Positions 1-35,767 of a stretch of DNA of 35,767 bases are shown here, in pieces. Positions within the stretch are counted from its first letter, which is position 1. Every line of letters starts with the position of its first letter. Source of the stretch: Leptospiraceae bacterium (GTDB lineage Bacteria; Spirochaetota; Leptospiria; Leptospirales; Leptonemataceae). The notes under the pieces are model-generated. The model was not told where the DNA came from. It did not search any database and saw only the letters and a program-made list of their open reading frames with translations. The stretch spans positions 1 to 35,767 of the forward strand of contig JAGRNE010000006.1 in assembly GCA_020440915.1 (NCBI GenBank). The letters run 5' to 3'. The position numbers and the translations under genes were made by a program.

Positions 1-2
1 TT

Positions 3-104
3 TCTCCGCTGTTTGCCCTCCCGGCAACGCAGGAGGATCTTCTGGTAACACGCCAGAAGGGCGCCGAATTCTGGATCGAAAAGAAGATGCGATCCGGCTC
101 ATAA
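3..104 (+). CDS. 3' end of an unidentified protein, cut by the window edge
   Basis: One forward frame is open from base 3 to a TAA at 102-104. It encodes 33 residues ending in KKMRSGS, with a natural-looking composition (SPLFALPATQEDLL near the start, then KGAEFWIEKK). Codon choice resembles the neighbouring genes. The 5' part lies outside the window, so no family can be assigned. The gene converges on the desaturase at 139-1251. A chance open stretch of this length is possible. Confidence 0.45.
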   Translation, partial: SPLFALPATQEDLLVTRQKGAEFWIEKKMRSGS

Positions 105-105
105 A

Positions 106-121
106 CCGGACCGCGGTCTGG
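106..121. terminator. Hairpin between two convergent genes, possible terminator
   Basis: The 16 bases CCGGACCGCGGTCTGG form an almost perfect palindrome (one mismatch per arm). It sits two bases after the stop of the upstream partial gene and 17 bases before the stop of the desaturase. No T-run follows on either strand, so it is at best an atypical bidirectional terminator or an mRNA 3'-end stabiliser. Confidence 0.3.
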
Positions 122-138
122 AAAGGCAGGAATTGCAT

Positions 139-1251
139 TCAGGTTGCGGAAACAGCTTCGCGCAGTCCTTCGAGGCCGGACTGTTTGGCTTCCCGGTAGG
201 TCAGCCAGCGTCCCTTCTCTGCATCAAATAGCTTGCACTTCAGCGTGGAGCGAAAGTAGTCGCGAAAAACCGTTTTGCGCTCGATGACGTATTCGCCATA
301 TACCGATTTGATTCCTTCCAGAGCATTATTCAGATTGTAGAAGGGAATCCTGACCTGAACATGATGGGGCATGTGAATGAAGATGTTGTGAAAGAAGAAG
401 TTAAAGAAAGCCGGGATATGATAGTTCACCGTTCCGAAGAGCTGTCCGTAAGCGGGAGACCAATCCTTGCGATCCTTCCAGGGGATTTGATCGTTAATGT
501 GATGCACGTAGACTGTAAATCCCATGGTGTAGTTCCAACCAATAAAAGGCACCAGAAACATCTTGGTCCACATCCACAGACCGGCCATAGCGTCGAATCC
601 CGCTCCCTGATAAGCGCCGGACAGAAATAAGCCCGCGCTAACGCCAAGCAGGAAACCCAGGACCAGAAGCTTATCCCGAAGAGCGCCCTTTTGCGGGGCT
701 GTGTAAAGGAGCATTCCTTTGAACCATATTTCCATGAAGTAATAGGGTCCGGCGCCCACAGGCGACCAGTACAGTCGATGAAGCATTCGCTGAAAAACGT
801 TCATCTTCTGATACTGAGCCGGCGATGCAGGATGCCATACGAAATCCGACTCCAGTTTGATGGTATGACCATGGTGCACCCGATTGTGCCCGTAGCACCA
901 TTGATGGTAGGCATGCAACGATGGCAGCATGGAAATTTGACCGATCCACCAGGACAGACGCTTGGATTTAAATAGAGCGCCGTGGGCAGCATCGTGCCCG
1001 ATGACAAAGAGAGAGCTAATGCTCAGCGCTGCTAGCAACCAGAGAGGCAGAAGAAAATACCAGCTCTCTGCCACATACAATAGAGAGAAGATCGCAACAA
1101 AGACGATTATATCCCGGAAAAAATAGAGCAACCCCGGTAGGGTGGGATTCGCATAAGCGCTGGCCGGGATACTATCCTTGATGGATTTCCAGGTCAGTTT
1201 CCGTTCCGAAAACCGATGGGCCGTAACCTCATTTTGTAGTGACTGTGCCAT
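139..1251 (-). CDS. Membrane fatty acid desaturase (DesA/Δ12-like, PF00487 type)
   Basis: A 370-residue integral membrane di-iron desaturase that should introduce a double bond into lipid acyl chains using O2 and ferredoxin or a similar donor. Counted from the chosen start, the three histidine boxes are H86-DAA-H90, H122-NRV-HH127 and H293-MP-HH297, separated by hydrophobic segments near residues 42-62, 65-85, 195-215 and 230-250. The reading frame is open further upstream, to a Met at 1476, but that would overlap the divergent tetR gene. ATG 1251 has a perfect GGAGG at 1257-1261, five bases away, so it is chosen. The gene is divergent from a TetR regulator, and the space between holds a matching promoter and paired operators (see those entries). 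Regiospecificity cannot be read from sequence; the box spacing suits phospholipid-linked Δ12/ω-type enzymes better than the acyl-CoA Δ9 type seen at 28226-29374. Confidence 0.9.
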   Translation of the reverse strand: MAQSLQNEVTAHRFSERKLTWKSIKDSIPASAYANPTLPGLLYFFRDIIVFVAIFSLLYVAESWYFLLPLWLLAALSISSLFVIGHDAAHGALFKSKRLSWWIGQISMLPSLHAYHQWCYGHNRVHHGHTIKLESDFVWHPASPAQYQKMNVFQRMLHRLYWSPVGAGPYYFMEIWFKGMLLYTAPQKGALRDKLLVLGFLLGVSAGLFLSGAYQGAGFDAMAGLWMWTKMFLVPFIGWNYTMGFTVYVHHINDQIPWKDRKDWSPAYGQLFGTVNYHIPAFFNFFFHNIFIHMPHHVQVRIPFYNLNNALEGIKSVYGEYVIERKTVFRDYFRSTLKCKLFDAEKGRWLTYREAKQSGLEGLREAVSAT

Positions 1252-1262
1252 TTCTGCCTCCA

Positions 1263-1300
1263 ATCTAACAGTGTTCGACATATATTTAACCATGTTAGAT
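1263..1300. promoter_or_regulatory. Two operator-like palindromes, likely TetR binding sites
   Basis: Two imperfect 17-bp palindromes share the arm ATCTAACA/TGTTAGAT. One covers 1263-1279 (ATCTAACAGTGTTCGAC, centre 1271) and the other 1284-1300 (ATTTAACCATGTTAGAT, centre 1292). The centres are 21 bp apart, two helical turns, which would place two bound dimers on the same face. Their outermost arms also form a perfect 8-bp inverted repeat across the whole element. One site fills the spacer of the predicted desaturase promoter and the other lies just downstream of its -10, a typical repression layout. The adjacent tetR gene is the obvious ligand-controlled regulator. That assignment is inference. 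Confidence 0.55.
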
Positions 1301-1308
1301 ACCGTCAA
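1279..1308 (-). promoter_or_regulatory. Predicted sigma70-type promoter of the desaturase
   Basis: On the minus strand, TTGACG (1303-1308, five of six consensus bases) is followed after 18 bases by TATATG (1279-1284, four of six). The implied start point is about 15-20 bases upstream of the ATG at 1251. The spacer is occupied by one of the two palindromes. Confidence 0.5.
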
Positions 1309-1383
1309 CGGATTTATGGCACACTGCACCAAAAAACGGCAGAAATCACTTGTCAGCCCGGGGGCCGCAGCCAGGCTTCTGGT

Positions 1384-2010
1384 ATGCCGGCTCTGAATAA
1401 AAAGGAACGCTCCCGCCGCATTCGAGGAAGCCTGAGCCGGGAAGAGATTCTGGGAGCCGCGCTGGAAATTCTGCACCAGGAGAGCCTGGAAAAGCTGAGC
1501 ATGCGCAACATTGCCCGCAAGCTAGGATGTAGCGTGGCCAGCCCCTATGCCTACTTCAAGAGCCAGGAAGATATTGTTCGGACTCTAATCATTCAGGGCG
1601 AAGCGGATCTTACAGATCGACTTCAAAAGGCCAGACGCAGCTCCAACGACGTATTCGAGCAGCTAACCGCCATTGCCTACACCTACTGGGATTTTGCCAC
1701 CGAGAACAGGGAACTGCACCGGGTAATGTTCGGCACAACCATGGGTGGAGCCACCTATCGTCGCGTATTTCCTTCGCTACCCACCAGCTATCGGGTGTAT
1801 CTTGAGGCTCTGCGATACGCCAGCCAGACCGGCGCCATTCCTCATGGCCGGGACCAGTACCGGGCCATTGCGCGCACCATGTGGGCCTGGATGTTTGGAG
1901 TGATCACTCTGGAAATGACAGATCTGGTGCATGCAAGGCCGGGAAATCATCCCATCGAGGAAGGAATTCGGATGTTTGTGGCGCTACTGCGAAGCGGTGT
2001 GGAGATTTAG
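1384..2010 (+). CDS. TetR/AcrR-family regulator with WHG-type C-terminal domain
   Basis: A 208-residue one-component repressor. Residues about 18-65 form the N-terminal helix-turn-helix (SREEILGAALEIL, then LSMRNIARKLGCS and a recognition-helix end PYAYFKSQEDI). Residues about 90-205 are an all-helical ligand and dimer domain; the segment MWAWMFGVITLEM resembles the WHG motif of the TetR_C_33 group. The start is the first ATG in frame; the upstream AGG is only a weak ribosome site. It is divergent from a desaturase, and the shared region carries two operator-like palindromes. By analogy with DesT of Pseudomonas, a TetR protein that reads acyl-CoA saturation and controls a desaturase, it probably represses the desaturase and itself. 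The ligand is not deducible. Confidence 0.88.
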   Translation: MPALNKKERSRRIRGSLSREEILGAALEILHQESLEKLSMRNIARKLGCSVASPYAYFKSQEDIVRTLIIQGEADLTDRLQKARRSSNDVFEQLTAIAYTYWDFATENRELHRVMFGTTMGGATYRRVFPSLPTSYRVYLEALRYASQTGAIPHGRDQYRAIARTMWAWMFGVITLEMTDLVHARPGNHPIEEGIRMFVALLRSGVEI

Positions 2011-2257
2011 GGGCGGCCGGAGGCAGGCCGGGAGGCGGTGAGCCAAGAGCCGCCGGAGTCGGAGCGACCAGGGAGGGCGAGAGCTGTCGGGAGAATGTAG
2101 CATGAGCCGATGACCTTTCGAGGCAACAAGCAGTTTCTTCGGCAAGGTAGTCCTGTACCTTTTGCTGCTCCCGCCCAGACCATGAATAAACATACTGAGC
2201 CTGCTTAGCCCTTTCTGATAGCGATGAGCAGAGTTTCCGGGTGCGTACACCAGACTC

Positions 2258-2305
2258 ATCGCCTTAGTTATCGCCTTAGCTATCGGCTCCGCTATCGCAT
2301 TAGCC
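2258..2305. repeat. Four-copy 12-bp tandem repeat across the 3' end of bioA
   Basis: Units are ATCGCCTTAGTT (2258), ATCGCCTTAGCT (2270), ATCGGCTCCGCT (2282) and ATCGCATTAGCC (2294). The last unit contains the bioA stop codon (2300-2302). The rest of the 289-bp space between tetR and bioA (2011-2299) holds GC-rich short repeats and a weak CGGCC/GGCCG hairpin at 2014-2030, but no convincing gene. The 12-bp period (four codons) suggests slippage expansion at the gene end. Confidence 0.55.
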
Positions 2306-3640
2306 GCCCACGATCTCTTCCAGCGAAGACTCCAGAACTTCGTATACTGTATCCAGTTGCTCCTCCTCGATAATAAGAGGTGGCGTAAGATACACTGTAT
2401 TGGCCAGCGGGCGAATCAGAGCCCCTTTTTCAATGGATTTCGCCAGCATCTTCGGCGCGAAATCACCGGTGTAGCCGCTATCCAGATTTACGTCCAGGGC
2501 CGCCACAGAGCCAAAATACCTGCAGTTTCGCACATGCTTTCCGGCCGGGCCCTCCATAAGATTAATCAGTAAGCGCCGGTGCCATTGCTCCAGTTCCTGG
2601 ACTACTCCGTTCTGATGCAGCTCTTCAAAGATTTCCAGGCTAACAAGGGAAGCGACGCATCCGGGAGGATTGCCGGTCATGGAATGCCCATGAAATAGTG
2701 TATGCATGCGATCATCGCTGTAGAATCCCCGGTAGACCTCCTCTGAAGCAAGAGTGGCCGCAAAAGGAAAGTAGCCGCCGCTCAAACCTTTGCTCAAAGC
2801 TATGATGTCGGGCCATACCCCGGATTGTCCGAAGGCGAAATAGCTGCCCAGCCGGCCCGCGCCCACGAATACTTCATCGGCGATCAAGAACACGTCATGC
2901 TTCTTACAGAGCTCCTTCGCTTTCTTTAGATACTCAGGAGAATAAAATTTCATTCCTCCGGCCCCCTGGATCAGAGGCTCCAGGATGAATCCACAAATGG
3001 TATCCCCTTTTTCTCTAAGGAGCCGCTCCAGGTCTTCCAGCGCCGCATCGCATGCTTGCGCTTTGACTTTTCCCGCGGCAAAATCGAAATCGTCGGACGG
3101 CGAAGCCACATGAAAGACATCGAAGAGCAAAGGCTCATACATTTTATGAAAGACGCTTCGCGTTCCCACGGACATGGTACCGATGGTATCGCCGTGATAG
3201 CCATCCTTCAAAGAAATGAAGTGCCGCTTTTCGGACCGGCCATGGTTCTGGAAGAATTGAAAGGCCATCTTCAACCCGATCTCCACTGCAGTGGAACCGT
3301 TGTCGGAAAAAAAGACCCGGGGCAGAGCGTCCCCCGACTGAGCAGACAGAGCCTCACTGAGTCGCAACGCCGGCTCATGGGTCATGCCAGCATACATGGC
3401 ATGCTCCATGGTTTCCAACTGCCGGATCACCGCTTCGTTGATTCGGGGATTACAGTGGCCGTACAGATTCACCCACCAGGAGCCTACGGCATCGATAATC
3501 GGCCGATCGCCCTCGTAAAGATACACACCGGCCCCCCGGTCGATCTTGTACGGCGTATGCGCCAGTTTCATCTGCGTAAATGGCTGCCAGGCGTGATTGT
3601 CATGAATTCGCTTCAGGTTGCCTTCCAGACTGCTTTCCAT
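2300..3640 (-). CDS. bioA: Adenosylmethionine-8-amino-7-oxononanoate aminotransferase
   Basis: A 446-residue class III PLP aminotransferase that transfers the amino group of S-adenosylmethionine to KAPA, giving DAPA in biotin synthesis. BioA landmarks are present: WQPFTQM at 18-24, GSWWVNLYGH (53-62) with the substrate-site Trp pair, DNGSTAVE (113-120) binding the PLP phosphate, DGYHGDT (146-152), ADEV with Asp255 under the pyridine ring, and ALSKGLSGGY with the Schiff-base Lys284. The tryptophan pair and the WQPFTQM block separate it from ornithine and GABA aminotransferases. Escherichia coli BioA has PYTSM where this protein has PFTQM. No other biotin gene is in the window. No Shine-Dalgarno is visible at ATG 3640; it is the only good Met near the family start. 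Confidence 0.93.
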   Translation of the reverse strand: MESSLEGNLKRIHDNHAWQPFTQMKLAHTPYKIDRGAGVYLYEGDRPIIDAVGSWWVNLYGHCNPRINEAVIRQLETMEHAMYAGMTHEPALRLSEALSAQSGDALPRVFFSDNGSTAVEIGLKMAFQFFQNHGRSEKRHFISLKDGYHGDTIGTMSVGTRSVFHKMYEPLLFDVFHVASPSDDFDFAAGKVKAQACDAALEDLERLLREKGDTICGFILEPLIQGAGGMKFYSPEYLKKAKELCKKHDVFLIADEVFVGAGRLGSYFAFGQSGVWPDIIALSKGLSGGYFPFAATLASEEVYRGFYSDDRMHTLFHGHSMTGNPPGCVASLVSLEIFEELHQNGVVQELEQWHRRLLINLMEGPAGKHVRNCRYFGSVAALDVNLDSGYTGDFAPKMLAKSIEKGALIRPLANTVYLTPPLIIEEEQLDTVYEVLESSLEEIVGG

Positions 3641-3731
3641 GGGTATATGGTGAAAGCGGCGCGCGCAGAGCCAAGTAAAAAGGGAGCGAAAAAAGATGGG
3701 AGGTTGAGATCCGGACTCCTTTGCTAATACT

Positions 3732-4124
3732 ATGCAACTGGATCTAGTTTCCTATCTGAATGAAGGGCCGCGGATGGCGCTGGTAGGAGCCACCAATAAT
3801 TCTACCAAGTTTGGCAACATCATCTTCCGGGATATGACTTCCAAAGGATACGATGTTGTTCCCATCAATCCGAAGGCCACCACAGTGAACGATGTGCAGG
3901 CCTATCCGGACCTGGGAGCGGCCAGCAAGGATCATGACATAGGCCTGGTGGTCTATGTGGTGCCGCCCAAATTAACGCTGCAAAGCCTTCAGGAAGCCAG
4001 GGATCTGGGCCTCAAGAAAGTCTGGGTGCAGCCTGGAGCCGGCAATCCCGATGTTCGCAAATACCTGGATGAAAATGAGTTTGAGTATCTGATGGATGCC
4101 TGCGTCATGGTCGAAAGCCGATAG
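3732..4124 (+). CDS. CoA-binding (YccU-like) Rossmann-fold protein
   Basis: A 130-residue single-domain protein. The fold signature is RMALVGATNNSTKFGN (nucleotide-binding loop, about residues 14-29), followed by DVVPINPKATTVND, LVVYVVPPKLTL, KVWVQPGAGNPDV and a C-terminal DACVMVE. These are hallmarks of the CoA_binding_2 family, related to the CoA-binding domain of succinyl-CoA synthetase alpha. Members such as YccU bind CoA but lack a proven enzymatic role. The gene is divergent from bioA (91-bp gap) and is followed after 27 bp by the cyclophilin gene on the same strand. No ribosome site is evident at the ATG. Confidence 0.85.
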   Translation: MQLDLVSYLNEGPRMALVGATNNSTKFGNIIFRDMTSKGYDVVPINPKATTVNDVQAYPDLGAASKDHDIGLVVYVVPPKLTLQSLQEARDLGLKKVWVQPGAGNPDVRKYLDENEFEYLMDACVMVESR

Positions 4125-4151
4125 GCAATCCAGACAAAGGGGCGATCCGTA

Positions 4152-4910
4152 ATGCGAATCCCAGCCATCTCTCTGAAATCAGCAATCCTCATACCAGCTC
4201 TGCTTATTTCTTTTTTTCTCCAATGCGGAGCGAATGTTCCCGATAGAAAAGGAATGTTTGCAGTCATTCATACAGATAAAGGCGATCTAGTTGTAGAACT
4301 CTACCCCGAGGCCGCTCCCAGGACCGTAGAGAATTTCACGAAACTTTCCAGGGACGGCTTCTACGATGGTATCATCTTTCACCGCGTCATCCCTCAATTC
4401 ATGGCCCAGACCGGCGATCCAGAAGGCACAGGCCGAGGCGGTCCCGGTTACAAGTTCGAAGATGAAATCAGCGCAGCAGCTCTGGGTCTGGACAAGCAGA
4501 AGGCCGGCGAAGGCGGCTACTATGACAGACAGATAACCCAGATGGTAGTGGATCAACTGGGAATCACATCTCAGGAAGAATACAATCGACGAATGAATGA
4601 AGTGCGCCGCGAAGTCCAGGCGCTTTCTCAAAAAAGCGCCGAAGAGGTGCTCACCATGGCCGGCTATTCGTATAAGAATGAACTTCCTTCCGTTCCAGGG
4701 AAGAAAGGAGCCCTGGGCATGGCAAACTCCGGGCCCAATACAAACGGCTCCCAGTTCTTCATCAACCAGGTGGCCACTCCTCATTTGAACGGACTGCATA
4801 CCTTCTTTGGTCAACTGGAAGACGAAAGCTTTCCGGTGCTGGACAAGATCATCGAAGCCGGCAACGGAAAGTCCAAAATCGAAAGCATCGAAATCGTAGA
4901 TAAGCGCTAG
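4152..4910 (+). CDS. Cyclophilin-type peptidyl-prolyl isomerase, predicted lipoprotein
   Basis: A 252-residue PPIase. Residues 1-25 are a lipoprotein signal: basic start, hydrophobic core, then FFLQC with Cys25 as the likely lipidated residue, a spirochaete-style lipobox. The mature part is a cyclophilin domain: GDLVVELYPEAAPRTVENF (44-62), FHRVIPQFMAQTGD with catalytic Arg78 (76-89), and GALGMANSGPNTNGSQFFI (186-204). Between the GYKFEDE strand and this last block is an extra stretch of about 70 residues (108-180), rich in charged and helix-forming residues (Tyr-Tyr-Asp, then QEEYNRRMNEV), absent from compact cyclophilins. An AAAGGGG lies about nine bases before the ATG. It probably acts on folding of envelope proteins from a membrane anchor. 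Confidence 0.9.
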   Translation: MRIPAISLKSAILIPALLISFFLQCGANVPDRKGMFAVIHTDKGDLVVELYPEAAPRTVENFTKLSRDGFYDGIIFHRVIPQFMAQTGDPEGTGRGGPGYKFEDEISAAALGLDKQKAGEGGYYDRQITQMVVDQLGITSQEEYNRRMNEVRREVQALSQKSAEEVLTMAGYSYKNELPSVPGKKGALGMANSGPNTNGSQFFINQVATPHLNGLHTFFGQLEDESFPVLDKIIEAGNGKSKIESIEIVDKR

Positions 4911-5128
4911 GTTGCTGCACGCGGGGGCCCTTCGCACAGCGCTTTCCCCGGTACTGGTGGAAGTTCGACGATGGAAGTGGCCCCGGGCGCTCTCAGATGG
5001 GCCCAGCCCCAGAAAGGTCTCCAGAAAGGCTGCCGTAGCAAATGCAATCTGTGCCGTTTTCGCCTATCTCCATCAGCCGGCATTTTGCCTCATAAAGGAA
5101 TCGGGACGATGCTGGAACAGGCCAATCC

Positions 5129-5518
5129 ATGGAACTTGAATCGCAAACATCCTTGCTGGCGCTACATTACTTCTTCCAGATTTTTCACGTTTCGCTGATC
5201 CTGTTCAATCTCTTCGGCTGGGCCTGGAAAGTGGCCCGGCCCTGGAATCTGGCCAGCCTTCTGCTTACGGGCGCCAGCTGGATCCTGCTTGCCCCGTTCT
5301 TTGGTTTTGGATACTGTCCACTAACGGACTGGCATTATGAAGTCCTGAGGCAGCTGGGCCATTTCGATTTGCCGAATTCCTATATTGCTTATCTCGTAGA
5401 ATCCATCACGAGCATTCGTCCTTCGGCCACGGCTACCGATGTGGCCACCGGTAGCTGTTACATCGCTTCTCTACTCCTGAGCATATACCTGAACCTGCGC
5501 GATCGCAGGACTGCTTGA
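5129..5518 (+). CDS. Small membrane protein, DUF2784-like
   Basis: A 129-residue protein with about four hydrophobic segments (residues 10-30, 38-58, 80-95 and 105-122). The central block FGFGYCPLTDWHYEV next to a membrane segment, with FHVSLILFNLFGW near the start, resembles the DUF2784 family of small inner-membrane proteins. No function is known for that family and none is proposed here. It stands alone: 218 bp after the cyclophilin gene (that gap holds no convincing gene) and convergent with the photolyase. Only a weak AGG precedes the ATG. Confidence 0.75.
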   Translation: MELESQTSLLALHYFFQIFHVSLILFNLFGWAWKVARPWNLASLLLTGASWILLAPFFGFGYCPLTDWHYEVLRQLGHFDLPNSYIAYLVESITSIRPSATATDVATGSCYIASLLLSIYLNLRDRRTA

Positions 5519-5694
5519 GCGACCAGGGCTTCGCAGACCGCCCTGGCCATGCAAAACGAGCAGTCGAGAAAGAAAAGCAATGCGAACAAACTGGAGAGAT
5601 AAGTTCCATCTATCCGAGCACAGAAAATAGACCGAAGGGATCGCCAGATTTGCAGATTGAGATAAACTCGCTTCTGTCGGGCAAGCCTCAGAGG

Positions 5695-5716
5695 GCTCGG
5701 GAGGCTGTTCCCGAGC
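5695..5716. terminator. Hairpin between convergent genes
   Basis: GCTCGGG (5695-5701) pairs with CCCGAGC (5710-5716) across an 8-base loop, 18 bases past the end of the photolyase. No T-run flanks it on either strand, so it is a candidate bidirectional terminator or 3' stabiliser only. Confidence 0.35.
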
Positions 5717-5733
5717 GAATGACTATGGACTTC

Positions 5734-7428
5734 TTAGAGCAGAGTTCCCTGATTTCCGAAGCGCTCCAGGTATTCTTTTAATCGCACCTTCTTTCTGGTT
5801 TGCTCGGAACTCATGTAACGAATCTTGCCGAACACATCCCTTTCCTGCCAGGGACGATCGAAGCGCCCAAAAATCCAGAAAACGCCACTGTAGCTGTTAG
5901 GATTTCTGCCATCGATGCTGTATTTGTTGTTCAGATGCAGTGCAGTTTCCAGGGCCTGCTTCGGACTTTTACTCCATTCCAGGATTTTCTTTCCCCAGAG
6001 CATTCGCAAATAGTTATGAATTCGCCCGGCTTGCATTAGCTCTCTTTGAGCCGCATTCCAGATCTCGTCGTAGGTAGAGGCGCTTTCCAGTTGTGATAGA
6101 TCGTACAGATGCTCTCGCTTATCTTTCTGGTGCTCTTTCAAGGTGCGCAACGCCCAGTCCGGCAGGGATTCGTATTTGTCAAAGTCTGTGCGATGATGAC
6201 AGAAGTGATAGCCGGTTTCGCGCCAGGTCAATGCCTCGTCCAGAAAAGCATCCACCTCCGGCGGGCCAGGAAAAAATCCCCGGGACCCATTGTTGTAAAC
6301 CAGGGCCCGACAACGATCCTCCAGGTCATACTTGCCCAGAATGTCCCGCACCACCTCATGAATGCTAATCTTTCCAAAGTGCAGATACGGCGAAAGACCG
6401 CTGGTAGCGCCCGCATCGGGATGATTTCTTTGCTCGGGGTAGCGATGCATCTGTTCAATGAAATGCATCGATTGCGCTCGCGCAGCAGCCGAGCTGCCCG
6501 AAATGGAAAGTATGCCTACCTGGTCGTCCAGGCCAAACCCGCTCAGGGCTTCCCTGCGCTCCTCCGGGTTTGCCGGACCTTCGGACGCGCGAATTGCCCC
6601 CCTTGATTCAACGTCCGAGGACAAAGAAAACCTGGACCAGCGACGAAGCATAGTATGGGAGCGCAGCAATGGAGTCAAAAAAAGCCGGGGCAAGTCGAGA
6701 TCCGGCAAGGAGAGAGGGTACTTTTTCTTGCGACTCCTTATTGGATTCTCTTCGGGAAAATCGGCGAAGCAACGAGCGAACTTCTTCTGTAAGGTCTTAC
6801 GGAAAATGTAGGCGGAGTACGGGTCGGATTGGGTCTCCTGTAACGGAATGATTCCGTTCGCATCCACTGTAACAAATGGGGGCGGGCCGTCGCCTTGCGG
6901 GAGACCAGCACCTTCCTGAAGTTGTCGCATCAGGGCGCGATTCTGTCCCGGTACAATAAAGGCGGGAAATTCATCGCTCACCACCGCTGCTGCATGTTTG
7001 CAGAGATTGGCCAGAAATCCTTTCGCCTCCTCTGCATCGATGGCCACAAAAGGCAGATAATGCGCTGCGCCGGGCAGGGCCTTCATGGCCTGCACGGCCG
7101 ATTTAATATCAGAGCCTGCACGGTCAGAAAGATCGGAAGGAAATAGTAAACCACCGGTTTTCTCGAAGTGCTGCCAGTGCTCGGCCATCCCATCCAGGAT
7201 AAAGGAATGAAAGCGAAAGCTTGCATGGGGGTAATCCGGCCGCAGTCCTTCGTAAACAAGTAGGGGCAGGTCCAGGCTTTCCGCCAGATGCGCCGCATGT
7301 TGCAGGGCATGGTTGTGATTCAGTCGACGATGAATCTGCATCCAATAGAGGACAAACCGCCCCTGATTTCTGGCTTCGCCGTTGATGCGAACGAAAAGTC
7401 GATTGCTTGGAGCGGGCTGGACGGGCAT
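5734..7428 (-). CDS. Class II CPD photolyase
   Basis: A 564-residue light-driven enzyme that splits cyclobutane pyrimidine dimers using reduced FAD. The N-terminal alpha/beta domain begins with GRFVLYWMQIHRRLNHNHAL, the class II counterpart of the YWMQRDQR opening. The C-terminal FAD-binding helical domain contains SGLSPYLHFGKIS, then a class II run including ETGYHFCHH, YDLSQLESASTYDEIWNAAQ, LRMLWGKKILEWSKSP, LNNKYSIDGRNPNSY and VFGKIRYMS. These blocks are typical of class II rather than class I photolyases or cryptochromes. The length is somewhat above the usual 450-500 residues because of a middle segment around residues 180-310. A GGAGAG is 10-12 bases before ATG 7428. It stands alone, 130 bp from the phosphofructokinase gene upstream. 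Confidence 0.92.
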   Translation of the reverse strand: MPVQPAPSNRLFVRINGEARNQGRFVLYWMQIHRRLNHNHALQHAAHLAESLDLPLLVYEGLRPDYPHASFRFHSFILDGMAEHWQHFEKTGGLLFPSDLSDRAGSDIKSAVQAMKALPGAAHYLPFVAIDAEEAKGFLANLCKHAAAVVSDEFPAFIVPGQNRALMRQLQEGAGLPQGDGPPPFVTVDANGIIPLQETQSDPYSAYIFRKTLQKKFARCFADFPEENPIRSRKKKYPLSLPDLDLPRLFLTPLLRSHTMLRRWSRFSLSSDVESRGAIRASEGPANPEERREALSGFGLDDQVGILSISGSSAAARAQSMHFIEQMHRYPEQRNHPDAGATSGLSPYLHFGKISIHEVVRDILGKYDLEDRCRALVYNNGSRGFFPGPPEVDAFLDEALTWRETGYHFCHHRTDFDKYESLPDWALRTLKEHQKDKREHLYDLSQLESASTYDEIWNAAQRELMQAGRIHNYLRMLWGKKILEWSKSPKQALETALHLNNKYSIDGRNPNSYSGVFWIFGRFDRPWQERDVFGKIRYMSSEQTRKKVRLKEYLERFGNQGTLL

Positions 7429-7558
7429 TGTTCTTCTTCTCTCCGGTGGATTCTCTTCCGCACTACGAAATGGTCACCGACCGATATTGCGAATCCTTCC
7501 GCCGGCCAAATAAACTCAAGAAACCCTGGCCCCGCCGCCCGCCTTTATGCTTATCCCA

Positions 7559-8770
7559 TCAATAGGGTCGAATGGGTCGCCCGGAGATTTTTTGCAGTTC
7601 AGGAGCCGCCAGGCCGTCCGGATTCCGTCCAAAGCACATGCCCATGGTTTCGTAGATTCGTACTTCCTTTTCGTCCACCAGACGCTGGATGATGGCTTCT
7701 TTCGTATCCATGTAGTTGATTTTTCCGTCATCGTAGCCGGCAACTGTTACGCCGAAAATTCCTTCCCTGGCCAGATAATAGGCTCCGGCTCCGGCTTCCA
7801 GGCCAAAGGCAGCGTCGATGGGGGTGGTGAATCCGCATCGCACAAGGTGACCGGGTCGCACTTCGCGAACTTCCGGAATCTCATAGACCCCCTGGACAAA
7901 CTGCCCTGTGCGAATCATGAATTCCTTGATTTCAGCATCCTGCTTGATGCGATTCTCGATTTCTTTTACGACATACTTGCCGGCGCCCATGAGCTTTTGA
8001 TGACCGAAAGAGTCTACCGGAGAGTTTTCATCCACCAGTTCCTTGCCAGACGCATCGCGCAATCCTTCTGCCACAAGAACCATGGCCGTGCCGGCACGAA
8101 TATCGCTTTGCTCAACGCGGTGCATGAAACGCTTTTTGAGGAAGTTATATAGATACTCAAAGTCCACGGGTATTTCCGGGACCAGAACCGCATCCGCCTG
8201 CGCAGCCACACCTCCGCGAAACGCGGTGTGCCCGGCATAGCGTCCAAAGACTTCCATCACAACAATGCGATTGTGTGTTCGTCCCGTGGTGCGAAGATCT
8301 CGCGCAAACTCGGCGATTCGATTGATAGTAGAGTCCCCTCCCACGCTGTATGTCATGAGATCCAGGTCCATGGTCTTGGGAACATGCAGACAGGGAATGC
8401 CCTGATCGGCCAGGTCGGCCACAACGGAGCCTGTATCGTCACCGCCAGCAATAATCACTGCATCGATTTCAAATTTCTTGAGACCCTGTTTGATGCGTTC
8501 GTATTTGTTTTCATCTTTGATTTTAGCAATCTTTACTCTGGAATTGCCGGCTTCGCTACCCGCCAGGTAAACGAAGATGTCTTCCAGTCGATCTTCGGTG
8601 AGTTCGGTTATGGAGGGTAGGTCCACCAGGTTGTACAATCCGGCATAGCCGTTGGGAACGATAAATGTTTTTGTCCCATTTTGAAGCGCCGTAAGCGCCA
8701 CCCCGCGGATCACTCCATTCAATCCGCCGCAATCTCCACCGGAAGTCAGTACTGCAATTTTCTTGAGCAT
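7559..8770 (-). CDS. 6-phosphofructokinase, PPi-dependent type by signature
   Basis: A 403-residue PFK that phosphorylates fructose 6-phosphate in glycolysis. The nucleotide-side loop is TSGGDCGGLNG (9-19), the catalytic region is PKTMDLD (131-137) with base Asp135, and MEVFGRYAG (172-180) contacts the sugar phosphate. Two positions decide the phosphoryl donor: the residue matching Gly104 of Escherichia coli PfkA is Asp112 (GGDD, 109-112) and the one matching Gly124 is Lys132. Asp plus Lys at these sites marks PPi-dependent enzymes, so this step may be reversible and ATP-sparing. Donor choice is inferred from those residues only. The gene follows the 597-residue unknown gene after 37 bp, probably in one transcript. 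No Shine-Dalgarno is seen. Confidence 0.9.
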   Translation of the reverse strand: MLKKIAVLTSGGDCGGLNGVIRGVALTALQNGTKTFIVPNGYAGLYNLVDLPSITELTEDRLEDIFVYLAGSEAGNSRVKIAKIKDENKYERIKQGLKKFEIDAVIIAGGDDTGSVVADLADQGIPCLHVPKTMDLDLMTYSVGGDSTINRIAEFARDLRTTGRTHNRIVVMEVFGRYAGHTAFRGGVAAQADAVLVPEIPVDFEYLYNFLKKRFMHRVEQSDIRAGTAMVLVAEGLRDASGKELVDENSPVDSFGHQKLMGAGKYVVKEIENRIKQDAEIKEFMIRTGQFVQGVYEIPEVREVRPGHLVRCGFTTPIDAAFGLEAGAGAYYLAREGIFGVTVAGYDDGKINYMDTKEAIIQRLVDEKEVRIYETMGMCFGRNPDGLAAPELQKISGRPIRPY

Positions 8771-8807
8771 GGAGGAAAATTCGACGCAGGTGCGGAATCT
8801 TCAACCA

Positions 8808-10601
8808 TTATTCAGGAGACTGGCCGTATCTTTCCAGTCGGCCCTGGATCCCCTGGATTTCGGACTTGAGTCTCGGTATCGATGCCAGGGTTCGAACCAG
8901 CTCATCGTCGCGAAAAATGTATAGATAATTATACAAATTCATTACAATGGTTTCCAGAGCCTTTTCAATTGTAATTCCATTCAGTCGGGTACTACCTGCC
9001 AGAACCCGATGATACATTGGAATGAATCGCACCGCGGGCTCCAAAATTTCAATGGGATAGGTCTTGGTACGCAACAAATTCTCGCTCGCCTTCTGGTGCG
9101 ACTCTTTCTCCACAGCCTGCTCATGGTTGTGCAGCACCAGGCGCAAGCTAGCCACCGTCCGCCGAAAGAGCTTGTTGGCCCGGGCTACCACATGGGCAAA
9201 GCCAGAGATCATGGCATCCTTGCTGCCGGTCTTTAATCCTGCAATGTAGGCCTGAAAGGTGAAAGTGGTGTTCTTGTATTTTCGAAGAAATTCCTCCATC
9301 TCCCGGTGCACTCCCAGGCTTTCGTCCGCTTCAAACTTGAAAAGACCAGATTTAAAAAGAATGCCGTCACCAATACCGCCGGCTTCATGATCCACCTGCA
9401 CCGTGCCTGTAAGCAAACTAAGCACGGTCATCTCGTAGTCCTGCAGCAGGAGATGTAGCAGACGGTGCGGCTCGGTCTTCTGGGCGCGAACGTAGTCCTC
9501 GTTCATAGACTTTTCTGGCTGGGTCTTTCGCACCACCGCAGAAAGAATGTCGTCAAGGAAATCTACGGTGACCCGACCGTTTGAGTCGGTCTTGAAGTAA
9601 AACTTGCGAATTTCCTGTATCTCTTCGATGGACTCCTTTCTTGTGCGAATCTCCTGGCGGAGCTTGGATATTCGCTTCTGAATCCTTTGCATAACGGATT
9701 CTGGAGCGCGATATTCATCCAGCACAGGTTCTTTGACCTTCAGTTCGTCCAATAGTTCGGGCCAGCCCATGATCTTCTTTCGCTCCAGTGCATAAAGAGA
9801 AAGAAAACAATCCGAAAGCTTGGGCCGGCTTCGCTCCAGAGCAGCGATCTGCCGCATTACCTTTTCGGTCTTCTTCGCAAGTTTGGAGATATCCTCCATG
9901 CCGCTCACCCATTCCGGAAAATCATCCACCAGCACTTTTTCCCAGTTGGGGATCTTCAATAGTTGAGCATAGAGAACCTGAGCTTTCAGGGTTTCCTGAA
10001 TAATGGTGGCCGGAGGATCCTGCTTCTTAAAGAGCACCGGAATCTTCACAAACTCCTGGAAGAACTGGTAGGCACAAACGATGATGTTGTACTTCTGCGG
10101 AGGAAAGCCTTCCCATGCATTTACCACGGCAAAACGAAAGCTTCGAATTGCAGAGATGATACTGTCCTCGTCGAACTGATCAAAAACTCTGGGAACTTCG
10201 CGGGATAGCTTGAGGTTCAGGGACAGGAAGCCAGACGCCAGCGTGCCGGTCCGCTCGCCCCACTTTGCCAGATCGCCGCCAAAAAGATTCGTAAGAAAAC
10301 CCGGTTTGGTCGCCGCCGCAGGCTTTCTGACCGGCGCCTTTTTGGGGGCCGCCTTACGATTTCCTCCTGCAGAACCGCCGCCTGCCCTTCTTCGGCCGCC
10401 TGCCTCGCCACGGGTCTCCACACCCTTGGAGCCTCCGCCTTCCCCTTCGTCCAGTTCTTCGATTCTTTTTATGCGAACGAATATGTCGCTGACGTTCTTT
10501 ACGATTTCGTCTACGCGCTTCTGGGCCTCAGGGGAACGGGACTTCTGGTAAAGTTCCCCGAAGTACTTATGCGCCTGGGATCGTGTTAACGTAGGATCCA
10601 T
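8808..10601 (-). CDS. Large unrecognised cytoplasmic protein, probably lineage-specific
   Basis: A 597-residue protein with no signal peptide or membrane segment. Residues 1-48 are helical and charged. Residues about 50-98 are a low-complexity Gly/Arg/Lys/Ala/Pro linker. From about 100 the protein is mostly alpha-helical, with a probable coiled coil at 300-340 (IQKRISKLRQEIRTRKES). No catalytic motif is recognisable; spirochaetes have several large families of this kind, but I cannot name one. It is the first gene of a probable two-gene unit with the phosphofructokinase (37-bp gap). The frame is clean over almost 1.8 kb, with composition like its neighbours, so it is a real gene. Confidence 0.8.
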   Translation of the reverse strand: MDPTLTRSQAHKYFGELYQKSRSPEAQKRVDEIVKNVSDIFVRIKRIEELDEGEGGGSKGVETRGEAGGRRRAGGGSAGGNRKAAPKKAPVRKPAAATKPGFLTNLFGGDLAKWGERTGTLASGFLSLNLKLSREVPRVFDQFDEDSIISAIRSFRFAVVNAWEGFPPQKYNIIVCAYQFFQEFVKIPVLFKKQDPPATIIQETLKAQVLYAQLLKIPNWEKVLVDDFPEWVSGMEDISKLAKKTEKVMRQIAALERSRPKLSDCFLSLYALERKKIMGWPELLDELKVKEPVLDEYRAPESVMQRIQKRISKLRQEIRTRKESIEEIQEIRKFYFKTDSNGRVTVDFLDDILSAVVRKTQPEKSMNEDYVRAQKTEPHRLLHLLLQDYEMTVLSLLTGTVQVDHEAGGIGDGILFKSGLFKFEADESLGVHREMEEFLRKYKNTTFTFQAYIAGLKTGSKDAMISGFAHVVARANKLFRRTVASLRLVLHNHEQAVEKESHQKASENLLRTKTYPIEILEPAVRFIPMYHRVLAGSTRLNGITIEKALETIVMNLYNYLYIFRDDELVRTLASIPRLKSEIQGIQGRLERYGQSPE

Positions 10602-10752
10602 CTACCGACTTTTTCTCTCTTTTTGCAACGAAGGAGGCACTCTACTGCTCCAGTTCAATTCTGCCAGGATTCGTCGGAACTGTCACGTCAAATCCTGGTT
10701 AGAAGAACTCCAGCAATCATTCCCGACGCCTGGCCGTCCTGGCTTCAGAAAT

Positions 10753-10781
10753 AAAAAAAGCCCCCTGCCAGGCAGGAGGCT
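10753..10781 (-). terminator. Rho-independent terminator of etfBA
   Basis: Read on the minus strand, a 10-bp stem (10771-10780 against 10760-10769, one mismatch) with a very tight loop is followed by a run of seven T. It lies about 45 bases past the etfA stop. The rest of the 223-bp gap to the next gene (10602-10824) shows nothing else recognisable. Confidence 0.85.
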
Positions 10782-10824
10782 TCTTGAAAACATTCCGAAC
10801 AGTTGCCGGAAGTCAGATTCGGGA

Positions 10825-11763
10825 TTAACCCAGAACCTTTTTGAACTCTTCTGTCATGGCAGGAACAACCTTGAAAAGGTCATCCACCACACCGTAGGTA
10901 GCTACTTTGAAGATCGGAGCATCCGGATCTTTGTTCACAGCTACAATGTACTTGGAGGATCCCATACCGGCCAGGTGCTGAATCGCTCCGGAGATTCCGC
11001 ACGCAATATAGCAGTTAGGAGAAACAGTCTTACCGGTTTGTCCTACCTGATGGGAGTGAGGAATCCAGCCCGCGTCCACGGCAGCCCGGGAAGCGCCCAG
11101 CGCGGCTCCAATTGTATCGCAAAGAGCCTGGAGGATGGGCCAGTTTTCCGGGCCTTTGATTCCACGTCCGCCAGATACGATAATGCCTGCATCTGCCAGT
11201 TGCACTTTGTTTCCTGCGCTGGAATCTACATCTTTCAGAACGTCTTTTACATCTCCGCCTTTGCTTTCGGTGGCTTCGATGGTTTCAGGACCTTTATGAT
11301 CGATAATTTCCTGAGAGTTAGGACGGATGGTGATTACGGCCGGTGACTTCAGCTTGATGTTGGCAAAAGCCTTTCCGGAATAGATTGGTTTGCGAACTTC
11401 AACTTCGTCTCCGCCGCCTTTTACCGCTACAACGTCGGCCACAGCGGTTCCATCCAGAGCGATGGCAAGCCTTCCGGCGAAGTCCCGTCCCTGTACGGAA
11501 TGGGGCAGAAGAACGAATTTCGCGCCCTTTTCTTTGGCAACGTCGGCCGCAATGGAAGTCCAGGCTTGAGGCGAATAATCGGAAGCGGTGGCTTTCACCA
11601 CTACGTCTGCCCCGGCGCTGAACAGTTCTTTTGCATGGTCATCGGTACCGTTGATGAGCAGGGCTGTAACCGGACCGCCGATTTTTTGACCGGCAGATAC
11701 CAATTCTCTGGAGATCTTCTTCAGGGCATCGCCCTTGATTTCTGCTACTGCTAATACTGACAT
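10825..11763 (-). CDS. etfA: Electron transfer flavoprotein alpha subunit
   Basis: A 312-residue large ETF subunit. Residues 1-185 form the nucleotide-fold N-terminal domain. Residues about 190-312 form the FAD-binding domain with the family signature: VSGGRGIKGPENW (196-208), GASRAAVDAGWIPHSHQVGQ (223-242), TVSPNCYIACGISGAIQHLAGM and the dinucleotide end VNKDPDAPIFKVATYGVVDD. With EtfB it accepts electrons from acyl-CoA dehydrogenases and passes them to the quinone pool through ETF-quinone oxidoreductase. It is the second gene of etfBA (23-bp gap), with GGGAGA seven bases before ATG 11763, and is closed by an intrinsic terminator. Confidence 0.97.
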   Translation of the reverse strand: MSVLAVAEIKGDALKKISRELVSAGQKIGGPVTALLINGTDDHAKELFSAGADVVVKATASDYSPQAWTSIAADVAKEKGAKFVLLPHSVQGRDFAGRLAIALDGTAVADVVAVKGGGDEVEVRKPIYSGKAFANIKLKSPAVITIRPNSQEIIDHKGPETIEATESKGGDVKDVLKDVDSSAGNKVQLADAGIIVSGGRGIKGPENWPILQALCDTIGAALGASRAAVDAGWIPHSHQVGQTGKTVSPNCYIACGISGAIQHLAGMGSSKYIVAVNKDPDAPIFKVATYGVVDDLFKVVPAMTEEFKKVLG

Positions 11764-11786
11764 TCTATTCTCCCTATTATCGTGGC

Positions 11787-12548
11787 TTAGACGACTTTGG
11801 CCTCTTCACGGAGTAGTTTAACAAGCTCGGCAGCTTTCGCTTCTGGCTCTTCGCCCTCAATGATTCTACCTTCTGGACGCGCCGGAGGCATTTCCAGAGA
11901 GGTAACTTCGATTTTAGGGGCGTCAACGCCCAGAGAGGAAGCTTCGACAGTTTCGATCTGCTTTTTCTTGGCAGCCATAATTCCTTTCAGAGAAGGATAG
12001 CGAGGATCGTTCAGGTTTTTGGCGGCGGTAACTACGGCCGGTGAAGGCACTTCCATGTTTGCCGTTCCACCTTCAATCTCTCGCTTGGCTTTTACAGTTC
12101 CGTTTTCTACGGAAAGCTCTACGGCATTATTGATGCTGGCTGCGCCCATGATTTGAGCGACCATGGTGGGCACCAGGGAGGAGGAGGAGTCGATGGCTAC
12201 GTGTCCGGTGAGGACTACGTCCGGACCCTGATCCTTCAGGTAAGCGGCCAGAAGACGAGATGCATAACCCGTATCCAGAACATTGTAGGAATCATCTTTA
12301 ATATGGACAGCTTTGTCTACGCCAAGGGCATAGGCAGTTCGAAGAGCTTCAACGCAGCGATCCGGTCCAAGAGAGACGGCAGTAATCTCGCCACCTGTCT
12401 TTTCTCGCAGCCGCAGTGATTCTTCCAGAGCATGCTCGTCGAACGGGGACACGATCCACTTAACTCCACCTTCTACGATGGAGGCGCCGGATACCTTAAT
12501 AGATGTTTCGGTATCGGGCACTTGTTTTACCAGTACGAAAATTTTCAT
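11787..12548 (-). CDS. etfB: Electron transfer flavoprotein beta subunit
   Basis: A 253-residue small ETF subunit opening MKIFVLVKQVPDTE, with the family markers WIVSPFDEHALEESLRLREK (31-50), ALGVDKAVHIKD and DVVLTGHVAIDSSSSLVPTMVAQ, and the signature region VENGTVKAKREIEGG. It binds AMP and forms the docking surface for acyl-CoA dehydrogenases. GGAG lies about 12 bases upstream of ATG 12548. It leads the etfBA unit and lies near a divergent acyl-CoA dehydrogenase, a likely partner. Confidence 0.96.
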   Translation of the reverse strand: MKIFVLVKQVPDTETSIKVSGASIVEGGVKWIVSPFDEHALEESLRLREKTGGEITAVSLGPDRCVEALRTAYALGVDKAVHIKDDSYNVLDTGYASRLLAAYLKDQGPDVVLTGHVAIDSSSSLVPTMVAQIMGAASINNAVELSVENGTVKAKREIEGGTANMEVPSPAVVTAAKNLNDPRYPSLKGIMAAKKKQIETVEASSLGVDAPKIEVTSLEMPPARPEGRIIEGEEPEAKAAELVKLLREEAKVV

Positions 12549-12577
12549 AAAGCAAGGGCTCCTTAGATTTTACATCG

Positions 12578-12592
12578 TTCGGACAAGCCGAA
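12578..12592. promoter_or_regulatory. Small palindrome upstream of etfB
   Basis: TTCGG-acaag-CCGAA is a 5-5-5 inverted repeat centred about 37 bases upstream of the etfB ATG, next to an AT-rich TAAAAT that could be part of a -10 on the minus strand. It could be an operator or an mRNA hairpin. No regulator is encoded nearby. Confidence 0.3.
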
Positions 12593-12665
12593 GCAGTCGA
12601 ACCGAAGGACAGAATTTGCGCGTAAGGAAGCGGGTCAATGAAATAAAGGCGGTAAGATTCCCGGT

Positions 12666-13016
12666 CTAGGCCGGCACCGGGGGGCCCGGGTACACCTGTT
12701 TCAGCAGCTGCAAACTGAAAGCAACGCCGAGTACGATGCCCAGAAAATTGATGTCCGTTCGCAGGAAGAATCCAAAGTAGAGCAAGGGCACAATGCAGTG
12801 CATGAGGATGTAATGCGTCAGGCATTCAATGGAAATGCGACCCATCTCTTCTCCGCGGAACACCCCTCCAATCCTGCTTCTATAGAAGTGAATGAGGCCT
12901 GCGCTCTTCTCCTGAACTGTGGTCAGGGACCAGCGATAATAGCTACGTATCCGATAGGTTAGAAAGCCCAGGATAAGGATGACGATGGCCGAGATTATGA
13001 GACAGACGCTACACAT
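12666..13016 (-). CDS. Small membrane protein of unknown function
   Basis: A 116-residue protein with an N-terminal hydrophobic segment (residues about 4-22), a basic Tyr/Arg-rich stretch (YRIRSYYRW), a soluble middle (30-65) and two further hydrophobic segments (about 68-86 and 90-108). It ends in KQVYPGPPVPA. No family is recognised. It lies between etfB and the divergent acyl-CoA dehydrogenase and is read in the same direction as etfBA. Its ATG lacks a Shine-Dalgarno, so the true start may differ. It is accepted because it fills the gap without better competing frames and has a coherent membrane pattern. Confidence 0.55.
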   Translation of the reverse strand: MCSVCLIISAIVILILGFLTYRIRSYYRWSLTTVQEKSAGLIHFYRSRIGGVFRGEEMGRISIECLTHYILMHCIVPLLYFGFFLRTDINFLGIVLGVAFSLQLLKQVYPGPPVPA

Positions 13017-13084
13017 GGAGGGAAAATTGCCCGACGGTTACAAATCTGATTGCGAGCATTTGCTGAAAAGAACAATCTGAAAAA

Positions 13085-14281
13085 ATGCAGACTCTGAGTA
13101 GCCAATCCTCACCCAACGACCTTTTCAATCCTACCGAAGAACATGCACAACTCCGGGAAATGGTGGAGAAATTCACCTGGCAGACCCTGGAAGGACAGGC
13201 CGCAGAACATGATGAGAAGGAATCCTTCAATCAAGAGCTGTTTCGAACCCTCGGGTCCGAATTAGGTATCTTCGGCCTCACCGTATCGCCAGAATACGGC
13301 GGCGCCGGCATGGACCCGGTGGCTGAAGTCATTGTCCACGAAACCATGAGCATGGCCGATCCTGCCTTCACGCTGAGCTACCTCGCCCATGAAGTACTGT
13401 TCGTAAATAATCTCTTTGTAAGCGGCAGCGGAGAGCAGAAAAAGAAGTACCTGCCCGGCGTCATAAGCGGCCAAAAGATCGGCGGAATGGGTATGACAGA
13501 ACCCGGGGCGGGCACCGATGTTCTGGGCTTGCAGACGCTGGCCACAAAGAAGTCCGATCGCTACGTTCTGAACGGCTCAAAGCAGTTCATTACCAACGGT
13601 TATGAAGGCGATGTTTTCATAATCTATGCGAAGATCGAGGATCGCAGTAAAAGGCAGATTACCTCCTTTCTGGTTGAGTCCTCCTACCCGGGATTCCGGG
13701 TAGGCAAGAAAGAAGAGAAGATGGGCATGAAGGCGTCCAGCACCGCCGTTCTGCACTTTGATGACGTGGAAGTGCCGATGGAGAACCTGATTGGCGCCGA
13801 AGACAAAGGGACTTCATCCATGATGAGAAACCTGGAAATCGAGCGAGTAACTCTTGCGGCCCAGTCTCTTGGAATTGCCCGCCGATGCATCGATATGATG
13901 TGCCAGTACTCCATTCGGGATCGCAAAGCGTTTGGACGACCGCTCATTGACCTGGGTCAAATCCAGAGGCTGGTGGCTGAAAGCTATGCGAAGTGGGAAG
14001 CGGCCCGAGCTCTGGTCTACAATGTGGCCGCCAATATGGATCCTACAAAGCGAAACTCTCTGGGAGCAGCAAGCGCCAAGCTGGTAGCCACAGGTATGGC
14101 TGAAGAAGTGGCTCGTAATGCCATACAGGTTCTGGGCGGCTATGGATACATACGAGAATACCCGGTGGAGCGCATGCTGCGGGATGCCATTCTATTGAGC
14201 ATTGGTGGCGGCACCAACGAAGCCATGCAGAAGAATATTTCCGCCGATCTAAAAAGGATGTACGAGAACCTGGGAGGCTGA
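13085..14281 (+). CDS. Acyl-CoA dehydrogenase, isovaleryl/long-chain type catalytic base
   Basis: A 398-residue FAD enzyme that makes the trans-2,3 double bond in acyl-CoA and gives its electrons to ETF. The flavin block is GGMGMTEPGAGTDV (133-146) with FITNG (168-172); the C-terminal region has RKAFGRPLIDLGQIQ and QVLGGYGYIREYPVERMLRDA. In medium-chain enzymes the catalytic base is Glu in YEGT; here that site reads GGGT (374-377). Glu253 in IERVTLA instead aligns with the base of isovaleryl-CoA dehydrogenase (LERLVLA). The enzyme should therefore be active but of the isovaleryl or long-chain class; substrate is not deducible. It is near etfBA, its probable electron acceptor. No clear ribosome site at the ATG. 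Confidence 0.92.
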   Translation: MQTLSSQSSPNDLFNPTEEHAQLREMVEKFTWQTLEGQAAEHDEKESFNQELFRTLGSELGIFGLTVSPEYGGAGMDPVAEVIVHETMSMADPAFTLSYLAHEVLFVNNLFVSGSGEQKKKYLPGVISGQKIGGMGMTEPGAGTDVLGLQTLATKKSDRYVLNGSKQFITNGYEGDVFIIYAKIEDRSKRQITSFLVESSYPGFRVGKKEEKMGMKASSTAVLHFDDVEVPMENLIGAEDKGTSSMMRNLEIERVTLAAQSLGIARRCIDMMCQYSIRDRKAFGRPLIDLGQIQRLVAESYAKWEAARALVYNVAANMDPTKRNSLGAASAKLVATGMAEEVARNAIQVLGGYGYIREYPVERMLRDAILLSIGGGTNEAMQKNISADLKRMYENLGG

Positions 14282-14402
14282 CCCGGGAGGCGCCGACACT
14301 GCATCCTTTCCAGGCACTTTGCACAGCAATACAACACCGCGGATCTTTGAGCAGGAAAGCGAAGGCCCGGCAAGGCAGGCGAGAGAAAGCTAGCGAAGGC
14401 GA

Positions 14403-14425
14403 ACGGCCAACTCAACAGTGGCCGT
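14403..14425 (+). terminator. Hairpin downstream of acyl-CoA dehydrogenase gene
   Basis: ACGGCCA (14403-14409) pairs perfectly with TGGCCGT (14419-14425) across a 9-base loop, about 120 bases past the stop. There is no T-run, so termination is uncertain. Confidence 0.35.
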
Positions 14426-14599
14426 AACAAATCTCCAGCAAAGTTGTCCCCGGAATTCTGCGGGGTGGATCCTGTGGCCGCCAGGCGAGAAGTCGGCTGT
14501 TATTGTCATCATGACGTAACGCTAGCAGGAATCGTCATCCCTGCAGGGAGCCAGGGCTTTTTGCATTGCGGTCAGACTGCAAGAAATATCCCCTGACTC
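14426..14599. other. Leader region of the ammonium transporter-chemoreceptor gene
   Basis: Together with 14282-14425 this is a 318-bp gap without a gene. It contains a 5-bp hairpin CCCCG/CGGGG (14448-14465), an 11-bp palindrome GTCATCATGAC (14505-14515) and a perfect 12-bp palindrome TCCCTGCAGGGA (14538-14549). No obvious nitrogen-control (NtrC) site or sigma54 promoter was recognised by eye. No Shine-Dalgarno precedes ATG 14600. Confidence 0.35.
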
Positions 14600-17011
14600 A
14601 TGGTAACTCGCCCCGGACGTTTCTTAACTTACATTACCGTTCTAACGCTTATCATAGGCGCGATATGCGTGCCAACCTCCCTCTTCGCGGATAGCGGTGT
14701 GGCCGCTTTTTCCCATGCAGAGGCGGACATTCTCTGGGTGCTAATTGCTACCGCTCTTGTGCTTTTTATGCAGGCCGGATTCTTGATGCTGGAAACTGGA
14801 ATGGTGCGCGCCAAGAATACCATCAATGTAGCTTTCAAGAACCTGTTCGACTTCTTCGTCGGCGTCGTAGCATTCTTCTTCGTAGGTTACGGAATCATGT
14901 TCGGCACCAGCTTCGAAGGCTGGATAGGCTCCGACGCTTTTCTTCTCAGAGGAGTAACGGCTCCGGATAAGCTGGCCTTCTTCCTTTTTCAAGCAACATT
15001 CCTGGGCACCGCAGCCACCATTGTCTCGGGAGCCGTGGCCGAGCGCATGCGCTTCTCTGCCTATATGCTCATTTCCCTTTTTGCTTCTATATGGATCTAT
15101 CCAGTTTTTGGGCACTGGGCCTGGGGTGGCGGTTGGCTTAGCGAAAAGGGATTCATAGACTTTGCCGGAAGCACGGTTGTGCATTCTACCGGCGGCTGGA
15201 TCGCTCTGGCCGCCATTATCATGCTTGGACCTCGTCGGGATAAATTCGACGAGAAAGGCCGCCCCCGAAAAATCACGGGACACAACCTGCCTGCAGCCGC
15301 TCTGGGCACTTTCATTCTTACTTTTGGATGGCTGGGCTTCAACGGTGGAAGCACCCTTGCCTACACGGATAAGATCCCCCTGATCCTGGTGAACACTATT
15401 GTGGCGGCCTCCGGAGGGGCCATGGCGGCCATGCTCTTCAGCTGGATTCGATATCGCGCGCCGGCCGTGGAGGATGGAATCAACGGAATCCTGGGCGGAC
15501 TGGTGGCCATCACTGCCGGCTGCCATATGGTAAGTCCTGATATTGCGCTGATCATCGGACTCGTGGCAGGTATTATCGGAGCCTGGTTTGTGAGCGTGCT
15601 TGAGAAATTCTTTCGCCTGGATGATGTGGTGGGCGCTTTCACTGTGCATAGCCTCTGCGGGGTCTGGGGCACCGTGGCCCTGGCTTTTCTGGGCAATTCC
15701 GCAGATTTCGCCACGGTGGACGGCCAGCAACTGGATCGCATGCAGCAGATTCTTGTTCAACTCTGGGGAATCGGCACCAATACTCTCTGGGCCTTTGGTC
15801 TGGCCCTGCTCTTTTTCTGGATCCTCAAGCGAATCAGTCCTTTGCGGGTGAGCGCTGAAGAAGAGGACAACGGACTAAACTTTTCCGAGCACAACGCTCG
15901 CACAAACTGGTTAGATTTGATCCGCTCCATGGATTCCATGGCCCGGGGGGAAGGGGATCTGAGCACACGTCTGGAAGTGGAGCCAGCAACGCCGGAAGGC
16001 GCCATCGCGGAGGTGTTCAATCGCATCCAGCAGAGGATGGAAGACATTATCTTACAAATCAATCGTAGCGTGGATGGAATGGAATCGGCCTCCGGGCAAA
16101 TGAATAGCGTATCGCTGGAAATCAACTCCACTGTGGAAGAGCAATCTGCACAACTGGAAGAGATTAACGCTCTTATGGAATTGATCAGCAAAGCTGTGGA
16201 TGGTGTGGCAGACTTCACCGAGAAGCAAAAGACGCTCTCCACGCAGGTGGAAGGACTGGTTACCAGAACGGGAGAGCAGGCAGGTCAACTTCATCAGCGC
16301 ATAGACCAGGCTGCGGAACGCGCCAGCACCGGGCGACAGCAGGCCAGCACCGGGCAAAAAGCGCTTATGGAACTATCCCACGGAATGCAAGGTATTGAAC
16401 AGGGAGCCGGCCAGGTTCTGAGTATTGTCCAGACTCTACAGAAGATCTCCGAGAAGCTTTCGCTTCTCTCCATTAATGCCAGCATCGAAGCCGCCCGGTC
16501 CGGACGCGAAGGCGAAGGGTTTGCCGTGGTGGCGGGCGAAATCAGCAATCTGGCGGACTTTACTGCGGCGCGGACCAAAGAGGCACAAAGCCACATCGGC
16601 GAAATGCAGAAATGGGTGAAGGCGGGAAGCGAAGGGATATCCAATACCAATCGCGCTTTTCAGACCATCGCCTTCGAAGTCACACACATTGACGAAGAAT
16701 TAAGGCAGATCCGGGACATTAGCGAGCAGCAAAGTGAAAGGGGAAAACGAATTCCCATTCTTATGGAAGAGCTGGATTCCATGGCCCAGTCTATTGGCGA
16801 AGACGTAAAGGCAAGAGCTGAACAGATCGCCGAGATCTATCATTCTGTATCTGAGCTCAGCGACTCTCTGGCCGCCATAAGCGGTCGAACGGAAGATCTG
16901 CAAAAAACAGGTCAGGAATTGCACGACACTGCAAAAGGTCTTCAAAAGCTTACTGTGCGATTTCGTCTGGGCAGATCGCAGGAACTGGATTTCTTGCCCG
17001 GCCCGGCCTAA
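14600..17011 (+). CDS. Ammonium transporter (Amt) fused to HAMP-like and chemoreceptor signalling domains
   Basis: An 803-residue fusion. Residues 1-31 look like a signal peptide. Residues about 40-412 are a complete Amt/Rh channel with 11 membrane segments: FQATFLGTAATIVSGAVAERMRF (membrane entry region), Asp187 (FIDFAGSTVVH), and the conserved pore histidines His195 and His350 (TVHSLCGVWGT), matching Asp160, His168 and His318 of AmtB. Residues about 437-482 resemble a HAMP linker (MARGEGDLSTRL, then EVFNRIQQRM). Residues 483-785 are a long coiled coil with the methyl-accepting-protein hairpin tip at about 615-652 (SINASIEAARSG, GFAVVAGEISNLA), which binds CheA/CheW. No CheR-tether pentapeptide is present at the C-terminus. 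It should report ammonium to the chemotaxis array, by transport or by occupancy. No glnK/glnB is adjacent, unlike ordinary amt operons. Its stop overlaps the stop of the convergent next gene. Confidence 0.93.
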   Translation: MVTRPGRFLTYITVLTLIIGAICVPTSLFADSGVAAFSHAEADILWVLIATALVLFMQAGFLMLETGMVRAKNTINVAFKNLFDFFVGVVAFFFVGYGIMFGTSFEGWIGSDAFLLRGVTAPDKLAFFLFQATFLGTAATIVSGAVAERMRFSAYMLISLFASIWIYPVFGHWAWGGGWLSEKGFIDFAGSTVVHSTGGWIALAAIIMLGPRRDKFDEKGRPRKITGHNLPAAALGTFILTFGWLGFNGGSTLAYTDKIPLILVNTIVAASGGAMAAMLFSWIRYRAPAVEDGINGILGGLVAITAGCHMVSPDIALIIGLVAGIIGAWFVSVLEKFFRLDDVVGAFTVHSLCGVWGTVALAFLGNSADFATVDGQQLDRMQQILVQLWGIGTNTLWAFGLALLFFWILKRISPLRVSAEEEDNGLNFSEHNARTNWLDLIRSMDSMARGEGDLSTRLEVEPATPEGAIAEVFNRIQQRMEDIILQINRSVDGMESASGQMNSVSLEINSTVEEQSAQLEEINALMELISKAVDGVADFTEKQKTLSTQVEGLVTRTGEQAGQLHQRIDQAAERASTGRQQASTGQKALMELSHGMQGIEQGAGQVLSIVQTLQKISEKLSLLSINASIEAARSGREGEGFAVVAGEISNLADFTAARTKEAQSHIGEMQKWVKAGSEGISNTNRAFQTIAFEVTHIDEELRQIRDISEQQSERGKRIPILMEELDSMAQSIGEDVKARAEQIAEIYHSVSELSDSLAAISGRTEDLQKTGQELHDTAKGLQKLTVRFRLGRSQELDFLPGPA

Positions 17012-17598
17012 CCCCAGAGTCGGAGACTGTAGCCTTTCTCGGCGCCGTTTCTGCTACTACCCATATCCGCTCCCTGGAATGGCTCATTTCGTCGGTATTC
17101 TATGGACGCCTGGCGTGCCAGGCTTTGCAGTTCTCCTGCCTGCTGCGCCACTCCCATGTCCGGACCGCTGGGATCCCCGGGTGCCGTAGCCGCCCTTTGA
17201 ATCTGATTGGCCCGGGCCCGGTTTTCATCGGCTTCCGCCACCGAGCTGGTATCGATGCGAACATGCCCGCCAATGGCATAGGGCTTTCCATCGGGCCCGA
17301 TGGCGTATTCGTATTTTGGGCCGCCTTTGGCCAGGGTTCCGGCAGCAGCCAAATGCTTCTGCTCGTGTAACCGCACTTCCCTATCTCTGGCCTGCAGCTC
17401 TTCCAGGATTTTCTGTTCTTGTTGCGAAAGCGCCGTACGGCCATCGCTGGAGCCCGGGCCGCCGCCGGACTGATCTTTTTGCACCCTTCCCTGTTGCCAG
17501 GAGTCACGAGCATTGCGGGTAATGACCGTACCGTTGGACATGATGCCCAGTAGATCCCGATTCGGATCCGCAATGATTCTGGATATCGCAGGACTCAT
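17008..17598 (-). CDS. SprA-related putative metalloprotease (HExxH)
   Basis: A 196-residue protein of the SprA-related type (PF12118-like). The core is EVRLHEQKHLAAAG (74-87), containing the zinc-protease motif H78-EQK-H82, followed by YEYAIGPDGKPYAIGGHVRIDTS and a block ending with QIQRAATAPGDPSGPDMGVAQQA, a run characteristic of the family. The N-terminal 60 residues are Gly/Ser/Gln rich and probably disordered. No signal peptide is seen. No substrate is known. A third zinc ligand is not obvious, so enzyme activity is inferred. Its stop codon overlaps that of the Amt fusion by four bases (17008-17011, CTAA read both ways). The 218-bp gap to the divergent SET gene must hold both promoters; TTGACT at 17685-17690 could be a -35 for the SET gene. 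Confidence 0.8.
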   Translation of the reverse strand: MSPAISRIIADPNRDLLGIMSNGTVITRNARDSWQQGRVQKDQSGGGPGSSDGRTALSQQEQKILEELQARDREVRLHEQKHLAAAGTLAKGGPKYEYAIGPDGKPYAIGGHVRIDTSSVAEADENRARANQIQRAATAPGDPSGPDMGVAQQAGELQSLARQASIEYRRNEPFQGADMGSSRNGAEKGYSLRLWG

Positions 17599-17816
17599 TT
17601 TTCTGATCTCTCAGTCCCCCTCCAGGGGCCTTCGCTTCTGGAATCGGAAAATGAGGCCCCGGACTTAACGGGCCGAAGAAAATGTTGACTGGCCCCGGGC
17701 TCTTTGCTGGATACCTGATTTTCGCAGTGTAGCAGCGCTTTCGCCCTCCCCGACGCTGGTAATCCGGTCCTGCGATCGGCAGCGAGGAAAGGCGTCCTGC
17801 CACCAAGAGGAACAGA

Positions 17817-18260
17817 ATGCTAATGGTTCGCACGTATATCGAAAAAAGCTCCATCCATGGCATGGGACTTTTTGCCGATGAGTTCATTCCTGCAGGCGCG
17901 GTAATCTGGCAGCTAATGCCTGGTTTCGATTCCATTATAGCGGAAACGGAAATCCAGGGTCTGCCGCCGGTGGTCCGGGATTATGTGGATCGGTTCGGAT
18001 ATCTGAATCCGGAAATCAAGGGTTACGTCCTTTGCGCGGACGATGCCCGGTTTTTCAATCATTCCGACGAGCCGAACACTGTATCGTTGAGCCAGGAGGT
18101 TACGGTAGCCCTTCAGGATATTCAGAAGGGCCAGGAGTTGACCTGCAACTATTTTGAATTCGACGCCACTGCAGAAAACCACTTCAGCCGCGAACAGCGA
18201 ATGGCTTTGCCGCAAACCCGCAGCGCCGTAGCGGCCCCTCTGGGACGGGAGGCATCCTGA
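17817..18260 (+). CDS. SET-domain protein (putative protein-lysine methyltransferase)
   Basis: A 147-residue compact SET domain: SSIHGMGLFADEFIPAGAVIW (11-31) is the SAM-binding start, ARFFNHSDEPNT (77-88) is the NHSxxPN core, and ELTCNYFEFD (107-116) supplies the active-site Tyr112. Such small bacterial SET proteins may methylate lysines of host or own proteins; the target is unknown. The pre-SET and zinc-binding post-SET parts of eukaryotic enzymes are missing, as usual for bacteria. AGAGG at 17806-17810 lies six bases before the first ATG, which is preferred over the second ATG two codons later. The next gene converges after nine bases. Confidence 0.85.
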   Translation: MLMVRTYIEKSSIHGMGLFADEFIPAGAVIWQLMPGFDSIIAETEIQGLPPVVRDYVDRFGYLNPEIKGYVLCADDARFFNHSDEPNTVSLSQEVTVALQDIQKGQELTCNYFEFDATAENHFSREQRMALPQTRSAVAAPLGREAS

Positions 18261-18269
18261 GATTCTGGA

Positions 18270-19523
18270 TCAGGGCTGGTCGTTTTCGGCTTTGAAGCGA
18301 GCTGTTACAGGCTGCATGGCGGCTGGGGTGAGGGAATTGCGGGCCAGTAAATCCACGTAACGTGCAGAAAGCACCGTCACCCGATACCGATAGCCGCCCA
18401 GCGCTTCCGAATGATAGGATACCGGATTGGCCAGTTGCACAACCACCGACCGGTCCTCTGGATAAACGCAAATCTCGGAAAAGGTTCCATTCCAGAGGCC
18501 GCTGTGAAAGAAAGAACGAACCCTTCCGTTCCTGGCCTCCACGCGAAAGCCATGAGCATAGTATTCCATATGCTCGGAAATTGGCATAAAAGCCGGGGGC
18601 TGAAGCATTTCCTGGATGGATTCCGGACGTAGAATCCGGGCTTCTTCCAGAGTCCCTCCATTCAGAAGCATACGACCAAATCGCGAAAGATCGTGCACAC
18701 TGGAAGAAATCCCGGAGGATCCTTTAATGCCCGGGCTGGCCGATGTTTCTCTCATGTTCAGAGGTTCGAATATGGCATGCTCCAGATAGTCCTGGTAGCT
18801 CATGCGGCTCACGTTCTCGATAATTGTAGCAAGATGCAGATAATTTCCGTTGGAGTACTGATGACGAATGCCCGGCGCGTAGGATGGTTGCGTGGAACCG
18901 TAGGAAATTCCTGAGGTATGCAGAAGAAGATCCCGTACGGTAATCTGACCAAATTCCCGTCGACTCACATGGACGCCGTAACGCGAGATGGATGCGTCCA
19001 AATCAATGAGACCGTCCTCTACCAGAGTCATGGTGGCCACAGCCGTAAAGGACTTTGTAAGAGAAGCGATGGGCTGGCTGCGATGCGCTTCCATACCCTG
19101 GTAGATTTTCACAGCCGGCTGCTGCTCCAGATATATTTCCACAGCAGCGCTGGGAACTATCTGATCGGAAACCGCGGACTCAACGTATCCTTTTAGATCC
19201 TGTTCCGCTCTAAGCGCTGCCCGGGACCGCTGAATACGCGCTTCGCGGGGGCCCTGCGTAAGTCGAATACGAGGCGGCGCGTATTCAACAGCCCGATCCG
19301 TGCGGGCCGGTGGAGGAACATCCAGTCCAACTTCCGGGAACAGATTATCCTCTGGAAACTGCAGTGATTCGGAGGCTTCCTTATAAGAGAAGAGCGATGC
19401 CATGGGCATGGGCACGATCAGAAGCAGGGCAAGGGTTACCCTGTGCCAGAGCTTCTTCTTCAGCTCCCGGCTCATCAATGGAGTGCGAGGCGCCGCGCTC
19501 TCATAGGGAGACGTTCGGGCCAT
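18270..19523 (-). CDS. Serine hydrolase of the beta-lactamase/PBP-like (class C fold) family
   Basis: A 417-residue serine hydrolase from the preferred start. A basic N-terminus with one hydrophobic segment (about residues 26-46) makes it membrane-anchored or exported. A Pro/Arg-rich linker follows, then the catalytic domain: SxxK as S154-LT-K157, YxN as Y223-SN (QYSNGNY), and HSG (340-342) in place of KTG. This order matches the AmpC/DD-peptidase/esterase superfamily. HTSGISYG (about 202-209) is another family landmark. The physiological substrate cannot be told; antibiotic resistance should not be assumed. ATG 19523 has AAAGGGA six bases upstream and is preferred over in-frame Met codons at 19544 and 19556. 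Confidence 0.85.
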   Translation of the reverse strand: MARTSPYESAAPRTPLMSRELKKKLWHRVTLALLLIVPMPMASLFSYKEASESLQFPEDNLFPEVGLDVPPPARTDRAVEYAPPRIRLTQGPREARIQRSRAALRAEQDLKGYVESAVSDQIVPSAAVEIYLEQQPAVKIYQGMEAHRSQPIASLTKSFTAVATMTLVEDGLIDLDASISRYGVHVSRREFGQITVRDLLLHTSGISYGSTQPSYAPGIRHQYSNGNYLHLATIIENVSRMSYQDYLEHAIFEPLNMRETSASPGIKGSSGISSSVHDLSRFGRMLLNGGTLEEARILRPESIQEMLQPPAFMPISEHMEYYAHGFRVEARNGRVRSFFHSGLWNGTFSEICVYPEDRSVVVQLANPVSYHSEALGGYRYRVTVLSARYVDLLARNSLTPAAMQPVTARFKAENDQP

Positions 19524-19907
19524 TCGATTTCCCTTTGCATCCATAATCAATGGCATAACCCTCTATTGATCGGCTTTCTGGAGGCAATTTTCCATAAAAT
19601 CCTCTAGATTGGGCCAAATGAAGTGTCCAAAGTACCCTATCAATCGTTTTTTGCGGTGCACTGCTCCAGGAAAGCCCCGGCCGCCTGTAGGGCCCGCCAG
19701 AGCCTGTAGCATGGAACATGCTTCTTTGTCAATTTCAATCCCATCATCGCTGCCCTATGGGCCTCCGATTCCTGGCGTTGAAGGAATCCATCGTCCGGAC
19801 GGGGGTGTCCTCCTCTCCCTATCCGAAGAATATCCAGGGTGGAGGACCAGGGGGGAATCCCTGGGCTTTCGAACCATGCCCGGGGCTTCTTTTCGGGGCG
19901 GCTTTCA

Positions 19908-20036
19908 GATTATGTCGCATTTGGAATCGGAGCAGGCACCCCGGTGCGGATGAGGATTCCGGATTATGTCACATTTCCGCGCTGCTGGATTATGTCTCTT
20001 CGTGGGCCCTCGTCGGCGGGATTATGTCGCTTAAAT
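19908..20036 (+). repeat. Cluster A: four direct copies of the ATTATGTC repeat
   Basis: Cores start at 19909, 19963, 19989 and 20021. The contexts are GATTATGTCGCATTTGG, GGATTATGTCACATTT, GGATTATGTCTCTT and GGATTATGTCGCTTAAAT. Spacings are 54, 26 and 32 bases. Consensus is about GGATTATGTCNCATT. Confidence 0.75.
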
Positions 20037-20314
20037 CGTTCCTGGCCGGTATCCGCCGACTGCGCACGATACTTCCAACTCCAGGGTCGTCTTTGGGCCT
20101 TTCCCGGCTCCGTCCCGAGAAAAGCCTTCATACCGCCCAATGTCGGGTAGAATCTGGGGACTTCTGCCTGGACCAGCTGGCCTGACCGGCGTCCGACGGA
20201 GCCCGAACCCTGAGAATTCCTCTGCACCGGCTGGCCCGGCCCTCTTCTTGATCGGATTTCGAACGGACCTTGCGATGGCCGCCGCAATTCCGCGCGTCCA
20301 GGGGGGAAAGGAAA

Positions 20315-20341
20315 GAGACATAAGATAGAGACATAATACAA
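20315..20341 (-). repeat. Cluster B: two inverted copies of the repeat
   Basis: On the minus strand the segment reads TATTATGTCTCT then CTTATGTCTCTT (forward GACATAAT at 20330-20337 and GACATAAG at 20317-20324), 13 bases apart. The TCTCT tail matches the third copy of cluster A, so clusters A and B can be viewed as opposing ends of an element of about 430 bp. Confidence 0.6.
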
Positions 20342-20361
20342 GGCTCCTGGCTGCTTTGCCT

Positions 20362-20505
20362 GGGATTATGTCACATTGAAGGCCATCGGAATTATGTCAT
20401 ATTCGCCGCATCCGAAACCGACCGGCATCCCCCGGGCTCCCGATGGTCTCGTGGGCAAGAATGGGCAACAATGGGATAGTAATTCCGGATTATGTCACAT
20501 TTATC
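20362..20505 (+). repeat. Cluster C: three further direct copies
   Basis: Cores start at 20365, 20391 and 20489. The first pair has the same 26-base spacing as the 19963/19989 pair of cluster A. The last copy, at 20487-20502, is identical to the one at 19961-19976 over GGATTATGTCACATTT and five preceding bases. Confidence 0.7.
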
Positions 20506-20658
20506 CCACGTTCCAAGGGTGCCGGGAGGTTTTTCCCCGGGCCTCGATCAGGATGGGACAGAGCGGTCGCGGATTTACGGAGGACTGCGAAAAGCCCACT
20601 TTCAGCAACGGAAGGAAAATGCAGAACAGGCCTTGACCGGAACCAGAAGTCCGGGAGC

Positions 20659-21207
20659 TCATTGCTGGCGCTTGCCTTGAATCCAGTTCTCTACTTCTCG
20701 CACTACCTTTTCTGCCACGACGCCAAAGCCATCCTGCTCATCTGATGAGAAGTTGCCCAGCACGTAGGAAGCGATTTCCCCCCTTTCCGGACGACCGACG
20801 CCTATGCGCACTCGGATAAAGTTCCCGTTACCCAGAACGGCCATAATGTCCCTCAAGCCATTATGCCCCTTGTGTCCTCCATCTTTCTTCAAACGGACCT
20901 CGCCAAAAGGGAGCTCCACTTCATCGTGCAGGACAATGATTTCGGCTGCAGAAATACCGGACGATGCCATGGCCTTCTGGAGGGGGCCCCCGGATCGATT
21001 CATGTAGGTCATAGGCTTAAACAGGATGAGCTTCGTGGAGAAAAGCTCCGTTTCGGCCATGTCCCCATCGTGTTTGGCTCTCCAGCTTACCGGCAACGAT
21101 AGCTGATCTGCGAATCGATCCAGAGCCAGAAAACCTGCATTGTGCCGGGTCCGGCTGTATTGATTGCCGGGATTACCCAGGCCAACGATCATCAATCGGG
21201 CAGACAT
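20659..21207 (-). CDS. pth: Peptidyl-tRNA hydrolase
   Basis: A 182-residue hydrolase that recycles peptidyl-tRNA released from stalled ribosomes. All family residues are visible: GLGNPGNQYSRTRHNAGF with the catalytic His in TRHN, FKPMTYMNRSGG, VLHDEVELPFG with the catalytic Asp, and KKDGGHKGHNGLRDI with the substrate Asn. The reading frame is open 25 codons further upstream but that would run into the divergent dnaX leader; ATG 21207 (MSARLMIVGLGNPG) is the natural start, with MIVGLG at 21192 as alternative. No Shine-Dalgarno is seen at either. It stands alone next to the repeat island. Confidence 0.95.
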   Translation of the reverse strand: MSARLMIVGLGNPGNQYSRTRHNAGFLALDRFADQLSLPVSWRAKHDGDMAETELFSTKLILFKPMTYMNRSGGPLQKAMASSGISAAEIIVLHDEVELPFGEVRLKKDGGHKGHNGLRDIMAVLGNGNFIRVRIGVGRPERGEIASYVLGNFSSDEQDGFGVVAEKVVREVENWIQGKRQQ

Positions 21208-21264
21208 GGAGCCAGAGGCCAGGTTGGACTTGACCCGAAAAGGAAAAAAAGGCGAGTCTACAAT

Positions 21265-22734
21265 ATGACCCGCCCTGCTCATCTGGTGCTGGCCCGAAAA
21301 TATCGTCCGCTGAAGTTTTCCGATGTCGTAGAACAGGCCACTGCTGTTCGCGCTTTGCAGAATGCCGCTCTAGAGGATCGAATCGGTTCGGCCTATCTTT
21401 TCTTTGGTCCTCGCGGAGTAGGGAAAACCACAATTGCCCGAATTCTGGCTCGAAGGATTAATTGCACCAACCCGCAGGAAGGAGAGCCCTGCAATGAATG
21501 TCTTTCCTGCAAATCCATCCTTGATGGCCGGTCCCTGGATGTTATCGAAATCGATGCGGCTTCAAACCGCAGAATCGAAGATGTGCGAGAACTTCGGGAG
21601 AACGTAAAGTTCCAGCCCATGAATAGCAAGCGAAAGGTGTACATCATCGATGAAGTACACATGCTCACTACAGAATCCTTTAACGCTTTGCTCAAGACGC
21701 TGGAAGAGCCACCCGAGCATGCCGCTTTCGTTCTCGCCACCACAGAACTAAACAAGGTTCCGGAAACCATACTCAGCCGATGTCAGGTATTTACTTTTCG
21801 CAAGGTTCCGCTGCACCGTGTGCAGGAGTACATGGCGCAAATCTGCAAGAAAGAAAATATTGAAGCAGAAAGCGATGCTCTGTTCTGGATTGCGCGAAAG
21901 GGCGACGGATCTGTGCGAGACAGCCTCAGCTTTCTTGAGCAGGCCATTAGTTTTTGCGGTACAAAGATCACCGCAGAAAAAGTGCGCGAATTGGCGGGCG
22001 TATATCCGCTGGAATTATTTTTGCAACTCACCGGATTGCTTCTGGATCCGGCCACTCCATCGCAGGATCTTGCCACTCCGGTTATGGAAATCTTTGACCA
22101 GGGCGGCGACCTGAATCGCTTTATCTGGGATTATCTGGATCATCTGCGCATCTTGCGCTACATTCGTTCAGGCGTTGAGGATTCGGATTTTCTTGGAATT
22201 CCCGGGAGCCAGATCCAGAACATCAAAACCGAGTCCGCCAACTTTGATCCGGCGCGAATCTCGCTAATCTTTGACGAAATACATAGCCTGCTTACCACTG
22301 CTTTCTTTCTCAAGCTTCGCAATTCCTATGAATCCAGAATCCTCATCGAAATGGAACTGTTGAAGATTCATGATCGCCTGAAAAAACCTTCTGTAAGCGC
22401 TCTCCTGAGCAAGATACAGAAGCTAAGCGTCAGTCTGGCCGGCCAGGATTCCAGACGAAGCGAGGATTTGCTTTCCGATATAACTGAAGACCCCCCTGCC
22501 CCCATCGGCGGACCTCCAGGGCAAGGGCCTCCGCGAAACTCGTCTGGTTCTGCCGGGGATACCGGGAAAGCCCCTCAGAGTTCCTCCGGACAGGAAGCCA
22601 GCAATCCGTCCGGCGATTTTCGCAGCGGCAAGGCAGGAGCCGGTCAAGATATTCCGATTGAAGATGAGCTGCAAAAGCAGTTTCTTGGAACCATGGTGGA
22701 CCCGGACTCTGTGCCAGAGGAGCCGCAAGAGTAA
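21265..22734 (+). CDS. dnaX: DNA polymerase III tau/gamma subunit
   Basis: A 489-residue clamp-loader ATPase. Walker A is GPRGVGKT (48-55), the zinc module is C67-x8-C76-xx-C79-xx-C82, Walker B is IIDEVHM (127-133) and the SRC motif is 171-173. Residues 180-375 form the lid and collar. The C-terminal part from about 395 is a short, Pro/Gly/Ser-rich tail, much smaller than the tau region of Escherichia coli. Start chosen at MTRPAHLVLARKYRP, which is where the family begins; AAGGCGAG precedes it. A longer frame from 21142 would overlap pth. A run of six A at 22381-22386 (codons 373-374) falls between the collar and tail, where a frameshift could give a gamma-like product (see findings). It leads the conserved dnaX-ybaB-recR operon. 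Confidence 0.95.
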   Translation: MTRPAHLVLARKYRPLKFSDVVEQATAVRALQNAALEDRIGSAYLFFGPRGVGKTTIARILARRINCTNPQEGEPCNECLSCKSILDGRSLDVIEIDAASNRRIEDVRELRENVKFQPMNSKRKVYIIDEVHMLTTESFNALLKTLEEPPEHAAFVLATTELNKVPETILSRCQVFTFRKVPLHRVQEYMAQICKKENIEAESDALFWIARKGDGSVRDSLSFLEQAISFCGTKITAEKVRELAGVYPLELFLQLTGLLLDPATPSQDLATPVMEIFDQGGDLNRFIWDYLDHLRILRYIRSGVEDSDFLGIPGSQIQNIKTESANFDPARISLIFDEIHSLLTTAFFLKLRNSYESRILIEMELLKIHDRLKKPSVSALLSKIQKLSVSLAGQDSRRSEDLLSDITEDPPAPIGGPPGQGPPRNSSGSAGDTGKAPQSSSGQEASNPSGDFRSGKAGAGQDIPIEDELQKQFLGTMVDPDSVPEEPQE

Positions 22735-22791
22735 GCACAGCTCTTTGTCCCTCGGCTTGCCCTGACTGAATCAGGAACCGGAGTTAGAATA

Positions 22792-23118
22792 ATGGAAAAC
22801 ATGAATTTTTCGGACATTTTCAAGAACCTGGGCGGCATGAAGTCCAAAATGGAAGAGGCGAAAAAACGCATCGAGCGAATTAGCGTTACCGGTGAAGCCG
22901 GGGCCGGAATGGTGAGCGCCCGAATGGATGGTTCCGGAAAGGTGACTTCCATAAGCGTCGATGAGCGACTTCTGGATCCAAAGGAAAAGGATCTTATGGA
23001 AGAGCTGGTGGTGAGCGCCATTAACGATGCCCAGACGAAGATGAAAGAAGCGGTTTCCCATGAAATTCGCTCGGCCACCGGTATGGATCTGCCCGGTCTG
23101 GGCGGGATGTTTGGCTAA
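22792..23118 (+). CDS. ybaB: YbaB/EbfC nucleoid-associated protein
   Basis: A 108-residue DNA-binding protein of the YbaB/EbfC family: an N-terminal helix region (MKSKMEEAKKRIERI), the beta core with GMVSARMDGSGKVTSISVDERLL, and a C-terminal helix leading to GLGGMFG. It binds DNA as a dimer and is encoded between dnaX and recR in most bacteria, as here. GGAG lies about nine bases before the ATG. Its stop shares a base with the recR start (TAATG), which implies translational coupling. Confidence 0.95.
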   Translation: MENMNFSDIFKNLGGMKSKMEEAKKRIERISVTGEAGAGMVSARMDGSGKVTSISVDERLLDPKEKDLMEELVVSAINDAQTKMKEAVSHEIRSATGMDLPGLGGMFG

Positions 23119-23714
23119 TGCATTTTCCTGCGCTAGAGCAGCTTGTGGATATTCTGGGATCTCTGCCAGGGATCGGCAAAAAGTCAGCCCGCAGAATAGC
23201 ATTTCATATCCTGAAGTCCGATCCGGAAGTAAGTAAACGACTGAGCGAGAGTATATTCACTTTGCGACGAGAAGTCCGCTTCTGCGAGCAGTGCGGCGGT
23301 CTTTCGCAATCGAAACTTTGTCATATCTGCGACGATGGCTCCAGAAATCAGCGATTGCTCTGCGTGGTAGAAGATCCTTCAGATATTTTCTCCATCGAAG
23401 ACACCGGGGAATTCAATGGGCTGTATCATGTTTTGATGGGCGCCCTTTCTCCGCTGGACGGTATCGGCCCGGAGGATCTGCGAATCGAAGAACTATCTAG
23501 CAGAATCGAAACGCATCCCTTTGATGAAATCTTTCTGGCCACAAATCCCACGCTGGAAGGAGATGCCACGGCCCACTATATTTCGGAACTGTTTGCTCGA
23601 CGAGGCTTTCGCTTTACGCGTATTTCCCATGGCATTGCTACAGGAGCCAGCATCGAATATGCGGATCGGGGCACACTCGCCAGATCGATTCGCGAACGAA
23701 AATCCCTGGAGTAG
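23118..23714 (+). CDS. recR: Recombination mediator RecR
   Basis: A 198-residue protein of RecFOR recombinational repair that helps load RecA onto SSB-coated single-stranded DNA. Order of parts: helix-hairpin-helix (LPGIGKKSARRIAFHIL, 16-32), zinc finger C56-xx-C59-x8-C68-xx-C71, Toprim domain from RLLCVVEDPSDIFSIEDTG (79-97) through HVLMGALSPLDGIGP and ATNPTLEGDATAHYI, and the Walker-like C-terminus with HGIATGASIEYAD. Length is typical (about 200). It is the last gene of dnaX-ybaB-recR and overlaps ybaB by one base. Confidence 0.97.
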   Translation: MHFPALEQLVDILGSLPGIGKKSARRIAFHILKSDPEVSKRLSESIFTLRREVRFCEQCGGLSQSKLCHICDDGSRNQRLLCVVEDPSDIFSIEDTGEFNGLYHVLMGALSPLDGIGPEDLRIEELSSRIETHPFDEIFLATNPTLEGDATAHYISELFARRGFRFTRISHGIATGASIEYADRGTLARSIRERKSLE

Positions 23715-23765
23715 GCAGCGGGGATCGCAGAGCAGCCCTTTCTCGGCCGGCATCCCATCTGAGCC

Positions 23766-24767
23766 TCAGGTTTTCTGTTCTTGCATTGTGGATCGGGAAG
23801 TAATGAATACTCCGGTCAGCACCACCGCCGCACCCAGCCACTGGTAAAGATGCGGCCATGAACCCAGGAATATAGAAACGATCATCGCAAATACAGGGAC
23901 AAGGTTTATGAAGACGGAGGCCCGGGGAGCGCCCAGCGCCCGGACTCCCTGATACCAGAACAGAAATGCGATGCCAGAAGCGAAGAATCCAAGGTAGATC
24001 AGGTGCAACCAGAGAATAACATGCTCCGGCTGCAGCAACAAATGAAACTCAGCAGTTAAAAGCGATAGGGAATCGCTGCCAGCAGAAACATCCGTAGAGT
24101 TCATGGCCTGCAGGGCAGGCGAAGCAAGACCGGGGATGCCGGTAAAAAGCCCCATACCTTCCATGACACCGAGCGGAAAAAGCAAAAGAGCGCCAATGAT
24201 GCATGCAACCGTAGTAGTACCGAGCACGGGCTGGGACTTCAGAACCTCCCGTCCTTTCACCGAATAGAAGGCCCAGCAAATGCTGGCCCCGAAGATAAAG
24301 ATATCTCCTGGATGAAAGTCCAACCCCAGAATGGTTTCCAGAGAACCCCGGGAAAAAACAAGCAGCAAGCCACAGAAAGAAAGCGCGATACCCATCCATC
24401 GCTGCAGACCGGAATGCTCTCTTTTCCAGAGACTGCTGATGAGCGCCGTAACAGCAGGATTGGCCGCCACAATGAGCGATCCCGTTACAGGATCACTGAG
24501 CTTGATACCGGTGAAGAAGCAAACATTGTAGAGCAAGACACCTACCACACCCAGAAAGAGAAGATCCAGGCGATTGCGAAGGCCGCGAAAGGAAGGCCAT
24601 CCACCATAGATCTGCGTCAACACCGAAAGAAAGAGGCTGGCAAAGAAGAAGCGGAAGAAAGCGGAAAGGTACACTGGAAAGACCTGCACCACTGCCGTTA
24701 CGGAATAGAAGGCCAGGGCCCAGAAAAATGCCGTGGCGCAAAGCCGTATGTAGAAGCCAATATACAC
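23766..24767 (-). CDS. EamA/DMT-family permease
   Basis: A 333-residue membrane protein with about ten hydrophobic segments arranged as two EamA repeats. The first repeat ends near GSLETILGL; family features include ANPAVTALISSL (after TM4) and GVRALGAPRASVFINLVPVFAMI (TM8-9), the usual ANPxxxALI and LxPVxAxL patterns. An unusual soluble insert (about residues 215-250, including NSTDVSAGSDS) sits before TM8. Transported substrate unknown; relatives export amino acids or metabolites. The frame starts with GTG at 24767; no strong Shine-Dalgarno. It is convergent with recR. Confidence 0.85.
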   Translation of the reverse strand: MYIGFYIRLCATAFFWALAFYSVTAVVQVFPVYLSAFFRFFFASLFLSVLTQIYGGWPSFRGLRNRLDLLFLGVVGVLLYNVCFFTGIKLSDPVTGSLIVAANPAVTALISSLWKREHSGLQRWMGIALSFCGLLLVFSRGSLETILGLDFHPGDIFIFGASICWAFYSVKGREVLKSQPVLGTTTVACIIGALLLFPLGVMEGMGLFTGIPGLASPALQAMNSTDVSAGSDSLSLLTAEFHLLLQPEHVILWLHLIYLGFFASGIAFLFWYQGVRALGAPRASVFINLVPVFAMIVSIFLGSWPHLYQWLGAAVVLTGVFITSRSTMQEQKT

Positions 24768-24880
24768 TTTTGTCAGTCCGGATGAGCGGGACTCAAAGAC
24801 AAGTGGATTGCGAAGACCAGGTGCTTGTCATTCAAGAACGAAAAGAAAACCTGTTTCCATGAATGGCTCGGATTTAAGGC

Positions 24881-25234
24881 TTGCAATGTATCATCGAAGA
24901 TTCTTTTTTGCCGTTCGCATTTCTGATAGTAATCAGTCATGGCTTCGTCGTCGCATCCTACGAGCCCTGGTGGGGCGGCCACAGTCTGGGACCTCGTCTG
25001 CTTAGCGATCTGATCCCCCTGTTCCTGTATGCGATCATACCTTTTGTTCGTCGCATGCATTTCTCCCGTCCTTTGCTTTCTCTGGCTCTCCTGGTCTGCA
25101 TGGCCTTTTCTGCTATAGTTCATATTCCGTGCATCCTTGTGCCCGAAATTGGCGACTGGAATCGCAGCCCCGGAGACATTAATCTGGCGCAGGAAAGGGT
25201 ATGGGACCTGGACGATCTGCAATGGGCCAGATAG
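24881..25234 (+). pseudogene. Remnant: C-terminal part of a multi-spanning membrane protein
   Basis: About 117 codons are open, from just after an in-frame TAA at 24875-24877. The product has hydrophobic segments with VASYEPWWGGHSLGPRLLSD between them, like the YxWWGGxSxGPRxL loop before the last segments of large glycosyltransferase-39-like envelope proteins, and then a periplasmic-style tail (NRSPGDINLAQERVWDLDDLQ) ending in AR. Proteins with this loop normally have several hundred preceding residues, which are missing; the only possible starts are poor (TTG at 24881) and no other frame in 24768-24880 supplies the rest. I read it as a 3' fragment of a lost gene, cut close to the DMT permease start. 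A short functional gene is less likely. Confidence 0.55.
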
Positions 25235-25334
25235 ATCTGGGGCTCTGAGCAAGGTCAAATACTCAAGACAGCCTGCACTTGCGAGCGGTGCAAACAGAAC
25301 GGACCAGCTAATGAATGCCGGGTGAGCCCGTAAT

Positions 25335-26594
25335 TCAAATGGTCCTGGATTTTCGCATCCTTAGCTGCACGCGATTGCGAAATCGCACTTTCTTCACGAG
25401 AGCTTCATAGTAGGTCTCTTCCAGCCGGGAAACCACCGACTCCCAACTGGCAGCTTCAGCCACTTCAAGAGCGGAACTCCTCAGCGTTGCAAATCTGGAT
25501 TTTTCGCTTACGGAAAGCTCTGCCAGAGCGCGGGCCGCCGAAACGTACCGTGCGTCGGAGTCCCCGGAGCAAATCCAGGCGCTCCGGCCATGATCCATCA
25601 ACTCCCTGGCTGCTCCTCTGTCATAGGCAAGGATGGCAAGTCCGCTGGCTGCCGCCTCTGTGACTACGTTGCCAAATGTGTCGGTAAGGCTGGGAAAAAG
25701 AAAGATGTCGCTACTGGCATAATGAGCAGAAAGATCCTCTCCGGAAAGAAAACCGGTAAAGAATAGATCAGGATTCTCTCTCTCCAGTCGGGAACGTTCT
25801 GGTCCATCGCCTACCAGAACCATCCTGGCTTCCGGACGGATTTCTTTAATGGCCCGAAAGCTACGAATGGCCAGATCAATATTTTTTTCCGGCGCCAGTC
25901 TACCGGCATACAGCACCAGAAGACCACCCTCCACGTCGTATCGCGCTCTCAGCTTGTTGCTTCTGTGCTGCGGACTGTAGAGCTGGGTGTCCACTCCGCG
26001 GCCAATCACAGAAACCCTCTTGAAACCGGCTCGAGTAAGTTCATCTTTCATGAAGGCAGTGGGCACCAGAGTCCTTCCGGTAAGATTATGAAAAGTGCGA
26101 AGGTACCAGGAAACCCGGCGCCCCAGAGAAGCCATTCCGTAATAGTGAAAATACTGATCAAAATGAGTGCGATAATCGCTAATTGTAGGAATCCCCAGGG
26201 AACGAGCGGCCAGAAGTGCGTTAAGACCCAGAGGACCTTCGGTAATTATATGGACCAGATCCGGCCTATTTTTGCGAAAGCGAGCCCGGAAGAAATGAGG
26301 GCTGGCCAGTCCAACCTGGACCTCCCTATAAAAAGGCATCCGCAAACCAGAACACAGGTGTTCTTCGCCGCCCTCCTTACCTTTCTTGCGAAATAGGATG
26401 CCAGTCATGGAATCCAGAGCACGGGAGAATGCAGGGGAACTATCCGACTCCTGGGCGGGCCGAAACACCGAAACGCGATGACCCCGCTCCTTGATTCCGC
26501 GGATCATGCGATCCAGGCTACGAGTAACCCCATTGACTTCTGGAAGAAAGGTTTCTGAAACGATGGCAATCTTGAGCCGGTTTCCGGACTGCAT
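25335..26594 (-). CDS. GT4-family glycosyltransferase (MgtA/PimB-like)
   Basis: A 419-residue retaining glycosyltransferase of GT-B fold. N-terminal domain: IAIVSETFLPEVNGVTRSL (9-27), the acceptor-side glycine loop typical of the lipid mannosyltransferase group, and LVHIITEGPLGLNALLAA. C-terminal domain: LLVLYAGRLAPEKNIDLAI (about 227-245), MVLVGDGPE, and the nucleotide-sugar site FPSLTDTFGNVVTEAAASGL with the EX7E-type Glu. The closest familiar proteins transfer mannose or a similar sugar to a membrane lipid, so envelope glycolipid synthesis is likely; donor and acceptor cannot be deduced. The C-terminus is basic (KKVRFRNRVQLRMRKSR), suggesting membrane contact. No close Shine-Dalgarno. Confidence 0.88.
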   Translation of the reverse strand: MQSGNRLKIAIVSETFLPEVNGVTRSLDRMIRGIKERGHRVSVFRPAQESDSSPAFSRALDSMTGILFRKKGKEGGEEHLCSGLRMPFYREVQVGLASPHFFRARFRKNRPDLVHIITEGPLGLNALLAARSLGIPTISDYRTHFDQYFHYYGMASLGRRVSWYLRTFHNLTGRTLVPTAFMKDELTRAGFKRVSVIGRGVDTQLYSPQHRSNKLRARYDVEGGLLVLYAGRLAPEKNIDLAIRSFRAIKEIRPEARMVLVGDGPERSRLERENPDLFFTGFLSGEDLSAHYASSDIFLFPSLTDTFGNVVTEAAASGLAILAYDRGAARELMDHGRSAWICSGDSDARYVSAARALAELSVSEKSRFATLRSSALEVAEAASWESVVSRLEETYYEALVKKVRFRNRVQLRMRKSRTI

Positions 26595-26749
26595 GAAAGA
26601 AAGATGGATACCTTCCTATACGATTGGATGTACTATTTGTGTCATTTCCATGAATCCAGGTCCGCATCCCAATATCCTGCAGCGCCGGGCCCTGGTTTAC
26701 CTGGCTGGTGCCTTTCAATTCTGGATTGCGGAAAAATCGGAAATGAAAA

Positions 26750-28084
26750 TCAGCGGAGCCGAAATACCGGCACCGCCTCCTTGCGGCCCCGTACCTGTAT
26801 GGGCTCCAGCATCTCCCCATGCACTTCCAGCCCGGCTTCAGCCGCATCCTTTCGCACGGTTTCGGATATCAACAGGGAGCTGCCGAATTTCTTATTCATC
26901 TGCTCCAGACGGGATGCTACGTTCACAGTATCGCCAATGATTGTGTACTCTTTTCTTCGATAGGAACCCACGTTTCCAGTCACTGCGGGACCGGCATGTA
27001 ATCCGATGCCTACAGCGGTGGGATGGATCTTGCCGCTATCATTCCATTTTTCAAGGGCAGCGAGGATCTGGGTGGCTGCCTGAATGGCATTTCTGGAGTC
27101 CCTTCCGTCGGAAATGGGAGCGCCAAAAACTGCCATGAATCCGTCTCCCAGAAACTTGTTGATGATTCCATTGTTGTCATTTATGGAATCGATCATGAAG
27201 TCGAAGAGCGTATTCAAATACTCCACCACTTCATCCGGACTCCGGTCCTCGGAAAAGGCAGTGAAATTGCGAATGTCCAGAAACATGACGCATACATGCC
27301 TGGTTTCGCTTTCCAGCTCTGTTTGCTGATCCAGAAGCTTCTCCACCACTTCCGGCGAAACGTGAGCTCCAAACATCTCCACCACTCGATTTCTTTCTTC
27401 CACCGAACTCAGGGAGCGCATAAATCCGTTTCTTAATTCCACTGCCACGTACGCGGCCACAAAACCAGAAGCAATGTACATCAACACCTTGGCCACATGA
27501 AAGGGAGCAAAAGCCAGAGCGGTGCCGCCGCCCACAGCAGGATCCAAAACCAATCCAGAAGAAACCAGCTCCGGCTGATAATACATAACCAGCAAAGCGT
27601 ACTCAATTCCGGCCACAAATCCGGTAAAGACGCTGAGCCGGTACTGCAGACGCATTGTAGAAAGCATTATGAAGAAGAAATAGGCATAGCTGGGCGGGCT
27701 GTAGATGGCTTCCAGGGGATGCACAAGGTCGGTGAAAGCCAGAATCATGAATGTGGGAATGCTCGTTTCTATGAAAGCATTGGCAAAGCGACTCACCATA
27801 GGAACCGGACGGTTCCGCTTGAGAAAGTACCTGAAGCCATAGTAAGCCAGAACTTCATAGGCCAGGGCAACGGCCAGGGTAAGCATAGCGTAACGTAGTT
27901 GCCAGTACTGGAAATTCTCCGGCCCAACCAGGAAGCGGGCAAACAAAGAAAGTCCAAAGACTACTATAAATAGTCCGGCCAGAAGATAGGCAATGATCCG
28001 AACTCGCTTGATCTCCGATCGCAAGATTTCCCGAGAAAAGGCCTCCTCTCCAGAAAGGGCAGAACTTTGGCCAAAGGATTCCAT
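26750..28084 (-). CDS. Membrane-anchored class III adenylate cyclase
   Basis: A 444-residue cyclase that makes cAMP from ATP. Residues about 28-215 hold six hydrophobic segments; residues about 225-255 are the linker helix; the catalytic domain is about 258-444. Metal-binding Asp270 (MFLDIRNFT) and Asp314 (NKFLGDGFMA) are present. Lys310 and Asp385 (IIGDTVN) occupy the adenine-selecting positions, and Asn388 and Arg392 (NVASRLE) the transition-state positions, so it should be an active adenylate rather than guanylate cyclase. Numbering is from ATG 28084; a TTG at 28123 could extend it by 13 residues. Neither has a clear Shine-Dalgarno. It is divergent from the acyl-CoA desaturase. No cAMP receptor is in the window. 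Confidence 0.9.
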   Translation of the reverse strand: MESFGQSSALSGEEAFSREILRSEIKRVRIIAYLLAGLFIVVFGLSLFARFLVGPENFQYWQLRYAMLTLAVALAYEVLAYYGFRYFLKRNRPVPMVSRFANAFIETSIPTFMILAFTDLVHPLEAIYSPPSYAYFFFIMLSTMRLQYRLSVFTGFVAGIEYALLVMYYQPELVSSGLVLDPAVGGGTALAFAPFHVAKVLMYIASGFVAAYVAVELRNGFMRSLSSVEERNRVVEMFGAHVSPEVVEKLLDQQTELESETRHVCVMFLDIRNFTAFSEDRSPDEVVEYLNTLFDFMIDSINDNNGIINKFLGDGFMAVFGAPISDGRDSRNAIQAATQILAALEKWNDSGKIHPTAVGIGLHAGPAVTGNVGSYRRKEYTIIGDTVNVASRLEQMNKKFGSSLLISETVRKDAAEAGLEVHGEMLEPIQVRGRKEAVPVFRLR

Positions 28085-28225
28085 GACGGGAAGGTGTGGA
28101 ACGTGCGCGGGCCGGCCAGCCAAAACAGGAAAAATGGAAAAAAATCTGCAACCGGAACGCGGGCCGGCGGTCCCACTCAGTAAGCCGCTAAGAATTCGGC
28201 TTTCCCTTTTTCAGGAGCGACAAAA

Positions 28226-29374
28226 ATGAAATGGAATGAAATAAACTGGCCCACTCTGCTCTTTTTTATCCTCAGCCCTATCGGGGCCATTGCAGGTGTG
28301 GTCTACGTAGCAATGTATATTGGCTTTCATCCGGCCACCATTGCGCTTACGGTATTCATGATATTTGCCACCGGCATTGGAATTACCGGCGGATATCACA
28401 GACTCTTTTCGCATAAGAGCTACGAGGCTTCCAAATTGGTACGCTGGCTCTATGTATTCTTTGGTTCCGCGGCGCTGGAAATGAGCGTTATAGAATGGTC
28501 CTACGACCATAGAAACCATCATCGCTATGTGGATCATGAAAAAGACCCATATGCCATTACAAAAGGCTTCTGGTTTGCTCATATCCTCTGGCTTTTCCGA
28601 AAACGAGGAACTGGCAACCGGGAAGAAGTAGATCTGAATCTGGTGGCAGACCTCTGGAAGGATCCAGTGCTTCGCTTTCAACATCGATTCTATATCCCTA
28701 TCGCACTTCTTACGTCCTTCCTTTTCCCGGCTGCTATCGCTTCTTTATGGGGCGACTTCACCGGAGGATTGTTGATCGCAGGACTGGCCCGCACCGTATG
28801 GGTGCATCAAGCCACCTTCTGCATCAACTCCGTCTGTCACTTCCTGGGCAGCCAGCCCTACTCGGATCGTCATACAGCCAGGGATTCCTGGATTACAGCC
28901 CTGGTTACCTACGGCGAAGGTTATCATAACTATCACCACGAATTCCCGGTGGACTACCGTAACGGAATTCGCCGCTGGCAGTATGATCCTACCAAATGGC
29001 TGATTTTCGCAATGAGCAAAGTTGGCCTGGTGTGGAATCTGAAACGGATTCCGGACGAAAAGATTCTGGCAGCCAAAATGGAAATGCGAGAAAAGAAACT
29101 GGCGGCCCTCGCCGAGAAGAAGTTCGCCGCAGCAGGATTCGCCGAATCCATCGCCGCCATGAAAGAAAGCGGCGAACGTACCCTGGTGCGAATTCAGGAG
29201 CGATTCGATGCCCTGGCTTCCAGCATGAAAGAGATGCGAAAAGAAAAGAAATCCGGATCCGAAATCAAGGATCTGAGAAAGAAACTGATTCGCACCTATC
29301 GACTGCATGAGCAAAAAGCAATTGAATTGATGCGCGAGATCCAGCGAGGACCACGGGCAGCCGCGGCGGCCTGA
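28226..29374 (+). CDS. Acyl-CoA Δ9-type desaturase with C-terminal charged extension
   Basis: A 382-residue integral membrane desaturase of the stearoyl-CoA desaturase type. Histidine boxes are H58-RLFS-H63, H95-RN-HH99 and H234-NY-HH238, with the extra ligand region NSVCHFLG (201-208) that belongs to the OLE1/SCD class. Membrane segments lie near 10-30, 36-52, 72-86, 155-175 and 178-198. Beyond about residue 275 the enzyme core ends; residues 280-382 are a highly charged helical extension (Lys/Glu/Arg/Ala rich) without the haem-binding HPGG motif of a cytochrome b5 domain. An AGGAG lies nine bases before ATG 28226, and a strong terminator follows. Together with the TetR-linked desaturase it gives the organism oxygen-dependent unsaturation. 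Confidence 0.92.
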   Translation: MKWNEINWPTLLFFILSPIGAIAGVVYVAMYIGFHPATIALTVFMIFATGIGITGGYHRLFSHKSYEASKLVRWLYVFFGSAALEMSVIEWSYDHRNHHRYVDHEKDPYAITKGFWFAHILWLFRKRGTGNREEVDLNLVADLWKDPVLRFQHRFYIPIALLTSFLFPAAIASLWGDFTGGLLIAGLARTVWVHQATFCINSVCHFLGSQPYSDRHTARDSWITALVTYGEGYHNYHHEFPVDYRNGIRRWQYDPTKWLIFAMSKVGLVWNLKRIPDEKILAAKMEMREKKLAALAEKKFAAAGFAESIAAMKESGERTLVRIQERFDALASSMKEMRKEKKSGSEIKDLRKKLIRTYRLHEQKAIELMREIQRGPRAAAAA

Positions 29375-29426
29375 TCTCAGTTGAGATAGCATCATCCATC
29401 ATCCTTTTCCATGGGATGGTGCTAGA

Positions 29427-29451
29427 GGGCTCCGGTAACGGAGCCCTTTTT
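29427..29451 (+). terminator. Rho-independent terminator of the acyl-CoA desaturase gene
   Basis: A perfect 8-bp stem, GGGCTCCG (29427-29434) with CGGAGCCC (29439-29446), encloses a GTAA loop and is followed by five T. It lies 52 bases past the stop. Confidence 0.92.
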
Positions 29452-29517
29452 GTCATTGTGCGCTCGCGACCTCGCTGCAAAGAATTCCCTGATTTTTCCT
29501 TTTTTTCTCAAGAAGGT

Positions 29518-29556
29518 AGATCAGGATCTGCAATTATGTCACAGATCGGATATACC
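29518..29556 (+). promoter_or_regulatory. Predicted promoter and GATC-rich operator of the methyltransferase
   Basis: AGATC-AG-GATCT (29518-29529) is a palindrome. GATCTG (29525-29530) and CAGATC (29542-29547) form a second inverted repeat around an 11-base centre that contains the ATTATGTC core. CTGCAA (29528-29533) and TATACC (29551-29556), 17 bases apart, could serve as -35 and -10, which would place the transcript start almost at ATG 29565. The three GATC units overlap these elements, a layout suited to autoregulation. Confidence 0.4.
29531..29542 (+). repeat. Single distant copy of the ATTATGTC repeat
   Basis: CAATTATGTCAC matches the consensus GGATTATGTCAC of the 19.9-20.5 kb clusters in 10 of 12 positions. 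It sits inside the presumed promoter of the methyltransferase gene, nine kilobases from the main cluster. Confidence 0.5.
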
Positions 29557-29564
29557 TTTACACC

Positions 29565-30770
29565 ATGAAAAGAATCCGACCGGCCCAACCTCCCCGACCT
29601 GCCCTGCTGGATGCTCGGGCAGTAGACCAAAGCGCCCGGAATTTGCCCCTGGCCTCGGCTGTGCACGCCGATAATAACCAGGATATGTCATTTCGTTTCC
29701 TGGATCTGTTTGCTGGCATTGGCGGCATGCGACTGGCTTTTTCCCGTGCCGGCGGCCAATGCGTATTTACCTCGGAATGGGATCGCGCGGCACAAATTAC
29801 CTATGAAGCCAACTTCGGAGAAAAGCCAGAAGGCGATATTACCGCCATCGGCGCCGAAGACATTCCCGATGCAGACATTCTGGTGGGCGGATTTCCCTGC
29901 CAGCCATTCAGCATAGCCGGAGTGTCCAAAAAAAATGCTCTGGGCCGAAAACATGGCTTTGGCGACGAAACCCAGGGCACCCTGTTCTTCGACATCCTGC
30001 GAATCCTTTCTGTGAAACGGCCATCCGCCATACTTCTGGAAAATGTGAAAAACCTGCGCAGCCACGATGGAGGAAAGACCTTCCAGGTGATTGTAGAGAA
30101 CCTGGAGCGCCTGGGCTATCATCTGAAGATTGAAATCGTAAACGCTGCATCGGTACTGCCACAAAATCGAGCACGAATATTCATTGCTGGTTTTCTGGAT
30201 CCTGCCGCCGCCGAACGCTTCAGCTTTCCGGAGTCCGAGAACTTTCCCCTTCCGGACTATCTCAAGTTGCGCCCTACGCGCTGGGAGGAAGCAACTACCG
30301 ATCGATCCGCTTATCGCCCGCGTCTTGGAGACATCCTGGAAAAATCCGTGGATGCAAAGTACACGCTTTCTGACCATCTGTGGAACTATTTGCAGGCCTA
30401 TCGGGACAAGCATCGAAAGGCAGGCCACGGCTTTGGCTTCGGATTATGCGGTCCTGCCGATATTGCCCGGACCCTTTCGGCCAGGTACTACAAAGACGGA
30501 TCGGAAATTCTCATCAAGCAGCGACCCTCCAAAAGGAATCCCGGGGCGAATCCCCGACGTCTTACGCCCAACGAATGCCGACGATTGATGGGATTTCCGG
30601 AAGACTTCCAGATTGTTGTTTCGGATACGCAGGCCTACAAGCAATTTGGAAACTCGGTGGCCGTGCCTGTAGTAAGCGCCATTGCAGAAGAAATGGCCCG
30701 TTCTCTTGCTGCGGCATCCAGATCGAGACGAAAATGGCAGACCGCAGGAAAACTGGCCTCCGCCTCCTGA
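29565..30770 (+). CDS. DNA (cytosine-5) methyltransferase, Dcm-like
   Basis: A 401-residue 5mC methyltransferase with the canonical motif order: I FRFLDLFAGIGG (43-54), IV GGFPCQPFS with nucleophile Cys112, VI ENVKNL (159-164), VIII QNRARIF (200-206), a target-recognition region (about 220-330), IX RRLTPNECRRLMGFP (331-345) and X YKQFGNSVAVPVV (358-370). The block LSDHLWNYLQAYRDKH to ARTLSARYYKDGSEILI resembles the Dcm/EcoRII-like group, but the target site cannot be read. The first ATG (29565) gives a 40-residue leader without homology; ATG 29685 (MSFRFLDLF) is a serious alternative, preceded by CAGGAT. No restriction endonuclease gene is adjacent; instead a mismatch glycosylase overlaps its end by 37 bases. 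A solitary methyltransferase for gene regulation or genome marking, or one left from a restriction system, are the options. Confidence 0.93.
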   Translation: MKRIRPAQPPRPALLDARAVDQSARNLPLASAVHADNNQDMSFRFLDLFAGIGGMRLAFSRAGGQCVFTSEWDRAAQITYEANFGEKPEGDITAIGAEDIPDADILVGGFPCQPFSIAGVSKKNALGRKHGFGDETQGTLFFDILRILSVKRPSAILLENVKNLRSHDGGKTFQVIVENLERLGYHLKIEIVNAASVLPQNRARIFIAGFLDPAAAERFSFPESENFPLPDYLKLRPTRWEEATTDRSAYRPRLGDILEKSVDAKYTLSDHLWNYLQAYRDKHRKAGHGFGFGLCGPADIARTLSARYYKDGSEILIKQRPSKRNPGANPRRLTPNECRRLMGFPEDFQIVVSDTQAYKQFGNSVAVPVVSAIAEEMARSLAAASRSRRKWQTAGKLASAS

Positions 30771-31513
30771 GCGAGAAAAAGCTTCGTTCCATTCATAGAG
30801 ATTTAATGAAATGGTTCTCCGGGGCCCGTCGCCAGTATCCCTGGCGGCAAACCCATAACTGGTTTCATCTAATGATGGCCGAGCTTATGCTTCGTCGAAC
30901 CAGATCCGACCAGGTGGCCCAGGTCTACTCCCGCTTTACCAGAAATTACAGGAATGCAGCCCGGGCCAGCGAAGATCCAGACGGCGTTCGCAGCATTCTA
31001 CAATCCCTGGGCTTGAACTGGCGAAACGAGCAGATGCTCGATACCATTCAGTACGTAAGCCATCGCTTTGGGAATCGCCACGCTCCTTCGGCCGGGGATG
31101 ATCTAACCGAAATACCGGGTGTTGGAGATTACTGTAATTCCATGCTCCGTAGCCGTCTCTTCGGCGAATCCAGAGCTGCCATAGACTCCAACGTGGCGCG
31201 CATTTATTGCAGACTTGTGGGCGAGCCCTATGATCCGGAAGTACGCAGAAAGAAATGGCTGAAGGATTTGAGCGGCCGATTCATGGAGTTGGCCACGGCA
31301 CAGAGCAACCCCGCGGCCCGCAAAGGCCCCGGGCCGGCGCCAGCCAGCCCCGAAGGTCTCAGCCATGCGATGGAGCAAGCCACCGACCCTTTTGAAATCA
31401 ACCTTGCTTTTCTTGATCTGGCGGCCCTGCTGTGCCGACCGTCGCAGCCCAGATGCCTGGAATGTCCCCTTCGAAAACACTGCGAGTTCGCAAAGAGCAT
31501 GCAAAAAAGCTAA
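30734..31513 (+). CDS. MIG-type T/G mismatch DNA glycosylase (HhH-GPD, Fe-S)
   Basis: A 259-residue helix-hairpin-helix glycosylase. PWRQTHNWFHLMMAELMLRRT (36-56) matches the N-terminal region of MutY/MIG enzymes. The hairpin is EIPGVGDY (126-133) and the catalytic Asp is Asp151 (AAIDSNVARIYCR). The iron-sulfur loop C234-x6-C241-xx-C244-x5-C250 is intact. The residue at the position of the EndoIII lysine (Lys120) is Tyr133, as in Mig.MthI, a thymine/uracil-DNA glycosylase encoded beside a 5mC methyltransferase; MutY has Ser there. The MutY-like C-terminal 8-oxoG domain is absent. A Pro/Gly-rich insert at about 190-218 is unusual. It overlaps the methyltransferase by 37 bases, so translation is probably coupled. 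ATG 30806 would be a shorter alternative. Its likely task is to remove T from T/G pairs arising by deamination of 5mC. Confidence 0.85.
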   Translation: MADRRKTGLRLLSEKKLRSIHRDLMKWFSGARRQYPWRQTHNWFHLMMAELMLRRTRSDQVAQVYSRFTRNYRNAARASEDPDGVRSILQSLGLNWRNEQMLDTIQYVSHRFGNRHAPSAGDDLTEIPGVGDYCNSMLRSRLFGESRAAIDSNVARIYCRLVGEPYDPEVRRKKWLKDLSGRFMELATAQSNPAARKGPGPAPASPEGLSHAMEQATDPFEINLAFLDLAALLCRPSQPRCLECPLRKHCEFAKSMQKS

Positions 31514-31631
31514 TTCTAATCGATGGCCACTGGCAGAAGCGAAGGCGGGCCGAGCATTCAGAGGGTCCGGGGATCGGCCGAACCACAGAATCCAGCGAGG
31601 CCCGGGCCCGCGCCGTGATCACAATCTATCT

Positions 31632-32870
31632 TTAGCCGGCGCTTATCATTCCCGCCGCCACGGTGGAATTGCTGGCTTCATCGATCAGGATAAAGCTACC
31701 GGTGCGACGATTCACACTGTAAGGATCAAAGCTCAGACGCTCTGCAGTCTTGATTCTTACCAGACCTATATCATTGAGGCCCATGGAATCCCCTGCATTC
31801 TTCTCCAGACTGTGGATGTCGTAAACCGCCTCAATGGACTGCACGACCGCCACCGACCGGCGTGTGGTTTGCTGAAGAATAAAGCGATTCCTGGACTGTA
31901 GTTTGGACTGATCCATCCAGCAGAGGTGGGCTACAAACTCCCTACCCGTAAGGGCCGGATCCTCGCTGGAAACAATCATATCTCCTCGGCTTATATCCTT
32001 ATCGTCTTCCAGTTGCACGGTAATGCTCATGGGCGCCGAAGCTCGCGCCAGCTTTTCGCCGCCAAGCTCAATGGAAGCAATCCTACTTTTTTCTCCGGAA
32101 GGAAGCAGCGTAACCTCCTGACCTACTTCCAGAGCTCCGGACTGCAGCTGTCCGGCGTAGCCGCGATAATCATGATGCTCATCGGAATGAGGCCGAATCA
32201 CCCACTGCACGGGGAGGCGGGCCGCTCCCAGATCCTTGCGGTACGGAAGAGCTTCCAGCACCTGTAGAAGGGGACTTCCTTCATACCAGGGCATATTTTC
32301 GGAAGGCCGGGCCACATTTTCCCCGGACAGGGCAGACACAGGAATGTAGATCACATCTTCCAGATGCATGCGCTTCTTGATGCCTTCGTATTCGGCGACG
32401 ATTTCGTTGAACCGGGCCTGGCTGTAATTCACCAGATCCATCTTATTGATGGCCAGAATTACATGAGGAATACCGAGCAAGGATGCCAGAAAACTATGGC
32501 GTCGCGTTTGCTCCTGGATTCCCTGGCGAGCATCCACCAGAATGACCGCAGCATCGACGCTGGAGGCGCCGGTGACCATATTTCTGGTGTATTGAACATG
32601 CCCGGGAGCATCAGCGATGATAAACTTTCTCTTTTCTGTGCTGAAATATTTGTAAGCCACATCGATGGTAATGCCCTGCTCTCGCTCTGCTTTCAGGCCA
32701 TCGGTGAGCAAAGCCAGATTCACCTGGCCGGAACCGCTCTTTTCGCTGGTGCGCTCAATTGATTCTACCAGGTCCCGGGCTACAGCGCCGCTATCGAACA
32801 GAAGCCTGCCAATTAATGTTGATTTCCCGTCATCGACGGAACCTGCTGTAATAAATCTTAATAAGTCCAT
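31632..32870 (-). CDS. cysN: Sulfate adenylyltransferase GTPase subunit
   Basis: A 412-residue EF-Tu-like GTPase that, with CysD, makes adenosine phosphosulfate from sulfate and ATP. G motifs: G1 GSVDDGKS (10-17), G2 region GIT (66-68), G3 DAPGH (87-91), G4 NKMD (142-145), with FITAGSVDDGKST at the start and QYTRNMVTGASS after G3 as in CysN. Two beta-barrel domains follow (about 215-412). It is shorter than Escherichia coli CysN (475) and has no fused APS kinase (CysC). GGAGG lies seven bases before ATG 32870. It is the last gene of cysI-cysD-cysN; the 118-bp gap to the convergent glycosylase gene holds a GGCCGA/TCGGCC inverted repeat but no clear terminator. Confidence 0.95.
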   Translation of the reverse strand: MDLLRFITAGSVDDGKSTLIGRLLFDSGAVARDLVESIERTSEKSGSGQVNLALLTDGLKAEREQGITIDVAYKYFSTEKRKFIIADAPGHVQYTRNMVTGASSVDAAVILVDARQGIQEQTRRHSFLASLLGIPHVILAINKMDLVNYSQARFNEIVAEYEGIKKRMHLEDVIYIPVSALSGENVARPSENMPWYEGSPLLQVLEALPYRKDLGAARLPVQWVIRPHSDEHHDYRGYAGQLQSGALEVGQEVTLLPSGEKSRIASIELGGEKLARASAPMSITVQLEDDKDISRGDMIVSSEDPALTGREFVAHLCWMDQSKLQSRNRFILQQTTRRSVAVVQSIEAVYDIHSLEKNAGDSMGLNDIGLVRIKTAERLSFDPYSVNRRTGSFILIDEASNSTVAAGMISAG

Positions 32871-32950
32871 TTTTTCCTCCGTGGAATTTCTACTCTGCCA
32901 TTTCCTGTCCTCTTCTACACGGGCAAAGAGTCGAAAGAAGGCACCGAATC

Positions 32951-33889
32951 CTAGAAATATCCGGCCCTTTTTCTTTCTTCCATGGCCGCTTCGCTTCGGC
33001 GGTCATCGATGCGCGCTCCCCGTTCCGTGATGTCTGCAGACTTGATTTCCTGAATGATGTCCTGCACGGAAGTGGCCTGGCTCTCTACAGCCGCAGTACA
33101 GGTCATGTCGCCCACCGTGCGGAAGCGCACCTGCAACTCCTGCACCTCTTCGTCTGGATCAAGATGAACAAAGTCGGATACCGGAAATAAGTGACCCATG
33201 CGACGCACTAGCTTTCGGCTGTGCGAGAAGTACAGCGATGGAAGAGCCAGGTTTTCTTTCCAGATATAGTTCCATACATCCAGTTCCGTCCAGTTGCTTA
33301 TTGGGAATACCCGCACGTTTTCGCCCGGATGGATTCTTCCGTTGTATAGATTCCAGAGTTCGGGTCTCTGAAGTCGAGGGTCCCACTGGCCGAATTCATC
33401 GCGTACTGAGAAGACTCGCTCTTTGGCCCGGGCTTTTTCTTCATCGCGACGAGCGCCGCCAATGCATGCATCAAAACGGTGTTCTTCGATGGTATCCAGA
33501 AGTGTTACTGTCTGCAGACTGTTACGAGAGGCGAATTTGCCGGTCTCTTCGCGGACGCGCCCTTTGTCGATAGAATCCTGAACCAGACTTACTATGAGCT
33601 TCTCTCCCAGACCGAGCGCCAGCGCATCACGAAAATCCAGAGCTTCCTGGAAGTTGTGCCCGGTATCTATATGCACGAGAGGAAAGGGAAATTTGCCGGG
33701 TCGAAAGGCCTTTTCCGCCAGGCGAACCAGTGTGATAGAATCCTTTCCTCCGCTAAAAAGCAATGCCGGTCTTTCGAACTGCGCCGCCACTTCGCGCATG
33801 ATGTAGATGGCTTCCGCCTCCAGTTCTTCCAGATGCGTTAGCGTGGCCTCGTCCAGATCCGGTCTGGCTATTGTTTCTGCTACTGACAT
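32951..33889 (-). CDS. cysD: Sulfate adenylyltransferase catalytic subunit
   Basis: A 312-residue PP-loop ATP pyrophosphatase-fold protein, the catalytic half of ATP sulfurylase. The PP-loop is SGGKDS (46-51) in LLFSGGKDSITLVRLAEKAF, followed by FPLVHIDTGHNFQEALDFRD. Further CysD marks are CIGGARRDEEKARAKERVFS, FPISNWTELDVWNYI and VRFRTVGDMTCTAAVES. The ending with ERGARIDDRRSEAAMEERKRAGYF is typical. ATG 33889 has GGAG nine bases upstream and starts where the family does; a TTG start at 33925 would add 12 residues and is less likely. It lies 90 bp after cysI and 80 bp before cysN. Confidence 0.96.
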   Translation of the reverse strand: MSVAETIARPDLDEATLTHLEELEAEAIYIMREVAAQFERPALLFSGGKDSITLVRLAEKAFRPGKFPFPLVHIDTGHNFQEALDFRDALALGLGEKLIVSLVQDSIDKGRVREETGKFASRNSLQTVTLLDTIEEHRFDACIGGARRDEEKARAKERVFSVRDEFGQWDPRLQRPELWNLYNGRIHPGENVRVFPISNWTELDVWNYIWKENLALPSLYFSHSRKLVRRMGHLFPVSDFVHLDPDEEVQELQVRFRTVGDMTCTAAVESQATSVQDIIQEIKSADITERGARIDDRRSEAAMEERKRAGYF

Positions 33890-33979
33890 ATAGATTGCTC
33901 CTCTCCTGATTTCGCTCCGATTCAAATCCTCAATCTCTTCGCATAAATGACTGATTACGCTTCGCCCGAGCCGCGCTCC

Positions 33980-35668
33980 CTAGTCGGCCAGAAGCGCCTG
34001 AAAGGGCTGCAGTCCCAGACGATGCGAAAAATCTCCAAAGGTTTCCCCTTCTTTACCGTCTTTCTTCCAGAGGATGAACATTTCATCTACCAGCGAAGGA
34101 AGGCGATCCACAGCTACGGTATCTGAAATCTCCTGAACCAGGCGGGTCCCTTCTGGATTTCCTCCTACGTAAACCGCATAGATGCCGGCGCTTCGACCGA
34201 CGAAGGCCAGTTCTGCGGAGTAAGGTCGGGCGCATCCATTGGGGCATCCGGTCATTCGCACAACCGGAGGACGATCGGTAAGACCATGTTTATCCAGACT
34301 GCCCTGGATATCTGCCAGAAGGTCTGGCAGGAATCGCTCGGCCTCTGCCAGGGCCAGACCACAGGTGGGCAGCGCCGGGCAGGCCAGAGCGCGACTGTAC
34401 ACCGATCCTTTCGGCGAAATGCTCAATCCCTTGCTCTGGAATATCGCCTCGAAGCCTTCTTTCGCCTCGGCCGGCAAACCCATAAATACCAGGTCCTGAT
34501 CCGGGGTAATCTGGACGGATGGACTGTACTTTTCCACGGCTTCGCGAATGGCCGATTTGAGTGGCTGATTTTTCCCATCGATGATTCGACCGGACAGGAT
34601 ATGCAGTCCAAAGCTGAGCGAACCGTTTGCCGCAGTATGCCATCCGAGATAATCCACGAATTGCCAGGAGGGTTCGGATTGCTGATCCAGTGAAGAACCC
34701 AGTCTGGACTCCACTTCATTGCGAAACCATGCCAGTCCGCGATCTTCCAGTAGATATTTTAGTCTTGCATGCTTGCGGTCCTTGCGATCCCCGTATTCCT
34801 TCTGCACAGCAACTACGCTTTCGCAGACCTTTATCATTTGATCTGCCGGGGCCCAGCCCAGGTAAGAAGCAAGGCGCGGATAGGTTTTTGCGTTGCGATG
34901 ATTCTTGCCGAGTCCTCCGCCCACGTAATAATGATAACCGGAAATGGATCCCTTTTCGAACGTGGCGGCCAGAGCCAGATCATTGGTAAAAAGATCTATG
35001 GAGTTATCGCCGGCTCGAGTAATGGCCACTTTGAACTTTCGCGGCAGATAGTTGGTGCCATAGATAGGATCTTCCGCTTCGGTCTGCGGGTCCACACGCT
35101 CCCCATCCAGCCAGATTTCCACATAGGCATTGGACCGAGCCGCGAAGTGATCGGAGATTAGATTTGCCGGTTCGTCCAGAAGAGCCAGTTCGGGATCGCC
35201 CAGTGGATTCGGCGCCTGAGTTACGTTTCGAACAACATCGCCGCATGCACATATGGTGCTGAGCATAGAATCATGTATGCCCTTGATCAATTCTTTCATG
35301 GAGCTCTTGAGCACTCCATGATACTGAATACTCTGCCGCGTAGTGAGGCGAAGGCCGCCGTTACCATACAGATCCGCCAGCTCATCAAATTTGAGGTATT
35401 GATCCGCATTCATCCGACCACCCGGAATGCGTCCACGAATCATCATAGAATAGGCCTTTTCCATGCCCTCGCCGCTGCGGGATCGAGCATCTCGATCATC
35501 TTGCTGATAGATTCCGTGGAATTTCAGGAGCTGAAGAGAATCCGCCTCGAAATTCGGCGCCCCGTTCTCCAATTCCTCGGAAAGTGTGCCACGCAGCCCC
35601 CGGGAGGATTCCTTGATCTTCTCCACTTTGGATACCTGCGGTTTCTGAGCTTCCTGGCTGTTCGACAT
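33980..35668 (-). CDS. cysI: Assimilatory sulfite reductase hemoprotein (sirohaem, Fe4S4)
   Basis: A 562-residue sulfite reductase that makes sulfide from sulfite. The two-fold ferredoxin-like/nitrite-sulfite half-domains are present. GGLRLTTRQSIQYHGV (104-119) holds sirohaem-contacting Arg residues, ICACGDVVRNVTQAP (139-153) follows, and the cluster ligands are C430-x5-C436 (ACPALPTC) and C475-xxx-C479 (TGCPNGC). No flavoprotein gene (cysJ) is seen in the window, so the electron donor may be ferredoxin or a distant CysJ. It leads a cysI-cysD-cysN run, giving sulfate activation and sulfite reduction; the APS/PAPS reductase (cysH) is not in the window and would be upstream or elsewhere. Ribosome site is poor (AGG immediately before the ATG, GGAG 12 bases away). 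Confidence 0.95.
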   Translation of the reverse strand: MSNSQEAQKPQVSKVEKIKESSRGLRGTLSEELENGAPNFEADSLQLLKFHGIYQQDDRDARSRSGEGMEKAYSMMIRGRIPGGRMNADQYLKFDELADLYGNGGLRLTTRQSIQYHGVLKSSMKELIKGIHDSMLSTICACGDVVRNVTQAPNPLGDPELALLDEPANLISDHFAARSNAYVEIWLDGERVDPQTEAEDPIYGTNYLPRKFKVAITRAGDNSIDLFTNDLALAATFEKGSISGYHYYVGGGLGKNHRNAKTYPRLASYLGWAPADQMIKVCESVVAVQKEYGDRKDRKHARLKYLLEDRGLAWFRNEVESRLGSSLDQQSEPSWQFVDYLGWHTAANGSLSFGLHILSGRIIDGKNQPLKSAIREAVEKYSPSVQITPDQDLVFMGLPAEAKEGFEAIFQSKGLSISPKGSVYSRALACPALPTCGLALAEAERFLPDLLADIQGSLDKHGLTDRPPVVRMTGCPNGCARPYSAELAFVGRSAGIYAVYVGGNPEGTRLVQEISDTVAVDRLPSLVDEMFILWKKDGKEGETFGDFSHRLGLQPFQALLAD

Positions 35669-35744
35669 TCCTGATCTATGCTCCTGATCCTGATTTCATG
35701 ACAAAGAAGTATCCCCATGGGCACGATCAAGAAAAAAACACATT

Positions 35745-35767
35745 ATTCCTACCGAAAAAGTAGGAAT
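35745..35767. promoter_or_regulatory. Perfect inverted repeat upstream of the cys genes, likely operator
   Basis: ATTCCTAC (35745-35752) and GTAGGAAT (35760-35767) are perfect complements around CGAAAAA, an 8-7-8 palindrome. Its inner end is 76 bases upstream of the cysI ATG, in the range expected for a sulfur-responsive regulator site. The AT-rich stretch just downstream (on the minus strand AATAATG and a run of T) may be promoter DNA. The window ends with the repeat, so longer symmetry cannot be excluded. The regulator is not in the window. Confidence 0.5.

Follow-up and report, generated by a model that had tools for sequence, protein, structure and literature searches.

Two of the described systems closest to the gene pair analyzed here are from E. 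coli and Methanothermobacter. In E. coli, the gene for the repair enzyme Vsr, a PD-(D/E)XK nicking endonuclease, overlaps the 3' end of the dcm methyltransferase gene by 20 nt, and CTWGG is depleted. The Methanothermobacter plasmid pFV1 encodes Mig.MthI (MIG), a short HhH glycosylase with a four-cysteine cluster that repairs the T:G mismatches arising from 5mC deamination; its gene lies near that of an m5C methyltransferase in an NgoPII-type restriction-modification locus, and the two do not overlap. Besides pFV1, MIG-like genes stand beside methyltransferase genes in Thermus, Caldicellulosiruptor and Halomicrobium, the Thermus, Caldicellulosiruptor and haloarchaeal copies being on plasmids, so such guards are not confined to archaea; an initial sequence-only reading of our locus had called one unexpected in a spirochaete, the best known examples being archaeal. 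On Thermus plasmids pAA1-1c and pPS18 the MIG-like gene overlaps the 3' end of the cytosine methyltransferase gene by 29 nt, and an uncharacterised gene of 371-381 aa with no Pfam match precedes the pair. In these triplets (L051, 3457-6657; L055, 1475-4633), whose genes overlap or abut, the first gene may encode an unrecognised restriction enzyme. Two further plasmid loci were seen. In Alisedimentitalea (L057, 4001-4645) a MIG/MutY-like frame follows a cytosine methyltransferase and an MvaI/BcnI-type restriction gene; it has a stop codon near the start of the aligned frame and may be broken. In Haloplanus (L098, 2556-6284) a MIG-like gene and a cytosine methyltransferase gene lie beside a Pycsar-type cyclase/effector pair.

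The window, the whole stretch of 35,767 nucleotides from a Leptospiraceae bacterium that was analyzed, carries such a pair on its forward strand. The gene at 29565..30770 encodes a 401-aa m5C methyltransferase of the Dcm/M.EcoRII-like type, with a predicted CCWGG target, and that at 30734..31513 (ATG at 30734) a 259-aa MIG-type HhH DNA glycosylase with a four-cysteine cluster, predicted to remove thymine from T:G mismatches. We propose, with a probability of about 0.77, that this glycosylase takes the part of Vsr as a guard of CCWGG methylation. The glycosylase gene starts inside the methyltransferase gene, as first noticed from the sequence, with an out-of-frame overlap of 37 bases (30734..30770). 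Three congeners share this overlap exactly, and each of the family's 12 adjacent pairs overlaps by at least 4 nt, the nearest upstream start codon being assumed. Both overlapping genes are thus confirmed as real. The arrangement resembles that of dcm and vsr. A cysN-like gene downstream of the pair is kept across the genus; the locus is thus on the chromosome and inherited vertically, which sets it apart, as does the overlap with a Dcm-type gene, from mig on pFV1. The Thermus pairs differ in being on plasmids and in the type of their methyltransferase, which is ~28-32% identical to that of the window over ~140 residues. Neither a restriction gene nor vsr adjoins the pair, in line with the initial reading.

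The methyltransferase matches PF00145 as a full-length enzyme (Pfam profile search, E 4e-91). Its conserved core starts at the Met at 29685, and the N-terminal extension that precedes the core has a similar counterpart in relatives of the same genus. The closest solved structures are 3lx6 and 3me5, both named cytosine-specific methyltransferase, which we take to be Dcm proteins, and the block RTLSARYYKDG(S/A)EIL is common to all three in the alignment. Judged by these similarities, the protein is a Dcm/EcoRII-type m5C enzyme. The same genome also encodes, on contig C429, a complete EcoRII-type restriction enzyme (EcoRII-N plus EcoRII-C, PF09217 and PF09019), whose gene overlaps that of its own methyltransferase (L031, G000:C429, 688-2905). 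That methyltransferase is of the same type and ~57% identical to the one in the window, and the methyltransferases linked to the glycosylase and those linked to EcoRII form separate clades (support 90/95 and 94/93). The pair therefore represents a second CCWGG-type methyltransferase, this one with a guard. A second EcoRII copy, of 352 aa and 93% identical, lies on contig C90 and may reflect strain mixture in the MAG.

EcoRII-C was found in 14 of the 15 genomes that carry the pair and also in G016; the six genomes lacking both pair genes are without it. Five of the EcoRII-bearing genomes (G007, G010, G011, G012 and G015) have a methyltransferase of the glycosylase-linked clade as the only Dcm-type one found, so this enzyme is likely their cognate protector against EcoRII, which supports CCWGG as its target. 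Together with a depletion specific to W, described below, the co-occurrence with EcoRII points to CCWGG as the motif methylated by the pair's enzyme. The sequence-only reading had described the pair as orphan and self-contained, and had named a restriction gene elsewhere that matches the methyltransferase as evidence against its proposal. With an EcoRII gene and its own methyltransferase on C429, and EcoRII co-occurring across the family, the description as orphan and self-contained is not supported at the genome level; the proposed guard function is unaffected.

We next consider the glycosylase, a short protein of the MutY superfamily. PF00730 (HhH-GPD) gave no match, as the Pfam model does not recognise the family. 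Structures matching the AlphaFold model (pLDDT 87.6) are N-domains of MutY and 1kea, which is MIG (TM-score for 1kea 0.85 by target length); alignment and model together clearly indicate an HhH family despite the Pfam result. The reported residues are present: Tyr133 (31130..31132) in the HhH turn PGVGDY, the catalytic Asp151 (31184..31186), aligned with Asp138 of E. coli MutY (EcMutY), and a C-x6-C-x2-C-x5-C cluster formed by Cys234, 241, 244 and 250. All are invariant in the family, save for one truncated copy without the cluster. This copy (L021, in G007) is truncated C-terminally, and G007 has a Vsr on another contig.

The family was then compared, in one alignment, with twelve MutYs and nine MIG-like proteins. 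Tyr133 corresponds to Lys in endonuclease III, Ser120 in EcMutY and Tyr126 in MIG, and the absence of the HhH-turn Lys separates the glycosylase from endonuclease III. The initial reading had taken this Tyr as diagnostic of MIG. It occurs in all of the MIG-like proteins; however, it is also present in 10 of the 12 MutYs, and in that of B. stearothermophilus (PMC2714593), and for that reason it is not diagnostic. The pocket residues are more telling. Val45 and Gln182 of EcMutY, with Ala50 and Leu187 as their MIG counterparts, are considered to set the preference for adenine or thymine (PMC2714593). The position of Val45 is Ser58 in the window protein and Ala in most family members, and that of Gln182 is Leu in the family (Ile in one, with the truncated copy misaligned; Leu224 in the window protein, 31403..31405). 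At the position of EcMutY Leu22 and MIG Phe27 the family has Tyr or Phe (Tyr35 in the window protein). The YY of the MutY motif YYxRARN is replaced by Leu plus a variable residue, and the C-terminal 8-oxoG domain of MutY is absent. Thus the fold and Cys cluster without that domain, the pocket residues and the position beside an m5C methyltransferase gene are those of MIG, although identity to Mig.MthI is ~23%. The PF03852 fold of Vsr endonucleases is not found in the glycosylase, and its resemblance to Vsr would be one of functional analogy only.

In the trees, the family groups with Mig.MthI and the Caldicellulosiruptor and Thermus proteins (support 95/88; 93/78 without long branches). The MutY clade (96/96; 95/96 without long branches) excludes the family and holds the genome's own MutY, a separate 467-aa protein encoded on contig C49. 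An AU test did not reject the family as sister to MutY rather than MIG (p 0.22). By its residues the glycosylase goes with MIG; the trees agree with moderate support, preferring the MIG grouping anticipated in the sequence-only reading to the one with MutY that the AU test did not reject. The genome also contains two near-identical Nth genes (L003 and L004, on G000:C134 and C404), possibly from strain mixture in the assembly.

Close orthologues of the glycosylase were found in 15 of the 22 genomes of the window's family and in none outside it (61 genomes). A wider scan of ~85,000 species genomes (GTDB) with family peptide patterns returned 12 family members, nearly all from MAGs whose deposited names are Leptospiraceae, Leptospirales, Spirochaetia or the like. 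Two acidobacterial matches (L048, L049) were considered as relatives of the pair and rejected, being MutY proteins with YY, Gln and the C-terminal domain. A search of phages for the glycosylase gave only distant unannotated matches (identity 22-29%). All 15 glycosylase-bearing genomes have the methyltransferase, adjacent and overlapping in 12; in G015 the two genes are ~2 kb apart with one opposite-strand gene between them, and in G010 and G012 they lie apart. The six family genomes without the methyltransferase all lack the glycosylase (Fisher p 9e-5 for the co-occurrence, genome kinship ignored). The pair does, then, travel together, as the initial reading had suggested might be surveyed. 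Within the family, G016 alone has the methyltransferase and lacks the glycosylase; there Vsr comes immediately after the methyltransferase, and in two genomes of the same class outside the family (G036 and G043) a homologous methyltransferase is likewise followed directly by Vsr; EcoRII is close to the methyltransferase-Vsr genes in all three. No vsr (PF03852) was found in the window's genome or genus.

If T:G arising at CCWGG is repaired to C:G, CTWGG ought to be scarce. Oligonucleotide statistics were computed from stretches of 40-200 kb of each genome (for that of the window, 48.8 kb), with a third-order Markov expectation and ranking among ~270 degenerate 5-mers. No 5-mer was more depleted than CTWGG in six of the seven genomes with the pair (O/E 0.41-0.71); in the seventh, G020 (60 kb), it was only weakly depleted (0.89). 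E. coli gave 0.68 (rank 3), and seven genomes without the methyltransferase gave 0.77-1.18 (ranks 8-270). Against genes with shuffled synonymous codons the CTWGG ratio was 0.13-0.51 in pair-bearing genomes, 0.49-1.05 in those without, and 0.29 in E. coli. Given the kinship among the genomes and the different GC of the controls, the p-values for these contrasts (Mann-Whitney p 0.004 for the Markov statistic, p 0.001 for codon shuffling) are indicative only. CTSGG showed no depletion. The abundance of CCWGG was rejected as a signal, being enriched in most pair-bearing genomes and depleted in G009. Were CCWGG methylated and not repaired, CTWGG would become commoner; the sign of the signal thus argues for biased repair. 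Every examined genome with the methyltransferase has a guard, and the depletion is therefore not assignable to the glycosylase alone; we infer that the glycosylase causes it, although it could also stem from a Vsr present in the past or from biased repair of another kind. We know of no sequence specificity for MIG enzymes, and the limitation of the depletion to the W context, unexpected for such an enzyme, is the most interesting point.

Among the alternatives, the one we take most seriously, while still thinking it unlikely, is that CTWGG is depleted for some other reason, such as codon or context bias or an ancestral Vsr, so that the depletion carries no information on the glycosylase. The kinship of the genomes, their differences in GC, the weak effect in pair-bearing G020 and the mild depletion (0.77) of a high-GC control without the pair all leave room for it; against it stand the first rank of CTWGG in six of seven genomes, its persistence after codon shuffling with CTSGG unaffected, the same direction as in E. 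coli with Dcm and Vsr, and the absence of vsr from the window's genus. It is quite improbable that the protein is a truncated MutY-type adenine glycosylase, acting on A:G or A:8-oxoG, that sits beside the methyltransferase by chance. The best named NCBIfam match is indeed mutY (TIGR01084), many of the best structure matches are MutY, Tyr is common at the HhH position in MutY and the AU test tolerates a sister relation; yet the mutY score is 107 against a cut-off of 286, the Val45, Gln182 and YY positions and the 8-oxoG domain have been replaced or lost, the genome already has its own MutY within the MutY clade, and linkage with the methyltransferase is near-strict.

The ROS1/DEMETER enzymes share an HhH-GPD plus Fe-S architecture with the protein class in question. 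They excise 5mC directly (PMC10273834), and MIG takes U from U:G as well (PMC2714593), so the protein could demethylate 5mC, or repair U:G and T:G in general rather than serve its neighbour. Tyr133 in place of the Lys of a bifunctional lyase, co-occurrence with one particular methyltransferase and a footprint specific to CTWGG speak against this reading, which we take to be very improbable. Restriction by base excision at unmethylated CCWGG, with the methyltransferase protecting, seems to us hardly credible: a methyltransferase-glycosylase pair is the layout of such base-excision restriction-modification systems, which exist, but those described are of the R.PabI type, with HhH proteins not mentioned there (PMC10273834), EcoRII already provides CCWGG restriction in the same genomes, Vsr occupies the glycosylase's place in relatives, and CTWGG depletion fits T:G repair.

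We therefore return to a methylate-and-guard unit, the Vsr-like role put forward in the initial reading, which is strengthened by the residues separating MIG from MutY, the linkage to the methyltransferase, the presence of Vsr at its place in related genomes and the scarcity of CTWGG. In such a unit, the methyltransferase would place 5mC at CCWGG, whose deamination to T would leave T:G, CTWGG being the product from mCCWGG. The glycosylase, acting as a monofunctional, Asp-dependent enzyme with no Lys, would excise the T, and AP endonuclease, polymerase and ligase would restore C:G. An unrelated enzyme would thus do, by base-excision chemistry, what Vsr does beside Dcm in E. coli, in spirochaetes that also encode an EcoRII-type CCWGG restriction enzyme at another locus. 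A stronger version, in which the glycosylase is itself selective for T:G in the CTWGG/CCWGG context, a convergent replacement of Vsr that reshapes oligonucleotide content as VSP repair does in E. coli, is tentative and in our estimate falls somewhat short of even odds; to our knowledge, sequence-selective T:G glycosylases have not been established in this superfamily.

A MIG gene beside a methyltransferase gene was already known from pFV1; the pairing with Dcm and the CTWGG footprint look new, no Dcm/CCWGG methyltransferase with a MIG-type guard having been found in the literature searched, from which most subscription journals were missing. The locus adds vertically inherited sites on bacterial chromosomes to the range of MIG-type guards, and the CTWGG depletion raises the question of whether an HhH glycosylase can discriminate by the surrounding sequence. 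Two unrelated enzymes, Vsr and a MIG-type glycosylase, fill one slot behind one type of methyltransferase, which is an argument that CCWGG methylation needs a safeguard against 5mC deamination and that selection maintains it.
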